The notes beneath the pieces are model-generated. The model was given only the letters and a program-made list of their open reading frames with translations. It ran no database searches and was not told the origin of the DNA. A DNA stretch of 63,923 nt from positions 1 to 63,923 of the forward strand of contig CACHDI010000009.1 of NCBI GenBank assembly GCA_902578545.1, written 5' to 3'. Below are positions 1 through 63,923 of this stretch, piece after piece; the stretch's first letter is position 1, and each line of letters opens with the position of its first letter. A program made the translations under genes and the position numbers. The DNA comes from an uncultured Alphaproteobacteria bacterium. GTDB lineage: Bacteria > Pseudomonadota > Alphaproteobacteria > Rhodobacterales > Rhodobacteraceae.

Positions 1-237
1 TTTATCTTCAATTTTTCTTATTAATTGTATTGATTTTTTTGATGGAAAAGTTGTGTAAATATTACCGATTAAACAATTACCCTGAAACAATCTAAAGCCT
101 AAATCATTATAAAAAAATGTATCACTTTTTTTAGATACCAAAACTGATTTCGGAAAAGAATATTTAATATTATTATTTTTATAACTATAACTTCCTAAAA
201 TATAAGTAGGAACTATCAATGTAAAAAAAAAACTAAT
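1..237 (-). CDS. Partial hypothetical protein, runs off the left edge
   Basis: An open frame of 79 codons on the minus strand reads without a stop from about 237 to base 1. It is preceded by an in-frame TAA and lies just downstream of the DUF2470 gene. The predicted N-terminus is hydrophobic, rich in Phe, Ile and Leu and ending near a Gly-Ser-Tyr, which looks like a signal peptide or membrane anchor. Polar, lysine-rich sequence follows. No ATG occurs near the start: an ATT at 235-237 or a TTG about 18 bases further in are the candidates, and neither has a clear ribosome binding site. I recognise no family, so coding status is only moderately likely. Confidence 0.35.
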   Translation of the reverse strand, partial: MSFFFTLIVPTYILGSYSYKNNNIKYSFPKSVLVSKKSDTFFYNDLGFRLFQGNCLIGNIYTTFPSKKSIQLIRKIEDK

Positions 238-254
238 AAATAAATTTTATACAA

Positions 255-548
255 TTAGTCACTCTTATTTTTTCCAGGTTCGAAATTTCTATACTTTTTT
301 GCTTGTTTTATTAATTCATCTTTATACTCAGATGTGGTGTTACAACTTTTTTCAAATTTTATAAAATATGTCTCATTACAAGATAAAACGTAATATCCAT
401 TCACATCTAAACTCTTCATTTTTGCTTCAGGATCTTTGATTCCATGTTGAGCATTTAAAGTTGAGACAATAGAATTAGAGTGATCACTATTCATATGTTG
501 AATAATAACTTGTTCGTTATTAATCCACTCTGGTTTTTTTTTATTCAT
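255..548 (-). CDS. DUF2470 (HugZ C-terminal-like) small protein
   Basis: This 97-aa protein matches the DUF2470 domain, which in larger proteins follows a pyridoxamine-phosphate-oxidase-like barrel and is linked to heme utilisation. The visible hallmark is an N-terminal helix with the pattern HMNxDH at about residues 18-23, followed by the hydrophobic strands typical of the family. Here the domain stands alone, without the flavin-barrel half. An ATG at 548 is preferred over a TTG six bases upstream. The gene lies 18 bases downstream of a 45-aa membrane protein on the same strand and is probably co-transcribed with it. Heme or iron handling is a family-based guess; nothing here proves it. Confidence 0.7.
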   Translation of the reverse strand: MNKKKPEWINNEQVIIQHMNSDHSNSIVSTLNAQHGIKDPEAKMKSLDVNGYYVLSCNETYFIKFEKSCNTTSEYKDELIKQAKKYRNFEPGKNKSD

Positions 549-566
549 TAGCAAAAAAATTGAATT

Positions 567-704
567 TTATTTTTTTGTAAATATTTTCCTGTACTTAGTT
601 CTTTCCCTAGCTTTTAAAAATAAACAAGTATAAAAGCCTAATCCAAAACTTGCGGAAGATAGAGCAACTACAACTAATGAATGCCAAATAAACCAATCAA
701 ACAT
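567..704 (-). CDS. 45-aa single-pass membrane protein
   Basis: The ORF encodes a short N-terminus with several Trp, one hydrophobic segment at about residues 8-30, and a strongly basic tail (KARERTKYRK), which predicts a cytoplasmic C-terminus. A strong Shine-Dalgarno (AAGGGG) lies 7 bases before the ATG, which is good support for a real gene despite its size. The layout resembles small accessory subunits of respiratory or heme-handling complexes (CcmD- or CcoQ-like in outline), but I see no specific family signature. It precedes the DUF2470 gene and is itself preceded by a structured leader. Confidence 0.6.
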   Translation of the reverse strand: MFDWFIWHSLVVVALSSASFGLGFYTCLFLKARERTKYRKIFTKK

Positions 705-810
705 TTTTAATCCCCTTAATCACATTATAAATTTAATACGTAAGAGGGGAAATTAATTAAAGTTGACAACAAACTACTGGCGGAAGAAGAAACCAGTTTA
801 ACTTCCCCTC
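705..810 (-). promoter_or_regulatory. Structured 5' leader of the 45-aa membrane protein gene
   Basis: On the minus strand the RNA begins with GAGGGGAA (810-803), pairs perfectly over 8 bp with UUCCCCUC (751-744), and holds an inner ACUGG/CCAGU stem (797-793 with 780-776). The same UCCCCU (750-745) is also complementary to the ribosome binding site AGGGGA (716-711) of the downstream gene. The two pairings exclude each other, an arrangement seen in translational riboswitches and thermosensors. I could not match it to a named RNA family; a regulatory role is inferred. Confidence 0.45.
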
Positions 811-1126
811 AATCGCTTGCATCTACTAGCTATTTTTTGAAAACAATTAACGATATCCTTATGTTGCTAATAAGTCAATTAATTAAATTTTTAAAAAGTT
901 ATAGAGAGACTTTAAATCAAATTAAAAAAATAAGCCGTAAAAGAAATGAAAAGCCTATCGATATATAAATTTTTGTAATGGAAGGTTTATGATAAAACAT
1001 ATTAAAGTGATTGGTATGTTAAATAAAAATATGACTATGGAAAAATTGAAGCAAGAAGTATGTTAATTCATTTTTTATGAAAATAAATTAAAGAAATTGA
1101 ATTGAATAATAAACATCATAAATCTG
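811..1126. other. Intergenic stretch with no firm gene
   Basis: Between the leader and the SDR gene the sequence is A/T-rich and holds no gene I can support. A 25-codon ORF at 989-1066 on the plus strand starts with ATG just after a GGAAGG, so it has a plausible ribosome binding site, but the peptide resembles no family I know. A plus-strand open frame through about 755-968 is read from no good start codon. Confidence 0.4.
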
Positions 1127-1139
1127 TAGGAGAACTGTG

Positions 1140-1838
1140 ATGATAAAAAAAATTTTAGTAACTGGTGCGAATAGAGGCCTTGGACTTGGGTTGGTAAAAA
1201 AATTTTTGAGAAATAATGAAAAAGTTATTTGTACAACTAGAAATATTTCTAAATCCAAAGAGCTAATATTATGTAAGGAAAAATACAATGATAACCTTGA
1301 GATTTGTGAACTTGACTTACTGGATAAAGATTCACCAAATATTTTATCAAATTTTTTAGGAGATGAGACAATAGATTTATTTATTAATAATGCTGGAGTG
1401 ATTGGACATTCAGCTCAACATTTTAAATCTGTTTCCTCAAATAACTGGTTAGACGTACTTAAAGTAAATTTAATTGCACCTCTTCTGATAACACAATCAA
1501 TAATAAAAAATATAGAGAAAAGCTCAGAAAGAAAAATATATTTTATAAGTTCAAAAGTAGGTTCAATTGAAGATAATAAAAGTGGTGGTATGTATATATA
1601 TAGATCCTCAAAAACTGCTCTTAATCAGGTCGTCAAATCTCTCTCAATAGATCTTAAACCACTTGGAATATCAGTGATATCACTACATCCTGGATGGGTT
1701 AGAACAGAAATGGGAGGACCAAATGCACTTATATCAGTAGAGGAAAGTGTGAATGGAATGGTTGATGTCATTTCCAATACCAGTATCATTAATAGTGGAC
1801 AATTTATTAATTATGACGGAACAAGGTTACCATGGTAA
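1140..1838 (+). CDS. Short-chain dehydrogenase/reductase (SDR), C-factor-like
   Basis: A 232-aa classical SDR. The N-terminal Rossmann motif reads TGANRGLG, the structural NNAG lies about residues 85-88, and the catalytic pair is in YRSSK with a Ser in the preceding strand (FISSK). These fix an NAD(P)-dependent oxidoreductase; the substrate cannot be told. Length and the C-terminal PGWVRTEMGG segment resemble the CsgA/C-factor-like subgroup. ATG at 1140 is chosen over a GTG three bases earlier because AGGAG lies 8 bases before it. It stands alone, convergent with ppk2. Confidence 0.85.
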   Translation: MIKKILVTGANRGLGLGLVKKFLRNNEKVICTTRNISKSKELILCKEKYNDNLEICELDLLDKDSPNILSNFLGDETIDLFINNAGVIGHSAQHFKSVSSNNWLDVLKVNLIAPLLITQSIIKNIEKSSERKIYFISSKVGSIEDNKSGGMYIYRSSKTALNQVVKSLSIDLKPLGISVISLHPGWVRTEMGGPNALISVEESVNGMVDVISNTSIINSGQFINYDGTRLPW

Positions 1839-1878
1839 AATTTAAATCTTGGTTTCTTAACAATATAACATAATTTCC

Positions 1879-2691
1879 TTACCAAATTCTTGGAACAAAT
1901 TTCTGGGTATCAATTGGTGGTCTAGATAATTTTTTAATTTTTCTTCTTGTAGGTAATTTCACCTTTGTCTTTTTGAAATCAGAATACTCGAATTGGCTTA
2001 GTAAATGTTCTATACAGTTAAGTCTTGCTCGTTTTTTTTCTTCACCATCAACAACCCACCAAGGACTTCTATCTGTATCAGTATGCTCAAACATTAAATC
2101 TTTTGCTTTACTATATTCAACCCATTTATTTCTAGACTCTAAATCCATGGGACTTAATTTCCAGTTTTTCAATGGATTGCTTGCTCTCTCTTGAAACCTT
2201 TTTTCTTGTTCATCATCACTTACTGAAAACCAATATTTGATTAATTTTATACCATCTTGGATCAATAAATTTTCAAAAATTGGACATGAAGATAAAAAAT
2301 TATTGTATTGAGCTTCAGAACAAAAGCCCATAACTCTTTCAACCCCAGCTCTGTTATACCAACTTCTATCAAAAATTACTATCTCACCAGCTGTTGGTAG
2401 GTGCTGGATATATCTTTGAAAATACCATTGACCTTTCTCTCGTTCAGTTGGTGTACCTAATGCAACAACCTTACAAAGTCTTGGATTAAGAGGTGATATT
2501 ATCCGGGAAATCGCACCACCTTTACCAGCTGCATCTCTACCTTCAAAAATTATGGCAACCCTTTTGCCAGTTTTCTTGACCCATTCTTGTAATTTTATTA
2601 ACTCAAAATGAAGTCTTTGCAATTCACTTTCATAATGTTCTTTAGAAAGTTTTTTTAAATTATTTTTCTTAATTTTTAATTTTTTACTCAT
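1879..2691 (-). CDS. ppk2: Polyphosphate kinase 2 (PPK2 family)
   Basis: A 270-aa one-domain PPK2. It moves phosphate between polyphosphate and nucleotides in the cytoplasm, and this class usually favours making (d)NTP from NDP with polyphosphate. The Walker A loop GRDAAGKGG is at residues 51-59, the Walker B region reads IVIFDRSWYNR, and the lid segment with several Arg follows. Length fits class I enzymes. A good AAGGA ribosome binding site precedes ATG at 2691. It is divergent from an unknown gene and close to dps, which suits a starvation or stress neighbourhood, although no shared operon exists. Confidence 0.92.
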   Translation of the reverse strand: MSKKLKIKKNNLKKLSKEHYESELQRLHFELIKLQEWVKKTGKRVAIIFEGRDAAGKGGAISRIISPLNPRLCKVVALGTPTEREKGQWYFQRYIQHLPTAGEIVIFDRSWYNRAGVERVMGFCSEAQYNNFLSSCPIFENLLIQDGIKLIKYWFSVSDDEQEKRFQERASNPLKNWKLSPMDLESRNKWVEYSKAKDLMFEHTDTDRSPWWVVDGEEKKRARLNCIEHLLSQFEYSDFKKTKVKLPTRRKIKKLSRPPIDTQKFVPRIW

Positions 2692-2886
2692 TTGATCATC
2701 CTTATATAGGTCAGTACTTAAAGAGCAGATGAATGTTATATTAGAATCTGATATGAATGTGAGGGTACTTTATAAATAAAAAAAAATTCAAGATAATTTT
2801 AAAAATTTTTAAAAATAATTTATTTAAAAAGTTGTTTGATGAATTTTAAATGAAATACTATATTATGTATCGGGGGAAAATTTAGT

Positions 2887-3315
2887 ATGTATTTATCAGA
2901 TAAATATACAAAAAAAATTGAATCAAAGAATGATTTTTCTGGGGACCAGGATATTGTTAATGTAATAAATAAGTTACGGTTCCTAATGATAGGATGTAGA
3001 AAAGATGCAAGATTAAGCATAGATGAAGCTTGTAAACTAATACAAATAGACAAAAAAACGTCTGCTCATTACTTTGCCCACAATATTTTGAGAACTCTTG
3101 AAGAAGTTATTGGAAAAAAACCTGTTTTTAGAAACCCAGGAGAAAAAAATCTTAGTTTTGATGAACAATGGATTGCCAGCCTAATAACTTCTTATAAAAT
3201 AAATGACCAAACAAGTATTAAATTTTTAATTAAAAGTAGGGTAGAAAACTTAAGTAAGAGATCTTATATATTTTTTCTAATGGATGGACTAGTAAAAGAC
3301 CTAGGTTCTTTATAG
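2887..3315 (+). CDS. Conserved-looking hypothetical protein, 142 aa
   Basis: I do not recognise this protein. It is soluble and mostly helical by composition, with a segment near residues 40-60 (DEACKLIQIDKKTSAHY) that could be a helix-turn-helix or simply helical. A C-terminal part contains FDEQWIASLI, a pattern seen in uncharacterised alphaproteobacterial proteins. A GGGGGA stretch lies 9 bases before the ATG. The stop is 19 bases before dps, so the two genes are probably one transcript and the protein may share a stress or stationary-phase role; that is inference from position only. Confidence 0.75.
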   Translation: MYLSDKYTKKIESKNDFSGDQDIVNVINKLRFLMIGCRKDARLSIDEACKLIQIDKKTSAHYFAHNILRTLEEVIGKKPVFRNPGEKNLSFDEQWIASLITSYKINDQTSIKFLIKSRVENLSKRSYIFFLMDGLVKDLGSL

Positions 3316-3334
3316 CAATGGAAGGATAAGCCAA

Positions 3335-3805
3335 ATGGGACAAACAGAAAGAATTTTAAGTGTTGATTCAAAAAATGCAATATCTGAAGCATTAAATCAA
3401 AGTATTTCAGAATTGGTTGTAACAACTATGATGGCGCAAAATTTTCACTGGAATGTTACAGGAATGGCTTTTGGACCTCTCCATGAATTATTTCAAAAAA
3501 TTTATGAAGACCACTTTGAAGCCCAAGATGAACTAGCAGAAAGAATAAAAGCTATTGGTGGTCATGCTAATGGAATGCTTAGCAAAATGGTTTCTGAATC
3601 AAAAGTTTTAGAAAGTGATGGCAAAATCTCTGATAAAGAAATGATTAAGTTATTGGCTGATGCTGAAACTACAGTAGCCTCTACATTAAGTGGTGTTGCA
3701 GCTATTGCTGAAAAAAGTGGTGATCTACTAACTCAAGACCTTGCTATAACTAGAGGACAAGTACACGAAAAATTTGCTTGGTTACTTAACTCCCACATCA
3801 GATAA
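3335..3805 (+). CDS. dps: Dps-family ferritin-like DNA-protection protein
   Basis: A 156-aa Dps/ferritin-like protein: a four-helix bundle that oxidises and stores iron and shields DNA as a dodecamer. The ferroxidase residues fall at Dps spacing: His38 (NFHWNV), His50 (LHELF), Asp65 and Glu69 (DELAER). The Asp usually four residues after the second His is a Gln here, as in some subgroups. AAGGATAAG precedes the ATG. It follows the unknown 142-aa gene by 19 bases. Its last 24 bases overlap the convergent DUF1289 gene. Confidence 0.92.
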   Translation: MGQTERILSVDSKNAISEALNQSISELVVTTMMAQNFHWNVTGMAFGPLHELFQKIYEDHFEAQDELAERIKAIGGHANGMLSKMVSESKVLESDGKISDKEMIKLLADAETTVASTLSGVAAIAEKSGDLLTQDLAITRGQVHEKFAWLLNSHIR

Positions 3806-4042
3806 AAGGTTTTTTAAAGTTAAGCCTTTCTTAATACATTTCTTCTCATATACTTTTTCCCAGTGTTTGAACTTACCCAAAAATGTTTGCTGATTGATTA
3901 TAAAATTGAGGAAGTCTTTTTTTTGGTTTATGGTAGATAGTTTTTTAAAAGTCTTCTTTTGTATCTTTGTCATAGAGCATCCTATACAATGATTTTTGTA
4001 TTTATATTTACAAACATCTATACAAGGACTTGGAATTTTCAT
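3782..4042 (-). CDS. DUF1289 family protein
   Basis: An 86-aa protein whose N-terminus shows the DUF1289 pattern: PSPCIDVCKY, then CIGCSMT, giving four closely spaced cysteines likely to bind a metal. The rest is lysine-rich and helical. The family is common in proteobacteria and its function is unknown. The coding sequence overlaps the 3' end of dps by 24 bases on the opposite strand, so the two mRNAs would be complementary there. Confidence 0.82.
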   Translation of the reverse strand: MKIPSPCIDVCKYKYKNHCIGCSMTKIQKKTFKKLSTINQKKDFLNFIINQQTFLGKFKHWEKVYEKKCIKKGLTLKNLLSDVGVK

Positions 4043-4123
4043 TACATTAATTGATAAATTTCAAATTTATATTTTACATACTTTTATAGAAGTTGATTTG
4101 AAATGTGAGATTAAATAGTTTAT

Positions 4124-5125
4124 TTATAATAATGCCCCCATAGCAACTGCGGTATCAGCCATTCTATTAGAAAATCCCCACTCATTGTCATACCAAGACA
4201 AAATTCTAGACATTCCAGATGGTAATACCTTGGTCTGTTGTGCAGCAAAAGTCGATGATTCTGAAGAATGATTAAAATCTATAGAAACGAGCGAGTTTTC
4301 GTCGTAACCTAAAATTCCCTTTAGATTTCCATGTGCAGCTTCTTTTATTGCTTTATTAATTTCATCAACTGTAGCTGGTTTGTCTGTCATAAATTTTAAA
4401 TCAACACATGAAACATTAGGAGTGGGTACTCTAATTGCAGCACCATCCATTTTACCTTCAAGTTCTGGCATTACTAATGATACAGCTTTTGCTGCACCAG
4501 TAGAAGTTGGAATCATACTTAATGAAGCAGCTCTTGCTCTGTAATGATCTTTGTGCATAGTATCTAATGAAGGTTGATCACCTGTGTAGCTATGAATTGT
4601 CGTCATATATCCCGTTTTTATGCCAAAATTATCTTGTAAAACTTTAGCGACAGGTGCTAGGCAATTAGTAGTACATGATGCATTAGAAACAATGATGTGA
4701 TCTGAATTTAGACTTTCATGATTAACACCAAATACAACAGTTTTATCAGCACCGTTAGAAGGAGCAGAAACCAAAACTCTTTTCGAACCATTTTTAAGAT
4801 GAAGTGAAGCTTTCTCTTTATCTGTGAAAATTCCTGTACATTCTAAAGCAATGTCAACTTCATTCCATGGCAGATTTGAAGGATCTCTTTCAGCTGAAAC
4901 ATTAATAAGACCAGAACCCACATCAATTTTTCCATCAACAACTTTAACTTTTCCTGGAAATCTTCCATGAATACTATCAAACTTTAGAAGATGTGCATTA
5001 GTTTCAACTGGACCAAGGTCATTAATTCCAACTACCTTAATATCAGTTCGTCCAGACTCTAAAATAGCCCTAAGGACATTTCTGCCAATTCGGCCAAACC
5101 CGTTTATACCAACTTTAATAGTCAT
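4124..5125 (-). CDS. gapA: Glyceraldehyde-3-phosphate dehydrogenase, type I
   Basis: A 333-aa NAD-dependent GAPDH interconverting glyceraldehyde 3-phosphate and 1,3-bisphosphoglycerate. The N-terminal dinucleotide motif is INGFGRIGRN, and the catalytic Cys is in SNASCTTNCLAP with the usual downstream His (TIHSYTGDQ). Full length for the family. Two ATGs are adjacent; the second is chosen because GGAGG is then 5 bases away. It follows the gamma-glutamylputrescine oxidase gene by about 80 bases on the same strand but is a central-metabolism gene and may have its own promoter. Confidence 0.96.
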   Translation of the reverse strand: MTIKVGINGFGRIGRNVLRAILESGRTDIKVVGINDLGPVETNAHLLKFDSIHGRFPGKVKVVDGKIDVGSGLINVSAERDPSNLPWNEVDIALECTGIFTDKEKASLHLKNGSKRVLVSAPSNGADKTVVFGVNHESLNSDHIIVSNASCTTNCLAPVAKVLQDNFGIKTGYMTTIHSYTGDQPSLDTMHKDHYRARAASLSMIPTSTGAAKAVSLVMPELEGKMDGAAIRVPTPNVSCVDLKFMTDKPATVDEINKAIKEAAHGNLKGILGYDENSLVSIDFNHSSESSTFAAQQTKVLPSGMSRILSWYDNEWGFSNRMADTAVAMGALL

Positions 5126-5205
5126 CATTGCCTCCAGAAATTTTTATATAAGCCTTACGACGAATTTCCATTTAAAGTCAACATTTGTTGACCAAAATTT
5201 ATTTT

Positions 5206-6522
5206 TTAACTCAATCTATCCCTTAGAGAATACCACAACATACCTAGTACTAACATTGGCCATTGTAAACTCGAATTTCCTGGAAAAGGTTTTGCTGGAA
5301 TTTTATTCATAAAATCAAATCTTTTAGAATTCCCATTTATTAGTTCAGCAATAATTTTTCCCGATAAAACAGATAATGCTACTCCATGACCAGAATATCC
5401 AGAAACTGAGAAAGCATTTTGTTTGATTTTTGCAAAATAAGGAAGCCTACTTCTTGTTACTGCCAAAGTACCACCCCAAACAAAGTCTATTTGTGTGTTT
5501 TCAAGTTGTGGATAAACTTTAATCATTCTCTTTCTGACTAATTTTTTGATAGCTTTTGGGAATTTATATGTATAATTTTCACCACCACCAAAGATTAATC
5601 TTTTATCTGGAGAAGGTCGAAAATAGTTTGGTACAAATTTATCATCTGCCACTGCATAGTTATTTTTAAAAAAAGAATCTAATAATTTTTTTTCAAGGAT
5701 TTCAGTTGCTAAAATAAAATTATTTATTGGCATAACTTTTTTAGAAATTTTTGGTTCTAAATTTCCTAAATATCCATTACAAGAAAATAAAAGATTTTCA
5801 CATTTGACCTGATAACCATTATCGAGGAATATAGTGTTTTTTATTCCATATTTTACTTTTATTACGCAAGATTTTTCAAAAATTTTTACTCTTTTTTTAA
5901 CTGCAGCAATACTTAAACCTATTGCAAATTTTAAAGGGTTCAAATGCCCTGCTCCTAAATCCAAATAACCTGCGGCATAAAAATTTGTATCTAAAGTTTT
6001 TGAAAGATCTGTAGAATTTAATATTTCAAGTTTATTATAGTTATATTTTTGTTTGAGCAATTCAACTTCATTGAATAATTGCGAAACATTATCTTTATTC
6101 ACAGTTGTATTAATAATTCCAGAACAAAAATCGCATTCTATGTCATGTTGTTTTATACGGGATATTACTTCTTGTTTTGCAGCTTCTGAAATTTCCCAAA
6201 AGGTTTTAGCTTGATCAAATCCAAAGTGTTTTTCTAATTTATTTTGATCCCATCTTTGTCCTGAACCAACTTGACCACCATTTCGTCCTGATGCTCCAAA
6301 CCCCACCCTATTTGCTTCTAAAATTACAACTTCATATCCTAATTCGGCTAAAGACAACCCAGCAGAGAGTCCTGTATAGCCTGCACCAATAATACATATT
6401 TGACAGATCATGTCTTTTTTTACAGAAGTATAATTTGTCTTTTTTTTAATTGAATGAGTATAAAGGCTATTTGGAAGCTCACCTTCTGGATCATTTATTT
6501 TTAATAAGTCCATATTAAACAT
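5206..6522 (-). CDS. puuB: FAD-dependent amine oxidase, gamma-glutamylputrescine oxidase-like
   Basis: A 438-aa DAO-family flavoprotein. The FAD-binding GAGYTG is at residues 46-51, followed by GASGRNGGQVGSGQR, and a C-terminal GYSGHG that closes the FAD site. In the Puu pathway this enzyme oxidises gamma-glutamylputrescine to the aldehyde, releasing H2O2. The assignment rests on its 8-base overlap with the PuuA-like ligase directly upstream; by sequence alone a related amine or sarcosine-type oxidase would be possible. The next pathway enzymes, PuuC aldehyde dehydrogenase and PuuD hydrolase, are not in this window. Confidence 0.85.
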   Translation of the reverse strand: MFNMDLLKINDPEGELPNSLYTHSIKKKTNYTSVKKDMICQICIIGAGYTGLSAGLSLAELGYEVVILEANRVGFGASGRNGGQVGSGQRWDQNKLEKHFGFDQAKTFWEISEAAKQEVISRIKQHDIECDFCSGIINTTVNKDNVSQLFNEVELLKQKYNYNKLEILNSTDLSKTLDTNFYAAGYLDLGAGHLNPLKFAIGLSIAAVKKRVKIFEKSCVIKVKYGIKNTIFLDNGYQVKCENLLFSCNGYLGNLEPKISKKVMPINNFILATEILEKKLLDSFFKNNYAVADDKFVPNYFRPSPDKRLIFGGGENYTYKFPKAIKKLVRKRMIKVYPQLENTQIDFVWGGTLAVTRSRLPYFAKIKQNAFSVSGYSGHGVALSVLSGKIIAELINGNSKRFDFMNKIPAKPFPGNSSLQWPMLVLGMLWYSLRDRLS

Positions 6523-7876
6523 TCAATAATAAATGTTCTCTTTCCCAAGGACTTATTACTTGTAAAAAAGCCTCAGCTTCATATCTCTTCAAAGATTTGT
6601 AAATTGAACAAAATGATTTTCCTAAAATATTTTCTAATTCAGGAGCCTGATTAAATAATTCCAACCCTTCAATTAAACCTTGAGGTAGTGCCCTAGGCAA
6701 AGAGTAAGCTTCTCCTTGAAGAGCCTCTCTAGGTTTTAATTTTTTCTTAATTCCCAATAAACCTGAAGCTAAGGATGCTGCAATTCCTAAGTAGGGATTA
6801 CAATCCATACCTACTACTCTGTTTTCAATTCTTAAATCGCTTGGTGAAGAAATGGGAATCCTTAAACCAGTTGTTCGATTATCTCGAGCCCATTCAAGGT
6901 TTATTGGTGCTGATCCAGTTGCAACATAACGTCTATAGGAATTTACATAGGGAGCTAATAAACATATAGCTTTAGGAAGATATTCTTGTTGACCAGCCAA
7001 AAAATTATAAAAATACTTGCTAGCCTCTCCTTTTTTATTTGTAAATATATTTTGTTTTGTGTCTATTTCACATATAGATTGGTGAATGTGCATCGCACTA
7101 CCAGGTTCTTCTTGCATAGGTTTTGCCATAAAAGTAGCAAAACAATCCCTTTTAAAAGCTGCTTCTCTTATCATTCTTTTAAAGAAAAAGACTTGATCAG
7201 CTAGTTTGAGAGGATCACCATGAACAAGGTTTATTTCTATTTGACCAGCTCCTCCTTCTTGATTGATAGTGTCAATTTCAAAACCTTGAGCTTCTGCAAA
7301 ATCATAAATATCGTCAATAACTCTTCCATATTCATCCACAGCTGTCATACTGTAAGCCTGGCGAGAAGCAACTTTCCTACCTGTTCTTCCTATCGTTGGT
7401 TCTATTGGCGAACTAGGATCAAGATTTGGTTTGGTAAGATAGAATTCAATCTCTGGCGCTACAATAGGAGCCCATCCTTTATCTTTGTATAAATTGATGA
7501 CTTTTTTAAGCACGTTTCTTGGGACAATATCTATAGGGTTTCCATTTAAGTCATTTACATCACATATTACTTGAACAGTTACGTCATCCGCCCAAGGTGA
7601 AGATACCGCCGTAGATAGATCAGGAGTAAGAACCATATCATTTTCTGTCCATTGATCTGCAATAGGCAAGTCAACATAATCACCAGAAATTGTTTGATAA
7701 AAAATTGACAAAGGCATATATACATTATCTAATTTTTCAAATTTTGATAGAGGCATTGCTTTACCTCTAACAACACCTGCCATATCAGAAATAACACATT
7801 CTATCTCTTCAATTTTTTTGTGCCCTAACCAATTTTGCAGAACCTTTGGAAACTTATTATAAGTTTTTTTTAACAT
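6515..7876 (-). CDS. puuA: Glutamine-synthetase-like gamma-glutamylputrescine synthetase
   Basis: A 453-aa member of the glutamine synthetase fold that ligates glutamate to an amine using ATP. GS active-site segments are visible: PEIEFYL at 141-147, QIEINL at 212-217, FMAKP at 249-253 and the GSAMHIHQS loop at 259-267, then RIENR near the C-terminus. The N-terminal beta-grasp domain is short, as in PuuA/GlnT-type ligases. It lies 9 bases after the agmatinase gene and overlaps puuB by 8 bases, so the three form one operon: agmatine to putrescine, then to gamma-glutamylputrescine, then to the aldehyde. Confidence 0.88.
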   Translation of the reverse strand: MLKKTYNKFPKVLQNWLGHKKIEEIECVISDMAGVVRGKAMPLSKFEKLDNVYMPLSIFYQTISGDYVDLPIADQWTENDMVLTPDLSTAVSSPWADDVTVQVICDVNDLNGNPIDIVPRNVLKKVINLYKDKGWAPIVAPEIEFYLTKPNLDPSSPIEPTIGRTGRKVASRQAYSMTAVDEYGRVIDDIYDFAEAQGFEIDTINQEGGAGQIEINLVHGDPLKLADQVFFFKRMIREAAFKRDCFATFMAKPMQEEPGSAMHIHQSICEIDTKQNIFTNKKGEASKYFYNFLAGQQEYLPKAICLLAPYVNSYRRYVATGSAPINLEWARDNRTTGLRIPISSPSDLRIENRVVGMDCNPYLGIAASLASGLLGIKKKLKPREALQGEAYSLPRALPQGLIEGLELFNQAPELENILGKSFCSIYKSLKRYEAEAFLQVISPWEREHLLLNV

Positions 7877-7885
7877 CTAATTTCT

Positions 7886-8854
7886 TTATATCCGACCAAT
7901 TTTATTTTCTTTAGCTCCATATTTTTTTGCCAAAACACAAAGCCAATCATATGCGATAGTTGCTGCGAGAATTGAAGTAATTTCAGCATGATCATAAGGA
8001 GGAGAGACTTCTACAATATCTAAACCAATTAAGTTACATTCATCCAATCCTCTTATTAGTTCTAAAGCTTGCCAACTGGCTAGTCCACCAGATACTGGTG
8101 TCCCAGTTCCAGGAGCAAAAGCTGGATCTAATCCATCTACATCAAAAGAAATATACATAGGTTTATTTTTGGCTCTTTTTTTTATTATTTCCAAACTTTT
8201 CTGAATGCCATTTTTATGAACCCAGGGTGCAGATAAGATCTCAAAACCGAAATCATCATCATTAAATGTACGAAGGCCAATTTGAGTTGATGAATTTATA
8301 TCAATTAAGCCTTCATTTACTGCTCTAGCAAACATTGTTCCATGATCAATAACATAACCATCATCCTCCCAAGTATCACAATGAGCATCAAATTGTAATA
8401 AACTTATTGGACCATATTTTTCAGCATGGGCTTTAATTAAAGGATAACTAACAAAATGATCACCACCAAAAGTTAACATTTTGCAGTTATTGTTTAAAAT
8501 ATTACTTGCATGATTTGTTATTGTTGACACTATAGTAGCCGGTTTATGGGGAGATATAAAACAATCACCCCAGTCAATAATTTTAAATATTTCTGTAACT
8601 TCAAAACCAAATGGAAAGGATTTAAGTTCTGCTAATTGTGTTGATGCTTCTCTTATAGCTCTAGGCCCAAACCTTGCACCTGGTCTGTTAGTAGTTGCAG
8701 CATCATAAGGCAAACCAGAAATCACAATGTCTGCATTACTTAAATCTCTAGAATATCGTCTCCTCAAAAAACTTATAGCTCCTCCATAAGTCATTTCATT
8801 CCATTTTTGATTACTACTTTCAACTCTGAAAGCTTGATCACCCTTTTTCGTCAT
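7886..8854 (-). CDS. speB: Agmatinase/ureohydrolase family
   Basis: A 322-aa ureohydrolase, cutting urea from a guanidino compound with two Mn ions. All metal ligands are visible: His133 (GGDH), Asp156, His158, Asp160 (DAHCD) and Asp238, Asp240 (FDVDGLDP). Agmatine is the most likely substrate because the next gene is a gamma-glutamylputrescine synthetase, but guanidinobutyrase and other guanidino hydrolases share this sequence pattern. It is the first gene of the speB-puuA-puuB operon and is divergent from the aminotransferase gene across a 140-base gap. Confidence 0.85.
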   Translation of the reverse strand: MTKKGDQAFRVESSNQKWNEMTYGGAISFLRRRYSRDLSNADIVISGLPYDAATTNRPGARFGPRAIREASTQLAELKSFPFGFEVTEIFKIIDWGDCFISPHKPATIVSTITNHASNILNNNCKMLTFGGDHFVSYPLIKAHAEKYGPISLLQFDAHCDTWEDDGYVIDHGTMFARAVNEGLIDINSSTQIGLRTFNDDDFGFEILSAPWVHKNGIQKSLEIIKKRAKNKPMYISFDVDGLDPAFAPGTGTPVSGGLASWQALELIRGLDECNLIGLDIVEVSPPYDHAEITSILAATIAYDWLCVLAKKYGAKENKIGRI

Positions 8855-8995
8855 GGGTTATATATTCCATAGATTTATTCAATAACAAAATTATAAACCA
8901 TTAATTAATAAAAATAACAGATAAGTACAAATCTAATGGACTTTTATCCTATTAACAAGATAAGGTTTATATAGTTATTGAAAGTAAAGGCCAAT

Positions 8996-10372
8996 ATGAA
9001 TTCTTCTATAAATAAAAATTTCATTAAAGACTATGATAATCAATATTTTCTACATCCTTGGGAAGATTGTAGCAATAATAATTCTGATTATAAAATTATA
9101 AAAAATTCAAATGGAATATACCTATTTGATGAGAGTGGGAAAAAATATATTGACGGTCCTGGAGGTATGTGGTGTGTGAATCTTGGGTATGGTCGAAAAG
9201 AAATTGCACAAGAAATAGCAAAACAATGTGAAAAACTCCCTTATTTTAGTCCTTGGTTTTCTACTGCTGAGCCATCAGCTTTGTTAGCCAAGAAATTAGC
9301 TTCCCTCACACCAAAAGATTTAAATACTGTTTTTTTTACAACTTGTGGATCGACAGCATTAGATAGTGCAGTAAGGTTTGTTCATTATTATTTCAATTGT
9401 ATAAACAAAAATGACAAAAAAACCATAATAGCACGTGAAAAAGGCTATCATGGATCAACCTTACTTTCAGCCAGTATTTCTGGAAAAGAAAGAGATAAAA
9501 GAGTTTTAGATACAATAGATAACGGAATAAAATTCTTAAGTAACGTTAATCCAAATCTTAAAGGTGACATTACAGAAGAAGAATGGTGTAATCAAAAAGT
9601 TGCAGAACTGGAAAATACCATTCTAGAAATTGGACCTGATAAAGTAGCAGCCTTTGTTGCAGAACCAATACTAGCATCAGGAGGTGTAATAATTCCTCCT
9701 AAAGGATATCATAAAAAAACCCATAATATTTGTAAAAAATACGATGTTTTATATATTTCTGACGAAGTTGTGACAGCATTCGGTAGACTAGGTCATTGGT
9801 TTTCTTCAGAAGATGTATTTGATTTTATACCTGATATTATAACATGTGCTAAGGGATTAACATCAGGATATATTCCAATGGGCGCCATGATCATTTCAGA
9901 TTCATTAATTAATAATATTAAAAAAAATTCAAATAATTATGATCTACTTTTCTCCAATGGGTTCACTTATTCGGGACATCCAATAGCATCTGCTGCAGCT
10001 TTGAAAACTATTGAAATAATGGAAAAAGAAAAAATTTTAGATCATGTAAGAGATATTACTCCCTATTTCCAGTCTAGATTAAAAAAATTAGGGGAAAAAT
10101 ATGAGTGTATTTCAGATGCAAGAGGAATTGGATTATTAGGTTGCCTTGAAGGATACAGCAACCCGTTACTTGATGATAAGAAGCGTTTAGAAATAGATCA
10201 TCAATTTGGAACTATGATAGACAAAGCTGCTGAAAAAAGAGGTCTTTTAGTAAGACCTATTATAAATATGTGTGTATTCTCACCACCTCTTATAATAACC
10301 AAAACGGAGATTGATTTAATGTTTAATATTTTAGATGATGCTGTGTCAGAGGTTGAAAAAAATTTAAAATAA
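8996..10372 (+). CDS. Class III PLP aminotransferase, putrescine/omega-amine-pyruvate type
   Basis: About 458 aa, a class III pyridoxal-phosphate aminotransferase. The PLP Lys lies in CAKGLTSGYIPMGA, preceded by the cofactor-binding Asp in ISDEVVTAFGR; GPGGMWCVNLGY near the N-terminus is typical of the omega-amine:pyruvate group. It probably moves an amino group from putrescine or a related diamine to pyruvate, giving 4-aminobutanal. The ATG at 8996 is preferred over a TTG 18 bases upstream because AAAGG sits just before it. The binding-protein gene follows 61 bases later on the same strand. Confidence 0.85.
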   Translation: MNSSINKNFIKDYDNQYFLHPWEDCSNNNSDYKIIKNSNGIYLFDESGKKYIDGPGGMWCVNLGYGRKEIAQEIAKQCEKLPYFSPWFSTAEPSALLAKKLASLTPKDLNTVFFTTCGSTALDSAVRFVHYYFNCINKNDKKTIIAREKGYHGSTLLSASISGKERDKRVLDTIDNGIKFLSNVNPNLKGDITEEEWCNQKVAELENTILEIGPDKVAAFVAEPILASGGVIIPPKGYHKKTHNICKKYDVLYISDEVVTAFGRLGHWFSSEDVFDFIPDIITCAKGLTSGYIPMGAMIISDSLINNIKKNSNNYDLLFSNGFTYSGHPIASAAALKTIEIMEKEKILDHVRDITPYFQSRLKKLGEKYECISDARGIGLLGCLEGYSNPLLDDKKRLEIDHQFGTMIDKAAEKRGLLVRPIINMCVFSPPLIITKTEIDLMFNILDDAVSEVEKNLK

Positions 10373-10433
10373 TGTTTACATTCAAGAAGAATGGAAATGA
10401 CTAAATTATTTATATTTTACAAGGGAGAAAAAT

Positions 10434-11489
10434 ATGAAATTAAATCCTATTAATTTTTTTGCATTTATTTTCTCATTGTTTTTTGCAAATATTTCAGTTG
10501 CAGCAGACAGTGACTTAATTGTTTTTGACTGGGGCGGATATGAAGATCCTGGTTTTTTTGGATCATATGTTAAAAAATATGGAGACTCACCAACATATTC
10601 CTTTTTTTCAGATGAAGAAGAAGCTTTTCAAAAGGTAAGAGCTGGTTTTAGGGCAGACCTTGGACATCCTTGCTCACAATCTGTAGTAAAATGGAGAAAT
10701 GCTGGAATTATTGTACCTATAGATACAAACAAATTAAAAAATTGGAATAAAGTAGACCCTGGATTTGCTGAAATGGAAGGGTTTCAAGTTGATGGAGTTC
10801 AATGGGCTTTACCAATAGATTGGGGTGCAACTGCTCTTACTTATAATGCTGATGAAGTTTCAGCAGAAGATGCAAGTTCACTTCAGGCTTTTGCTGATCC
10901 TAAATTCAAAGGCAGAGTATCCTTAATTGATAACGTAGATGACGCTTACGCTCTCGGATTTTTAGCTGTTGGTGTCAAAGATTGGACAAAGGCAACTGAT
11001 GAAGACTTTAAAAAAGCGTCTGATTTTTTAAGGAAAGTTCATAAAAATGTAAGACAATATCACGCTGACGGTGGTGAGGGGTCTGCATTGATGATGAGTG
11101 GAGAAATTCTTTTAGAATGGACTTGGAACGAAGTTGCTTTTACCATGGGATTTGAGGAGAATGCGCCAAAAGTAGTATTTAATAGAGATACCAAAGAGGG
11201 ATCATCAACATGGGTATGTGGGTATACTATGATGAAAGATGCTCCAGGTTCTGAGGAAAAAGCTTATGATTTTCTAGATGCATGGCTTGAAGATGATTCT
11301 GCTGCATATATGCTAAATGAGTGGGGGTATGGTCATACTAATAAAGATGTAATGGCTACAGTCGGTAAAGAAAATGGATGGGCCCCTTTGGAAAGTTATA
11401 CAGAAGGATCACTTTTCCAAAAACCATCAGCTCCTGAACTAAGAGAAAAAATGATAAAAGAATTTGAGCTTATTAAATCAGGTTTTTAA
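10434..11489 (+). CDS. PotD-like periplasmic binding protein for a polyamine-type ABC transporter
   Basis: A 351-aa periplasmic binding protein with a signal peptide of about 23 residues ending in VAA. The mature start (DLIVFDWGGYEDPGFF) and the later PIDWGATALTYN segment match the spermidine/putrescine-binding family. A strong GGGAGAA ribosome binding site precedes it. The ATPase and two permeases lie just beyond on the opposite strand, convergent, so the transporter is split across two transcripts. Ligand identity is uncertain: a Rieske oxygenase heads the permease operon, which opens the possibility of a modified amine. Confidence 0.85.
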   Translation: MKLNPINFFAFIFSLFFANISVAADSDLIVFDWGGYEDPGFFGSYVKKYGDSPTYSFFSDEEEAFQKVRAGFRADLGHPCSQSVVKWRNAGIIVPIDTNKLKNWNKVDPGFAEMEGFQVDGVQWALPIDWGATALTYNADEVSAEDASSLQAFADPKFKGRVSLIDNVDDAYALGFLAVGVKDWTKATDEDFKKASDFLRKVHKNVRQYHADGGEGSALMMSGEILLEWTWNEVAFTMGFEENAPKVVFNRDTKEGSSTWVCGYTMMKDAPGSEEKAYDFLDAWLEDDSAAYMLNEWGYGHTNKDVMATVGKENGWAPLESYTEGSLFQKPSAPELREKMIKEFELIKSGF

Positions 11490-11496
11490 ATACTTA

Positions 11497-11533
11497 TTGA
11501 GGAATAGGTAAACCACTTTTACCTATTCCTCAA
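11497..11533. terminator. Perfect 16-bp inverted repeat at the convergent potD/potA ends
   Basis: TTGAGGAATAGGTAAA and its exact complement flank a 5-base loop (CCACT). The hairpin follows the binding-protein stop by 7 bases and covers the last codons and stop of potA on the other strand. There is no strong T-tract on either side, so it may act as a two-way terminator or as an RNA 3'-end stabiliser. Confidence 0.75.
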
Positions 11534-12638
11534 AATAGGCAACTATATCGTCTTCTTGGAAGTAAACTGAAATTTCTTCACCAATATTTGGACTTGGGGT
11601 ATTCTTAATATCAGATATAGAAATTCTATAAGTATGATGATCATTTTCACCTAAATTTATACCATACAACATTGTATCTCCCATAAATGATTTTTCTACT
11701 ACCTTAGCATTAAATGATTTTGACTGCTTTTTTCCATTCTTATTGTTAATTTTAAAATTCTCTGGCCTAATACCAATAGTAAGTTTAGATTTATCATCTC
11801 CAAATATATTACTTTTTAATAGCTTAATATTGCCTAAATCTTTATGACAAACACTTATTGTTCTAGAATTTTTTTCCAAATATTCTGTCTCAAAAAAATT
11901 CATATTACCTATAAAGGAAGCAACTCTTTTAGTTTGTGGTTTATTATAAATCTCTTCAGGAGAAGCAACTTGATCTACTTTTCCGTTAAACATAACACCT
12001 ACTCTATCACTCATAGTAAGTGCCTCTGTTTGATCATGAGTAACTAAAACAAAAGTTATTCCTACTGATTTTTGTAGTTGTCTTAGTTCAAATTGCATTT
12101 GCTCTCTAAGATTTTTGTCTAGTGCAGATAAAGGCTCGTCTAGAAGTAATACTCTGGGTTTTAAAATTAATGCCCTTGCAAGTGCTACTCTTTGCCTTTG
12201 ACCACCTGATAAAGCAGATGAAGCTCTTTTATGATAACCTTCAAGACCTACTAAATTTAGTGCCTCCTCTATTTTTTGCGCAATTTCATCTTTATTTAAG
12301 TTAGTATTTCTAAGTCCATATCCAACATTTTCAGAAACATTTAAATGCGGAAAAATCGCATAATTTTGAAAAACCATATTTGTCGGCCTATTATTTGGTT
12401 CAACAGAATTAACATTTTTTCCATTGATAAAAACATCACCATTTTCAGGTTTTTCAAAACCTGCTATTATCCTCAAAAGCGTTGTTTTTCCACAACCTGA
12501 TGGTCCTAATAGTGAAAAAAATTCCCCCTCTTTTATTCCTAAGGACACATTATTTACTGCTCTAATTTTATCAAAAGATTTTTCAATAGATATTAGATCA
12601 ACTATCTTTTCAGGATTTCTAATATTTTTTTTGTTCAT
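11523..12638 (-). CDS. potA: Polyamine-type ABC transporter ATP-binding protein
   Basis: A 371-aa ABC ATPase: Walker A GPSGCGKTT at 45-53, Q-loop in VFQNYAIFPH, signature LSGGQRQRVA at 143-152, Walker B VLLLDEP with SALD following, the H-loop in VTHDQTEA, then a C-terminal TOBE-type regulatory domain from about residue 240. Length and domain order match PotA-type importers. It is the last gene of the Rieske-potB-potC-potA operon and overlaps potC by 4 bases (ATGA). Its stop codon is embedded in the convergent hairpin. Confidence 0.93.
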   Translation of the reverse strand: MNKKNIRNPEKIVDLISIEKSFDKIRAVNNVSLGIKEGEFFSLLGPSGCGKTTLLRIIAGFEKPENGDVFINGKNVNSVEPNNRPTNMVFQNYAIFPHLNVSENVGYGLRNTNLNKDEIAQKIEEALNLVGLEGYHKRASSALSGGQRQRVALARALILKPRVLLLDEPLSALDKNLREQMQFELRQLQKSVGITFVLVTHDQTEALTMSDRVGVMFNGKVDQVASPEEIYNKPQTKRVASFIGNMNFFETEYLEKNSRTISVCHKDLGNIKLLKSNIFGDDKSKLTIGIRPENFKINNKNGKKQSKSFNAKVVEKSFMGDTMLYGINLGENDHHTYRISISDIKNTPSPNIGEEISVYFQEDDIVAYFEE

Positions 12639-13447
12639 TTTTGATCTAACCCCACACTATAATAATTATACAATTCCATCCTTCTTCTAAAGTATTCAAA
12701 TAAAGAAACTAGTATAAGAGATACAATTAATAGTATTGTTCCTAATGCCATTGTACTAGGCAATTTAGCTGGAAATCGAAATTGAGACCATATGTAGACT
12801 GGTAAAGTTGGTTCAACTCCTGTTAGAAAAAAAGCAATAATAAATTCATCTAATGATATTACAAATCCAATCAATAGACTAGAAATCAATCCAGGGGATA
12901 CCATTGGTAAAATTATAATTCTAAATGTTTGAAAGGATGACATTCCAAGGTCAAGAGAGGCTTCTTCTAAACTTATGTCAAGATTATTAAAAGCTGATAC
13001 CATTATTAAAGTCGAAAATGGGGTTATCAATAATGTATGACCAAGAACCACACTCCATAAATTCAAATCTAGCCCAAGCTGAATTAGTACCGTTAAAAGA
13101 CAAACACCCAATATAATTTCTGGTAGAATTAAAGGAACAAGTATAAATGTAATTGAAATTTTTTTTCCGTAAAAAATATACCTAGTTGAAGCTCTAGCTA
13201 CTAAAGTACCCAGTATAGTTGCTAAAATTGTAGAAGATATCGCAATTAATAATGAATTGAATAAAGCGTTATGTAAGGTATTTTCATAAAGAAGCTCTTC
13301 AAACCAAATCGTTGAAAAACCAGAAAGTGGAAAGGAAATAACTTTGCTATTGTTAAAAGAAAAAATTGGAAGCAAAAGTGCAGGTGCATATAAAAATACA
13401 AGAAAAAATATTACAATTACTTTAAAGATTTTGTTCGACTTTTTCAT
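12635..13447 (-). CDS. potC: Polyamine-type ABC transporter permease PotC
   Basis: A 270-aa inner-membrane permease with about six hydrophobic segments. The cytoplasmic EAA loop that contacts the ATPase is visible as EEASLDLGMSSFQTFRIIILP. The first membrane segment follows a short basic N-terminus, as in the PotC subfamily. It starts one base after potB ends and overlaps potA by 4 bases, so the subunits are translationally coupled. Confidence 0.92.
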   Translation of the reverse strand: MKKSNKIFKVIVIFFLVFLYAPALLLPIFSFNNSKVISFPLSGFSTIWFEELLYENTLHNALFNSLLIAISSTILATILGTLVARASTRYIFYGKKISITFILVPLILPEIILGVCLLTVLIQLGLDLNLWSVVLGHTLLITPFSTLIMVSAFNNLDISLEEASLDLGMSSFQTFRIIILPMVSPGLISSLLIGFVISLDEFIIAFFLTGVEPTLPVYIWSQFRFPAKLPSTMALGTILLIVSLILVSLFEYFRRRMELYNYYSVGLDQK

Positions 13448-13448
13448 A

Positions 13449-14306
13449 CTAATAATTTCTTAAGTATTTTCTATTTAAAAAAACAAAAAGCAAAGATATT
13501 ATCCCTACTATTAATAATGATGTAACTGAAAGAGCTGCCGCTAGTGGAGCATTGTTAGCTTTCGAAAATTGCACCTGAATCATATTAGCTATCATTAAAC
13601 CTTCTGGACCACCCACAAGTTTGGGAGTTATGTAATCTCCAATACAAGGTATAAATATTATTAAAACAGCACCTATTACTCCTGGCATTGATAATGGAAG
13701 AATAATCCTAAAGAATTGACTCAAATTGTTATCACCCAAATCATTAGACGCTTCTAATAAAGACCTATCAATTTTTTCTAAAGAAACAAAAATTGGTAAT
13801 ATAGCAAAAGGGGCCCAACCATGTACTAGTGCCAGTACAACTGCATTTGAATTATATAATAAAAAAGTTAAAGGCTCAGTAATTACACCTAGCCACTCAA
13901 AAAAAGAGTTTAAAACACCGTTATACCCTAATATTACCTTCCACAAAAACATCCTTAACAGATAACTTGTCCAAAATGGTATGGTTATAAGAAATAACCA
14001 TAAAGCCTTTCTCTTTCCACCATAAAAAGAAATATAATAAGCAATAGGAAAAGCAAATAAAATTGTAATAAAAGTGACTGTTAAGGAAATTATTAAAGAT
14101 CTAGCAAATAGTGTCTGAAATACAGGTTGAAACCAAGCTTGTTTATAATTATCGAGGGTTATAGTTTTTATTAATGTGAGATAGTCCTGTGTCCAAAAAC
14201 TTAAAGTCGTCATTGTTGCAATTGGGACTGCTAGTAAAAAAATTGCAAAAATAAAGGGTACACCCAGTAATCTCCAGCCCTTTTTATTATGTTCAGAAAA
14301 ATACAT
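13449..14306 (-). CDS. potB: Polyamine-type ABC transporter permease PotB
   Basis: A 285-aa inner-membrane permease with about six membrane spans and the EAA loop LEASNDLGDNNLSQFFRIIL, which docks on PotA. The cytoplasmic N-terminus and first long periplasmic loop match PotB/PotH-type proteins. It begins 39 bases after the Rieske oxygenase stop and is followed one base later by potC, so it is the second gene of a four-gene transcript. Confidence 0.92.
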   Translation of the reverse strand: MYFSEHNKKGWRLLGVPFIFAIFLLAVPIATMTTLSFWTQDYLTLIKTITLDNYKQAWFQPVFQTLFARSLIISLTVTFITILFAFPIAYYISFYGGKRKALWLFLITIPFWTSYLLRMFLWKVILGYNGVLNSFFEWLGVITEPLTFLLYNSNAVVLALVHGWAPFAILPIFVSLEKIDRSLLEASNDLGDNNLSQFFRIILPLSMPGVIGAVLIIFIPCIGDYITPKLVGGPEGLMIANMIQVQFSKANNAPLAAALSVTSLLIVGIISLLFVFLNRKYLRNY

Positions 14307-14345
14307 AATTTGTCTATCTAAATCTCTATAACTTTTGCTTTAAAA

Positions 14346-15536
14346 TTATGTTTTATTTTCAGCCAAGAGCTTATTATTAAATTCATTCAGTGAATGGTCT
14401 ATTGGTTCTGTATTAAAATTCATTACTGGAATTAATTTTCTTAAATGATCATGGTAGGTTTTTACACCATATTCTAAATCAGATAAGCAAAAACCCTTGA
14501 AAGCAGACGACTTTACTGCTTCAGTAGACCATTCTACAAGCATCTGATCTTCTTTTGCTGTATCTCTATCTATCCGACCACTTAAATACCTGGCTATTTT
14601 TTTTTCTCTACTCTCTTTTTTGTGTTTAAGGACACCACCTGTCTGTATTGTTTTTGTGCTACTTAAGGGGTATTCATAATAGTAGATTATACACTCTGGA
14701 TATAAACCTAAAACAAAATTAGGAAACATACCAAAATAGATCCAAGATCTGCTAAGAAGTTTGGGTAATTTTAACCAGTTATTATTTTCTACAATATGAC
14801 GATATCTTTTTACACTCCATTTTTTTGATGGTTTGGTATTGAAAGTGCCTATTGATCTTGAGGTTCCTTCAACAAAAGGTTCATCATTGTAATCTTGACC
14901 ATACAAGTCAAATAGCGAAGGGTGTGCTTGCCTCACATGGTAACCTTCATTATCAACATCCCTAACTGATTTCCAATTAGCATCTAAAATGTCAGTCCAA
15001 ATACTACCATCAACTGGTTGCATGTGCTCCATTTTATAAAAACTAATCTCATTATCAAATCTTTTTAAAATTTCAGAAATACTTTTTTGATTACTTTTCT
15101 TAAATCTTACAAAAATCAGGCCATGCCATATTTCAATTTCTAGTGGTTTTAAACCCATTTCTGAAAAATCAGTGTCACCAAAAGAATCCTTATTTGGAAC
15201 CCCTCTTACAGAACCGTCAAAATTATAGGACCAGCCATGAAATGGGCAAACAATTGCTCTTTTACAAACTCCTTCTTTGTCTGAAATTACCCTAGAACCT
15301 CTGTGCCTACATAAATTGTGAAAAGCTCTGATTTCGTTGTTCTCACCTTTTATGACAAAACCTCTTTCATTTACAATTTCTATGGTTTTATATGAACCTA
15401 TTTTATTTAGTTCATTTATGTGACAAACAAATTGCCAATGTTTTCTAAATAATTCTTCTGCTTCTAGTTGAAATAAAGAATCTGATTGATAAGTCCATCC
15501 AGGTAAGCCACTCCTATCCCAATTATTTTTTCTCAA
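14346..15536 (-). CDS. Rieske-type non-heme iron oxygenase, alpha subunit
   Basis: A 396-aa ring-hydroxylating-type oxygenase. The Rieske [2Fe-2S] ligands are Cys76, His78, Cys97 and His100 (CRHRG and CPFHGW). The catalytic domain shows the mononuclear iron motif DVDNEGYHVRQAHP with His200 and His205. Length and spacing resemble the glycine-betaine/carnitine/choline-type oxygenases (GbcA, CntA) that demethylate or hydroxylate quaternary amines more than aromatic dioxygenases. No reductase is in the window. Being first in the potB-potC-potA operon suggests that its substrate is what the transporter imports; this is inference. Confidence 0.88.
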   Translation of the reverse strand: MRKNNWDRSGLPGWTYQSDSLFQLEAEELFRKHWQFVCHINELNKIGSYKTIEIVNERGFVIKGENNEIRAFHNLCRHRGSRVISDKEGVCKRAIVCPFHGWSYNFDGSVRGVPNKDSFGDTDFSEMGLKPLEIEIWHGLIFVRFKKSNQKSISEILKRFDNEISFYKMEHMQPVDGSIWTDILDANWKSVRDVDNEGYHVRQAHPSLFDLYGQDYNDEPFVEGTSRSIGTFNTKPSKKWSVKRYRHIVENNNWLKLPKLLSRSWIYFGMFPNFVLGLYPECIIYYYEYPLSSTKTIQTGGVLKHKKESREKKIARYLSGRIDRDTAKEDQMLVEWSTEAVKSSAFKGFCLSDLEYGVKTYHDHLRKLIPVMNFNTEPIDHSLNEFNNKLLAENKT

Positions 15537-15670
15537 AAGTCATTCCTTACTTTTAGTTTTCTAAAAATATAAAAAGGTTTATTCTTTCTTCATAAATAAC
15601 ATATTAAATTATATTAATTTCATGAATAAATAATATTAAATATTGTCTTAATCAATTGAAAGCTATTTTT

Positions 15671-16951
15671 TTGTCTAATAATAAAATATTTGATTATGAA
15701 GTTATAATAGTTGGCGCTGGAATTGCGGGCATATCTGCTGCTAAAATATTAGATAATAATAATATATCAAACATAGTAATTGAAGCAAATAATCGTGTAG
15801 GTGGAAGAGCAAAAAAGGCCCCTGACTCATTTGGACATTGGTTTGATCTTGGATGCTCATATTTGCATGAAGGAGAAATTAATCCTTTTAGAGCTGTTGC
15901 CAAAAGTCTTAATGTACCAATTGACCATCAAAATGGAGATATTTTTTCAATAGAAAAGACAAAATATCTATTTGGAGAAAAACCCTTTTTATTAAATAAA
16001 AAGAAAAAGGTAAATGAATCCTATAACAATTTTTTGGTGAAGTTAAACTTTTATAAAGAAAATGTTGAAGATAATCGACTTTCTACTTGTTTAAATATTA
16101 ATGATCCTAACTATCCTATCCTTTTTGATTATTTAACTGGTTTAAACGGAATCGAAGCAAATTTTGTTTCTGCTAGAGATTTTGCGTCAATAAATGAAGG
16201 TAAAGATTTAATTGTCGAAAGCGGACTCGCAAACATGATTGATAAATGGGCAACTGGTATAAATGTTATTTTAAATAATCAAGTAAAGCAAATTAATTGG
16301 GGTAGAAAGCAAATTGAAATATATACAAAATCAAAAAAATATGTTTGTAAGTCAGTATTATTAACTGTTTCTAATGGTATTTTAGCAAATGAAGATATAG
16401 CATTTATTCCTAAATTACCTGATTATAAAATCCAAGCCATCCATAATTTACCTATGGGAATTTTAAACAAAATTGGAGTACTCTTCGAAGAAGGAACTTT
16501 TAGAGATAACCAACTAGGTTGGTATGTTGTAACACCTGATAAATATCATAACAATATATCTGAGATATTTAGTTTTGAGATAAGAAAGAAAGAAAAAGAA
16601 CATATGATATTCTTCTTTGGAGGAAAAAAAGGGTCTGATATCGAAAATTATCCAAAAAAATATTACAAAAAAATTATTGAGTTCATAAAAAAGCAATTTG
16701 GAAACAACATAGAAAAAAAGATAATTAAATTAATTCATTCATCATGGGGAAAAGATCCCTACTCCAAGGGTGCTTATTCTTATGCTTTACCGGGTCATAA
16801 CTTTGAAAGGGATTTATTAAAGAAACCTTTAGAAAAGAAAGTATACTTTGCAGGCGAAGCGACTATAAATAAGACTTACGGTACATGCCATGGAGCATAT
16901 ATTTCAGGCAATTATGCTGCTAGTAAAATTATATATGATTTGAAAAATTAA
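15671..16951 (+). CDS. Flavin-containing amine oxidase
   Basis: About 426 aa. The N-terminus has the FAD motif VGAGIAGISAAKIL followed by EANNRVGGRA, the signature of the monoamine-oxidase/polyamine-oxidase family; the C-terminal YFAGEAT and GTCHGAYISG segments complete the FAD site. It probably oxidises an amine made or imported by the surrounding cluster. No ATG exists near the start. A TTG at 15671 with GAAAG 8 bases upstream is preferred; a TTG at 15656 is the alternative. It overlaps the convergent PuuA-like gene by 4 bases. Confidence 0.85.
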   Translation: MSNNKIFDYEVIIVGAGIAGISAAKILDNNNISNIVIEANNRVGGRAKKAPDSFGHWFDLGCSYLHEGEINPFRAVAKSLNVPIDHQNGDIFSIEKTKYLFGEKPFLLNKKKKVNESYNNFLVKLNFYKENVEDNRLSTCLNINDPNYPILFDYLTGLNGIEANFVSARDFASINEGKDLIVESGLANMIDKWATGINVILNNQVKQINWGRKQIEIYTKSKKYVCKSVLLTVSNGILANEDIAFIPKLPDYKIQAIHNLPMGILNKIGVLFEEGTFRDNQLGWYVVTPDKYHNNISEIFSFEIRKKEKEHMIFFFGGKKGSDIENYPKKYYKKIIEFIKKQFGNNIEKKIIKLIHSSWGKDPYSKGAYSYALPGHNFERDLLKKPLEKKVYFAGEATINKTYGTCHGAYISGNYAASKIIYDLKN

Positions 16952-18276
16952 ATTTCTTCTAAATATGTTTTTAATTCAAAATTTTCAATTCTAGAATTAA
17001 AGACTTCTAATTCCTGCTTTTTGCAATTCTTAAATACCTTACAAAAAGTTTCAAAATAAAAATTTTTATTTTTTTTTGATTTTTCAAAATCATTTATTGC
17101 TTGATCCCAACTTTGAGCTATTTGAATTACCTTTTTTTGATAGGTATCACCAGTTAATGGTTTAAGCGGTTCTATTTTTTTTAGAATACCTTCAAGAGCA
17201 GAAGCAAGAATTGAAGATAGTACTAAATAAGGGTTTGCATCTGCTCCAGCTACTCTATGCTCAATTCTTTTTGAAGTGTAATCCCCACCAGGTATTCTTA
17301 TTGCCGCTGTCCTATTTTCATAACCCCAACAAATATTTAAAGGAGCATGTGTTCCAGGCCTTAATCGTTTATAAGAATTAAAATGAGGAGCTAAAATAAG
17401 AGTAGAGTCTTTGAGGCTATTTAAAATACCCCCAACTGCATTTTTTAAAGTTTGCGAACCTAAATCTGTATTATTATTGAAGATATTTTTTTTATTTTTA
17501 TCAAGTAAACTGAAATGTACATGCATACCACTCCCAGAAATTTTAGAAAAAGGTTTAGCCATGAATGTAGCTCTTTTTTTATGTTTTCTGGCAATTCCTT
17601 TTATAAATCTTTTGAAAATAATGGCTTGATCTGCTGCTTCTAAGGGGTCGTCTATGTGTTTGAGGTTAATTTCAAACTGATTAGGCGCATTTTCAGACGA
17701 AACACCATCCATTGGAATGTTATTTTTTTTACATAAATCATAAAGCTCATCAAAAAATTCTTCATGATTTTCAATATCTGTGATTGAGAGTACATTTGTA
17801 AATTCCGGAGAATCAAAGTTCAGGCTTCTAACTTTATTTTCATTAAATAAATAAAACTCTAATTCAAATGCCACAACAGGATAAAGTTTTAAATCTTTAT
17901 ATTTATTACATATCGAATTAAGAATATGCCTTGGATCAATTGGTGAAATTTCCTTTTTATTATCAAACAACCAAAGTGGTAGAAGAACAGAGTCTTTTTT
18001 ATTTGAAAAAAAAGGAATTGGGCCAATTCCAGTGGGTAACCCATATCCATCAGCATCCCCACTTTCAAAAAGATAGGGACTATCCTCTAAATCTGATCCC
18101 CAAATATCAACGCAAGAAGCAGATAGAGGAATTCTAATACCTTCTTTTATTACTTTTTCTAAGCTATTAAAACGGATTCTTTTTCCACGCCATATACCAT
18201 TTAAATCACAAGCTGCTGCAATAATTGGTATATTTTTCCCTAATTTTAAAATCCAATCCAATTCTGATTTAGACAT
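16948..18276 (-). CDS. Second glutamine-synthetase-like ligase (PuuA/GlnT family)
   Basis: A 442-aa GS-fold ligase and clear paralogue of the puuA product at 6515-7876. It shows ELEFYLFN, QFEINL, FMAKPFSKISGSGMHVHFS and RIEHRVAGADANPYL, the ATP, glutamate and metal-binding segments. The N-terminal part has diverged, including the residues after DLNGIWRGKR, so the amine acceptor probably differs from putrescine (ethanolamine, methylamine and spermidine are known acceptors in the wider family). It is convergent with the amine oxidase gene, overlapping by 4 bases. Confidence 0.85.
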   Translation of the reverse strand: MSKSELDWILKLGKNIPIIAAACDLNGIWRGKRIRFNSLEKVIKEGIRIPLSASCVDIWGSDLEDSPYLFESGDADGYGLPTGIGPIPFFSNKKDSVLLPLWLFDNKKEISPIDPRHILNSICNKYKDLKLYPVVAFELEFYLFNENKVRSLNFDSPEFTNVLSITDIENHEEFFDELYDLCKKNNIPMDGVSSENAPNQFEINLKHIDDPLEAADQAIIFKRFIKGIARKHKKRATFMAKPFSKISGSGMHVHFSLLDKNKKNIFNNNTDLGSQTLKNAVGGILNSLKDSTLILAPHFNSYKRLRPGTHAPLNICWGYENRTAAIRIPGGDYTSKRIEHRVAGADANPYLVLSSILASALEGILKKIEPLKPLTGDTYQKKVIQIAQSWDQAINDFEKSKKNKNFYFETFCKVFKNCKKQELEVFNSRIENFELKTYLEEI

Positions 18277-18367
18277 TTATTTATTTCCATATTTTGCAAA
18301 CAAAGAGATATTTCTAATTCAAAATAATAAGAAATAGGATATCAAAACTAATTTTTAAAGTCTCTTG

Positions 18368-19984
18368 TTAGTATGGTGTTAATTTTCTCAATTCAAATTT
18401 CTGTATTTTTCCTGTTGATGTTTTTGGAATTGAGCAAAATATAACCTCTTTTGGTATTTTAAAACTGGCTAAATTTGATCTACAATGATCAATCACTTGT
18501 TTTTTAGAAAGTTTGGTTTTGGGCTTGAGCTCTATAAAGACACATGGAACTTCCCCCCATTTTTTATCCTTCATTGCTACAACACCACAAGCTAAAACTG
18601 AATCTAAATCATAAATACAATTTTCTATTTCTATAGAAGAAATATTTTCACCTCCAGATATAATTATATCTTTTGATCTATCTTTTAACTGAACATACCC
18701 ATTATCATACATCACTCCTAAATCCCCTGTATGAAACCACCCTCCTGAAAATGCTTCTTTAGTAGCCTCAGGATTTTTTAAGTAGCCTTTCATAGTTATA
18801 TTACCCTTTAACAAAACTTCCCCAATTGTTTTGCCATCTCTTGGGACATCTGATGAATCTTTTTGATTAACAACTCTTATGCCTTCTTGAACAAGATAAG
18901 TAACTCCTTGGCGTGATTTAATCTCTGCTTGTTTTTCAACTGATAAATTATCCCATTCTGGATCCCATGCACAAACAACACAAGGACCATATACTTCTGT
19001 TAAACCATATACATGTGTTACTTCAAAACCTATTTCCTGCATTGTTTGTAAGACAGCTGCTGGTGGGGGAGCAGCTGCTGTCATTACTTTACAAGTATAA
19101 TCAATTTTCATTTTATCTTTAAATTCAGAATCAATTAGCATGCCTAGTACAATAGGAGCACCACACATATAATTTACTTTATTTTTGGAAATAGCAGAAT
19201 ACATAGAATCTGAGGTAACTTTTCTAAGGCAAATGTTTGTCCCTGCTTTTGCAGCAATTGTCCATGGAAAACACCAACCATTACAATGAAACATTGGTAA
19301 AGTCCAAAGATATGTTGGATGACTTTCCATATTCCATTCCATAATGTTACCTAAGGCATTTAAGTAAGCACCTCTGTAGTGTGTAAGAACACCTTTTGGA
19401 TTTCCTGTAGTACCGGATGTATAATTAACAGCAATAGTGTCCCACTCATCATCTAAAATATTTTCTACAAATTTAATATTTCCTTTAGATAAGAAATTTT
19501 CGTAATCTAAATATTTAGTAGAATTAATAAAACCTGCACTATTATCCTCTATTACAATTATATCAGGCTTTTCCTGGCTGTAAGAAATAGCCTTCTCGGC
19601 TATTTCAAGAAATTCTAAATCAACAAAAATCATTACAAGTTCTGAATGATCAATAATATAGGATAATGTTTTATAGTCTAATCTATAGTTCATTGCATTT
19701 AATATCATCCCAGCCATTGGGACACTGTAATGAGCTTCATATAATTCAGGGGTATTCATTGCTAAAAAGCCAATGGTATCACCTTTCTTAAAACCATATG
19801 TTTGCAAGGCAGATGCAAATTTTTTACAACGAGTATAAGTTTCACTCCATTTGTAAAATCTATCGTTATACACGACAGAAATCTTATCAGGAAATGTGAA
19901 AGCGGTTTTTTTTAAAAAAGTTACTGGATTTAAAGGAGTATAATTAGCACTATTTTTTTTTAATTCATCGTCAAATTGTTTCAT
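18368..19984 (-). CDS. AMP-forming acyl-CoA synthetase, DmdB/AlkK-like
   Basis: A 538-aa adenylate-forming ligase. The P-loop-like motif reads NYTSGTTGNPKGV, the adenylate motif HVYGLTEVYGP, and the hinge and catalytic C-terminal segments are GGWFHTGDLGV and KTSTGKIQK. The overall pattern (NAMNYRLD near residue 95) is that of medium-chain and methylmercaptopropionate-type ligases; DmdB, which activates 3-methylmercaptopropionate, is one member. A DmdA-like paralogue lies at 61.2 kb, so a DMSP role is possible, but a general short/medium-chain fatty-acid ligase is equally consistent. Confidence 0.85.
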   Translation of the reverse strand: MKQFDDELKKNSANYTPLNPVTFLKKTAFTFPDKISVVYNDRFYKWSETYTRCKKFASALQTYGFKKGDTIGFLAMNTPELYEAHYSVPMAGMILNAMNYRLDYKTLSYIIDHSELVMIFVDLEFLEIAEKAISYSQEKPDIIVIEDNSAGFINSTKYLDYENFLSKGNIKFVENILDDEWDTIAVNYTSGTTGNPKGVLTHYRGAYLNALGNIMEWNMESHPTYLWTLPMFHCNGWCFPWTIAAKAGTNICLRKVTSDSMYSAISKNKVNYMCGAPIVLGMLIDSEFKDKMKIDYTCKVMTAAAPPPAAVLQTMQEIGFEVTHVYGLTEVYGPCVVCAWDPEWDNLSVEKQAEIKSRQGVTYLVQEGIRVVNQKDSSDVPRDGKTIGEVLLKGNITMKGYLKNPEATKEAFSGGWFHTGDLGVMYDNGYVQLKDRSKDIIISGGENISSIEIENCIYDLDSVLACGVVAMKDKKWGEVPCVFIELKPKTKLSKKQVIDHCRSNLASFKIPKEVIFCSIPKTSTGKIQKFELRKLTPY

Positions 19985-20031
19985 TAAAACTTTCCAGTTT
20001 TGTTAACAAACCAATTCGGAAAAATTTAAAG

Positions 20032-20337
20032 TCAAGCAGCCTCTGCTTGTCTATCACTCTCTTCTCTTGATAATGCAACGGAGGTTCTAATACCTTTTTT
20101 AACAAATTCAACCATTCCCTTAACACATCTTTCATTTGGATCAATACCTGCGCACATCAAAACTTCTCTACCATCTCTAGATCTTGCCCATCTTGCGATT
20201 TGCTCGGCGCCATTTCCATATTTTTTATCATCAGCTATGGCATCATCTAAGGCTGCTAATACTACCGCTGCAAATAAACGCTGTGCACGACCTCCCTGAT
20301 CAGTCTTGTTAACAGTAGTATCTAGGCTTGAAAACAT
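20032..20337 (-). CDS. Conserved alphaproteobacterial protein, DUF6280-like
   Basis: A 101-aa protein of unknown function that I recognise as a conserved small alphaproteobacterial family: it contains GGRAQRLFAAVVLAALDDAI, then KYGNGAEQIARWARSRDGRE and a central Cys in CAGIDPNERC. It is noticeably less lysine-rich and better conserved in appearance than its neighbours. The start at 20337 is fixed by GGAGG 5 bases before the ATG; the open frame extends upstream without a ribosome binding site. It lies downstream of recR after an A/T-rich gap. Confidence 0.75.
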   Translation of the reverse strand: MFSSLDTTVNKTDQGGRAQRLFAAVVLAALDDAIADDKKYGNGAEQIARWARSRDGREVLMCAGIDPNERCVKGMVEFVKKGIRTSVALSREESDRQAEAA

Positions 20338-20506
20338 ATTATCCTCCAAAAATTCATGAGGTTTGCTTATGACATTTTTTTTTAATTCAAGCAATTAAAA
20401 ATAATCAAAAAAACAAAAAATATTGTTTTTTTTTAAGTTTTTTTTTTAAAAAGAGATAAAAATAAAAAAAAACCTTAATTTTTTTTTTATTATAATAAAG
20501 ATTTAT
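20338..20506 (-). terminator. A/T-only spacer after recR with probable terminator
   Basis: This 169-base gap is almost only A and T runs. On the minus strand, an AAAAAACA segment pairs with TGTTTTTT (around 20430-20404) and ends in a T run, which would act as a factor-independent terminator for the dnaX-ybaB-recR transcript. The DUF6280 ribosome binding site lies at the left end. Confidence 0.4.
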
Positions 20507-21121
20507 TTACAATACGGGTTTTCGTGCACTAAAAGCTGCGCGAATCGTTCCATCGTCTAAATAATCTAATTCCCCACCAACAGGCACCCCATGCGCCAAA
20601 GATGAAAAATTAATTTGGTAATTTTTCAATTTCTCGATAATATAATTAGCAGTAGTTTGTCCATTAATAGTGGCATCTAGAGCTAAAATAATCTCTTTAA
20701 CTTCATTTCTTTCTATTTTATTTATTATTTTGTCAATTTCTAGTTCCTCTAGATTAATACCTAAATATGAAGATGAATAATTTCCAAGGACATGATACAA
20801 TCCATCAAAAACTTGTGATCTTTCCATAGCCCATAAATCTGCAACATCCTGCACTATACAAATTCTATTATTATTTCTGGAATTATCTGAACAAATAGAA
20901 CAAATATTATCTACAGTAAAATTACCACATGATTCACATTCTTTGATTTTTTCCGAAATTTCATTTAATACTTTAGTTAATGGCTCTAATATGATTTCTT
21001 TTTTTTCAATCATTTTAATCACTGCTCGTCTTGCTGATCTTGGACCAAGTCCTGGTAACTTTGACAAAATTGCTATTAAAGTCTCTAACTCGTCATTTAC
21101 CTTATGATTTTTAAAATTCAT
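20507..21121 (-). CDS. recR: Recombination protein RecR
   Basis: A 204-aa RecR, part of the RecFOR loading machinery for RecA at gaps. The N-terminal helix-hairpin-helix reads LPGLGPRSARRAV, the zinc finger is CESCGNFTVDNICSIC, and the Toprim domain includes ALDATINGQTTANYI. The C-terminal part (GLAHGVPVGGELDYLDDGT pattern) is intact. It follows ybaB by 23 bases in the dnaX-ybaB-recR operon that is conserved across bacteria. Confidence 0.96.
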   Translation of the reverse strand: MNFKNHKVNDELETLIAILSKLPGLGPRSARRAVIKMIEKKEIILEPLTKVLNEISEKIKECESCGNFTVDNICSICSDNSRNNNRICIVQDVADLWAMERSQVFDGLYHVLGNYSSSYLGINLEELEIDKIINKIERNEVKEIILALDATINGQTTANYIIEKLKNYQINFSSLAHGVPVGGELDYLDDGTIRAAFSARKPVL

Positions 21122-21144
21122 ATTAGAGTAAAAATTAATATATT

Positions 21145-21489
21145 TTAAAAAGGTAACTTAAAACCAGCAGGTAAATTCAAATCTGAAGTTACTTTTGCCA
21201 TCTCTTCTTTTGCCTTATCTCCAGATTTTTTTTGAGCATCTCTTATGGCAGCAACTATTAGATCTTCAACAACAGCTTTTTCAGATGGTACAAACAAACT
21301 TTCATCAACATTCAGACTTTTTAGTGTCCCCTTAGCATTAACAATTGCTTTAATAAGACCTCCGCCAGATTCACCCTCAACCTCAAGTTCTTCTAATTGT
21401 TTTTGAATATCTGTCATTTTTGACTGCATATCTTGAGCTTGTTTCATTAACTTGGCCATATCTCCTAGTTGACCTAAACCTTTAAGCAT
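21145..21489 (-). CDS. ybaB: YbaB/EbfC nucleoid-associated protein
   Basis: A 114-aa small DNA-binding protein of the YbaB/EbfC family, which forms a tweezer-like dimer. The N-terminal helix (MKQAQDMQSKMTDIQKQLEE) and the later VVEDLIVAAIRDAQKKSGDK segment are typical. A GGGGAAAA sequence precedes the ATG. It sits between dnaX and recR, its usual position. Confidence 0.94.
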   Translation of the reverse strand: MLKGLGQLGDMAKLMKQAQDMQSKMTDIQKQLEELEVEGESGGGLIKAIVNAKGTLKSLNVDESLFVPSEKAVVEDLIVAAIRDAQKKSGDKAKEEMAKVTSDLNLPAGFKLPF

Positions 21490-21556
21490 GTTTTTTCCCC
21501 ATTATTGTTAGAAAATATATTTAATTGATTAACAATATACTTAATAGAGTATTTTA

Positions 21557-23140
21557 TCAATTTAAAGAGGACTTTGATATTTTAGAACCTGGAAAATTTT
21601 TCATTATTTCTTGAACAATATTATTTTCATTTATGGAGTTTGATAAATTAATTTCATTTTCTTTTTTTAATTCCAAAAGAGTTTTAGCATCCTTGTTCTC
21701 TAAATGGATAAGATCCCAATCATTGTTTGTATAACTATTTAAAAAATTTGTTAGTTTAGAAATTATTTCAGTATTTGACCCAGGAATTAAATCAAACTTT
21801 ATTTCTCCTGATTTAAAAGAAATAATTTTTAAGTCTTTTTCTAATTCAACTAATAGAGTAATGTGTTTTTCTTTTTTTAAAGCAACTATTAAATCCTCAA
21901 AGTTATTAATCTCTATTTTTTTTTTTTTTAATTCGTCATCTTTTAAATCTAAAGGCTTTTCGGTAGACGGTTTATTTTCTTTAGATAAACTTTTTGAATC
22001 ATCAATAAGCTTTAGTAAATCAGACTGTTCTGGCGCGTTAGCTAGAAAGCTTAATCGTAATAACCCCATCTGAAGGGTAGATAATATATCTGGAGCATAT
22101 TTTAATTCTTCATGGATTTTTAACAAAATCTGCCAACATCTAGATAACACGCTTTTTGACATTTTTTTTGAAATGTTTTTAAGCAATTGAAAATTGTCAT
22201 CTGATAAATCGTAAAGAGTAAAATCTTCATTTTTTATTTTAGATATCATTAATTTCCAATTAATATCCATTAATCCGTTCAAAATTGAATATGGATCTAT
22301 GCCATCTTTTATTTCCATTTCTAATTCTGTAATTGTACCATTATGGTTTTGATTGAGGATCATTTCAAATAATTTTAAAGATCTATTTTGATCCAACAAA
22401 CCGAGCATTTCTGTAATGTGATTAGATTCCAACTTTCCATCACTATATATTATAGCTTGATCTAATATTGATAAAGCATCTCTTACTGAACCCTCGGAAA
22501 CATTTGAAATCATGCTAAGAGCGCTTGCCGAAAAATCTATATCCTCTCTATTACAAATATCAGATAGATGTCTCGTAATCAGTTGATTGTCAATTCTTTC
22601 CAAATCAAACCTCTGACATCTAGAAATGATTGTATTTGGAATTTTTAAAACTTCAGTAGTGGCAAAAATAAATTTAACATGTTCAGGAGGTTCTTCTAGA
22701 GTTTTGAGTAAAGCATTAAATGCTGAATTTGAAAGCATATGAACTTCATCAATTATATAAACTTTAAAACGAGCATATACTGTTTTATAATCTATATTAT
22801 CTATAATCTCTCTAACATCAGAAACTCCAGTGCGACTTGCAGCATCCATTTCAATTACATCTATATGACGACTTTCAGTTATAGAGATACATGTTTCACA
22901 TTTACCACATGGATCAACTGTTGGGAGATTATTATTGGAGGGTTCAATACAATTCAGTCCCTTAGCAATTATTCTTGCTGTTGAAGTTTTACCGATTCCT
23001 CTTGAACCAGTTAATAAAAATGCATGAGCAATACGATTCAATCTAAATGAATTTGTAATTACTTTAACTAAAGTGTCTTGACCAATTAATTCTGATAATT
23101 TTTGTGGTCTATATTTTCTAGCTAATACAGTATAAGACAT
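21557..23140 (-). CDS. dnaX: DNA polymerase III clamp-loader subunit tau (gamma)
   Basis: A 527-aa DnaX. The AAA+ domain starts with LTGSRGIGKTSTARI (Walker A), followed by a zinc module (CGKCETC), the Walker B/DEAH-like IDEVHMLS, and sensor 1. Domain III ends near residue 370; a charged linker (residues about 378-412) leads to the C-terminal part that in tau binds DnaB and polymerase. The linker codes ELKKKK from an unbroken run of 14 A (L404-K408), where a one-base slip would give a short gamma-like protein. The gene leads the ybaB-recR operon. Confidence 0.96.
   Translation of the reverse strand: MSYTVLARKYRPQKLSELIGQDTLVKVITNSFRLNRIAHAFLLTGSRGIGKTSTARIIAKGLNCIEPSNNNLPTVDPCGKCETCISITESRHIDVIEMDAASRTGVSDVREIIDNIDYKTVYARFKVYIIDEVHMLSNSAFNALLKTLEEPPEHVKFIFATTEVLKIPNTIISRCQRFDLERIDNQLITRHLSDICNREDIDFSASALSMISNVSEGSVRDALSILDQAIIYSDGKLESNHITEMLGLLDQNRSLKLFEMILNQNHNGTITELEMEIKDGIDPYSILNGLMDINWKLMISKIKNEDFTLYDLSDDNFQLLKNISKKMSKSVLSRCWQILLKIHEELKYAPDILSTLQMGLLRLSFLANAPEQSDLLKLIDDSKSLSKENKPSTEKPLDLKDDELKKKKIEINNFEDLIVALKKEKHITLLVELEKDLKIISFKSGEIKFDLIPGSNTEIISKLTNFLNSYTNNDWDLIHLENKDAKTLLELKKENEINLSNSINENNIVQEIMKNFPGSKISKSSLN
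21916..21929 (-). other. A14 slippage site inside dnaX
   Basis: On the coding strand the run is 14 A, the longest homopolymer I noticed inside a gene here. Losing one A puts TAG directly after Lys408; gaining one gives Asn-Arg-Asp and then TAA (411 aa). Both products would keep domains I-III, as in gamma. Transcriptional slippage on an A run in dnaX is established in Thermus thermophilus; its use here is inferred. Confidence 0.55.
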
Positions 23141-23201
23141 TATAACGATATATATATATAGGTATCAAAATCTCAGTATTAATCTTAAAATAATAATAAG
23201 C

Positions 23202-23294
23202 GAGAGATTGATATTGACCCAAGCAGGTTCGTTACGGCTGCTTCCTTTCAGACCTGACCGGATTGGCGAATTACTTGTCCAAATCAACCTCTCA
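23202..23294 (-). ncRNA. ffs: Signal recognition particle RNA (4.5S)
   Basis: On the minus strand the conserved SRP domain IV is plain: GGTCAGGTCTGAAAGGAAGC followed by AGCC, i.e. the asymmetric loop and GGAA-type tetraloop region bound by Ffh. The two ends pair (GAGAG with CTCTC, GAT with ATC), closing a single long hairpin of about 93 bases, the usual bacterial small form. It lies between dnaX and nudC; the ends are placed by the terminal pairing and may be off by a few bases. Confidence 0.93.
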
Positions 23295-23358
23295 ATTAAA
23301 CTAGTAATTTTTTATTTGTAATTTTACAAGTCTTTGATTCTATAATAATGAATTATTC

Positions 23359-24306
23359 ATGAAAACAAAATCTAAGCTTTTTTTTACTGATACAAAAAAA
23401 ATTATCAGGAAATATCCTGAAAATAAAAAAAGAATTCAAAAAGAATCAAAAAATCTTCATATTTTTTTTTGTGAAGGCTTAATTCTTACAAAAAAAATAA
23501 ATAATAAAATAAAAATAAATTTTTTAAGTAAAGAAAATCCTTTAATGTCTTATGTAGACCTAACAGTTTATTTGGGTAAATCTAAATCAAAATCTTTATA
23601 TGTCCATAACTTATCTTTGAATAAAAAAAATAAAGATAAATTTAATCAGATAGAATTTTTCAACAATATTCTAAAACAAGAAAAATTATTTAATTCAACT
23701 TTTAGCGACTTGAGAATAACATTTGCAGGTTTAAGTTTGAAAGATTCTTCAATAGCAGGTCTTGCAAAATCTCTCATAAACTGGAAATCAGAAAATAAAT
23801 TTTGTACCAAATGCGGAATAAAATTTGAAAGTTTCACTAATGACCATTGGGAAATAAAATGTGAACATTGTAATAAAGTTTATTTTCCGAGAATAGACCC
23901 AGTTATTATTGTAATTATTATAAACGATAATGAAACTCTTATTGGAAGATCACATCACTTTCCTGTCAAACTTTATTCTTGTTTGGCAGGTTTTGTGGAG
24001 CTTGGAGAGACATTAGAAAATGCGGCAATGCGCGAAATAAAAGAGGAAGTTGGTTTAAATATTTATGACATAAAATTTATTACTAACCAGCCTTGGCCAT
24101 TTCCTTCATCATTAATGATTGGATTATCAGCTAAAACAAAAGATAGAAAATTAATTATAGATAATAATGAAATAGAAGATGCCTTTTGGGTTTCTAAAGA
24201 AGATCTCAAACTAGTATTAAATGGTAAAGCTGACAATTTTATTCCTGCCAGAAAAGGAACAATAGCAAGGTATCTATTAGAGAAATGGGTAAATGACGAA
24301 ATGTAA
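23359..24306 (+). CDS. nudC: NADH pyrophosphatase / RNA deNADding Nudix hydrolase
   Basis: A 315-aa NudC. It hydrolyses NAD(H) and removes NAD caps from RNA. The zinc ribbon is seen in CTKCGIKF and CEHCNKVYFPR at about residues 153-180, and the Nudix box GFVELGETLENAAMREIKEE at about 213-232, followed by the SQPWPFPxS-type motif (NQPWPFPSSLM) that marks the NudC subgroup. The N-terminal domain is lysine- and asparagine-rich. ATG at 23359 has only a weak upstream ribosome binding site. It is convergent with pheA. Confidence 0.93.
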   Translation: MKTKSKLFFTDTKKIIRKYPENKKRIQKESKNLHIFFCEGLILTKKINNKIKINFLSKENPLMSYVDLTVYLGKSKSKSLYVHNLSLNKKNKDKFNQIEFFNNILKQEKLFNSTFSDLRITFAGLSLKDSSIAGLAKSLINWKSENKFCTKCGIKFESFTNDHWEIKCEHCNKVYFPRIDPVIIVIIINDNETLIGRSHHFPVKLYSCLAGFVELGETLENAAMREIKEEVGLNIYDIKFITNQPWPFPSSLMIGLSAKTKDRKLIIDNNEIEDAFWVSKEDLKLVLNGKADNFIPARKGTIARYLLEKWVNDEM

Positions 24307-24309
24307 ATC

Positions 24310-25149
24310 TTATGAATTAAATTTTCTAAAATTATGACACTCATATACACCCAATATTTTAAAAAAACTTGTAAAAAAAACTAACTCATCAAGAGCCCTT
24401 TTTACCTTTTCTTCATCTGGATGTCCCTCTATGTCAGCATAAAATTGAGTAGATGTAAAAGTTCCTGAAACCATATAACTTTCTAATTTTACCATATTAA
24501 CATTATTGGTTGCAAAACCACCCATAGCTTTATAAAGTGCTGCAGGAATATTTTTTACTTGAAAAACAATAGTAGTCATAAATTTCTTATTTTTTTCAAA
24601 ATGAAAATTTTTTTTCTTATTTGACATAATCAAGAAGCGAGTTGTATTATTTTTCATATCCTCAATCTCGACACCAAGTGAATCTAAACCATAAATCTCC
24701 CCTGCAAGAGGAGAAGCTAAAGCTGATTTAGATCTATCATTACTCTCTGACACGATCTTTGCTGATCCAGCTGTGTCAATACCTGATAATGACTTAATTT
24801 TATGTTTATTTAAAAATCTTCTACATTGTCCCAGTAAAACGGAGTGACTCATAGCTGTTTTAATCTCACTTAGAGATACTCCAGGTAATGCAAGAAGATT
24901 TATATGAACTCTTAAAAAATGCTCTTTAATAATAAATAAACCTGAATTAGGAAGTAAATAATAAGCATCTGCAACTCTTCCATAGGTTGAGTTCTCAACT
25001 GGAATAATAGCGTATTCTGAATTTCCTTCTTTCACTTGATCCATTGCTGTTTCAAAAGTAGAACAAGGTAATGGAACAGCATCTGGAAAAGCCTCACTGC
25101 AAGCTTGATGTGAATATGATCCGAGTTCACCTTGAAATGATATTTGCAA
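24310..25149 (-). CDS. pheA: Prephenate dehydratase
   Basis: A 279-aa stand-alone prephenate dehydratase (prephenate to phenylpyruvate, phenylalanine synthesis). The N-terminus GELGSYSHQAC, the PVENSTYGRV segment and the conserved TTRFLIM mark the catalytic domain; a C-terminal ACT domain starts near residue 190, with LESYMVSGTF where the phenylalanine-binding ESRP motif is usual, so feedback sensing may be altered. No chorismate mutase domain is fused. It is divergent from the cytochrome c gene, a typical alphaproteobacterial pairing. Confidence 0.94.
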   Translation of the reverse strand: MQISFQGELGSYSHQACSEAFPDAVPLPCSTFETAMDQVKEGNSEYAIIPVENSTYGRVADAYYLLPNSGLFIIKEHFLRVHINLLALPGVSLSEIKTAMSHSVLLGQCRRFLNKHKIKSLSGIDTAGSAKIVSESNDRSKSALASPLAGEIYGLDSLGVEIEDMKNNTTRFLIMSNKKKNFHFEKNKKFMTTIVFQVKNIPAALYKAMGGFATNNVNMVKLESYMVSGTFTSTQFYADIEGHPDEEKVKRALDELVFFTSFFKILGVYECHNFRKFNS

Positions 25150-25264
25150 GAAATAATCCTTATTGTTCTATTTGTCGCGTAAACAACACCTTGAAAACTA
25201 TATATAGAAGTAGTTAAAGTACAATAGAAATAATTTTAATATATTTAAGAAAAAGGATATTTTT

Positions 25265-25780
25265 ATGGATACAATGACATGGACGAAAATTATAGGTGCT
25301 AGTTGTGGGTCCCTTTTAATATTATTACTTATTCAATGGGTAGCAGAAGAAGTTTACCATAATAGTCATTACAAATATAAAGAGGTCGCCTATCTTTTAG
25401 AGATAGATGAAGATGTTACTCAACCAAATCAAGAAGAAGAGAAAGAAATTCCATTCGTAGAATTACTTGCAAATGCAGACTTATCCAAAGGAAAAAAAGT
25501 TTTTGGTAAATGCAAAGCCTGTCATAAATTGGGAGATGGTGAAAATGGAACTGGCCCCCATCTTTACAATATAATAGATAGAGAGATGGCTGTTATTTCA
25601 GATTTCAAATATTCATCTAGTTTTAAAGCTCTTAATGGAAATTGGACATATGATGAGTTGAATCAATTTCTAACAAAACCATCCAATTATGTAAAAGGAA
25701 CAGCTATGAATTTTGCAGGATTAGGTAAAATTTCTGATAGAGCGAATTTAATTGCATACTTAGAAGATAGCACAAAATAA
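25265..25780 (+). CDS. Membrane-anchored class I cytochrome c (CycM-like)
   Basis: A 171-aa cytochrome c. One N-terminal membrane segment (about residues 8-27) is kept as an anchor, followed by an acidic linker and a heme domain with CKACH at 83-87 and the axial Met148 (GTAMNF). Its size and anchor match the CycM-type carriers that link the bc1 complex to cytochrome oxidase in the inner membrane. AAAAGGATA precedes the ATG. Confidence 0.9.
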   Translation: MDTMTWTKIIGASCGSLLILLLIQWVAEEVYHNSHYKYKEVAYLLEIDEDVTQPNQEEEKEIPFVELLANADLSKGKKVFGKCKACHKLGDGENGTGPHLYNIIDREMAVISDFKYSSSFKALNGNWTYDELNQFLTKPSNYVKGTAMNFAGLGKISDRANLIAYLEDSTK

Positions 25781-25880
25781 AATTTACATAATTTGTCTTT
25801 AGTTGTTCTTCATGTATAGTATTGTTTTCTATTAAAATAATTATACATATCAAATAATTTGAGTACTTTTAGGTTTTATA

Positions 25881-27716
25881 ATGAAAAAATTTTTCTATAT
25901 CATATTTTTTAATTTAATGCTGATTATTAAAAGTTTATTATTTTCAGGTCTTGGGTATTCCGAGACTCTTATTAAGTCCCATGGAATTTCGAGTTTTGGA
26001 AATTTAAAATATTCTAAAGACTTTTCTCATTTAGAATACGTAAATCCAAACGCACCAAAAAGTGGTGAGATTTCTACATGGGCTTTTGGAACTTTTGACT
26101 CTTTAAATAGATATATTGTCAAAGGAAATGCAGCTGGTTCTGGCAATATTTTTATAGAAACATTAATGACAGAAACCGCAGATGAACCTGACTCAATGTA
26201 TGGATTATTAGCTGAGAGCATCGAATATCCTGAAGATAAATCATTTGCCATCTTTAATCTAAGACCTGAAGCTCAATTTTCTGATGGCTCCCAAGTAACT
26301 GCATCTGATGTAGTATTTAGCCATAATATTTTATTGGAAAAGGGTATACCTTCACTTAAACAACTTTTTGCCGACATAATAAGTGTTGAAGCATTATCAC
26401 CTACAAAGGTTAAATTTAGTTTTAAAAATTCTTCTGATAATAATGAAATGCTGATGTTAGCAGCTTCTTCTAGCGTGTTTTCAAAAAAATTTTTTTCTTC
26501 AAGAGACTTTGCTGAGAGTAGTCTTGAACCCATGCTAGGAAGTGGGCCATATGTTTTAGATGAGATAGAAGTTGGAAAAAGACTGGTCTATAAGCTTAAC
26601 GAAAATTACTGGGGTAAGAACTTACCAATAAATAAAGGTAGGAATAATTTTAAAAAAATCAGGTATGAATATTATGCAGATACTACTGCAGCTTTTGAAG
26701 GATTTAAAGCAGGTGAATATACTTTTCGTTCAGAAAACTCGTCTCAGAAATGGGCACAAGATTATAATTTTCCAGCAATAGACAAAGGAATAATTAAAAA
26801 AGAAACGCTTCCTGATGGAAATCTAGGCTCTGCTCAAGCGTTTTTCTTTAATCTTCGATTGGATAAATTTAATGATCCAAAAATAAGAGAAGCCATAGGT
26901 CTTATGTTTAATTTTGAATGGTCAAATAAAACCCTCTTTTTTGGTCTTTATGATAGAGTGACAAGTTTTTGGGAAAATAGCGCCATGCAAGCTTCTGGTA
27001 GAATTTCAAAAGAAGAGCTTGCTATCCTAAACCCATTGAAGAAATATTTACCTGAAAGTATTTTTAGTGATCCAGTTTTCATACCACCCATATCAAAACC
27101 TGATAAAGTCGATAGAAAAAATAGAAGAAAAGCAATTAAATTGTTTCAAGATGCCGGTTGGGATTTAGTAGATGGAAAGCTCAAGAATAAAAAAGGAGAT
27201 ATTTTTTCATTGGAGATCTTAAATTATTCTCCTGCTTTTGATAGAATAATAAATCCATTTATAGAAAATCTTAAATTATTGGGAATAGAGGCAAAACATA
27301 CTAGAATAGACAGTACTCAATATACAGAAAGAGTAAGAAATTTTGAATGGGAAATTATAACTTCAACTTATGGTAATTCCCTAACTCCTGGAATAGAACT
27401 TGTCCAACAATACTCTTCTAAAACTGCTGATGTTCCTTCCAGAAATTTAGTAGGTTTAAAAAATGAAGGAATTGATATTCTTATCAATTTAGCAGCTAAT
27501 GCAACAACAAGAAAAGAACTTAACGAAATAATCAGATCTTTAGATAGATCACTTAGATCTCTTCATATATGGGTTCCACAATGGTACAAAAAAGTACACA
27601 CAGTAGCATACAGAAATCACTATTCCTATCCAAAAAATCTTCCACCATTTGATTTAGGAGCATTTGATTTCTGGTGGTTTGATAATGAAAAAGCAGAAAT
27701 TTTAAATAATAAATAA
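25881..27716 (+). CDS. yejA: YejA-like peptide/oligopeptide-binding protein (SBP family 5)
   Basis: A 611-aa extracellular solute-binding protein. An N-terminal hydrophobic signal of about 28 residues precedes the mature protein, which shows the family-5 features WAFGTFDSLNRYIVKG and FNLRPEAQFSDGSQVTASDV. The last 100 residues include WVPQWYKKVHTVAYRNHY, a trait of the YejA/MlaA-like branch. It begins an operon with two permeases and a double ATPase. The system probably imports peptides. Confidence 0.9.
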   Translation: MKKFFYIIFFNLMLIIKSLLFSGLGYSETLIKSHGISSFGNLKYSKDFSHLEYVNPNAPKSGEISTWAFGTFDSLNRYIVKGNAAGSGNIFIETLMTETADEPDSMYGLLAESIEYPEDKSFAIFNLRPEAQFSDGSQVTASDVVFSHNILLEKGIPSLKQLFADIISVEALSPTKVKFSFKNSSDNNEMLMLAASSSVFSKKFFSSRDFAESSLEPMLGSGPYVLDEIEVGKRLVYKLNENYWGKNLPINKGRNNFKKIRYEYYADTTAAFEGFKAGEYTFRSENSSQKWAQDYNFPAIDKGIIKKETLPDGNLGSAQAFFFNLRLDKFNDPKIREAIGLMFNFEWSNKTLFFGLYDRVTSFWENSAMQASGRISKEELAILNPLKKYLPESIFSDPVFIPPISKPDKVDRKNRRKAIKLFQDAGWDLVDGKLKNKKGDIFSLEILNYSPAFDRIINPFIENLKLLGIEAKHTRIDSTQYTERVRNFEWEIITSTYGNSLTPGIELVQQYSSKTADVPSRNLVGLKNEGIDILINLAANATTRKELNEIIRSLDRSLRSLHIWVPQWYKKVHTVAYRNHYSYPKNLPPFDLGAFDFWWFDNEKAEILNNK

Positions 27717-27722
27717 ATACAC

Positions 27723-28820
27723 ATGCTGGATTATATCATTCGCAGAGTTTTATTTATAATACCAACATTATTGGGAATAATGTTTCTAAATTTTCTATTG
27801 GTTCAATTTGTACCAGGAGGTCCAGTTGAGCAAATGATATACCAATTTGAAAATGGATCAAATTTAGATTTAGTAGGAGGAGGAGGTTCTGATGCTGGAC
27901 AAGAAAATAATTCAAACCAGTCATTATCAAATGATTCAAAATATAAAGGTGCACAGGGCTTACCAGAAGAATTTATTAAAGATTTAGAAAAACAATTTGG
28001 CTTTGACAAATCACCAAGTGAGCGTTTTTTAATAATGGTAAAAAATTATTTAACATTTGATTTTGGAGAAAGTTATTTTAGATCAATTTCAGTTATTGAT
28101 TTAGTATTAGAAAAAATGCCTGTCTCTATTACTCTTGGTTTATGGTCAACTCTAATCGCATATCTTGTTTCTATACCACTTGGTATTAGAAAAGCAGTAA
28201 ATGACGGCTCTTCTTTTGATACAATTTCCTCAGGCATAATAATTATTTGTTATTCTTTACCTGGGTTTTTATTTGCTATTATTTTACTAGTTTTTTTTGC
28301 AGGAGGAAGTTACTATCAAATTTTTCCAATGAGAGGATTAACTTCAGATAATTGGTCTGATCTGTCTTTTTTGGGTAAAATTTTTGATTATCTCTGGCAC
28401 ATAACTCTTCCTGTTTTAGCTTCAACGATTGGGTCATTTGCAACGCTTACTTTGCTAACAAAAAATTCGTTTGTAGATGAAATAAAAAAACAGTATGTGA
28501 TTACTGCTAAAGCAAAAGGTCTCCCAAGTAATAGTATCTTATATGGACATGTATTTAGAAATGCTATGCTAATTATTATTGCAGGATTCCCTGGATTATT
28601 TATTGGTGTATTTTTTGGTGGGTCTTTAATAATAGAAACGATTTTTTCTTTGGACGGGTTAGGACGATTAGGGTTTGAAGCTGCTCTTACTCGAGATTAT
28701 CCTGTAATGTTTGGTACTTTGTATTTTTTTGGATTATTGGGATTAATAATTGGTCTTGTGTCAGACCTTGTATATGTAATGGTAGATCCAAGAATTGACT
28801 TCGAAAGTAGAAATACATGA
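27723..28820 (+). CDS. yejB: YejB-like ABC transporter permease
   Basis: A 365-aa inner-membrane permease of the DppB/OppB type. The N-terminus MLDYIIRRVLFIIPTLLGI is typical, with a long periplasmic loop (about residues 35-100) containing a Gly-rich VGGGGSDAG stretch. The cytoplasmic EAA-like loop is YVITAKAKGLPSNSILYGHV. It starts 6 bases after yejA and overlaps yejE by 4 bases. Confidence 0.92.
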   Translation: MLDYIIRRVLFIIPTLLGIMFLNFLLVQFVPGGPVEQMIYQFENGSNLDLVGGGGSDAGQENNSNQSLSNDSKYKGAQGLPEEFIKDLEKQFGFDKSPSERFLIMVKNYLTFDFGESYFRSISVIDLVLEKMPVSITLGLWSTLIAYLVSIPLGIRKAVNDGSSFDTISSGIIIICYSLPGFLFAIILLVFFAGGSYYQIFPMRGLTSDNWSDLSFLGKIFDYLWHITLPVLASTIGSFATLTLLTKNSFVDEIKKQYVITAKAKGLPSNSILYGHVFRNAMLIIIAGFPGLFIGVFFGGSLIIETIFSLDGLGRLGFEAALTRDYPVMFGTLYFFGLLGLIIGLVSDLVYVMVDPRIDFESRNT

Positions 28821-29902
28821 GCCCTATAAACAAAAGACGTTGGGAAAATTTTAAAAAAAATAAACGGGCTTATTTTAGTCTATTTATTTTTTGCTCAGTA
28901 TTTCTTATATCCATCTTCGCAGAATTTATAGCAAATGATAAACCGTTGTTGATTTATCATAATAATGAATTTTATTCACCAATATTTAAAAAATATAGTG
29001 AGCGTGAGTTTGGTGGAGAATTTGAAACAGAAGCTGAATATAAAACAATTGAAGTTAAATGTTTAATATTGAGTGGTGGTATGTTAGAGGAATGTTTAGA
29101 TATTCCAGAACAGACAATTAAAAATATTGAAAAATCTGATTTGAAAAATTGGATATTATGGCCAATAATCAATTCATCTTTTGATACTGTAAATTATGAT
29201 GTTGAAATAGCCCCAAGCCCTCCAGATAATAATCACTTACTTGGAACCGATGATCAAACCCGAGATGTTGTGGCTAGAATAATTTATGGCTTCAGACTTT
29301 CTGTTTTTTTTGCATTCTTAGTCACTTTTTTTTCAACAATAATTGGTATAGGCGCGGGAGCAGTTCAAGGCTTTTTTGGGGGATGGACTGATTTAATTTT
29401 TCAAAGATTTATAGAAATTTGGACTTCACTTCCCTACCTATATGTAATCATAATATTAGCAGCAGTTTTTCCAATGAATTTTTGGTTACTTACTTTTATC
29501 GTAATTCTTTTTAGTTGGACAGCACTTGTTGGTGTTGTAAGAGCAGAGTTCCTAAGAGTAAGAAATTTTGAATATATAATGGCTGCTAGGGCTCTTGGAA
29601 TTTCTAATTTAAAAATTATAATTCGTCATATTATTCCTAATGCTATGGTCGCTAGTATTACTTTACTTCCATTTTTTATAACTGGTTCAATCGGTACTCT
29701 TGCTACTCTAGATTTTCTTGGGTTCGGATTACCAGCTAACTACCCTTCTTTAGGTGAGCTTGCTCTTCAAGCCAAGAATCAACTTAATGCTCCTTGGCTA
29801 GGCATATCAGCTTTTGTTACTTTTACAGTAATGTTATCACTTCAAGTATTTATTTTTGAGGGAATAAGAGATGCTTTTGACCCTAGAAAAGTTTTTGTAT
29901 GA
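28817..29902 (+). CDS. yejE: YejE-like ABC transporter permease
   Basis: A 361-aa DppC/OppC-type permease. A cytoplasmic basic N-terminus is followed by one span, a large periplasmic domain to about residue 145 carrying LGTDDQTRDVVARIIYG, and then the permease core with the EAA loop YIMAARALGISNLKIIIRHI. Both ends overlap the neighbouring genes by an ATGA, so translation of the operon is coupled. Confidence 0.92.
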   Translation: MSPINKRRWENFKKNKRAYFSLFIFCSVFLISIFAEFIANDKPLLIYHNNEFYSPIFKKYSEREFGGEFETEAEYKTIEVKCLILSGGMLEECLDIPEQTIKNIEKSDLKNWILWPIINSSFDTVNYDVEIAPSPPDNNHLLGTDDQTRDVVARIIYGFRLSVFFAFLVTFFSTIIGIGAGAVQGFFGGWTDLIFQRFIEIWTSLPYLYVIIILAAVFPMNFWLLTFIVILFSWTALVGVVRAEFLRVRNFEYIMAARALGISNLKIIIRHIIPNAMVASITLLPFFITGSIGTLATLDFLGFGLPANYPSLGELALQAKNQLNAPWLGISAFVTFTVMLSLQVFIFEGIRDAFDPRKVFV

Positions 29903-31488
29903 AAAAAAAAATATTAGAATTCCAAAATTTATCTATTTCATTTCAAAAAAATCAACAAGTGGTTAATAATTTATCTTTTTCACTTTACGAAAAAGAAACC
30001 CTGGCACTTGTTGGAGAAAGTGGTTCTGGTAAATCTGTCACAGCCCTAGCTAGTATGAAGCTTTTACCAAGTAACGCCAAAACAGAGGGTTTAATCAATT
30101 TTGAAAATAAAAACTTACTATCACTACAGGAACAAGAAATTCAAAAGATTCGAGGTAATAAAGTATCTTTTATTTTTCAAGAACCTATGACCTCTCTTAA
30201 TCCTCTACAAACTATACAAAAACAAATAAAAGAAAGTATTATTCTTCACCAAAATCTAAATCAAAATGAAGCTTTAGAAAAAGTTTTTTGGCTTTTAAGA
30301 ATGGTTGGTTTATCCAATATTGATGAGAAAATTCCTAGATATCCACACCAATTATCAGGTGGACAAAGACAAAGGGCAATGATTGCAATGGCATTAAGTA
30401 ATGACCCAAAAGTTTTGATTGCAGACGAGCCAACTACATCACTAGATGTATCGGTAGAAAATAAAATTCTACATCTTTTAGAAGATTTAAAAAAAAGTTT
30501 TGGAATGAGTATATTATTTATCACGCATGATCTTAATGTCGTGAAGAGAATGGCTGATAAAGTTGTTGTTATGCAATCTGGAAAAATTATTGAGACTGGG
30601 TTGACCAAAAATATTATAAATAATCCAAAGATGGATTATACTCGAAAACTTTTTTCAGAACCAGAAAAAATAATTAAAAAAAAGAAGACTACAAACTATC
30701 CTCTTGTTGAGGTTAAAAATATCATTGTTGATTATCCTATAAGAACAAGTATTTTTAGTAGGTCTAAAAAAAAATATAGAGCTGTAAATGAAGTTAACTT
30801 TAGAATAGCTCCGGGAGAAACCCTAGGAATAGTTGGAGAAAGTGGGTCTGGAAAAAGTAGTTTAGCTTTAGGAATTCTTAGATTAATACATTCAGAAGGA
30901 GATATTCTTCTTGAAAAAAAATCCATTAGAAACCTAAGGGGAAAAAATCTCATTGAGATTAGAAAAGATATTCAAATTGTTTTTCAAGACCCTTATGGAT
31001 CATTATCTCCGAGAATGTGTATATCTGAAATTATTTCTGAAGGTCTTAATGAGCATTATCCAAATTTATCAAAATCTGAAGTAATGGAAAAAGTAAAAGA
31101 AAGCATTGAGAATGTTGAATTACCCAACGACATATTAACTAGATATCCTCACGAATTCTCTGGTGGACAACGACAAAGGATTGCAATTGCAAGAGCAATA
31201 ATACTTAAACCAAAATTTTTGATACTAGATGAGCCTACTTCGGCTTTAGATAGAACTATCCAACTTCAAATTTTGAGACTATTAAACAAACTACAAAACA
31301 AATATAATATGGCCTATCTATTTATAAGTCACAACTTAAGATTAATGAAATTTTTTGCTGATCGACTCTTGGTTATGAACAAAGGATCTATTGTCGAAGA
31401 AGGTTCAACTTTAGAAATCTTTAAAAAACCGAGAAATAAGTACTCAAAACTGTTATTTGAAGCAGCATTTAATAAAAATTATAATTAA
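29899..31488 (+). CDS. yejF: YejF-like ABC transporter with two fused ATPase domains
   Basis: A 529-aa double ATPase. The first cassette has GESGSGKS (about residue 39), LSGGQRQRAM and LIADEPTTSLDVS; the second, from about residue 275, has GESGSGKSS, FSGGQRQRIA and LILDEPTSALD. The DppD/DppF pair is thus in one chain, as in YejF. It completes the yejABEF operon and ends 5 bases from the convergent 5-oxoprolinase gene. Confidence 0.93.
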   Translation: MKKKILEFQNLSISFQKNQQVVNNLSFSLYEKETLALVGESGSGKSVTALASMKLLPSNAKTEGLINFENKNLLSLQEQEIQKIRGNKVSFIFQEPMTSLNPLQTIQKQIKESIILHQNLNQNEALEKVFWLLRMVGLSNIDEKIPRYPHQLSGGQRQRAMIAMALSNDPKVLIADEPTTSLDVSVENKILHLLEDLKKSFGMSILFITHDLNVVKRMADKVVVMQSGKIIETGLTKNIINNPKMDYTRKLFSEPEKIIKKKKTTNYPLVEVKNIIVDYPIRTSIFSRSKKKYRAVNEVNFRIAPGETLGIVGESGSGKSSLALGILRLIHSEGDILLEKKSIRNLRGKNLIEIRKDIQIVFQDPYGSLSPRMCISEIISEGLNEHYPNLSKSEVMEKVKESIENVELPNDILTRYPHEFSGGQRQRIAIARAIILKPKFLILDEPTSALDRTIQLQILRLLNKLQNKYNMAYLFISHNLRLMKFFADRLLVMNKGSIVEEGSTLEIFKKPRNKYSKLLFEAAFNKNYN

Positions 31489-31492
31489 ATTT

Positions 31493-34400
31493 TTAAATTA
31501 AACCATACCCGCCACCACCAGGAGTTTTTATATGCAAAATATCATTTGCATCTACAGAAATTTTATCACATGGTTTTAAAACATTTTTTTTACCATTTTG
31601 CCGAAATATGACTGATTTTCCAACTTTTCCGGCTTTTCCTCCTTTAATACCAGGTGGAGAAACTTCGCGGTGCCCTGAAATAATTGATACATCCATTTTC
31701 TGGAGAAATCTAACATTTCTAATAACACCATCTCCACCTTTAGCAATGCCTTTTCCGCCAGAATTTTTTCTTATTGAAAATTTTTCTAATACTACGGGAA
31801 ATCTAGTTTCTAATATTTCAGGGTCAGTCAACCTACTATTTGTCATATTGCTATGTACCCCAGAAGTACCATCATATAATTTTCCGTTAGCAAGAACACC
31901 TGCACCTGTTCCACCACATATAGTTTCATAATACTGATATTTTTTATTTCCCCAAGTAACATTATTCATAGTAGATTGTGATGCCGCTTGTATTCCAAAA
32001 GCTAATAACAAAGCAGACGTTACTGCTTGACTAGTTTCAACATTTCCAGCAATTACTGCGGCGGGATATGTTGGAGAAAGAATTGTTCGTCTTGGTAAAA
32101 CTAACTCAACATTCTCCATTAAACCTGCATTCATTGGTATTTGTCCTCCAACTAAAATTCTTATGGCATATAATACCGCAGCACGAGTTACAGGCTCAGG
32201 CGCATTAAAATTGGTACATGTTTGAGATGAGGTACCTGAAAAATCTATTTTTATTTTTTTGGGACTTCTTGTAGTACTTACAGAGACTTTTATCATTCTT
32301 TTATTATCGTCGATGTCATTATCCATATGATAGGTATAAGAAGCTGATTTAATTGATTTCAAAATAGATTTTACCATTTCTGATGCATTGTTATGAACAA
32401 ATTTAGTGTATTTTTTTACTACAGGGATACCATATTCATTAATTAGATTTCTTAATTCCATTTCCCCCTTTTCACATGCTGCAACTTGAGCTCTAAGATC
32501 TGCAAGATTTTTTGACAATGCCCTTACAGGATATTTTGCACCTAATAATAGATTTGTTATTTCTGTTTTTTTAAAAACACCATTTTCTACTAATTTAAAA
32601 TTATCTATATAAACACCTTCGTCTTCAATTACTCTACTGTCAGGAGGCATTGACCCAGGAGTAAGTCCTCCCACATCTGTATGATGCCCCCTAGCTGCAA
32701 CAAAAAACAATATTTCATCTTTTAACTTATTAAAAATTGGCTTTATGACAGTTATGTCTGGAAGATGTGTCCCACCATCATAAGGTGCGTTAAGAGCAAA
32801 AACGTCTCCTCTTTTAATAATCTTATTCTTATTAATAACCGCTTTTACTGAGGCATCCATTGATCCTAAATGCACTGGCATATGAGGTGCATTTGCTATC
32901 AAATCACCATTATTATCAAATACAGCACAAGAAAAATCTAAACGTTCTTTTATTGTAACAGACTGTGCTGTGTTTTCTAAAACGACCCCCATCTGTTCTG
33001 CAATTGACATGAATATATTATTAAATACTTCTAAAAGCATAGGATTGGGTTTTGATTTATTAACATTCTCTACTTTATGCTTTTTTTTGCTTATTTTATT
33101 TAAAATAATGTCACCTTGCCCCACTTTTTTAAGCTTCCAATTTGGTCTAACCAAAATAGATGTAAAATCATCAATTATTATTGCTGGACCAATAATCTGA
33201 TTATTTTCTTTAAGGTCTTTTTTTGATATAAATTTACATTTTTGCCATCTTCCATCTATGAAAATCTTATCAAATAAAAAATCGTTTTTCTGAAGATTTT
33301 TATTTAAAATTTTTTGATCTAATTTGTTATTTTCAGTTGTTTTTGTTTGATATGCTTCGACTGAGATTGAATCAATTTGAATTGGATCGTCCGAAATTTT
33401 AAAGCCATACCTATTCTCGAAAGCTAAATAAAAATCTTTTAGCATTTTATTAAAAGGATTAAGTTTTATCTGGAAAGTGTTGTCAGAATTCTGCAACCTA
33501 AGAAAAACCATTACTTCTACTTTGATGTTACTCTTTTTTACATCTTGTTCTAGAAGTTCATTTGTTAATTCAATCGATAATTTTTTTAAAGATTCTCTTA
33601 AATATTTCATATTTTCTTTAGAAAAAATTTTTTCAATTGTTTCCTTTTTCAGACTACTAACATTAGCTAAACCAATACCATATGCTGATAATAAAGAAGC
33701 TTTAGAATGAATATAACATTTATTTATATTAAGGTTTTCAGCTACTGAACAAGCAAATTGCCCACCCGCACCGCCAAAAACCGTAAGACAATACTTATTA
33801 ATATCATATCCTTTTTGTACAGAAATTTTTTTTATAGCATTTGCCATATTCTGTGATGCTATATTTAGCCAATCCTCTGCTAAACTTTCATGAGATTGGT
33901 TAAGTTCTTTAGCTATGGGACTTATACATTTCTTAGGAGCCTTCGTATCTAAAGGCTTTTTGCCATTTTTTCCAAAAATGGCAGGAAAAAATTCAGGCTT
34001 CAATCTCCCAGTAATGATATTAGCATCTGTTACAGTTAAGGGTCCTCCATTTCCATAAGATGATGGACCTGGTAAAGAACCTGCGCTTTCAGGACCTACT
34101 TGTAACCTACCCAACCTGTAAGAAAGAATACTTCCCCCTCCTGCTGCCACAGTATTAATATTCATCATTGGGGAGGATAGCCGAACTCCTGAGATTTCAC
34201 TTTTATAAGTTCGTTCATAACTCCCAGAGAAATGGCAAACATCTGTAGAGGTGCCTCCCATATCGAAACCTATTATCTTATTTTCTCCAATTTTTTTACT
34301 GACTTCAACTGCTCCAACAACTCCTCCTGCTGGGCCAGATAAAACTGCATCTTTTCCCTTAAATAAATCTTTAGATATTAACCCCCCATTTGATTGCATA

Positions 34401-35116
34401 AACTTTAGTTTATGACCTAAATTTCCTGAAAAGTTATGTACTAATTGTTCGATATAAGTTTTTAATATAGGTGTTAAATATGCATCTAAAACAGTTGTAT
34501 CGCCTCTTTCTACAAATCTTATTTGAGGAGAAATTTCATGACTCGCAGAAACTTGGTCAAAACCTAAAGATTGTGCCAATTTTGAAATTTTTTTTTCATG
34601 ATTAATATACTTATAACCATGCATCAACAAAATAGCACAAGAAGTAATTCCTTTTTTTAAACATTTTGATAATTCAGTTTTTAATTTGAAATTATCTAGT
34701 TCAGTTATAATTTTACCATCTGACAATATTCTCTCATCAACACCTATCACTTTTTCATAAAGCTGATTAGGTAAAGTTATTTTTCTAGAAAAAATATCTG
34801 GACGATTTTGATAGCCTATTCTCAGCTGGTCTTCAAAGCCTTTAGTAACCACTAGAACAGTTTTGGCCCCCTTTCCCTCTAATAATGCATTTGTTGCTAC
34901 AGTAGTACCAACTTTAATTTCAGAAATTAAAGAGGTTGGAATTTTTTTACTTGGTGCTATATCTAAAAATTGTTTTATGGAATGAATGGTAGCATCGTTA
35001 TACTTGCTTGGATTAATTGAAAGATGTTTGGATGTTAATAACTTTCCATATGGATCTATTGCTATTGCATCTGTAAAAGTCCCACCTCTATCTATCCAAA
35101 AGCTCCATTTTGACAT
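31493..35116 (-). CDS. Fused 5-oxoprolinase (HyuA + HyuB)
   Basis: A 1207-aa ATP-dependent 5-oxoprolinase. The N-terminal HyuA half (residues 1 to about 690) begins with WIDRGGTFTDAIA and holds GPAGGVVGA and DMGGTSTDV, the ATPase fold. The HyuB half follows with GQIPMNAGL and a C-terminal GTPGGGGYG-like end (KTPGGGGYGLI). Bacteria often split these; the fused form resembles the eukaryotic OPLAH. It opens 5-oxoproline to glutamate, fitting next to peptide import and PepF. Hydantoinase-type activity is a lesser alternative. Confidence 0.9.
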   Translation of the reverse strand: MSKWSFWIDRGGTFTDAIAIDPYGKLLTSKHLSINPSKYNDATIHSIKQFLDIAPSKKIPTSLISEIKVGTTVATNALLEGKGAKTVLVVTKGFEDQLRIGYQNRPDIFSRKITLPNQLYEKVIGVDERILSDGKIITELDNFKLKTELSKCLKKGITSCAILLMHGYKYINHEKKISKLAQSLGFDQVSASHEISPQIRFVERGDTTVLDAYLTPILKTYIEQLVHNFSGNLGHKLKFMQSNGGLISKDLFKGKDAVLSGPAGGVVGAVEVSKKIGENKIIGFDMGGTSTDVCHFSGSYERTYKSEISGVRLSSPMMNINTVAAGGGSILSYRLGRLQVGPESAGSLPGPSSYGNGGPLTVTDANIITGRLKPEFFPAIFGKNGKKPLDTKAPKKCISPIAKELNQSHESLAEDWLNIASQNMANAIKKISVQKGYDINKYCLTVFGGAGGQFACSVAENLNINKCYIHSKASLLSAYGIGLANVSSLKKETIEKIFSKENMKYLRESLKKLSIELTNELLEQDVKKSNIKVEVMVFLRLQNSDNTFQIKLNPFNKMLKDFYLAFENRYGFKISDDPIQIDSISVEAYQTKTTENNKLDQKILNKNLQKNDFLFDKIFIDGRWQKCKFISKKDLKENNQIIGPAIIIDDFTSILVRPNWKLKKVGQGDIILNKISKKKHKVENVNKSKPNPMLLEVFNNIFMSIAEQMGVVLENTAQSVTIKERLDFSCAVFDNNGDLIANAPHMPVHLGSMDASVKAVINKNKIIKRGDVFALNAPYDGGTHLPDITVIKPIFNKLKDEILFFVAARGHHTDVGGLTPGSMPPDSRVIEDEGVYIDNFKLVENGVFKKTEITNLLLGAKYPVRALSKNLADLRAQVAACEKGEMELRNLINEYGIPVVKKYTKFVHNNASEMVKSILKSIKSASYTYHMDNDIDDNKRMIKVSVSTTRSPKKIKIDFSGTSSQTCTNFNAPEPVTRAAVLYAIRILVGGQIPMNAGLMENVELVLPRRTILSPTYPAAVIAGNVETSQAVTSALLLAFGIQAASQSTMNNVTWGNKKYQYYETICGGTGAGVLANGKLYDGTSGVHSNMTNSRLTDPEILETRFPVVLEKFSIRKNSGGKGIAKGGDGVIRNVRFLQKMDVSIISGHREVSPPGIKGGKAGKVGKSVIFRQNGKKNVLKPCDKISVDANDILHIKTPGGGGYGLI

Positions 35117-35199
35117 AAAATTTCCTAAATTATTTTTTGAATGACTTAATAAACTTTATTTTTATAATACATAAAACTTATAATGAAAGTATAATTAAA

Positions 35200-35883
35200 A
35201 TGTCAATTTGGTCCAATATATCAAAACTAATTGCAACTATTGCAAAAAAAGGTGAGCAACTAAACAATATTTTTCAAAAGCTGAAAACTCCACCCCAAAA
35301 AACTGTTGGTTTCACGATTGCAGTAATTGCACTTAGCGCAAAAATGGCAAAAGCTGATGGTATTGTAACAAATGAAGAGATAAGAGCGTTCAGACAAGTT
35401 TTTTTTATACCTAAAAATGAAGAAAAAAATGCATCTATGGTTTTCAATTTGGCAAGAAAAGATGTTGCTGGGTTTGAAATTTATGCTAACAAAATCAGTA
35501 AAATGCTTTATTCAAATACTAAAGTTCTAGAAGAATTATTAGAAGGTCTACTACATATTGCAACATCTGATGGGAAATATCATCCATCAGAAAACCAATT
35601 TATTGAAACGGTAGCAAAAATTTTCAAAATTAATCGTGTTAAATTAAATGTTTTAAAATCAAGATATTTACCAAATGAAATAATTAACCCTTTTTTAATT
35701 TTAGATGCTAATCCAAATTGGGATATTTCACTCATTAAAAAAAAATGGAAGGAACTAGTTCGTGAATGCCATCCCGATAAATATTTGATAAGAGGATTGC
35801 CTTCAGAAGCAGTAGTATTGGCAAATAATAGGCTTTTAAAAATAAATGAAGCCTGGGAAATGATAAAAAAAATGAAAAATTGA
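35200..35883 (+). CDS. TerB-like + J-domain co-chaperone (DjlA-like)
   Basis: About 227 aa from the ATG at 35200. The middle (about residues 40-150) is a TerB-like helical domain: KTVGFTIAVIALSAKMAKAD and the later LLHIATSDGKYHPSE pattern. The C-terminal J-domain carries the HPD triad (RECHPDKY) that stimulates DnaK. The domain order is that of DjlA, although the N-terminal membrane anchor is absent if this start is right. A TTG 63 bases upstream gives a longer form with a hydrophobic N-terminus, which could be that anchor; the choice is open. Confidence 0.82.
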   Translation: MSIWSNISKLIATIAKKGEQLNNIFQKLKTPPQKTVGFTIAVIALSAKMAKADGIVTNEEIRAFRQVFFIPKNEEKNASMVFNLARKDVAGFEIYANKISKMLYSNTKVLEELLEGLLHIATSDGKYHPSENQFIETVAKIFKINRVKLNVLKSRYLPNEIINPFLILDANPNWDISLIKKKWKELVRECHPDKYLIRGLPSEAVVLANNRLLKINEAWEMIKKMKN

Positions 35884-35910
35884 AAATATAATTTAATAAG
35901 AGGATAATAA

Positions 35911-37695
35911 ATGAACAAAAAAATGCTTCTTAAAAAAGAACTCCCTTCTTGGGATCTATCAGACTTATACAAATCTACTCAAAGTCAGGAAATTAATTTT
36001 GATTTAAGTCAATTAGAAAAGTTAACAACAAATTTTAACAAAAAATATAAAGGTAACGTACATAAACTTTCTGACAAAAAGTTTTACGATTTATTTAATA
36101 GTTTAGAAAAAATAGAAAAATTGAGTGGTAGGTTAATTTCATATGCTTATTTGAATTACTGTGAAAATGTATCTTGTGAAGAAAAAAATAAATTTCTGTC
36201 AGATATTCAAGAAAAACTAGTAAAGTTTGAGTCAAAGATGCTTTTTTTGTCATTAGAAATAAATTCTATAAGTGAAAAAAAATTTAGAAAATTAATCGCA
36301 AAAAAAAGTAAAGTGAAAAGATATGAGACTTTCTTTAACAAATTAAGATTATTTAAACCTTACCAACTATCAGAATCTATGGAAAATTTGTTAAATGAAT
36401 ATAAATCGTCATCGAAATCATCTTGGTGTAAATTATTTGATGAAACAATTTCGGAATTAAGTATATCAATATCAAATAAAAAATATTCCTTTGAAGAAAG
36501 TTTGAACCTTTTTCAAAGTCCTAATTCTAAAACAAGAGCAATGGCAGGTATAAAGCTCTCAGAGAGTTTGAAGGAAAAAATAAAAATATTTTGCCGAATA
36601 ACAAATACTCTAGCTAAGGAAAAGCAAATAGAGGATGAAAAAAGAAATTTTAGTGACCCTGCTGCTTCTAGACATTTAGCTAATAGTATTGATCCCAAAA
36701 TAATAAAAAATCTAAGAGATACTATTGTGGACACATATGAAAATACATCTCATAGATATTATAAACTTAAAGCTAAAATTTTAAACAAAAAAAAATTAAC
36801 TTTGTGGGATAGAAATGCACCTATTAGATCAAGAAAAGAGCCACCTATAGATTGGGATAAGGCAAAAAATTTAGTCTTGGAAGCTTATTATGATTTTGAT
36901 CCTAAGATAGCAGAAATAGGAAAAGGCTTTTTTGATAATAATTGGATACATGCTAAAACAGACCCCTTTAAGGCATCTGGAGCCTTTAGTCATCCAACAG
37001 TTACTAATGTTCATCCATATATTCTAGTTAACTATTTTGGTACTAGTCGGGACGTTATGACCCTAGCACACGAATTAGGGCATGGAATACACCAAGTACT
37101 TGCTTCAAAACAAGGAGAAATTTTATCAAGTACACCCTTAACATTTGCAGAAACGGCTTCAGTTTTTGGAGAAATGCTTACCTTTGAAAGACTTTTAAAT
37201 GCAGAAAAAAATGTTACTAAAAGGAAGTATCTATTGGCTGGAAAAATAGAAGATATTATAAATACAGTAGTTAGACAAATTTCTTTTTATGAGTTTGAAA
37301 CACAGGTACATAATCATAGAAAAAATGGGGAGTTAACTTCAGATGAAATATCCGAAATATGGATGAATATTTCTAGAGAAAGCCTAGGTGATAGTTTTGA
37401 TTATGATCCTAGATATAAATATTTTTGGTCATATATCCCTCATTTTATCCATTCACCCTTTTATGTTTATGCTTATGCTTTTGGTGATGGGATGGTAAAT
37501 GCACTTTTTTCAAAATATAAAAATAAAGAATTAGGTTTTGAAAAAAAATATATAAACTTGCTGAAGGCTGGTGGATCAAAGGATTACAATAACCTACTCA
37601 AACCTCTTAATTTAGATATAACTAAAAAAGATTTTTGGACACAAAGTATTAGTGTTGTTAATAATTTAATAGATGAGTTAGAGAGTACTATTTAA
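35911..37695 (+). CDS. pepF: Oligoendopeptidase F (M3 metallopeptidase)
   Basis: A 594-aa M3-family zinc peptidase. The active-site helix reads TLAHELGHGIHQ, with the third zinc ligand in FAETASVFGE. The rest is the helical M3 fold of usual length. It degrades short peptides in the cytoplasm and logically follows the peptide importer and 5-oxoprolinase. AGAGGATAA precedes the ATG, 27 bases after the J-domain gene. Its stop directly abuts the rpoH stop on the other strand. Confidence 0.93.
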   Translation: MNKKMLLKKELPSWDLSDLYKSTQSQEINFDLSQLEKLTTNFNKKYKGNVHKLSDKKFYDLFNSLEKIEKLSGRLISYAYLNYCENVSCEEKNKFLSDIQEKLVKFESKMLFLSLEINSISEKKFRKLIAKKSKVKRYETFFNKLRLFKPYQLSESMENLLNEYKSSSKSSWCKLFDETISELSISISNKKYSFEESLNLFQSPNSKTRAMAGIKLSESLKEKIKIFCRITNTLAKEKQIEDEKRNFSDPAASRHLANSIDPKIIKNLRDTIVDTYENTSHRYYKLKAKILNKKKLTLWDRNAPIRSRKEPPIDWDKAKNLVLEAYYDFDPKIAEIGKGFFDNNWIHAKTDPFKASGAFSHPTVTNVHPYILVNYFGTSRDVMTLAHELGHGIHQVLASKQGEILSSTPLTFAETASVFGEMLTFERLLNAEKNVTKRKYLLAGKIEDIINTVVRQISFYEFETQVHNHRKNGELTSDEISEIWMNISRESLGDSFDYDPRYKYFWSYIPHFIHSPFYVYAYAFGDGMVNALFSKYKNKELGFEKKYINLLKAGGSKDYNNLLKPLNLDITKKDFWTQSISVVNNLIDELESTI

Positions 37696-38571
37696 TTATG
37701 CGGGTACTTTTTGTGCCAACTCGAACATTTTCTTTTGAAGTTTTTCAAACGCCCTAACTTCAATCTGACGAATTCGTTCTCTACTCACATTATATTCATT
37801 ACTTAATTCTTCTAAAGTAAGAGGATCATCTATAAGTTTTCTTTTAGTCAAGATTTCACGTTCTCTCTGATTAAGAGTGATAAGCGCTGATTTCAACAAT
37901 ATTCTTCTACTATCAAGTTCTTGCTTGTCAGCAAATTTTGATGCATGGTCAGAATCTTCATCTTCAATCCAATCCTGCCACTCTAAAGTGCCTTCATTAT
38001 TATTATTAACTAAAACATTTAAAGAAGCATCTCCCCCACCCATTCGTCTATTCATAGATATGACTTCATCTTGACTTACATTGAGGTTTTCAGCAATACT
38101 TTTTACATTATCAGGGTGTAACTCACCATCTTCCATTACACCAATTCTATTTTTAGCTTTCCTTAAATTAAAAAAAAGTTTTTTCTGGGCACTTGTAGTA
38201 CCCATTTTTACCAAACTCCAGCTTCTTAATATATATTCTTGTATACTTGCTTTGATCCACCACATTGCATATGTCGCTAAACGAAAACCTTTGTCTGGAT
38301 CAAATCTTTTCACTGCTTGCATTAACCCTACATTAGCTTCTGACACGACTTCGTTAATTGGAAGACCATATCCTCTGTAACCAAGAGCAATTTTTGCAGC
38401 TAAACGTAAATGAGAAGTAACTAATCTGTGAGCGCTCTTTCTATCATCATGATCTACCCATGCCTTGGCTAACATAAACTCCTCTTCAGAAGTAAGCATA
38501 GGAAATTTTTTTATCTCATTCAGATAATCTGAAAGGCTTCCATCGGTTAAAGCTGGTAAATTTTTATTCAT
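37696..38571 (-). CDS. rpoH: RNA polymerase sigma-32 (heat-shock) factor
   Basis: A 291-aa group of sigma-70 family. Region 2 contains LRLAAKIALGYRGYGLP and the DNA-melting MWWIKASIQEYILRSWS; region 4 has the helix-turn-helix LTLEELSNEYNVSRERIRQI. The RpoH box (QREREI... region and QKKLFFNLR) distinguishes it from housekeeping sigma. It directs the heat-shock regulon. It is 53 bases downstream of rluD, the usual alphaproteobacterial order. Confidence 0.95.
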   Translation of the reverse strand: MNKNLPALTDGSLSDYLNEIKKFPMLTSEEEFMLAKAWVDHDDRKSAHRLVTSHLRLAAKIALGYRGYGLPINEVVSEANVGLMQAVKRFDPDKGFRLATYAMWWIKASIQEYILRSWSLVKMGTTSAQKKLFFNLRKAKNRIGVMEDGELHPDNVKSIAENLNVSQDEVISMNRRMGGGDASLNVLVNNNNEGTLEWQDWIEDEDSDHASKFADKQELDSRRILLKSALITLNQREREILTKRKLIDDPLTLEELSNEYNVSRERIRQIEVRAFEKLQKKMFELAQKVPA

Positions 38572-38624
38572 TTAAACCTCATTTCAGCTTCCATATAAAC
38601 ATTTTTAAAATTATTTCAATGTTT

Positions 38625-39686
38625 TTATTCAAATGTACTTAATTTATAAAACGAATCTATCAATTTTTGTAAATCATTTGGTAAAGAGGTATTAAAGTTT
38701 TTATATTCAGAAGTAATTGGATGTGTAAAAGACAAATTCCTAGCGTGCAAAGCTTGTCTTTTAAAATAAATTAATCCATCACCTAAATTATTTATAAGAA
38801 CAGTATCTGTTTTTTTTCCTGACCTATATATTGGATCACCTACTATTCCATGATTAATTGAATCCATGTGTACTCTAATCTGATGAGTTCTACCAGTCTC
38901 CAGCCAACATTCAATTAAACATGCCACAGTTTTATTTTTAAAATTAAATTTTTCAATTATTTTAAATCTTGTGATTGCATGCTTTCCGTTGTTATCATTC
39001 CTTATTGCCATTTTAGTTCTTTCAAATGGATGTCTCCCAATTTTACCACTTAATCTGTAAGTCTTATCTTTTTCTAAACAAAATTCTATTTTCTTCTTTT
39101 TAAGGTGAATATTTAATTCTGGATTCCCCCAAACCAAGGCTACGTAATTCCTTTTTGCTAAATGATTTGTAAATTGATCTCTTAAACCTAAGTATGCTTT
39201 ATCAGATTTAGCTACTACTAGAAGTCCAGAAGTATCTTTATCTAATCTATGAACTATCCCTGGCCTTAAATCTCCACCTAAATTTGATAAATGCTCACAA
39301 TGTGCAAGTAGGCCATTTACTAATGTTCCTTCATTTATTCCAGAACCGGGATGAACAACTAAACCAGGTTTTTTATTTATTACTAACAAATGTTCATCTT
39401 CAAATATTATGTCTAAGTCCATTTTTTCTTTGGTAAGTGTCTTATTTTTATTAATTTCCAATTCGAATATAAGAGTTTCACCATTTAAAAGGTTATGATC
39501 CAGTTCAATTGGTTTTTTTGAAATAGAACTATATATTAGTTTTTTTGAAATTAAGTTTTTGACACGAGTACGTGATATGCCTAATTCTGTTGGTATAGAT
39601 TCAGTAATTACCTTTTCTAATCTACCTAACTTTTTTTTTATTTTAACCTTTAAGTAATTTTTATTCTGTATATTAGAGAAAGACAT
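38625..39686 (-). CDS. rluD: Ribosomal large-subunit pseudouridine synthase D
   Basis: A 353-aa RluA/RluD-type synthase making pseudouridines in 23S rRNA helix 69. The N-terminal S4 domain (about residues 18-75) is followed by the catalytic domain with HRLDKDTSGL, where the Asp is the nucleophile, and RTHQIRVHM near the C-terminus. The start codon overlaps that of the divergent gene by two bases, so its ribosome binding site lies inside the other gene. Confidence 0.93.
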   Translation of the reverse strand: MSFSNIQNKNYLKVKIKKKLGRLEKVITESIPTELGISRTRVKNLISKKLIYSSISKKPIELDHNLLNGETLIFELEINKNKTLTKEKMDLDIIFEDEHLLVINKKPGLVVHPGSGINEGTLVNGLLAHCEHLSNLGGDLRPGIVHRLDKDTSGLLVVAKSDKAYLGLRDQFTNHLAKRNYVALVWGNPELNIHLKKKKIEFCLEKDKTYRLSGKIGRHPFERTKMAIRNDNNGKHAITRFKIIEKFNFKNKTVACLIECWLETGRTHQIRVHMDSINHGIVGDPIYRSGKKTDTVLINNLGDGLIYFKRQALHARNLSFTHPITSEYKNFNTSLPNDLQKLIDSFYKLSTFE

Positions 39687-40032
39687 GAAACAAAAACCTT
39701 CAAATGGTCAAACTAACTCTCAATTAAAACTTAATTTTCTTAAATTTCTTGTTTACATACTAACCACTATCATGATTGTTGGTATGATTATTATAGTAAT
39801 TGTAATTGTTAAAGAGTTTTTTTATAAACCTGAAGAAAATTATGGCGAAATAGTATTACCAAAATCTATAAAAATCCCAGATAAATCAAGGGTTGATACA
39901 ATTGATTTTGATAATAATAATATAATTATGGTTGTAACCCTTGAAGATGGTAAACAACTACTAATTCTGATAGACATTAAAGATGGTACTGAAAAATCTA
40001 GAAAATATATAGAAATTAAAAATCAAAAATAA
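39685..40032 (+). CDS. Small membrane protein, DUF6476-like
   Basis: A 115-aa protein with one strong membrane segment at about residues 22-46 and a soluble periplasmic C-terminus. The pairing with rluD and the layout match a conserved alphaproteobacterial family of unknown function (DUF6476). Its ATG (39685-39687) shares two bases with the rluD start codon on the other strand. It lies 17 bases upstream of dnaG. Confidence 0.75.
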   Translation: MKQKPSNGQTNSQLKLNFLKFLVYILTTIMIVGMIIIVIVIVKEFFYKPEENYGEIVLPKSIKIPDKSRVDTIDFDNNNIIMVVTLEDGKQLLILIDIKDGTEKSRKYIEIKNQK

Positions 40033-40049
40033 ATCTAAAACATAACTCT

Positions 40050-42026
40050 ATGACAAAATCAGATATATTTATTGAGAAACTCAGGGAAAGACTATCAATC
40101 GTTGATATAATTGGTAAGAAAGTCAATTGGGATTTTAAAAGAAGTAATGTAAGATCTGGCACCTATTGGGCTTGTTGTCCTTTTCATACTGAAAAAACAG
40201 CTTCATTTAAAGTAGATGAAAATAAGGGGCTTTACTACTGTTTTGGATGTCATGAAAAAGGAGATGCTATAACGTTCGTTATGAAAAATGAAAACCTTGA
40301 TTTTTTGAAATCAATAGAAAAGTTAGCTGGTGAAGTAGGCCTAATATTGCCTAGTACTTTTGGAAAAAAACCTCAAATCAGTAGGTCTAGGTCATTTAAT
40401 TCATTATTAGATGTAAATAAATTAGCATCATCATATTTTGCTGATTGTTTAAAAAGTACTCCCACTAACAGTGCTACTCTTTTTATTAAAAATAGAATTT
40501 CATCATCAGAAATAAGTAATATTTTTGAGTTGGGATTTGCAACTAATAAAAACAAGGGACTTTTTAATTACCTTATTAAAAAAGGATATAGGGAAGATAT
40601 TATAATAAGTAGTGGACTGTGTAGCAAAAATAATAATGGTGAAATTTATGATAGGTTTAGAGACCGTATAATCTTTCCAATCCATAACTCAACTAATGAA
40701 ATAGTTGGTTTTGGTGGTAGAGCTTTAAGTGCTTCAGCTAACGCGAAATATCTAAATTCACCAGAAACTGAAGTTTTTCAAAAAGGAAAACTTTTATTTA
40801 ACGAAAATAATTGTAAAAAAAACCTTAATGGAAATGATGTAATTATAGTTGAAGGCTATATGGATGTTATTGCTCTTTACAAAGTAGGCATAAAAAATTG
40901 TGTAGCACCTCTTGGAACAGCAGTGACTTTAGACCAATTGAATAGAATCTGGCGAATTTCAAAATCTCCTATTTTTGCTTTTGATGGAGATGCTTCAGGC
41001 TTAAAAGCACTTGAAAGACTAACTTATTTGGCTCTCCCGCATATCTCTTCCGAAAAAACTATTAAAGCTTGTATTTTACCCCAAAACTTAGATCCCGATG
41101 ATTTAATCTCAAAATTTGGAAAAGATGCAATAAAAAAACTCCTCCAAAAACCAGTACCTCTTCTTAAAATATTATGGGATAATGTTACCAAAGAAGTGGA
41201 TATAACTATTCCTGAAAAACGTGTTCAACTTGAGAATAAATTGAATTTTATAGTTAATCAAATTAATGAAAGAGGTCTACGATTTCATTACTCAGAAGCA
41301 TTAAAGAGATTAAAATTTGAATTATTTAGTTACAATGAGAAAAAAAATACCAAATACCATAATAAAAATGAATTCAAATTAAATTATGAAAATGAGTCAA
41401 AAAACTTTAAAAAAAATTCATCTCCAAACTATAATACAAAAAATTCTTTAATTGCTAATGCAAATGAACCAAACCTAGTAGAATCGCATTTACAAGAAAC
41501 AGCAATTGTACTTCTTCTAATCAATCATCCTAGACTACTAGACAAATTTCTAACTAAATTAAATGAAATCAATTTCATTAATAAAGAAATAGAAATTATA
41601 TTTAAAAATTTGGTTGAACTAATTTCAAGCAATTTGACTAGATCTGACGAAATAGTTGAAAAACTAAATAACAAATTAGGTAAGGATATTTATAATAAGC
41701 TTTATTCAACTGGTCCTATAAAAATCCATCCACTTTTAAATAAAATAATTTCAATTGAAGAAGCTGAGAATGGACTAAATGAAATTCTAAACAAGAAAAT
41801 TGCTCGTGAAAATATAGAACAGGAGCTCATTGAAGCAAAAGAAACTATTCATAAAAACAATGATGAATCATTTACTTGGCGGATAAGCCAAGCTAATAAA
41901 TTTTTTAATGAGGCAATCAGTGGGAAAAATTACAAAAAAACCGATGACCAAAGTGAATTGGTTGATGATTTAGAAGCTATCAATAATTTGATTAAAGATA
42001 GAATCTGGATTAAAAAAAACTACTAA
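40050..42026 (+). CDS. dnaG: DNA primase
   Basis: A 658-aa primase. The N-terminal zinc finger reads CPFHTEKTASFKV with YYCFGCHEKGD (about residues 41-68), the Toprim domain carries VEGYMDVIALYK and FDGDASGLKA, and the C-terminal helicase-binding domain is a diverged, lysine-rich helical region. It synthesises RNA primers at the fork. Together with rpoD it forms the classical macromolecular-synthesis pair (rpsU is not present). Confidence 0.95.
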   Translation: MTKSDIFIEKLRERLSIVDIIGKKVNWDFKRSNVRSGTYWACCPFHTEKTASFKVDENKGLYYCFGCHEKGDAITFVMKNENLDFLKSIEKLAGEVGLILPSTFGKKPQISRSRSFNSLLDVNKLASSYFADCLKSTPTNSATLFIKNRISSSEISNIFELGFATNKNKGLFNYLIKKGYREDIIISSGLCSKNNNGEIYDRFRDRIIFPIHNSTNEIVGFGGRALSASANAKYLNSPETEVFQKGKLLFNENNCKKNLNGNDVIIVEGYMDVIALYKVGIKNCVAPLGTAVTLDQLNRIWRISKSPIFAFDGDASGLKALERLTYLALPHISSEKTIKACILPQNLDPDDLISKFGKDAIKKLLQKPVPLLKILWDNVTKEVDITIPEKRVQLENKLNFIVNQINERGLRFHYSEALKRLKFELFSYNEKKNTKYHNKNEFKLNYENESKNFKKNSSPNYNTKNSLIANANEPNLVESHLQETAIVLLLINHPRLLDKFLTKLNEINFINKEIEIIFKNLVELISSNLTRSDEIVEKLNNKLGKDIYNKLYSTGPIKIHPLLNKIISIEEAENGLNEILNKKIARENIEQELIEAKETIHKNNDESFTWRISQANKFFNEAISGKNYKKTDDQSELVDDLEAINNLIKDRIWIKKNY

Positions 42027-42080
42027 AATTCGAATCAATTACTATATATGATTCTCTCACTATTTTTAGGTAATTATTAA

Positions 42081-44117
42081 ATGAAAAGCGATAAAGAAGA
42101 TTCAAAAAACCAGAAGGAAGAAGATAATAGCATACCTTTACTTGATTTAAATCAAAGTTTTATAAAAAAACTTATTAATCAAGCAAAAGCAAAGGGTTAC
42201 CTTACTTACTCTGAATTAAATGACACTATGCCTCCTGGTGAAATGAGTTCAGAACAAATCGAAGATATAATGACTGCTCTCTCGGAAATGGGTATTACCC
42301 TTATTGAGAGTGATGAAGAGCAAGAAGATAAACAAGAAAACGAATCACCAGAATCAGAAAGTTCTAAAGAATTAGTTGCAGCATCATCATCTACAGATAA
42401 TTTAGATAGGACAGATGATCCTGTAAGAATGTACCTTAGAGAAATGGGGTCAGTAGAGCTCCTATCAAGAGAAGGTGAAATTGCTATTGCAAAGAGAATT
42501 GAGGCTGGGAGAAATACATACATAAGTGGGTTGTGTGAGAGCCCATTAACTTTTCAGGCAATTACTATTTGGCGTGAAGAGCTTTTAGATGAAAAAATTA
42601 TGCTTAGAGATGTAATAGATCTTGACGCCACATTTGGAAGTAGTTCTGAAGTAGAATTAAATGCTGAAACTCATCAAGAGAAATTTGAAGATTCTAAACC
42701 AATTTCCGATTTAAATAACAAAACTTTGGAGGAAAGTTTACCAAGAAATTTTAATAACTTTGTAGATTCTAGTAAAACTGAACGAGAAGACAAAGATACA
42801 GAAACTTCAGAAATAGAAAATGAAGATTTTGATGAAGATCAAGCAAATGTATCATTGGCTGCAATGGAAAATTCACTTAAACCTCAAGTTTTAAAAATTT
42901 TAAAAAAAATTGCAGATGCATATTCTAAACTTTCCTCGCTTCAAGAAAGCAGAATGCTTGCAGCCTTAAAAGAAAAAAAACATTTTTCTGATAGTGAGGA
43001 AAAAAAATATCAAAACTTAAGAAATGATATTGTAGAATTAGTTAATTCCTTACATTTACATAATAATAGAATCGAAGCATTAATAGATCAATTGTATGGA
43101 ATTAACAGAAAAATTATGGGTCTTGATGGGGCACTCGTAAAATTGGCTGATAAGTCAAGGATTAATAGAAAAGAATTTATAGAAAAATATAAAGGGTCGG
43201 AACTTGATCCATTTTGGCTTGAAAATGTTTCTAATCTTAAAACAAGAGGCTGGGAAAATTTTGTATTAAACTTTAGTGACAAAATTGATGAAATCAGAAA
43301 TGAAATTGCAGAAATTGGTCAATATATCGGTATAGACATTAGCGAATTTAGAAGAATAGTACAGCAAGTCCAAAAAGGAGAAAAAGAAGCTAGGTCAGCA
43401 AAAAAAGAGATGGTGGAAGCTAATTTGAGATTAGTTATATCAATAGCCAAAAAATATACAAATAGAGGACTTCAATTTCTAGATTTAATCCAAGAAGGTA
43501 ATATTGGTTTAATGAAAGCTGTCGATAAATTCGAGTATCGAAGAGGATATAAATTTTCTACATATGCAACATGGTGGATAAGGCAAGCGATTACTAGATC
43601 TATAGCAGATCAAGCTAGAACAATTAGAATACCAGTCCATATGATAGAAACCATCAATAAACTTGTAAGAACAGGCAGACAAATGCTTCACGAAATAGGT
43701 AGAGAGCCTACACCTGAAGAGCTATCATCCAAGCTACAAATGCCTTTGGAAAAAGTCAGAAAAGTAATGAAAATTGCAAAAGAACCAATAAGTCTTGAAA
43801 CGCCAATAGGAGACGAGGAAGATAGTCAACTAGGTGATTTTATTGAAGATAAAAATGCTGTATTGCCATTAGAAAATGCAATTCAAGGAAACCTTAAAGA
43901 AACTACAACTCGTGTACTTTCTAGCCTGACTCCAAGAGAAGAAAGAGTTCTTAGAATGCGCTTTGGAATTGGAGTTAATACTGATCATACATTAGAAGAA
44001 GTAGGACAACAATTCAGTGTTACTCGTGAACGCATTCGACAAATTGAGGCTAAAGCTTTAAGAAAACTAAAACATCCAAGTCGTTCGAGAAAGTTAAGAA
44101 GTTTTCTTGATACATGA
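42081..44117 (+). CDS. rpoD: Housekeeping RNA polymerase sigma factor RpoD
   Basis: A 678-aa sigma-70. Region 1.1 occupies the first 80 residues, then an acidic stretch; region 1.2 starts with [17 protein letters not shown]; a long non-conserved insert follows; region 2 contains [20 protein letters not shown] and [13 protein letters not shown]; region 4 ends with [20 protein letters not shown]. All promoter-recognition regions look intact. It lies 54 bases after dnaG and 21 before nrdR. Confidence 0.96.
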
Positions 44118-44138
44118 GTTGATAGTTAGGAGAATATT

Positions 44139-44597
44139 ATGAGATGCCCTTTTTGTGGAAATGTTGATACTCAAGTAAAAGATAGTAGACCAGCTGAAGA
44201 CAATGTATCAATAAGAAGAAGGAGATCCTGTCCTGCATGCGCTGGTAGATTCACAACTTATGAAAGAGTACAGCTTAGAGATTTAATTATATTAAAAAAA
44301 AATAGTAGAAGAGAAACATTTGATAGAGATAAATTAGAAAGATCAGTAAGAATTGCTCTTCAAAAAAGACCAATTGATATAGACAGAATTGAACAAATGG
44401 TAACTGGAATTGTAAGAAGATTAGAAAGTTTAGGAGAAACTGACATACCATCTGAAAAAGTTGGTGAAATTGTAATGGAGACTTTAGCCAGGATAGACAC
44501 TGTTGCGTATGTAAGATTTGCTTCTGTATATAAAAATTTTCAAGCTGCTGATGACTTTGAAGACTTTGTGTCTCAACTTAGACCAGATATCAAATAA
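44139..44597 (+). CDS. nrdR: Transcriptional repressor NrdR
   Basis: A 152-aa NrdR with an N-terminal zinc ribbon ([13 protein letters not shown] and [15 protein letters not shown]) and an ATP-cone domain (about residues 48-140) starting with [17 protein letters not shown]. It represses ribonucleotide reductase genes in response to (d)ATP. It heads the nrdR-ribD-ribE-ribBA-ribH-nusB series, its standard alphaproteobacterial place. AGGAGAAT precedes the ATG. Confidence 0.96.
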
Positions 44598-44611
44598 TGA
44601 TTATCTTTTAA

Positions 44612-45742
44612 ATGGAAGATCATCCAAAATCTACAAAAAATGATTATAAGTTTCTGAAAATCGCAATTTCACTTGGTTACAGAAACTTGGGTTCCACTTG
44701 GCCAAATCCATCTGTTGGATGTGTAATTGTTAAAAATAATCATATTGTAGGGGTTGGCAACACTGCATGTAAAGGGCGTCCTCATGCTGAAAAAATAGCC
44801 TTAGATCAGGCAAAATCAAATGCAATCGACTCTACGGTATATCTTACTCTAGAGCCATGCTCTCACTTTGGTAAGACTAATCCATGTACATCCGAACTCA
44901 TAAAGGCAAAAGTAAAAAGAGTGGTTTGTCCATTAAAAGATCCCAATCCTAGAGTAAATGGTAAAGGATTTGAGCTCCTAAGAAAAAATGGAATAGAAGT
45001 AGACAATTCACCTTTATTATTAAAAGAATTAAAAGACCTTAATGAAGGTTTTATAACCTCAATTGAAAAAAAAAGACCTCACATCACATTAAAACTAGCT
45101 ATTAGCTTAAATGGGAAAATAGCAACCAAAGAAAATAAAAGCAGTTGGATTTCTGGAAAAAAGTCAAGAATATTTGTTCAAATGATAAGATCAAAGCATG
45201 ATGCCATATTAATTGGATCAAAAACTGCTTTTTGGGATAATCCTAGACTCAATTTACGTGATCAATTTAAAAATTTACCCCAACCAACAAAAATTATTTT
45301 GGATAAAAATTTAAAATTATTAGAACGAATTGATTTGAATAGATCTATTACCAACAACAAACTTTTTTTAGTCCATGATATAAAATTAAAAAAGAAAAAA
45401 ACTGAAAGCTTGAAAGTAAAAGGTATAAATACTCTAGGTGTTTCTACACTTGAAAATGGTTATTTAGATCTAATTGATCTATTTAAAAAACTTTCCAAAT
45501 TAGGTCTAACTAGAGTGTTAGTTGAAGGTGGAGGAAAACTTGCAACATCTCTTATGGAAGGTAAACTGGTTGACAAATTGATATTAATTACAGCAGGTAT
45601 TATTTTAGATAAGGAAGGAATTGATGGTATCAATTTGGATTTATCAGACGTAATAAGTTTAGATGACTATGATAGATATAGTCTTGATAAATCATCAATT
45701 ATTGGAAACGATGTTGCTCATATTTGGAATATTAAGAATTAA
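44612..45742 (+). CDS. ribD: Riboflavin biosynthesis deaminase/reductase RibD
   Basis: A 376-aa bifunctional enzyme. The N-terminal deaminase carries PHAEKIALDQA and TLEPCSHFGKTNPC, the zinc site; the C-terminal reductase begins near residue 150 with RPHITLKLAISLNGKIAT and includes VEGGGKLATSLM. It performs steps two and three of riboflavin synthesis. It is 14 bases after nrdR and is followed by a 152-base A/T-rich gap before ribE, in which I see no FMN riboswitch. Confidence 0.94.
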   Translation: MEDHPKSTKNDYKFLKIAISLGYRNLGSTWPNPSVGCVIVKNNHIVGVGNTACKGRPHAEKIALDQAKSNAIDSTVYLTLEPCSHFGKTNPCTSELIKAKVKRVVCPLKDPNPRVNGKGFELLRKNGIEVDNSPLLLKELKDLNEGFITSIEKKRPHITLKLAISLNGKIATKENKSSWISGKKSRIFVQMIRSKHDAILIGSKTAFWDNPRLNLRDQFKNLPQPTKIILDKNLKLLERIDLNRSITNNKLFLVHDIKLKKKKTESLKVKGINTLGVSTLENGYLDLIDLFKKLSKLGLTRVLVEGGGKLATSLMEGKLVDKLILITAGIILDKEGIDGINLDLSDVISLDDYDRYSLDKSSIIGNDVAHIWNIKN

Positions 45743-45894
45743 TTTTTTTTTATTCAATTCAATATAATTTTTAACTAAAAATAATTTTTAAAAAATGTTT
45801 GAATTAATATAAAATTAATATTAGTAATTTTATCAAGTGTTGTTCAAATACATTAACTTTTATCAACAAATAATTATTATAGAAATTTAAAAAG

Positions 45895-46509
45895 ATGTTT
45901 ACTGGTTTGATAACAGATGTTGGTAGATTAGTCAGCGTTAATAAATCCAACATTTTCAATGCAAGAATAGTATGTAATTTTAATTATGATAATACTTTAG
46001 AGGGTGCCTCTATTTGTCATGATGGAGTATGCTTAACTATATTTAACAAAAAAATAGAAACTAATGGATTTTCTTATGAAGTAGAAGTTTCTAATGAAAC
46101 AGTCTCAAAAACAAACATTGTAAATTCTAAAAAACCTTGGGTAATTGGAAAAAAAATAAATTTAGAAAAATCCCTTAAAATTGGTGACGAATTAGGTGGA
46201 CATATCGTAACAGGACATATTGATGGTGTTGCAAAGCTTGTAAATTGTGAAAAGGTAGATAAAAGTGATAAGCTTACTTTTGAATGTCCCGAAAACCTAA
46301 TAAAGTTTATAGCAAAAAAAGGATCAATCGCATTAAATGGAACATCTCTAACTGTCAACGATGTTAATGAAAACTTATTCACTGTAAATATAATTCCACA
46401 TACAAAACAAGTGACTACATGGGCTGATAGTAGTATTGGAGATAAATTTAATGTAGAAATTGATTTACTCGCAAGATATTTAGATCGTTTGCAAGTATCA
46501 AGGATTTAA
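45895..46509 (+). CDS. ribE: Riboflavin synthase alpha subunit
   Basis: A 204-aa riboflavin synthase with two tandem lumazine-binding barrels. MFTGLITDVGRL begins the first, with ICHDGVCLTI; the second includes GHIVTGHIDGVAKL and the parallel ALNGTSLTVNDV. Each repeat binds one 6,7-dimethyl-8-ribityllumazine. The C-terminal YLDRL is conserved. One base separates its stop from the ribBA start, so the pair is tightly coupled. Confidence 0.94.
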   Translation: MFTGLITDVGRLVSVNKSNIFNARIVCNFNYDNTLEGASICHDGVCLTIFNKKIETNGFSYEVEVSNETVSKTNIVNSKKPWVIGKKINLEKSLKIGDELGGHIVTGHIDGVAKLVNCEKVDKSDKLTFECPENLIKFIAKKGSIALNGTSLTVNDVNENLFTVNIIPHTKQVTTWADSSIGDKFNVEIDLLARYLDRLQVSRI

Positions 46510-46510
46510 A

Positions 46511-47635
46511 ATGTCTTTCAGTGACCAAAAAAAAAATATTAATAGAACTAATGAACACAACCCTATCTCTAATATAGCTGAAATTATTGATGAAGCTAGA
46601 AACGGTAGAATGTTTATTCTTGCAGATGATGAAGATAGAGAAAATGAAGGAGATCTAATAATACCTGCTCAAATGGCTACGCCTGAAGCTATAAATTTTA
46701 TGGCTAAACATGGTCGTGGTTTAATTTGTTTGTCTTTAACTGAAGACCGTATAGAAACTCTAAATCTACCATTAATGTCCGCTTCTAATTCATCAAGACA
46801 TGAAACTGCATTTACAGTTTCTATTGAAGCTAAAGAAGGTGTGACTACAGGTATTTCTGCACATGATAGAGCATTAACTATTTCAACAGCTATAAATCCA
46901 TTATCAGGACCTAGAGACCTAGCTACACCAGGTCATGTATTTCCTCTTAAAGCAAAAGAAGGTGGGGTACTTGTAAGAGCAGGACATACCGAAGCTGCGG
47001 TTGATATATCAAGACTTGCTGGTTTAAATCCGTCTGCTGTAATTTGCGAAATTATGAATAATGATGGAACAATGGCTAGAATGCCAGATTTAATTTCATT
47101 TGCAAAAATACATAATTTAAAACTTGGAACTATTTCAGATTTAATCGCATATAGAAGGAGATATGATAGTTTAGTTAAAGAAATAAAAAGTCAAAAAGTA
47201 CATTCGAAATTTGGAGGAGATTGGCAATTAAAAACTTTTAATGATAAAATAAATGAGTCAACCCATTATACGCTTTCAAAAGGAAATATTTGCACAGATG
47301 ACGGGATATTAGTAAGGATGCATGTTACAAATACCTTTCAAGACCTACTAGGAATAGAGCCTAAAAGGCAAAATCAAATTAGTGACTCCATGTATCAAAT
47401 AAATGAAAAGGGTAAAGGTGTTCTTGTACTTCTAAATTTTAACCAAGATATAACTGATAAGGATGACACTAATTCTAGTACGATAAGACAATATGGTATT
47501 GGCGCTCAAATATTGAAGGCATTAGGAGTAAAAAACATAAAATTATTAACTAATTCTGGAACTCCTAAACTTATTGGGTTAGAGGGTTACGGACTAAGGA
47601 TATTAAAAACAATACCAATAAAAAACTTTACTTGA
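46511..47635 (+). CDS. ribBA: 3,4-Dihydroxy-2-butanone-4-phosphate synthase with a degenerate GTP cyclohydrolase II-like domain
   Basis: 374 aa. The RibB half (about residues 20-215) is intact: DDEDRENEGDLIIPAQ, the metal and catalytic acidic cluster, and RAGHTEAAVD. The C-terminal half is related to GTP cyclohydrolase II but lacks the Cys triad that holds its zinc: where GDVFGSLRCDC is usual the sequence has TFQDLLGIEPKRQ. RibA activity is therefore unlikely here, and a separate GTP cyclohydrolase II must exist elsewhere. The YGIGAQIL and GYGL ends of the domain persist. Confidence 0.9.
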   Translation: MSFSDQKKNINRTNEHNPISNIAEIIDEARNGRMFILADDEDRENEGDLIIPAQMATPEAINFMAKHGRGLICLSLTEDRIETLNLPLMSASNSSRHETAFTVSIEAKEGVTTGISAHDRALTISTAINPLSGPRDLATPGHVFPLKAKEGGVLVRAGHTEAAVDISRLAGLNPSAVICEIMNNDGTMARMPDLISFAKIHNLKLGTISDLIAYRRRYDSLVKEIKSQKVHSKFGGDWQLKTFNDKINESTHYTLSKGNICTDDGILVRMHVTNTFQDLLGIEPKRQNQISDSMYQINEKGKGVLVLLNFNQDITDKDDTNSSTIRQYGIGAQILKALGVKNIKLLTNSGTPKLIGLEGYGLRILKTIPIKNFT

Positions 47636-47649
47636 AATGAGAAAAATTT

Positions 47650-48102
47650 ATGAAAAAAATAGTAAAGAGTTTGAACCTAAATAGTAAAAGTAAAATTGCC
47701 ATTGTTGCCTCCCCATATTATAAATTAATTTACGAAAATCTATTAAAGGGAGCACTTGACGAATTATCGAGACACAATATTGTTTCAGATATAGTGAATG
47801 TATCGGGCGCTTTAGAAATACCAACTGCTATAAATCTTTTGAAAAGAAATTATTTAGGTTTTATTGCATTAGGGTGTGTAATAAGGGGAGAAACTAGCCA
47901 TTATGATATTGTTGCAAATAATAGTGCTTATGGAATTTCAAAATTGGGACTAGAGGGAATTTGCATCGGTAATGGAATTCTTACAGTAGATAATATCAAA
48001 CAAGCAATTGATAGATCTGATCCCAAAATAAAAAATAAGGGAAAGGATGCTGTTATGGCCCTTACATCTTTATTATTAATTAAACAAGAGTACAGCGTTT
48101 AA
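47650..48102 (+). CDS. ribH: 6,7-Dimethyl-8-ribityllumazine synthase
   Basis: A 150-aa lumazine synthase that joins the RibD and RibB products. The pattern VNVSGALEIPTAINLL is followed by GCVIRGETSHYDIVAN, with the catalytic His in that loop. Shortened N-terminus and the C-terminal MALTSLLLIK helix fit the icosahedral or pentameric family. It is 14 bases after ribBA. Confidence 0.94.
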   Translation: MKKIVKSLNLNSKSKIAIVASPYYKLIYENLLKGALDELSRHNIVSDIVNVSGALEIPTAINLLKRNYLGFIALGCVIRGETSHYDIVANNSAYGISKLGLEGICIGNGILTVDNIKQAIDRSDPKIKNKGKDAVMALTSLLLIKQEYSV

Positions 48103-48143
48103 ATTTTTAATGAAAAATCAATTTCAATTAAGAAAGTTTTAAA

Positions 48144-48590
48144 ATTAATAATATTCAAAAAATAAAAGAAAAAAGTGTTTCAAGGCTATATGCTGTTCAG
48201 GCTCTTTTTCAAATGGAAGCTAATAATAATTCGATTCAAAAAGTTTTACTAGAATTCGAGAAACACAGGGATGTCGAAAACCAAGATCTTGAGTTTTATT
48301 CAAAAGCAGATTTAATTTTTCTTAGAAAAATTATTGAAACCACTATTAAAAATCAAGAAACAATAGATAAAAACATAACTCAGTCAATAAAAAAAGACTG
48401 GACCATGGATAGAATCGATCCTACTTTGAGGGCAATTTTTAGAGCTGCTGCTGCAGAATTTATAATACAAACTCCACCTAAAATTGTTATAAGTGAATTT
48501 TTAGAAATTGCAAAATCTTTCTTCCCAAATGGAAAAGAATGTAAACTAGTAAATGGTGTTTTAGATAAGTTGGCCACTCAAATCTTATAA
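48144..48590 (+). CDS. nusB: Transcription antitermination factor NusB, probable ATT start
   Basis: NusB family: SRLYAVQALFQME at the N-terminus, then IDPTLRAIFRAAAAEF and a C-terminal FVNGVLDK-type VNGVLDKLA. The first ATG (48213) falls after the conserved Arg-rich, AVQALF helix and would delete it. Upstream the frame is open to TAA at 48129-48131 with no ATG, GTG or TTG. An ATT at 48144 with AAGAAAG 7 bases before it gives 148 aa, the family length. A +1 shift from ATG 48110 (10-codon ORF) in the TTTT run is the alternative. It acts in rRNA antitermination and ends the rib operon. Confidence 0.8.
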   Translation: MNNIQKIKEKSVSRLYAVQALFQMEANNNSIQKVLLEFEKHRDVENQDLEFYSKADLIFLRKIIETTIKNQETIDKNITQSIKKDWTMDRIDPTLRAIFRAAAAEFIIQTPPKIVISEFLEIAKSFFPNGKECKLVNGVLDKLATQIL

Positions 48591-48641
48591 ACTATAATAA
48601 GAAGAATTTAATTTATACTTGATAGAGAATATTATAAATTT

Positions 48642-50885
48642 CTATAACTTCTGCATTGTATTAAACATATTATTTTTTGGAAAATTTTTAGGTGCTATTT
48701 TTCCAGATTGCGCCCTTTTTCCTAGCCAATTTTCAAAATTGTTCTCAACTTTTTTTCTACCTGATTTATCAAACCAAATAAGGCCTGATTCTAATTTAAA
48801 ACTTGTAATATCAGAAAGAGTTGCATCTTTAAATTTTTGCAACCTTACCCCTTTACCTCTATTTAGAACAGGTAATTCTTCTATTTTAAAAATAAGAAGT
48901 TTACGGTTTGTACCAATTGAAGCAATCGCATCTCCCTCAATATTTTTCAAGCAATTTGCAAAGACACCTGTTTTTAGGTTTATTATCTTTTTTCCAGATC
49001 TTGTTTGCGCAAACATGTCTTCGTGTTTTATGATAAAACCATCACCAACATTAGATGAAACAATTGCGCATAAATCTGAATTAAAAATTAAAACATTTAC
49101 TATTTCAGTTTGATTGGGCAAATCTGTAAGTAATCTTATTGGTTCTCCATTAGTACGTCCACTGGGAAGTAAATTAACTAAAAGTGTGTAAATATGTCCA
49201 TTAGTTCCAAAAATCAGAAGTTTATCAGAGGTTTTTGCTTTAATCAAAAATCGTTCCTTATCTCCTTCTCTATATTTAATCTCCTCAGGATTAGTTATAT
49301 TACCTTTAACAAATTTTATCCAACCTAATTTTGAAATTACAACTGTAACTTCTTCGTCCTCAATAAAATCAGGAATCTCAATATTTTCAAATATTTCTTT
49401 TTCTTCAATTAAGGTTTTTCGGTCAAAAGTTTTGTCAGAACTTAATTTAAGTTTTAGTAATTCTAGTTCTTTTGATAATTTTTTCCATTGGGTTTTTTCA
49501 TCTTCTAAAAGCACTTCTAAATTAAAACGCTCTTTCAAAAGTAAATCTTTTTCTTCCTCAAGTTGAAATTGTTCTAATTTTCTAAGTGACCTTAGCCTCA
49601 TATTAAGAATTGCCTCTGCTTGAATTTCAGATAGATCAAATTCTTCTTGAAGATCAGATTTTGGTTTCTCATTGAACCTAATTATATTAATAACCCTATC
49701 GATATTTAAATAGGTTACTAAAAAACCTTCAATTAAATGCAACCTTGTATCAATATTTTTCAATCTGTAATTGGATCGACGAATTAAAATGTTTCTGCCA
49801 TGATTAATATAGTTTTGTAATAAATCTTTCAGACTTAATACTCTTGGCATTTTACCATCTTGTAAAACATTCATATTTAATGAAAATCTATTTTCTAAAT
49901 CAGTTTTCTTAAATAAATGTTCCATAAGTATTTCGGGAGGAATGTTTTTGGATTTTGGTTCAAGAACTAACCTTATGTCTTCAGCACTTTCATCTCTTAA
50001 ATCAGACAAAAGATTTAATTTTTTTTCATTGATTAATTCAGCTAATTTTTCTACTAGTTTTGACTTTTGGATTCCATATGGCATTTCCGTGATTACTATT
50101 TGCCATCTACCTCTAGATAAAAATTCTTGTTCAAATTTGGCTCGAATTCTAAAACTACCTTTTCCTAGAATATAATTTTCTAAAATAGTTTTTTTTGAAT
50201 CAACTAAAACCCCTCCAGTTGGAAAATCAGGGCCTTTGATTATTTCTAAAAGAGCATCTTGATCTATTTTAGAATTTTGAATTAATTTTATTGAAGCGTC
50301 TAATATTTCTATTATATTATGGGGCGGAATACTTGTTGCCATTCCTACAGCTATGCCGTAAGCACCATTTGCCAAAAGTTGGGGAAAAAAAGCAGGCAAA
50401 TATTCAGGCTCTTTTTCAGAACCATCATAATTATCTTTAAAATCTACTGCTGACTCATCAAGACCCTCTAACATTATCATCGAAATTTCACTTAATCGAG
50501 CCTCTGTATATCTTTGTGCTGCAGCATTATCGCCATCAATATTACCAAAATTACCTTGGCCTTCTATAAGTGGATATCTTGTTGTAAATGTCTGAGCCAT
50601 TCTTACAAGTGAATCATATATAGCCTTATCACCATGGGGATGATAATTACCCATAACTTCACCAACAATTTTTGCACATTTTCTAAATGACCCTGTAGGA
50701 ACTAATTTTAATTGCCTCATTGCATATAATATTCTTCTATGCACTGGCTTTAATCCGTCTCTACTATCAGGAAGTGCCCTATCAGTTATAGTGGAAAGAG
50801 CATATGCCAGATATCTTTGACCAAGTGCAACATCAAGATTTTCATTGTAAATTGTTGCTTTATTTGAATCTTCTTTATTTGCCAT
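48642..50885 (-). CDS. parC: DNA topoisomerase IV subunit A
   Basis: A 747-aa type IIA topoisomerase A subunit. The catalytic Tyr is in AAAQRYTEARLS; the winged-helix start DSRDGLKPVHRRILYAMRQL and the GANPHGDKA-like YHPHGDKAIYDSL segment follow. The C-terminal part is shorter than in GyrA, with weaker beta-pinwheel repeats and no clear GyrA box, so ParC is preferred. It decatenates chromosomes. It is convergent with nusB and divergent from an SDR gene. Confidence 0.92.
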   Translation of the reverse strand: MANKEDSNKATIYNENLDVALGQRYLAYALSTITDRALPDSRDGLKPVHRRILYAMRQLKLVPTGSFRKCAKIVGEVMGNYHPHGDKAIYDSLVRMAQTFTTRYPLIEGQGNFGNIDGDNAAAQRYTEARLSEISMIMLEGLDESAVDFKDNYDGSEKEPEYLPAFFPQLLANGAYGIAVGMATSIPPHNIIEILDASIKLIQNSKIDQDALLEIIKGPDFPTGGVLVDSKKTILENYILGKGSFRIRAKFEQEFLSRGRWQIVITEMPYGIQKSKLVEKLAELINEKKLNLLSDLRDESAEDIRLVLEPKSKNIPPEILMEHLFKKTDLENRFSLNMNVLQDGKMPRVLSLKDLLQNYINHGRNILIRRSNYRLKNIDTRLHLIEGFLVTYLNIDRVINIIRFNEKPKSDLQEEFDLSEIQAEAILNMRLRSLRKLEQFQLEEEKDLLLKERFNLEVLLEDEKTQWKKLSKELELLKLKLSSDKTFDRKTLIEEKEIFENIEIPDFIEDEEVTVVISKLGWIKFVKGNITNPEEIKYREGDKERFLIKAKTSDKLLIFGTNGHIYTLLVNLLPSGRTNGEPIRLLTDLPNQTEIVNVLIFNSDLCAIVSSNVGDGFIIKHEDMFAQTRSGKKIINLKTGVFANCLKNIEGDAIASIGTNRKLLIFKIEELPVLNRGKGVRLQKFKDATLSDITSFKLESGLIWFDKSGRKKVENNFENWLGKRAQSGKIAPKNFPKNNMFNTMQKL

Positions 50886-50933
50886 TAATAATCTATCATT
50901 TTAATTTTATACTTTTAGATAAAAGGTTAAAAA

Positions 50934-51770
50934 ATGGAACCAAAAAATATTCTAATAACTGGTTGTTCAAGCGGAATTGGTAAAAATGCTGCTATTACAC
51001 TTCATAACAAAGGTTGGAGAGTATTTGCAACCTGTAGATCTAAAAATGATTGTAATTTTTTTAAAAATTTGGGAATTGAAAGTTTTGAACTGGATTTACA
51101 AAGAGAAGAGTCAATTAATAACGCTATAAAATTAATCAAAAAAAAAACTAAATCTCAACTTGATGCTCTTTATAATAATGGGGCATATGCAATACCAGGT
51201 GCAATCCAGGATATGCCAAGGGATGCTTTAAGAGAAATCTTTGAAGTAAATGTATTTGGTCAAATAGATCTAATAAATAAATGTATTCCATTAATGATGA
51301 GTTCAGAATCCCCAAAAATAATAAATTGTTCATCTGTTCTGGGATTCATATCTCTACCTTACAGAGGAGTTTATTCAGCTACCAAATTTTCAATTGAAGC
51401 TTTAACAGATGCTATGAGAAGAGAAAATTATCATGAAAAATTAAAATTTGTTTTGATACAACCTGGGCCAATTAATACATCCATTAAACAAAAATCTCTT
51501 AAACATTTTGAGAAATGGCTAGATTGGAAAAATTCAATTCATAAAAAGACTTATGAAAATAAAGTACTGAAAAGATTATATAATAATAATTCAAAAAATT
51601 CACTTAGCTTTTTCGAACTACACCCCGAGGCAGTTACAAAAATACTGATTAAAATTTTGAATTCCAAAAGACCAAAAGAAAGATATAAAATAACAATCCC
51701 AACTCTAATTGCTAAGATTATGATTAAATTTTTACCAACTAATGTACTAGACTGGATCTTTAAAATCTGA
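50934..51770 (+). CDS. Short-chain dehydrogenase/reductase
   Basis: A 278-aa classical SDR with TGCSSGIGKNAAI at the N-terminus, an N[N]GAYA-type motif (YNNGAYAIPGAI) and the catalytic YSATK (GVYSATKFSIEAL). It lacks the usual NNAG, having NNGA. The C-terminal basic stretch and a hydrophobic end resemble membrane-associated retinol- or steroid-type SDRs. Substrate unknown. A ribosome binding site (AAAAGG) lies upstream. Confidence 0.85.
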   Translation: MEPKNILITGCSSGIGKNAAITLHNKGWRVFATCRSKNDCNFFKNLGIESFELDLQREESINNAIKLIKKKTKSQLDALYNNGAYAIPGAIQDMPRDALREIFEVNVFGQIDLINKCIPLMMSSESPKIINCSSVLGFISLPYRGVYSATKFSIEALTDAMRRENYHEKLKFVLIQPGPINTSIKQKSLKHFEKWLDWKNSIHKKTYENKVLKRLYNNNSKNSLSFFELHPEAVTKILIKILNSKRPKERYKITIPTLIAKIMIKFLPTNVLDWIFKI

Positions 51771-51805
51771 TAATTCGTAATTCACTTTTAAATGATGAAA
51801 AATTA

Positions 51806-52006
51806 ATGTCTTCAATCTTCTTAATTTTAGCAATTGTTACGTGCCTTATTGTTTTAATCATTTTAATGTTTGGAATTGGATCTTTTGCCAAAGGCGGTAA
51901 TTTTGGTAGAAAATACTCTAATAAATTAATGAGATGGCGAATTATAGCTCAGGCAGTAGCAGTTTTATTAATTATTGTCTTTGTTTATTTTGAAAAAAAG
52001 GGGTAA
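51806..52006 (+). CDS. HIG1-domain twin-transmembrane protein
   Basis: A 66-aa protein with two membrane helices (about residues 4-25 and 46-62) joined by a basic loop that contains KYSNKLMRWRIIAQAVAV. This is the hypoxia-induced HIG1 layout; bacterial and mitochondrial members associate with cytochrome c oxidase. It is followed one base later by the cobalamin adenosyltransferase gene, so the two are coupled. Confidence 0.8.
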   Translation: MSSIFLILAIVTCLIVLIILMFGIGSFAKGGNFGRKYSNKLMRWRIIAQAVAVLLIIVFVYFEKKG

Positions 52007-52007
52007 A

Positions 52008-52574
52008 ATGGTAGTACTTAATAAAATATATACTAAAAAAGGAGATGATGGAAATACAGAATTAGGAAATGGAGAAAGAGTAAAAAAATTTTCCAAAAGA
52101 GTTGAGGCCTATGGAACGGTAGATGAGCTAAACTCATTGATTGGTATAGTTACTTCTTTAGACATCGAAAGAGATTTCAAAAATTCACTTCTTAAAATAC
52201 AAAATGATCTATTTGATATTGGTGCAGATCTTTGTATTCCTGAAACAGAAAAAAAATACAATTTTGTACCATTTAGATTTCCAGGTGATTATGTCATAAG
52301 TTTAGAAAAAGAAATAGACCAAATGAATTTATCTATCGAACCCATAAAATCGTTTGTTCTTCCTGGGGGTAGTAAAGTTTCTTCTCAATTACATCTATGT
52401 AGAACGACTTGTAGAAGAGCGGAAAGATGTGTGGTTGAGTTAACTGAAAAAGAAAAAGTTAATCCAGAAATACTAAAATATTTAAATCGTCTTTCTGACT
52501 GGTTTTTTGTAAGTGCTAGAAAATTTAACAATAATGGGAAAAATGATATTCTTTGGATCCCTTCAAAAAATTAG
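52008..52574 (+). CDS. PduO-type cob(I)alamin adenosyltransferase
   Basis: A 188-aa MMAB/PduO-type adenosyltransferase making adenosylcobalamin. The ATP-binding TKKGDDGNTEL is at the N-terminus, then VDELNSLIG, and the conserved RTTCRRAERCV with Arg residues that bind ATP. The start at 52008 has AAGGGG 4-5 bases upstream; an in-frame ATG 33 bases earlier lies inside the preceding gene and lacks a ribosome binding site. Adenosylcobalamin would serve a B12-dependent mutase, consistent with the ethylmalonyl-CoA-type genes nearby. Confidence 0.9.
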   Translation: MVVLNKIYTKKGDDGNTELGNGERVKKFSKRVEAYGTVDELNSLIGIVTSLDIERDFKNSLLKIQNDLFDIGADLCIPETEKKYNFVPFRFPGDYVISLEKEIDQMNLSIEPIKSFVLPGGSKVSSQLHLCRTTCRRAERCVVELTEKEKVNPEILKYLNRLSDWFFVSARKFNNNGKNDILWIPSKN

Positions 52575-52589
52575 AAAATGTGCGACAAA

Positions 52590-52616
52590 AATTAATATTT
52601 TATTAATTTTTTTTTT
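52590..52616 (+). terminator. A/T-only factor-independent terminator
   Basis: AATTAATA pairs perfectly with TATTAATT across a TTT loop and is followed by eight T. It lies 15 bases after the adenosyltransferase stop and before etfB, separating the two transcripts. The stem has no G or C, so its strength is uncertain. Confidence 0.6.
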
Positions 52617-52658
52617 ATGAATTAATATTATTTAGCTATTAAAAAAATGGGGAAATAG

Positions 52659-53420
52659 ATGAAAATTTTGGTTCCAGTCAAAAGGGTGATTGACTACAAT
52701 GTTAAAGTAAGAGTTAAGTCCGACGGTAGTGGTGTAGATCTCTCTAATATAAAAATGTCAATGAATCCTTTTGACGAAATAGCTCTTGAAGAAGCTATAA
52801 GAATGAAAGAGGCAAATAAAGCGGAAGAAATTATAGCTATATCGATTGGGCCTCAGCAATCTCAAGAAACTTTAAGGACAGCTTTAGCTATGGGTGCTGA
52901 TAGAGCTATTCTAATTGTTGCTACTGATGACGTAAATAGCGATATTGAGCCACTTGATGTAGCAAAAATTTTACATGCTGTAGTTGTTAAAGAGAACATT
53001 GATCTTGTGCTTTGTGGTAAGCAAGCCATTGACAACGACATGAATGCAACAGGTCAAATGCTTTCAGCACTTTTAGGATGCTCTCAAGCAACTTATGCAT
53101 CAAAAATAGATTTGAATAATAACAAGGCCTCTGTTACCAGAGAAGTAGACGGTGGTTTACAAGTAATTGAAGTATCACTACCTGCAGTTATTTCTGTAGA
53201 TTTAAGATTAAATGAACCAAGATACGCCAGTCTTCCTAATATTATGAAAGCTAAGAGAAAACCTTTGGAAGAAAAAACACCCCAAGACCTTAATATTCAA
53301 ATAAAGAATAGATTAGAGATTTTAGAAACAAAGGAACCACCCGAACGACCATCTGGAATTAAAGTTTCATCTGTTGACGAACTTTTAGATAAATTAAAAA
53401 ATGAAGTAGGAGTAATTTAA
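52659..53420 (+). CDS. etfB: Electron transfer flavoprotein beta subunit
   Basis: A 253-aa Etf[20 protein letters not shown] begins it, followed by [19 protein letters not shown] and CGKQAIDND, which bind AMP and contact the alpha subunit. ETF accepts electrons from acyl-CoA dehydrogenases. GGGGAAATAG precedes the ATG. It is one base from etfA. Confidence 0.95.
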
Positions 53421-53421
53421 A

Positions 53422-54351
53422 ATGTCAGTATTAGTAATCGCAGACATAGTAAGCAACGAGCTCTCTATTGATCTAACAGGCAAAACTGTAAATGCAGTAA
53501 CGCATTTAGGAGAGGTAACAATTCTTTGTGCATCTGATGATGCTAAAAATGCTTCAATTGAAGCATCAAAAATTAACGGAGTTAATAGTGTACTAAATGT
53601 AAGTGATCCTCTTTTTAAAAACGGTTTAGCTGAACCTATGTCAGCACTAATAGTCGAATTATCGAAGGATTTTGAATTTATAGTTTCTCCTGCCAGTGCT
53701 TTTGGGAAAAATATCTTACCTAGAGTTGCAGCCTTAATCGATGTTATGGTTATAACAGATATTTCTAAAATCATTGACTCCAACACTTTTGAAAGACCTA
53801 TTTATGCAGGAAATGCTATTCAAACTGTAAAAAGTACAGATAATAAAAAAGTTATAAGTGTTAGAACAGCTAACTTTGAGACACCTGAGATGTCTAATAG
53901 TGCAAATATACTCAATACAAATTGCTCAGTAGTTGAAAATAAAATGTCATTATGGGTAGAAGATAAAATAGTAGAAAATGATAGACCAGAACTTACTTCT
54001 GCAAAAATAGTAGTGTCAGGAGGAAGAGGAATAGGGAGTGAAGAAAATTTTGATATAATTGAGAAATTAGCAAGTAAACTTGGTGCAGCAGTAGGCGCAT
54101 CTAGAGCTGCAGTAGATTCTGGGTTTGCTCCTAATGATTGGCAAGTAGGTCAAACTGGAAAAGTAGTTGCACCAGAACTTTATGTAGCAGTTGGAATTTC
54201 AGGGGCAATTCAACATTTAGCAGGAATGAAAGATAGTAAAGTAATAGTAGCAATTAACAAAGATGAAGAAGCACCTATTTTTCAAGTTGCAGATTTTGGT
54301 TTAGTTGGCGATTTATTTAATGTTGTCCCAGAATTAACTAATAAAATTTAA
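53422..54351 (+). CDS. etfA: Electron transfer flavoprotein alpha subunit
   Basis: A 309-aa EtfA. The C-terminal FAD domain reads VVSGGRGIGSEENF and then GASRAAVDSGFAPNDWQVGQ, KVVAPELYVAVGISGAIQHL, which surround the flavin. The N-terminal half holds the shared fold. It partners EtfB, and likely takes electrons from the methylsuccinyl-CoA dehydrogenase encoded at 59.2 kb. Confidence 0.95.
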   Translation: MSVLVIADIVSNELSIDLTGKTVNAVTHLGEVTILCASDDAKNASIEASKINGVNSVLNVSDPLFKNGLAEPMSALIVELSKDFEFIVSPASAFGKNILPRVAALIDVMVITDISKIIDSNTFERPIYAGNAIQTVKSTDNKKVISVRTANFETPEMSNSANILNTNCSVVENKMSLWVEDKIVENDRPELTSAKIVVSGGRGIGSEENFDIIEKLASKLGAAVGASRAAVDSGFAPNDWQVGQTGKVVAPELYVAVGISGAIQHLAGMKDSKVIVAINKDEEAPIFQVADFGLVGDLFNVVPELTNKI

Positions 54352-54365
54352 TTAATATAACTTTT

Positions 54366-55247
54366 ATGTCAGATGATATTAAACTTATAGGAATAGTTGG
54401 AGCAGGGCAAATGGGGCTTGGTATTGCCCAAGTATTGGCGACTTCAGGTTTTAACGTTTTGATCAATGATAGAGATCAAATAACCCTAAATAACGCTTCT
54501 AACATAATTAAAGATAATATAAATAAAGCAATTAACAGAGGTAGGTTAGAAAAAGATATTGGTTCGTATTCTATTGATAGAATAAAAACAAAAAATAACA
54601 TTGCTCAACTTGGTGGGTGCGATTTAATTATTGAAGCAGCAACAGAAAATGAAAAAATTAAACATGAAATATTTCAAAAGTTAGTCCCACATCTCCAACC
54701 TCATACTATTCTTACATCTAATACATCTTCAATTTCAATAACAAGATTAGCAGCTAGAACTGATAGACCAGAAAAATTTATGGGTTGTCATTTTATGAAG
54801 CCTGCCCCAGTCATGCAACTAGTTGAATTAGTAAGAGGTATAGCCACAAGTGAAGAAACTATCGATTGTTTAAAAGGACTGGTTAAAAAAATTGGCAAAA
54901 TTTCTACTAATTCTGAAGATTTTCCAGCCTTTATTGTTAATAGAATACTAATGCCAATGATTAACGAAGGAATTTATGCCCTTTATGAAGGTGTTGGAAC
55001 TGTTGAAAGTATTGATAATTCTATGAGATTAGGAGCAAATCATCCTATGGGACCCCTAGAACTTGCCGATTTTATTGGACTTGATACTTGTTTAGCTATT
55101 ATGAACACATTACATGATGGATTGGCTGATACTAAATATCGCCCTTGCCCATTATTAGTGAAATATGTTGAAGCAGATTGGTTAGGAAGAAAAAATAAAA
55201 TTGGATTTTACAATTATAAAGGTGAAAAACCAGTACCTACCAGATAA
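54366..55247 (+). CDS. 3-Hydroxybutyryl-CoA dehydrogenase
   Basis: A 293-aa 3-hydroxyacyl-CoA dehydrogenase. The NAD motif is VGAGQMGLGIAQ; catalytic His and Glu are in GCHFMKPAPVMQLVELV; the C-terminal dimerisation helices contain NHPMGPLELADFIGLDTCL. Length matches the short (PaaH/Hbd) group that reduces acetoacetyl-CoA-type thioesters. It follows the ETF genes by 14 bases. Confidence 0.92.
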   Translation: MSDDIKLIGIVGAGQMGLGIAQVLATSGFNVLINDRDQITLNNASNIIKDNINKAINRGRLEKDIGSYSIDRIKTKNNIAQLGGCDLIIEAATENEKIKHEIFQKLVPHLQPHTILTSNTSSISITRLAARTDRPEKFMGCHFMKPAPVMQLVELVRGIATSEETIDCLKGLVKKIGKISTNSEDFPAFIVNRILMPMINEGIYALYEGVGTVESIDNSMRLGANHPMGPLELADFIGLDTCLAIMNTLHDGLADTKYRPCPLLVKYVEADWLGRKNKIGFYNYKGEKPVPTR

Positions 55248-55253
55248 GTTGGA

Positions 55254-55526
55254 CTAAGAACCTTCGCCAAAAAAACTATTAACCAAATTTATGAGTTTTT
55301 CTTCAAGTTCTTTTTCATCTTCGCCAGTTATTTGTATTGATATAATTGACCCTTGCTCAGCTGCAAGAGTAAGTAATCCCATAATCGAATTTCCAGGAAC
55401 TACCAAATTTCCTCTAGTAACCTCTACTTTAGATTTAAAGCTGTCAACAATTGATGCAAATTTTGCTGAGGCCCGAGCATGCAAACCTCTTTTGTTAATA
55501 ATTTTAAGTTTTACTTCCCTTGTAAT
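55254..55526 (-). CDS. ptsH: Phosphocarrier protein HPr (NPr-like), probable ATT start
   Basis: A 90-aa HPr. Active His is in GLHARAS; the regulatory Ser in NSIMGLL, target of HprK, is present. The first beta strand (ITREVKLKIIN) lies before the only TTG in frame, so that TTG (55484) cannot be the start. Upstream the frame is open to TAA at 55539-55541 and contains no ATG, GTG or TTG. An ATT at 55524-55526 with AAGGA 9 bases before it gives exactly the family length. An out-of-frame ATG (55534) reads only 7 codons. It follows rapZ by 30 bases. Confidence 0.85.
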   Translation of the reverse strand: MTREVKLKIINKRGLHARASAKFASIVDSFKSKVEVTRGNLVVPGNSIMGLLTLAAEQGSIISIQITGEDEKELEEKLINLVNSFFGEGS

Positions 55527-55556
55527 ATTACCATATCCTTAAATTATAAATAAAAA

Positions 55557-56411
55557 TCAACTAATTATATCTCTATGTTTTAATAGAATATTATAACCAT
55601 CTTTTTTTAATTTCTGCATTATTTTGTTTACTAATACTACAGAACGGTGTTTACCACCAGTACAGCCAAAACCAACTGAAAATTGGTTTTTTCCTTCTTT
55701 TTGAACTTGTGGAATATAAAAATTTAAAAGGGATAATACTTTAGAAAAAAAGGAGTTAAACTCACTAGAATTACTTACAAAATCTTGTATTAGTTGAGAA
55801 TTGCCATCTAAATCTCTTAATTCTGTATTCCAATATGGGTTTTTCAAAAATCTACAGTCAAATATTATGTCAATATTTCTAGGTAATCCTTTTTTATAGG
55901 AAAAAGACTGTAATAGTATACTGAACTTTTCTATTTCTGAAATGGACATATAATTCAACAACTCTTGTCTGAGATCCGTAGGACTATAATCCGTAGTATC
56001 AATAACAAAATCAGAAAACTCTTTAATAGGATTTAAATATTCCATTTCTTCAACTAATGCTTCAGATAAAGATTTACTCCCAGACAAAGGATGAATTCTA
56101 CGAGTTTCATTAAATCTTCCGAGGAGTTTATTTAAATCACAATCTAAAAAAATTACCTTAATTTCAATTTTGTCAAATTTTGATACTAATTTTCTTAAAC
56201 TTTTTGGTGAAAATTCTCTTGTTCTTATATCAACACCAAGTGCTAAATTTTTGTTTCTATTTTTAGCTAAAACTAAATTTTCGATCATAGATATTGGTAT
56301 GTTATCTATAGACTCATAACCTATATCTTCAAATACGTTTATTGCTGTGGTTCTTCCAGCTCCAGATGAGCCTGTAATTATAATCAATTTATTATAATGA
56401 TCAGTTACCAA
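55557..56411 (-). CDS. rapZ: RNase adapter / nucleotide-binding protein RapZ
   Basis: A 284-aa RapZ/YvcJ protein. The Walker A is ITGSSGAGRTTA; a DGxRTHPL-like region (RRIHPLSGSKSLSEAL) follows; the C-terminal domain ends in the RNA-binding GCTGGKHRS loop. In enterobacteria it guides RNase E to GlmZ sRNA; in alphaproteobacteria its role is less clear but it always lies near hprK and ptsH, as here. It is 9 bases after hprK. Confidence 0.92.
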   Translation of the reverse strand: MVTDHYNKLIIITGSSGAGRTTAINVFEDIGYESIDNIPISMIENLVLAKNRNKNLALGVDIRTREFSPKSLRKLVSKFDKIEIKVIFLDCDLNKLLGRFNETRRIHPLSGSKSLSEALVEEMEYLNPIKEFSDFVIDTTDYSPTDLRQELLNYMSISEIEKFSILLQSFSYKKGLPRNIDIIFDCRFLKNPYWNTELRDLDGNSQLIQDFVSNSSEFNSFFSKVLSLLNFYIPQVQKEGKNQFSVGFGCTGGKHRSVVLVNKIMQKLKKDGYNILLKHRDIIS

Positions 56412-56420
56412 GAGTTTTCC

Positions 56421-56864
56421 TCAAATTATATTTGTTTTTACTCCATATTTTAAACTCAAAAAAAGAGAGCTTTCATTATTATAATTAGGATTAAATTCTA
56501 TCATTTTTATTTTTTTTCCAAAGCAGTTTTTTTGTTTTTTATAAGGTAATCTCTTTAATTCGATTTCAGTCATTTTTACAAAACAAAATAATTCAGCTGA
56601 ATTTTTTATAGGAACTTCAATTAATCCAATACCTCTTGCTTCAATTAAGTTAGGAGTACTATCGGGTTTTGTTAAAATTATTTTATTTTTTTTTAATTCT
56701 AACTGAGTTTGATCATCACTGATTAATTTTGCTCCAAATGAAATTAGTTTAATTGCTAAGTTACTTTTTCCAGAACCAGATTTACCAAAAATAACAATTC
56801 CTTTACCGTTTATATAAACACTTGTGGCATGCATTATTTTGCAATTATTAGTAGATACTATCAT
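56421..56864 (-). CDS. hprK: Short HPr kinase/phosphorylase
   Basis: A 147-aa HprK, the truncated alphaproteobacterial form with only the catalytic domain. The P-loop reads GKSGSGKSNLAIKL and the capping ISDDQTQLEL follows; the N-terminal half found in Firmicutes is missing. It phosphorylates the Ser of HPr. It is divergent from a pckA-like gene. Neither ChvG/ChvI-type two-component genes nor an EIIA-Man gene, normally adjacent in this lineage, is in the window. Confidence 0.88.
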   Translation of the reverse strand: MIVSTNNCKIMHATSVYINGKGIVIFGKSGSGKSNLAIKLISFGAKLISDDQTQLELKKNKIILTKPDSTPNLIEARGIGLIEVPIKNSAELFCFVKMTEIELKRLPYKKQKNCFGKKIKMIEFNPNYNNESSLFLSLKYGVKTNII

Positions 56865-56992
56865 CCTAAATATTGACTCAATATATTTTTCATTATTGAA
56901 TATTATATCATTTCAAAATCAAAAAAACATTTTTTACATAGAAGCATATATTAAATCGAAAGATTAAAAATCAGGCAAAAAAATTATTATTG

Positions 56993-57018
56993 TAAAGATT
57001 TTATATAATAAATCTTTA
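56993..57018. repeat. 9-bp inverted repeat upstream of the pckA-like gene
   Basis: TAAAGATTT and its exact complement AAATCTTTA flank an 8-base spacer in the 257-base gap between hprK and the PEPCK-like gene. No T-tract follows, so a terminator is unlikely. A dimeric repressor/activator site or an RNA hairpin are possible; the sequence alone does not decide. Confidence 0.4.
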
Positions 57019-57121
57019 AAAACTGGGGAACCATTATCAAATCTAATATCAGGCATTTAAATATGTTTTAAGATTTATAACCGATCCCATATCTAAAGAA
57101 TGTTAGGAATGAAGTATAATT

Positions 57122-58315
57122 ATGGCGAATATTAGTATAAACACAAATCCAACTGGACGCAGTCCAGATAAAAAGTTTTTCTTTGGAAGACAAACAAAAA
57201 GTTTAGACTTAACTAGACCAAAATATAATAAAATTGGCAAAGAAAAAGATTATAGAGATTTTTTAAAATTACTCAAAGATCAGAAATATTTATCACCTAC
57301 TAATTTTGAAACAGTTGGGACTAACTTTACATTACATACTAATGATGAACGCCATAAGCAATTTGTTTGGAATATGTTTAAAGTTACAGCTGAGGATCAG
57401 GTAGGTGATTGGACTATTTATCATAATACTGAGATCAAAATGGAACCAAAAATATATATACACTTGGACGAAAAAGTGTTGCTGATAGGTGGTACTACAT
57501 TTCTTGGTGAAATAAAGAAAGGTGTTTTTGGCATTGTAAGTTTTGAATTACCTAAATATAAAATACTGCCAATGCATTGTGGGGCATTTACATATGGTGG
57601 TACTACAAATTTAATGTTTGGTTTGAGTGGTACTGGGAAAACAACCCTAAGTAGCGATCCAGATTATAAACTTATAAGTGATGATGAAGTAGCATGGACA
57701 AGTATGGGAATAAGAATGATAGAAACTGGATGCTATGCCAAAAGTGAGGGACTTACTCCAGACACTCATAGAACAATTTTTGATGCTGTAGCTACTGCAA
57801 AGAAAAGGAATACTCTAGTAGAAGAAAATCCAGAAGCATTAAATGCTAGATTAAGTTATCCAATAACTTGTGTAGAAAATGCATATCATAAACGAAGTAA
57901 CTTTGATCACGCAGATAATATATTTTTTTTAACAATGGATGCAGAAGGCATTTTTCCTGCGATCAGTAGAATTAGCGGAAGTACAGTAAGACGTTTCTTT
58001 GAAACAGGTTATACTAGTCAAATGCCTGGAACAGAAGCCGGATCTGATGAAATTAAGAGAACATTTTCACCATGTTATGGATCTCCGTTTATGCCCAGAA
58101 AAGTAAAAGAATACAGTGACATGTTAATGAAAAAAATTAAAAAACATAATTGCAATGTGTTTTTGGTAAATACAGGCATGGATAAGTCTGGAAAAAGATT
58201 TGATTTGGAATTTACTCGTAATACAATTAAACAGGCTATATTAACAGAGTATCCTTTAGAAGATAATAGTGAGGAAGTTTTAAAAAAATTAGAAAATATG
58301 ATAGATCTAAATTAA
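57122..58315 (+). CDS. Compact ATP-dependent PEP carboxykinase-like protein
   Basis: 397 aa against about 530 for ATP-PEPCK. Active-site parts are present: TGRSPDKKFF near the start, LIGGTTFLGEIKKGVFG, PMHCGAF, the kinase P-loop GLSGTGKTTLSSDP, ISDDE, NARLSYPI and the late GKRFDLEFTR. Missing are about 50 N-terminal residues, the FCGANP segment and about 80 C-terminal residues. The frame is clean and flanking DNA shows no remnants, so a compact paralogue rather than a pseudogene is likely. It may still make PEP from oxaloacetate or use another substrate. Confidence 0.8.
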   Translation: MANISINTNPTGRSPDKKFFFGRQTKSLDLTRPKYNKIGKEKDYRDFLKLLKDQKYLSPTNFETVGTNFTLHTNDERHKQFVWNMFKVTAEDQVGDWTIYHNTEIKMEPKIYIHLDEKVLLIGGTTFLGEIKKGVFGIVSFELPKYKILPMHCGAFTYGGTTNLMFGLSGTGKTTLSSDPDYKLISDDEVAWTSMGIRMIETGCYAKSEGLTPDTHRTIFDAVATAKKRNTLVEENPEALNARLSYPITCVENAYHKRSNFDHADNIFFLTMDAEGIFPAISRISGSTVRRFFETGYTSQMPGTEAGSDEIKRTFSPCYGSPFMPRKVKEYSDMLMKKIKKHNCNVFLVNTGMDKSGKRFDLEFTRNTIKQAILTEYPLEDNSEEVLKKLENMIDLN

Positions 58316-58415
58316 AGGTCTGTATAACTTTTATTCTGAAAATAAGTTTTAAATAAATTTTATGTATAGGAATGTTCTGCTAATCCTATTTTTATAAAAA
58401 AGTTTGGGGATAATC

Positions 58416-59108
58416 ATGTTCGCTGTTGGTATTGATGGATGTAGTAATGGCTGGTTAGCAAGTTTTTCTAAACCTTTTGATTTTAAAAAATGTTATTGCC
58501 TTTATTCAAAAAATCTTGAAGAACTAATACTTAAGTTACCTAAGAAAACATTTATTATTGCAGATATTCCAATAGGCCTTGATGAAAAAAAACACATAAG
58601 AGAGTGTGACGTTAAAGCTAGGGCTTTTATTGGACCAAGAAGACATTCAATTTTTGCTCCTCCATGCAAAAAAGCATCTTTAGAAAGTAATTATGAATCA
58701 GCAAATATATTGAACAAGAAAATAACTAGCCATGGATTATCAAAACAAACATGGATGATAAATGATAAAATAAAAGAAACCCAAAAGCTTATTGAGAAAG
58801 GATATTCTTTAAAAGAAGGACACCCAGAATGTAGCTTTCGTGAACTAAAAGGCGATTTTTTAAGATTTGGAAAAAGTGGGCTTTTAGGTTTTTTTGAAAG
58901 GTTGGAATTACTCACTAATCTTGGGTTTACTCCGACATCATTGAGCAAACAATTGTCAGAGGAAATAAAAGCAAAACCTGACGATTTACTTGACTCCTTA
59001 GTATTATGTTGGAGTGCATCTAGACATATACATAAAAAAGGTATTTATTTAGGCTTAAAAAATAGTTCTAAAACATTTAATGAAAGTGAAAGTTTTATTC
59101 ATGTTTAG
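58416..59108 (+). CDS. DUF429 family predicted nuclease
   Basis: A 230-aa protein matching DUF429: VGIDGCSNGWL at the N-terminus, IADIPIGLDE, RRHSIFAPP and GHPECSFRELKG. The acidic residues in these motifs suggest an RNase H-like fold with metal-dependent nuclease activity, although this is unproven for the family. ATG at 58416 has GGGGA 7 bases upstream and is preferred over a TTG 12 bases earlier. No operon partner is evident. Confidence 0.85.
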   Translation: MFAVGIDGCSNGWLASFSKPFDFKKCYCLYSKNLEELILKLPKKTFIIADIPIGLDEKKHIRECDVKARAFIGPRRHSIFAPPCKKASLESNYESANILNKKITSHGLSKQTWMINDKIKETQKLIEKGYSLKEGHPECSFRELKGDFLRFGKSGLLGFFERLELLTNLGFTPTSLSKQLSEEIKAKPDDLLDSLVLCWSASRHIHKKGIYLGLKNSSKTFNESESFIHV

Positions 59109-59153
59109 TATATAAACATAAGTAGATAGATTATAATTACGTAAATAATTAAT

Positions 59154-60836
59154 ATGTTAGATCAAATAAAAAATAATATAAGTAATTCTATTTCCTCAAA
59201 ATATAATGAAATTCTTCTTGATTTAGAAAAGATTTTTGAAAAAATAAAAAAAGAACTCATTTCAAAAAAAAAGGAAAACCTAGATAATCTGAAAGTTTGG
59301 GAAATAGAAAATCAACATTTGATCCATGGATTTGCATGGATTGCGACTTATATAGAATCATTAAGACAAATTAATAAGTGGGCTCTAAAATTAGCTAAAA
59401 ATAAAAACATAAGTGAATTTGAGCATCTAATTTTAGATATTGCTTTTATAGAATATGTTAGCCAAATCCTGAATGGTATACCGATGTCACAAACTGAATT
59501 TATTAAAGTTAATGACTATGAATGTATAATACCAAATGATTTATATACTTTAAATAAAAATTTAACAGAGAATTTTAGTATCAATGAGATAGCTAAATTA
59601 AAAGAGCGCTTAGTTAAAATTGCTGTCAAAAAAGAAACTACAACTACCCTAGAGAATACTCAACTAGATCTTGAATTCGAACAAATAAGAGAACAATTTC
59701 AAAAGTTTAATGCTATAAATGTAAATAATGACTCAAACCAATGGCACTTAAAAGACGAACTGATTCCTCAGAATCTAATCGATGAATTGTCAAAATTAGG
59801 GGTTTTTGGTTTAACCATTCCAGAAAAATACGGCGGACTAGGTTTGAATAAACTTGCAATGTGTGTTGTATCTGAAGAGTTAGCAAGAGGCTATATTGGT
59901 GTTGGTAGTTTGGCAACCAGAACAGAAATAGCAAGTGAATTAATTATTAATGATGGGACAAAAGCCCAAAAAGATCTTTGGTTACCTAAAATTGCTAATG
60001 GAGAAACCATTCCAGCTGCATGTTTTACTGAACCTGATTGTGGATCAGATTTAGGTTCAATAAAAACTAAAGCAAAAAAAGATGCTGATAATTATTTTTT
60101 ATCAGGAAACAAAACTTGGATAACTCATGCATCCAGAGCAAATTTATTTATTATTCTTGCACGTACTAATCCGGATATATCACAAAAAAATAAAGGTCTA
60201 TCTATTTTTCTTGTTCCCAAAACTCCGGAAACCAAAAAAGAATTTTTTCCTGATAAAAATATATCTGGAACTGAAATAAAAGTTTTGGGGTATAGAGGAA
60301 TGAAAGAATTTGAATTAAGATTTGAAAATCTAGAAGTAGAATGTCTTGGCCTTCTTGGAGAAGTCGAAAATAATGGATTTTCACAATTAATGAAAACCTT
60401 TGAAAGTGCCAGAATACAAACTGCTGCAAGATCTATTGGTGTCGCACAGAACGCATTAGACCTAGCATTATCTTATTCTCTAAACAGAAAACAATTTGGT
60501 AGGTCAATTATTAATTTTCAAAGAGTTTACAACAAAATAGCAATGATGATTGTTGAAATTGCTATGGGAAGACAACTAACTTATTTTGCTGCAAAAAATA
60601 AGGATCTTGGGCATAGATGTGATTTAGAAGCTGGAATGGCTAAGTTATTATGTGCAAAAATAGCATGGTCATCTGCTGATAACTCTTTACAAATTCATGG
60701 TGGTAATGGCTATGCATTAGAATATGAAATAAGTAGAATACTTTGTGATGCCAGAGTATTGAATATATTTGAAGGATCAGCTGAAATTCAGGCACAAGTT
60801 ATAGCCAATCGTATTATGGGAAAAATTCCAAATTAA
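59154..60836 (+). CDS. mcd: Methylsuccinyl-CoA dehydrogenase-like acyl-CoA dehydrogenase
   Basis: 560 aa, longer than ordinary acyl-CoA dehydrogenases because of an N-terminal helical domain (about residues 1-140) that contains HGFAWIATYIESLRQINKWA. The core has IPEKYGGLGLNKLAMCVVSE, the FAD-binding CFTEPDCGSDL and a late INFQR catalytic-region, ending in CDARVLNIFEGSAEIQAQVI. These features match the (2S)-methylsuccinyl-CoA dehydrogenase of the ethylmalonyl-CoA pathway. It would pass electrons to the ETF encoded at 52.7-54.4 kb. Confidence 0.75.
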   Translation: MLDQIKNNISNSISSKYNEILLDLEKIFEKIKKELISKKKENLDNLKVWEIENQHLIHGFAWIATYIESLRQINKWALKLAKNKNISEFEHLILDIAFIEYVSQILNGIPMSQTEFIKVNDYECIIPNDLYTLNKNLTENFSINEIAKLKERLVKIAVKKETTTTLENTQLDLEFEQIREQFQKFNAINVNNDSNQWHLKDELIPQNLIDELSKLGVFGLTIPEKYGGLGLNKLAMCVVSEELARGYIGVGSLATRTEIASELIINDGTKAQKDLWLPKIANGETIPAACFTEPDCGSDLGSIKTKAKKDADNYFLSGNKTWITHASRANLFIILARTNPDISQKNKGLSIFLVPKTPETKKEFFPDKNISGTEIKVLGYRGMKEFELRFENLEVECLGLLGEVENNGFSQLMKTFESARIQTAARSIGVAQNALDLALSYSLNRKQFGRSIINFQRVYNKIAMMIVEIAMGRQLTYFAAKNKDLGHRCDLEAGMAKLLCAKIAWSSADNSLQIHGGNGYALEYEISRILCDARVLNIFEGSAEIQAQVIANRIMGKIPN

Positions 60837-61202
60837 TTTTTTATTAAAAATTTTTAAAATACTTTGTGAAAATTTCTACTAGTAAACTACCACGGATTAA
60901 TCAATTTGTTAGATCAAATTATTATAACCCCTAGGATTTAGATTTTATCAGTTTTTATTTTTTAAATAAAAATGTATTGACCCATCCATTTTTTTGGGTT
61001 TTTAGAATACTAATATTTTTTTACATCTATATAAAATATACTCCAATAAATAATATAATATCTGAACATTATATGACTTGGTACCATTATTAAGATTGAT
61101 TTATACTTAGTCATGATTTAACTAAAAATTAAGTTTAAAATACAAATTCTCAATCAATAATTTACAAAGAATCTATCCAAAATTAATAATGAAAGTTTTA
61201 TA
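60837..61202. other. 366-base A/T-rich intergenic gap
   Basis: No coding region or known RNA is visible between mcd and the GcvT-like gene. The only structure I can support is the terminator-like hairpin at 60980-61003; the remainder is A/T-rich and likely holds the promoter of the downstream gene. Confidence 0.5.
60980..61003 (+). terminator. Factor-independent terminator after mcd
   Basis: ACCCA (60980-60984) pairs with TGGGT (60995-60999) over a T-rich loop and is followed by a short T run. It lies about 145 bases after the mcd stop. Confidence 0.5.
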
Positions 61203-62369
61203 ATGTCCTTGAAAAAAAATTATGGAGATTCACATGATTTATTTGTTGTAAGTTCAAAACGTTTTGACATAAGCCCATACATTTCCAAATATTATGATAA
61301 AAAAATTGTTTTTGGAATTTCAGCAAATAGATTTTATCCTCTATCTAACGGAAAAGATCCAATTGAATCTTATTGGAACTTAAGAAAAAAAGTGGTTTTA
61401 TATGATGTGCCCGAGAAGCCACTAGAAATAAGTGGTTCTGACTCATTAATATTATTAGAAAAAGTTTTCTCTAGGACCATATCCGATCTAAAAATTAACC
61501 GTGCAAGGTATGCCATTGCCTGTAATTATGATGGTGGAATTATAATGGACGGAATATTGATAAGACTATCATCAAATAAATTCTGGTATATTCATGCTGA
61601 TGGTAATTTCGAGACATGGTTATTAGCTCATAGTGAAGGTTTAAAAGTAAATATAAGAGACCCAAAATCTTGGGCAATTCAAATACAAGGACCCAATGCC
61701 TTAAAAGTTTTGAAAAATTGTGTTACCAGTATTGATATAGAAAAATTCAAATATTTTCATTGTCATAACCTAAATTTTGGTGGTCAAAATTTTTTAGTCT
61801 CTAGAACTGGATGGACAGGTGAACTTGGTTTTGAAATTTATAGCAATGGTCCCCAAGATGATCATCTTCATTTATGGGATTATATAATGGAAAGAGGTAA
61901 AGATTTTAACATAAAAACGTCAAGTTTAGATTCAATGGGCATAAGAAGAATAGAAGCTGGAATTCTCGACTATGGTACTGATATGAATCGTTTTAATAAT
62001 CCTTTTGAGGTAGGATTAGGTAAATTTATTGATCTTTCAAAAGGTTTTTTTATTGGGAAAGATAAACTATTAACAGTTAACAAAAAAACCAAACTTTTTG
62101 GTATAATTTGTCAAAACATAATTCCCTTTTCTGGATTAAAAATTTTTTACAAAAATAAAATAGTTGGTCAAACTACTGTAGGGGCCTTTTCTCCATACTT
62201 TGGTAAAGGTATCGGATATGCATTATTCAATTACAATAACAACTGGATAGAAAAAAAATTATATATTAAAGATCATGAAAATAATTTACATGACTGTCAA
62301 ATAGTAACCTTACCCTTTTTTGATGAGTCCAAAAAAATACCAAAATTAGTAAATGCAAACTTATCTTAA
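61203..62369 (+). CDS. GcvT-family aminomethyltransferase, DmdA-like
   Basis: A 388-aa folate-dependent methyltransferase-fold protein. It shows VSRTGWTGELGFEIY and DYGTDMNRFNNPFEVGLGKFID, the latter nearly the DmdA pattern (DMSP demethylase: YGNDMNREHNPFECGLGKF). The N-terminal half is more diverged, with LYDVPEKPLEISGSDSL. It probably transfers a methyl or aminomethyl group to tetrahydrofolate; DMSP is one candidate, glycine betaine and dimethylglycine-type substrates others. It stands alone, so context does not settle the substrate. Confidence 0.75.
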   Translation: MSLKKNYGDSHDLFVVSSKRFDISPYISKYYDKKIVFGISANRFYPLSNGKDPIESYWNLRKKVVLYDVPEKPLEISGSDSLILLEKVFSRTISDLKINRARYAIACNYDGGIIMDGILIRLSSNKFWYIHADGNFETWLLAHSEGLKVNIRDPKSWAIQIQGPNALKVLKNCVTSIDIEKFKYFHCHNLNFGGQNFLVSRTGWTGELGFEIYSNGPQDDHLHLWDYIMERGKDFNIKTSSLDSMGIRRIEAGILDYGTDMNRFNNPFEVGLGKFIDLSKGFFIGKDKLLTVNKKTKLFGIICQNIIPFSGLKIFYKNKIVGQTTVGAFSPYFGKGIGYALFNYNNNWIEKKLYIKDHENNLHDCQIVTLPFFDESKKIPKLVNANLS

Positions 62370-62450
62370 GTTTATAGTTCAATTGTTTTTTTTTCTTTTA
62401 TAATTAAACTGACATTGGTATTAACATTTTATAAACTGTCTGGAGTAAAA

Positions 62451-62966
62451 ATGATTTTTAATTTAAAAAATTCTTATTTTCTTTTTTCTTTCATATTTTA
62501 TTTATTAGTTTCTTGTTTTTATCTTATGGCTGAAACAAGAACTACTATATATGAAAAAGATCACTGGAAAGTCTTTGCCTATAAGTATGATGATGGGGGA
62601 CGTGCATGCATTGCAAGTGTATCAAATAGTGAAATGGAGCTTCAGATTTATAGATCTAAAGATTTTTATGAATTAGCAACTTTTTATGAGGATTTTACAA
62701 ACAAAAAATATGATTTTTTTAAATTTCAAATTGATAATAATGATCCATGGATAGATGATAGTCCCGAATATGATAACGGTTGGTTAATGAGTAATATCTC
62801 TAATTATACTGAGCAAGCTGCAAGCGAAATTGAAAAAGAAATGAGAGCAGGAAGGAAATTTTATCATCTGGATAAAAATGATACTATAGCATGGTTTTCT
62901 TTAATTGGATCAAATAAAGCTTTTGATGCCTTTGATAAATGTGTTTTAAAAAATGGACTGTACTAA
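62451..62966 (+). CDS. Exported protein of unknown function
   Basis: About 171 aa from an ATG with GGAG 6 bases upstream; an earlier in-frame start lacks a ribosome binding site. A signal peptide of about 30 residues ends near MAETR. The mature part is acidic with DDGGRACIASVS and two Cys that could pair. I do not recognise a family with confidence; the start of the mature protein resembles periplasmic proteins of the invasion-associated-locus-B type only loosely. It precedes the BLUF gene. Confidence 0.6.
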   Translation: MIFNLKNSYFLFSFIFYLLVSCFYLMAETRTTIYEKDHWKVFAYKYDDGGRACIASVSNSEMELQIYRSKDFYELATFYEDFTNKKYDFFKFQIDNNDPWIDDSPEYDNGWLMSNISNYTEQAASEIEKEMRAGRKFYHLDKNDTIAWFSLIGSNKAFDAFDKCVLKNGLY

Positions 62967-63067
62967 ATTTAAAAAAAAAACTTAAAATATAAGACTTCAA
63001 TAAATGGTGTTTAGCTGTTAACCTTATAGATATTATTATTAAATTTAAAAAAATTCTGGAGACCAAG

Positions 63068-63469
63068 ATTAAGTATTTAATATATGTATCTACACCGTTT
63101 GGTTTTAATAAAAAAAATATAAATAGTATTTTAGAAATTTCTAACTTAAACAATAAAAAAAATAGCATTACTGGATGCTTAATTTATCGATCTGACCTAT
63201 ATCTCCAATATCTTGAAGGTCCATCTAAAGAATTAAAAAATACTTATAATAAAATTTTAAATGATAAAAGACATTCAGACATAAAAAAATTGTCTGAAAA
63301 CAATTCTAAAAGAAGATTATTTGCCAGCTGGGCTATGAGAGGCGATCCGTTGATTACATCAATGTGGAATAACAAAGATGTAATGGAAGGTACTGTAAAA
63401 AAATTAAATCCAGCAGAAGCCTTTAAAATATTCGAAACGGTTTCTCGAGAAATAGACCAATTTAATTAA
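63068..63469 (+). CDS. BLUF-domain blue-light photoreceptor, probable ATT start
   Basis: A 133-aa BLUF (FAD-binding blue-light sensor) protein. Key photochemical residues are all present: Tyr6 and Ser8 (LIYVS), Asn32 (NSITGCLIY), Gln47 (LQYLEGP), the RH of DKRHSDI, and Trp88/Met90 (SWAM). The first residues KYLIYVS match the family start exactly, with the codon before them ATT instead of ATG. GGAG lies 6 bases upstream of that ATT, and no ATG, GTG or TTG is in frame between it and the preceding TAA. About 35 C-terminal residues form the usual capping helices. No output domain is fused. Confidence 0.85.
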   Translation: MKYLIYVSTPFGFNKKNINSILEISNLNNKKNSITGCLIYRSDLYLQYLEGPSKELKNTYNKILNDKRHSDIKKLSENNSKRRLFASWAMRGDPLITSMWNNKDVMEGTVKKLNPAEAFKIFETVSREIDQFN

Positions 63470-63515
63470 AAGTTATCACAAAAATTTTTAAATTTAAAAA
63501 AAAGTATCTATAAAA

Positions 63516-63923
63516 TTATATCTTAGGACACGGAGCATTCTTATTTCTAGAATCGCAAAGGAAAACTTTTGAAACTAACTTTGACCAATCTTGTATTTGG
63601 GAATTAGTAGGCTCATATCTCCATGCTTTTTGTATTAAATACAAAGCATCTTTTCCAGAAATAACCTTAATCATTGTATATTCTGGCTTTTTTGTGTTTG
63701 GATTTTTACCACAAATTGTCATGAAATAATTATACGAATATCCATATTCTTCCCCACTAGAAATTTCCAAGCCTCTTCCTTCATCACAAAAATCTACTAT
63801 AATACCAATAAAACGATCTACGAAATTTTTGAGGGTACTTTTTGTATTATAATTATATAAAACTTGCACAGTCATCATCCTTGACCAATCTTTTATCGTT
63901 TCCCCATTAGGTATCCATTCCTG
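63516..63923 (-). CDS. Partial hypothetical protein, runs off the right edge
   Basis: The frame stays open to the window end, 15 codons beyond the first internal ATG pair, and reads EWIPNGETIKDWSRMMTVQVL there. That pattern (PNGET-W-MMTVQ) is shared by exported bacterial proteins of unknown function, so the gene very likely starts outside the window. Four Cys in the visible part, two near the end (CDSRNKNAPC), suit a periplasmic disulfide protein. It is convergent with the BLUF gene, 46 bases away. Confidence 0.7.
   Translation of the reverse strand, partial: QEWIPNGETIKDWSRMMTVQVLYNYNTKSTLKNFVDRFIGIIVDFCDEGRGLEISSGEEYGYSYNYFMTICGKNPNTKKPEYTMIKVISGKDALYLIQKAWRYEPTNSQIQDWSKLVSKVFLCDSRNKNAPCPKI

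Follow-up and report, generated by a model that had tools for sequence, protein, structure and literature searches.

Genomic Context of the BLUF Gene

The window analyzed here is a stretch of 63,923 nucleotides from an uncultured Alphaproteobacteria bacterium (assembly GCA_902578545.1, contig CACHDI010000009.1, positions 1-63,923; genome label G000). Close to its 3′ end lies a gene for a BLUF photoreceptor on the forward strand (63068..63469), which reads from an ATT codon through 133 amino acids to a TAA stop and was characterized with the Pfam profile PF04940, an AlphaFold2 model, and Foldseek. It is preceded on the same strand by a gene without an assigned family (62451..62966, start region CTGGAGTAAAAATG) and a leader that extends from this gene to the ATT (62967..63067, forward strand). 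Downstream, a convergent gene on the reverse strand, also without an assigned family, is cut by the contig end (63516..63923). The genome, 83% complete with 1.96 Mb across 74 contigs, contains a single BLUF match.

Of the 12 genomes of the genus that were searched, 11 have a match to the BLUF protein. The 18 matching places comprise nine orthologues (54-100% identity) and nine members of a second BLUF group (38-42%). Both flanks of the gene are common to G001, G010, G006, G008, and G009 (as far as the G009 contig reaches), and in all five the convergent downstream gene adjoins BLUF. In G011 they are present in part, and the G002 and G005 stretches yielded neither flank. In G006, G008, and G009 it is a GCV_T-like gene that precedes BLUF, and their stretches hold no match to the gene at 62451..62966. 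No operon partner was found among the genomic neighbors at the loci of the genus orthologues. The window itself also encodes a GCV_T-family protein (61203-62369), for which the best NCBIfam model is DMSP demethylase (174 bits, cut-off 410) and which has two one-base gaps against G010. A further gene (57122-58315) is PEP-carboxykinase-like, with merely 397 amino acids and scores far under the NCBIfam cut-offs, yet it is 94% identical in G006.

A Short BLUF Protein of the PixD Type

The frame 63068-63466 matches PF04940 with an E-value of 5.1e-27 and 94.3 bits (Pfam cut-off 25), and the match spans residues 3-90 of 133, or profile positions 3-91 of 92, which is the whole domain. Tyr6, Asn29, Gln47, and Met90 show no variation across an alignment of 21 sequences, at least 90% of which have Trp88. 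All five residues are kept in the three genomes that lack a canonical start (G000, G001, and G010). HMMER alignments place these five residues at the flavin site of TePixD and bPAC, and we take them to be the photochemical residues of the domain. Like BLUF domains in general, the protein would bind FAD and form a red-shifted signalling state. An earlier note on this DNA had described a complete BLUF domain with all photochemical residues, and this description holds.

The AlphaFold2 model (pLDDT 88) has a strand at residues 2-10, a helix at 15-31, strands at 35-41 and 44-51, a helix at 53-64, a strand at 69-79, and C-terminal helices at 102-106 and 115-130. The best Foldseek matches are 8i98, 1x0p, and 2hfn (TePixD, Slr1694), which align along the whole chain with TM scores of 0.78-0.81 relative to the query and an rmsd of about 4 Å; BlsA (6w72) follows with a TM score of 0.73. 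The protein shares with PixD (Slr1694, TePixD/Tll0078) and BlsA a BLUF domain with C-terminal helices and no effector domain, and with its 133 residues it belongs to the short BLUF class; the earlier note had called it a stand-alone blue-light sensor. It differs from PixD in sequence (about 24% identity) and in the non-canonical start of its gene. Members of the PixD class form a decamer with a PixE-type partner. NCBIfam gave no match to the protein at an E-value of 0.001, and every one of the 21 plasmid records with a match has less than 60% identity. As a short BLUF protein similar to PixD it is ordinary, and the existence of such a receptor is in itself unsurprising.

The Start Region

The frame is open from stop to stop between 62993 and 63466, and the earliest ATG, GTG, or TTG within it is the TTG at 63290, codon 75 of 133 counted from the ATT. 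The claim that no canonical start precedes the middle of the gene is thus borne out, as is its corollary that a gene caller restricted to ATG, GTG, and TTG would either drop the gene or begin it at 63290. A start at this TTG was rejected, since the product would lack the first half of the domain, including Tyr6, Asn29, and Gln47. The favored initiation codon, ATT (63068..63070, forward strand), has the same codon as counterpart in G001 and G010. Upstream lies a Shine-Dalgarno-like GGAG (63058..63061, forward strand), identical in both relatives and separated from the ATT by six bases (ACCAAG), the distance given in the earlier note. In the window, 50 of 5608 ATT triplets (0.9%) have a GGAG four to nine bases upstream, and 0.7% of shuffled leaders have one at matching spacing. 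In a tentative predicted fold of the leader (z -1.87; 7 of 200 shuffles equally good), the GGAG is partly paired, which counts against its use. The ATT also stands at position 1 of the Pfam profile, in agreement with its placement at the N-terminus of the family, but the aligned codon is internal in the relatives, so that being ATT does not alone make it the initiator.

The lack of a canonical start is not a matter of chance, because among the 53 non-overlapping frames of at least 150 codons in the window, BLUF alone has no ATG, GTG, or TTG in its first 80 codons, and in the remaining 52 such a codon comes within the first 28. A scan of 863,923 bases, which is 44% of the genome with the window included, yielded 719 frames of at least 120 codons, in four of which the first canonical start comes only after at least 60 codons. 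These four are BLUF, bchD, folC, and C1:20323-20772, the last of which we judge to be probably no gene.

Start Codons of the Orthologues

The nearest relatives, G001 (99% identity) and G010 (92%), likewise have no canonical start before the domain, and together with G000 they form one clade (support 100/99). Of 29 BLUF loci, 26 have a canonical start either at profile position 1 or before it, the exceptions being these three genomes. The count derives from 30 loci less L026, which is truncated on its 5′ side, and 14 further BLUF matches were not among the loci; the tree left out one paralogue by length (G007, with a stop inside). Since the start-less state is common to a clade of three genomes, a sequencing slip is unlikely.

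In the other six orthologues, an ATG lies immediately before the codon aligned with the ATT (G006, G008, and G009), four codons upstream of it (G011), or eight codons upstream (G002 and G005); GGA(G) is not present before the ATG of G008 and G009. Members of the second BLUF group have an in-frame TTG upstream in nine of nine cases. At the aligned position, four of the nine orthologues have ATT, three ATC, two GTA, and none ATG. The earlier note had named an ATG at this position in relatives as evidence against its proposal, and none of the eight other orthologues (3 ATT, 3 ATC, 2 GTA) carries one. Three codons past the ATT, a TTG stands in frame in G010, where the window has TTA. As a start, this TTG was set aside, as it would truncate strand 1 and lacks a Shine-Dalgarno tetramer 4-10 bases before it.

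Maintenance of the Frame and Initiation of Translation

A gene that has lost its canonical start may be in decay, with any protein made from it incidental. The missing start itself fits such a course, as does the excess of non-synonymous over synonymous changes between G000 and G010 (13 to 8). The dN/dS is 0.37, but with 21 changes the synonymous excess is weak by itself (p between 0.035 and 0.17 depending on the transition weight). The pattern of divergence argues otherwise. The BLUF gene shows 21 substitutions in 402 bases and no indels between the two genomes, compared with 16 of 101 bases and two indels in the leader (62967-63067; Fisher p 0.0009), 14 of 73 in the part of the leader before 63040 (p 0.0002), and 52 of 489 in three other intergenic gaps (p 0.003). 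Its divergence is close to that of the four neighboring genes (132 of 3749; p 0.09). There is no stop and no change of length across the 133 codons in G000, G001, and G010, and all five photochemical residues are retained. Because the frame has changed so much less than the leader, the gene appears to be kept, and the best reading of these comparisons is that selection on the protein continued after the canonical start was lost; recent decay is improbable. The leader block 63040-63067, with 2 of 28 bases changed, fits a region of Shine-Dalgarno sequence and start, but would also fit codons read from the CTG at 63056. A canonical start joining the frame by another route, whether from an upstream ATG with a frameshift or slippage on the way or because of an assembly error, seems more improbable still. 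The leader does contain a run of A, with seven in G000 and eight in G010, and in four of the ten loci read, rnr of the same clade is split where 11 A stand in a row. However, three separate genomes agree at the BLUF locus, and the sole ATG of the leader (63004) opens a frame of five codons that is closed by TAA before the A-run.

The A-run ends just 5′ of ATT CTG GAG, and as its length differs, the frame above it is not common to G000 and G010. A start beyond the run was therefore set aside, and a start shared by both genomes, if both use the same one, is limited to ATT 63053, CTG 63056, or ATT 63068. The main competitor is the CTG (63056..63058, forward strand), which stands in the place of the G011 ATG and would yield a protein four residues longer; on this reading, an ancestral ATG, still present in G011, would have become CTG. 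The sequence CTG GAG ACC AAG ATT matches ATG GAG TTT GAA ATT of G011 codon for codon, and in G011 the same GGAG sits within the codons that follow the ATG. The folC gene, which has a CTG with no canonical start before it in 8 of the 10 genomes read, also suggests that CTG is a credible start in the genus. Against the CTG stands the lack of a Shine-Dalgarno-like tetramer before it, which counts less because 34 of the 53 window frames have none in a loose scan. The GGAG at a good distance from the ATT would then be a coincidence of about 1%, and a CUG start in E. coli is given 0.86% of the output of AUG in PMC11497404, which cites earlier work. On balance, initiation at CTG 63056 is possible but rather unlikely, and initiation at ATT 63068, favored over the CTG because of the GGAG six bases before it, is moderately probable. 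Of the ATT start put forward in the earlier note, its non-canonical nature stands, and the codon itself is probable but unproven, given that six relatives have an upstream ATG and CTG 63056 aligns with that of G011.

Our preferred explanation, held with some confidence, is thus a functional short PixD-like BLUF receptor whose translation begins at a codon other than AUG, in all likelihood AUU 63068. The GGAG at six bases would position this codon, and the initiator tRNA would read it as methionine, in an initiation that is presumably weak and sensitive to IF3. In the protein, FAD photochemistry at Tyr6 and Gln47 would shift the C-terminal part and so change the binding to a partner protein, for which PpsR or a similar regulator is a candidate.

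Light-Dependent Regulation and Known BLUF Systems

The G000 genome contains reaction-centre genes (two matches) and PpsR, and because of these genes the organism is very likely an anoxygenic phototroph. AppA of Rhodobacter/Cereibacter sphaeroides is a BLUF antirepressor of PpsR with a C-terminal SCHIC/Cys-rich region. The G000 protein resembles it in its BLUF domain and in the presence of PpsR and reaction-centre genes in the same genome, but it ends at 133 amino acids without the long C-terminal region and thus does not have the build of AppA. BLUF proteins of the PapB/BlrP1 type act through an EAL output. No EAL domain was found in any of the 12 genus genomes, most of which are incomplete, in a search whose control was positive in 6 of 14 cases, and this speaks against a PapA/BlrP1-type output. 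A model for a candidate role may be LdaP of Dinoroseobacter shibae, an aerobic phototroph without AppA, in which this LOV protein is described as a light-dependent antirepressor of PpsR (PMC10890935). LdaP has in common with the candidate role that it is a blue-light protein acting on PpsR; it differs in being a LOV protein, and binding of PpsR by the G000 BLUF protein is speculative. By this analogy, the short BLUF protein could fill an LdaP-like place at PpsR.

The co-occurrence of BLUF with PpsR and photosynthesis genes is loose. G005 (97% complete) has neither a reaction-centre nor a PpsR match and has kept the BLUF gene, and in G003 (60% complete) PpsR is present with no BLUF match. The G005 orthologue (L041) carries Arg in place of Gly51 and Ser in place of Trp88, both at nearly invariant positions, and G002, which has photosynthesis genes, retains Gly51 and Trp88. 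This contrast is suggestive, as one case and not a test. A rhodopsin family search gave no match anywhere, with the controls equally silent.

Non-canonical Starts in Other Genes of the Genus

BLUF is not the only gene of this genus with such a start. The infC gene, which was chosen separately and lies outside the sample of 719 frames, was found in 7 of the 12 genomes, and in all seven AAGGAG or CAGGAG is followed by ATC or ATA at the conserved N-terminus. Six of the seven lack any in-frame canonical start before this codon, and G005 has a GTG 14 codons upstream. A bchD-like gene (G000:C6:35832-37571; L082, L090), so named from magnesium-chelatase-D models (E 3.6e-149, below the curated cut-offs with 498 of 571 bits and 383 of 500), has GGAGG, five bases, and ATA in five of the seven genomes read (G000, G010, G011, G006, and G008). 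In these five, the earliest canonical start comes after 33 or 114-116 codons; in G002 and G003 the gene begins with ATG. In folC (G000:C1:80418-81725; L099, L121), the genomes outside the CTG group have TTG (G011) or ATG (G004), and further in, TTG occurs in G006 and G009 and ATG in G001. With infC, bchD, and folC lacking a canonical start upstream in most of the genomes read, the genus thus tolerates or uses AUH/CUG starts in several genes.

In E. coli, IF3 acts against non-canonical starts (PMC2268962). In Salmonella, initiation-arrest profiling as reported in PMC11005335 detected near-cognate starts, one AUU among them, with stronger Shine-Dalgarno-like contexts at alternative starts. The BLUF gene shares with AUU/AUH-start genes of the infC type, including infC of G000, a non-canonical ATH behind a strong Shine-Dalgarno sequence; it differs in that BLUF is not a translation factor, and no autoregulatory logic is known for it. 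These genes may share an IF3-sensitive control. The more far-reaching idea that an AT-rich phototroph lineage moved a small set of genes, among them the light-related BLUF and bchD, onto AUU or AUA behind strong Shine-Dalgarno sequences, under IF3 control like infC, is doubtful. If true, the condition of the translation machinery would bear on both light sensing and pigment synthesis and so couple them to it. Our literature searches found no paper that brings together AUA, non-AUG start codons in bacteria, and bchD, and among the papers listed for AUU start codons or BLUF none contained the term "AUU start codon".

As judged from sequence, the gene encodes a real and conserved short BLUF receptor of a known protein class with an uncommon start, and the set of genes that share non-canonical starts in this lineage is the part most worth attention. 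With gene callers restricted to ATG, GTG, and TTG, this photoreceptor would go unseen or be cut short, as would bchD in the same genus, so that surveys of light sensing and photosynthesis clusters in uncultured bacteria could undercount genes or assign them wrong starts. Because several genes share this loss of a canonical start, they also offer a natural comparative test of how bacteria maintain AUH/CUG-start genes.

RNase R, where the first start follows after 56 codons, was dropped as a start-codon case, because its gene is instead split into two frames at the run of 11 A (G000:C7:18869-20860, L084/L137; also L134, L138, and L131). The split is present in G000, G001, G010, and G009, and rnr is a single frame in G006, G002, G003, G004, G005, and G007; the shared frame break may be bridged by slippage.
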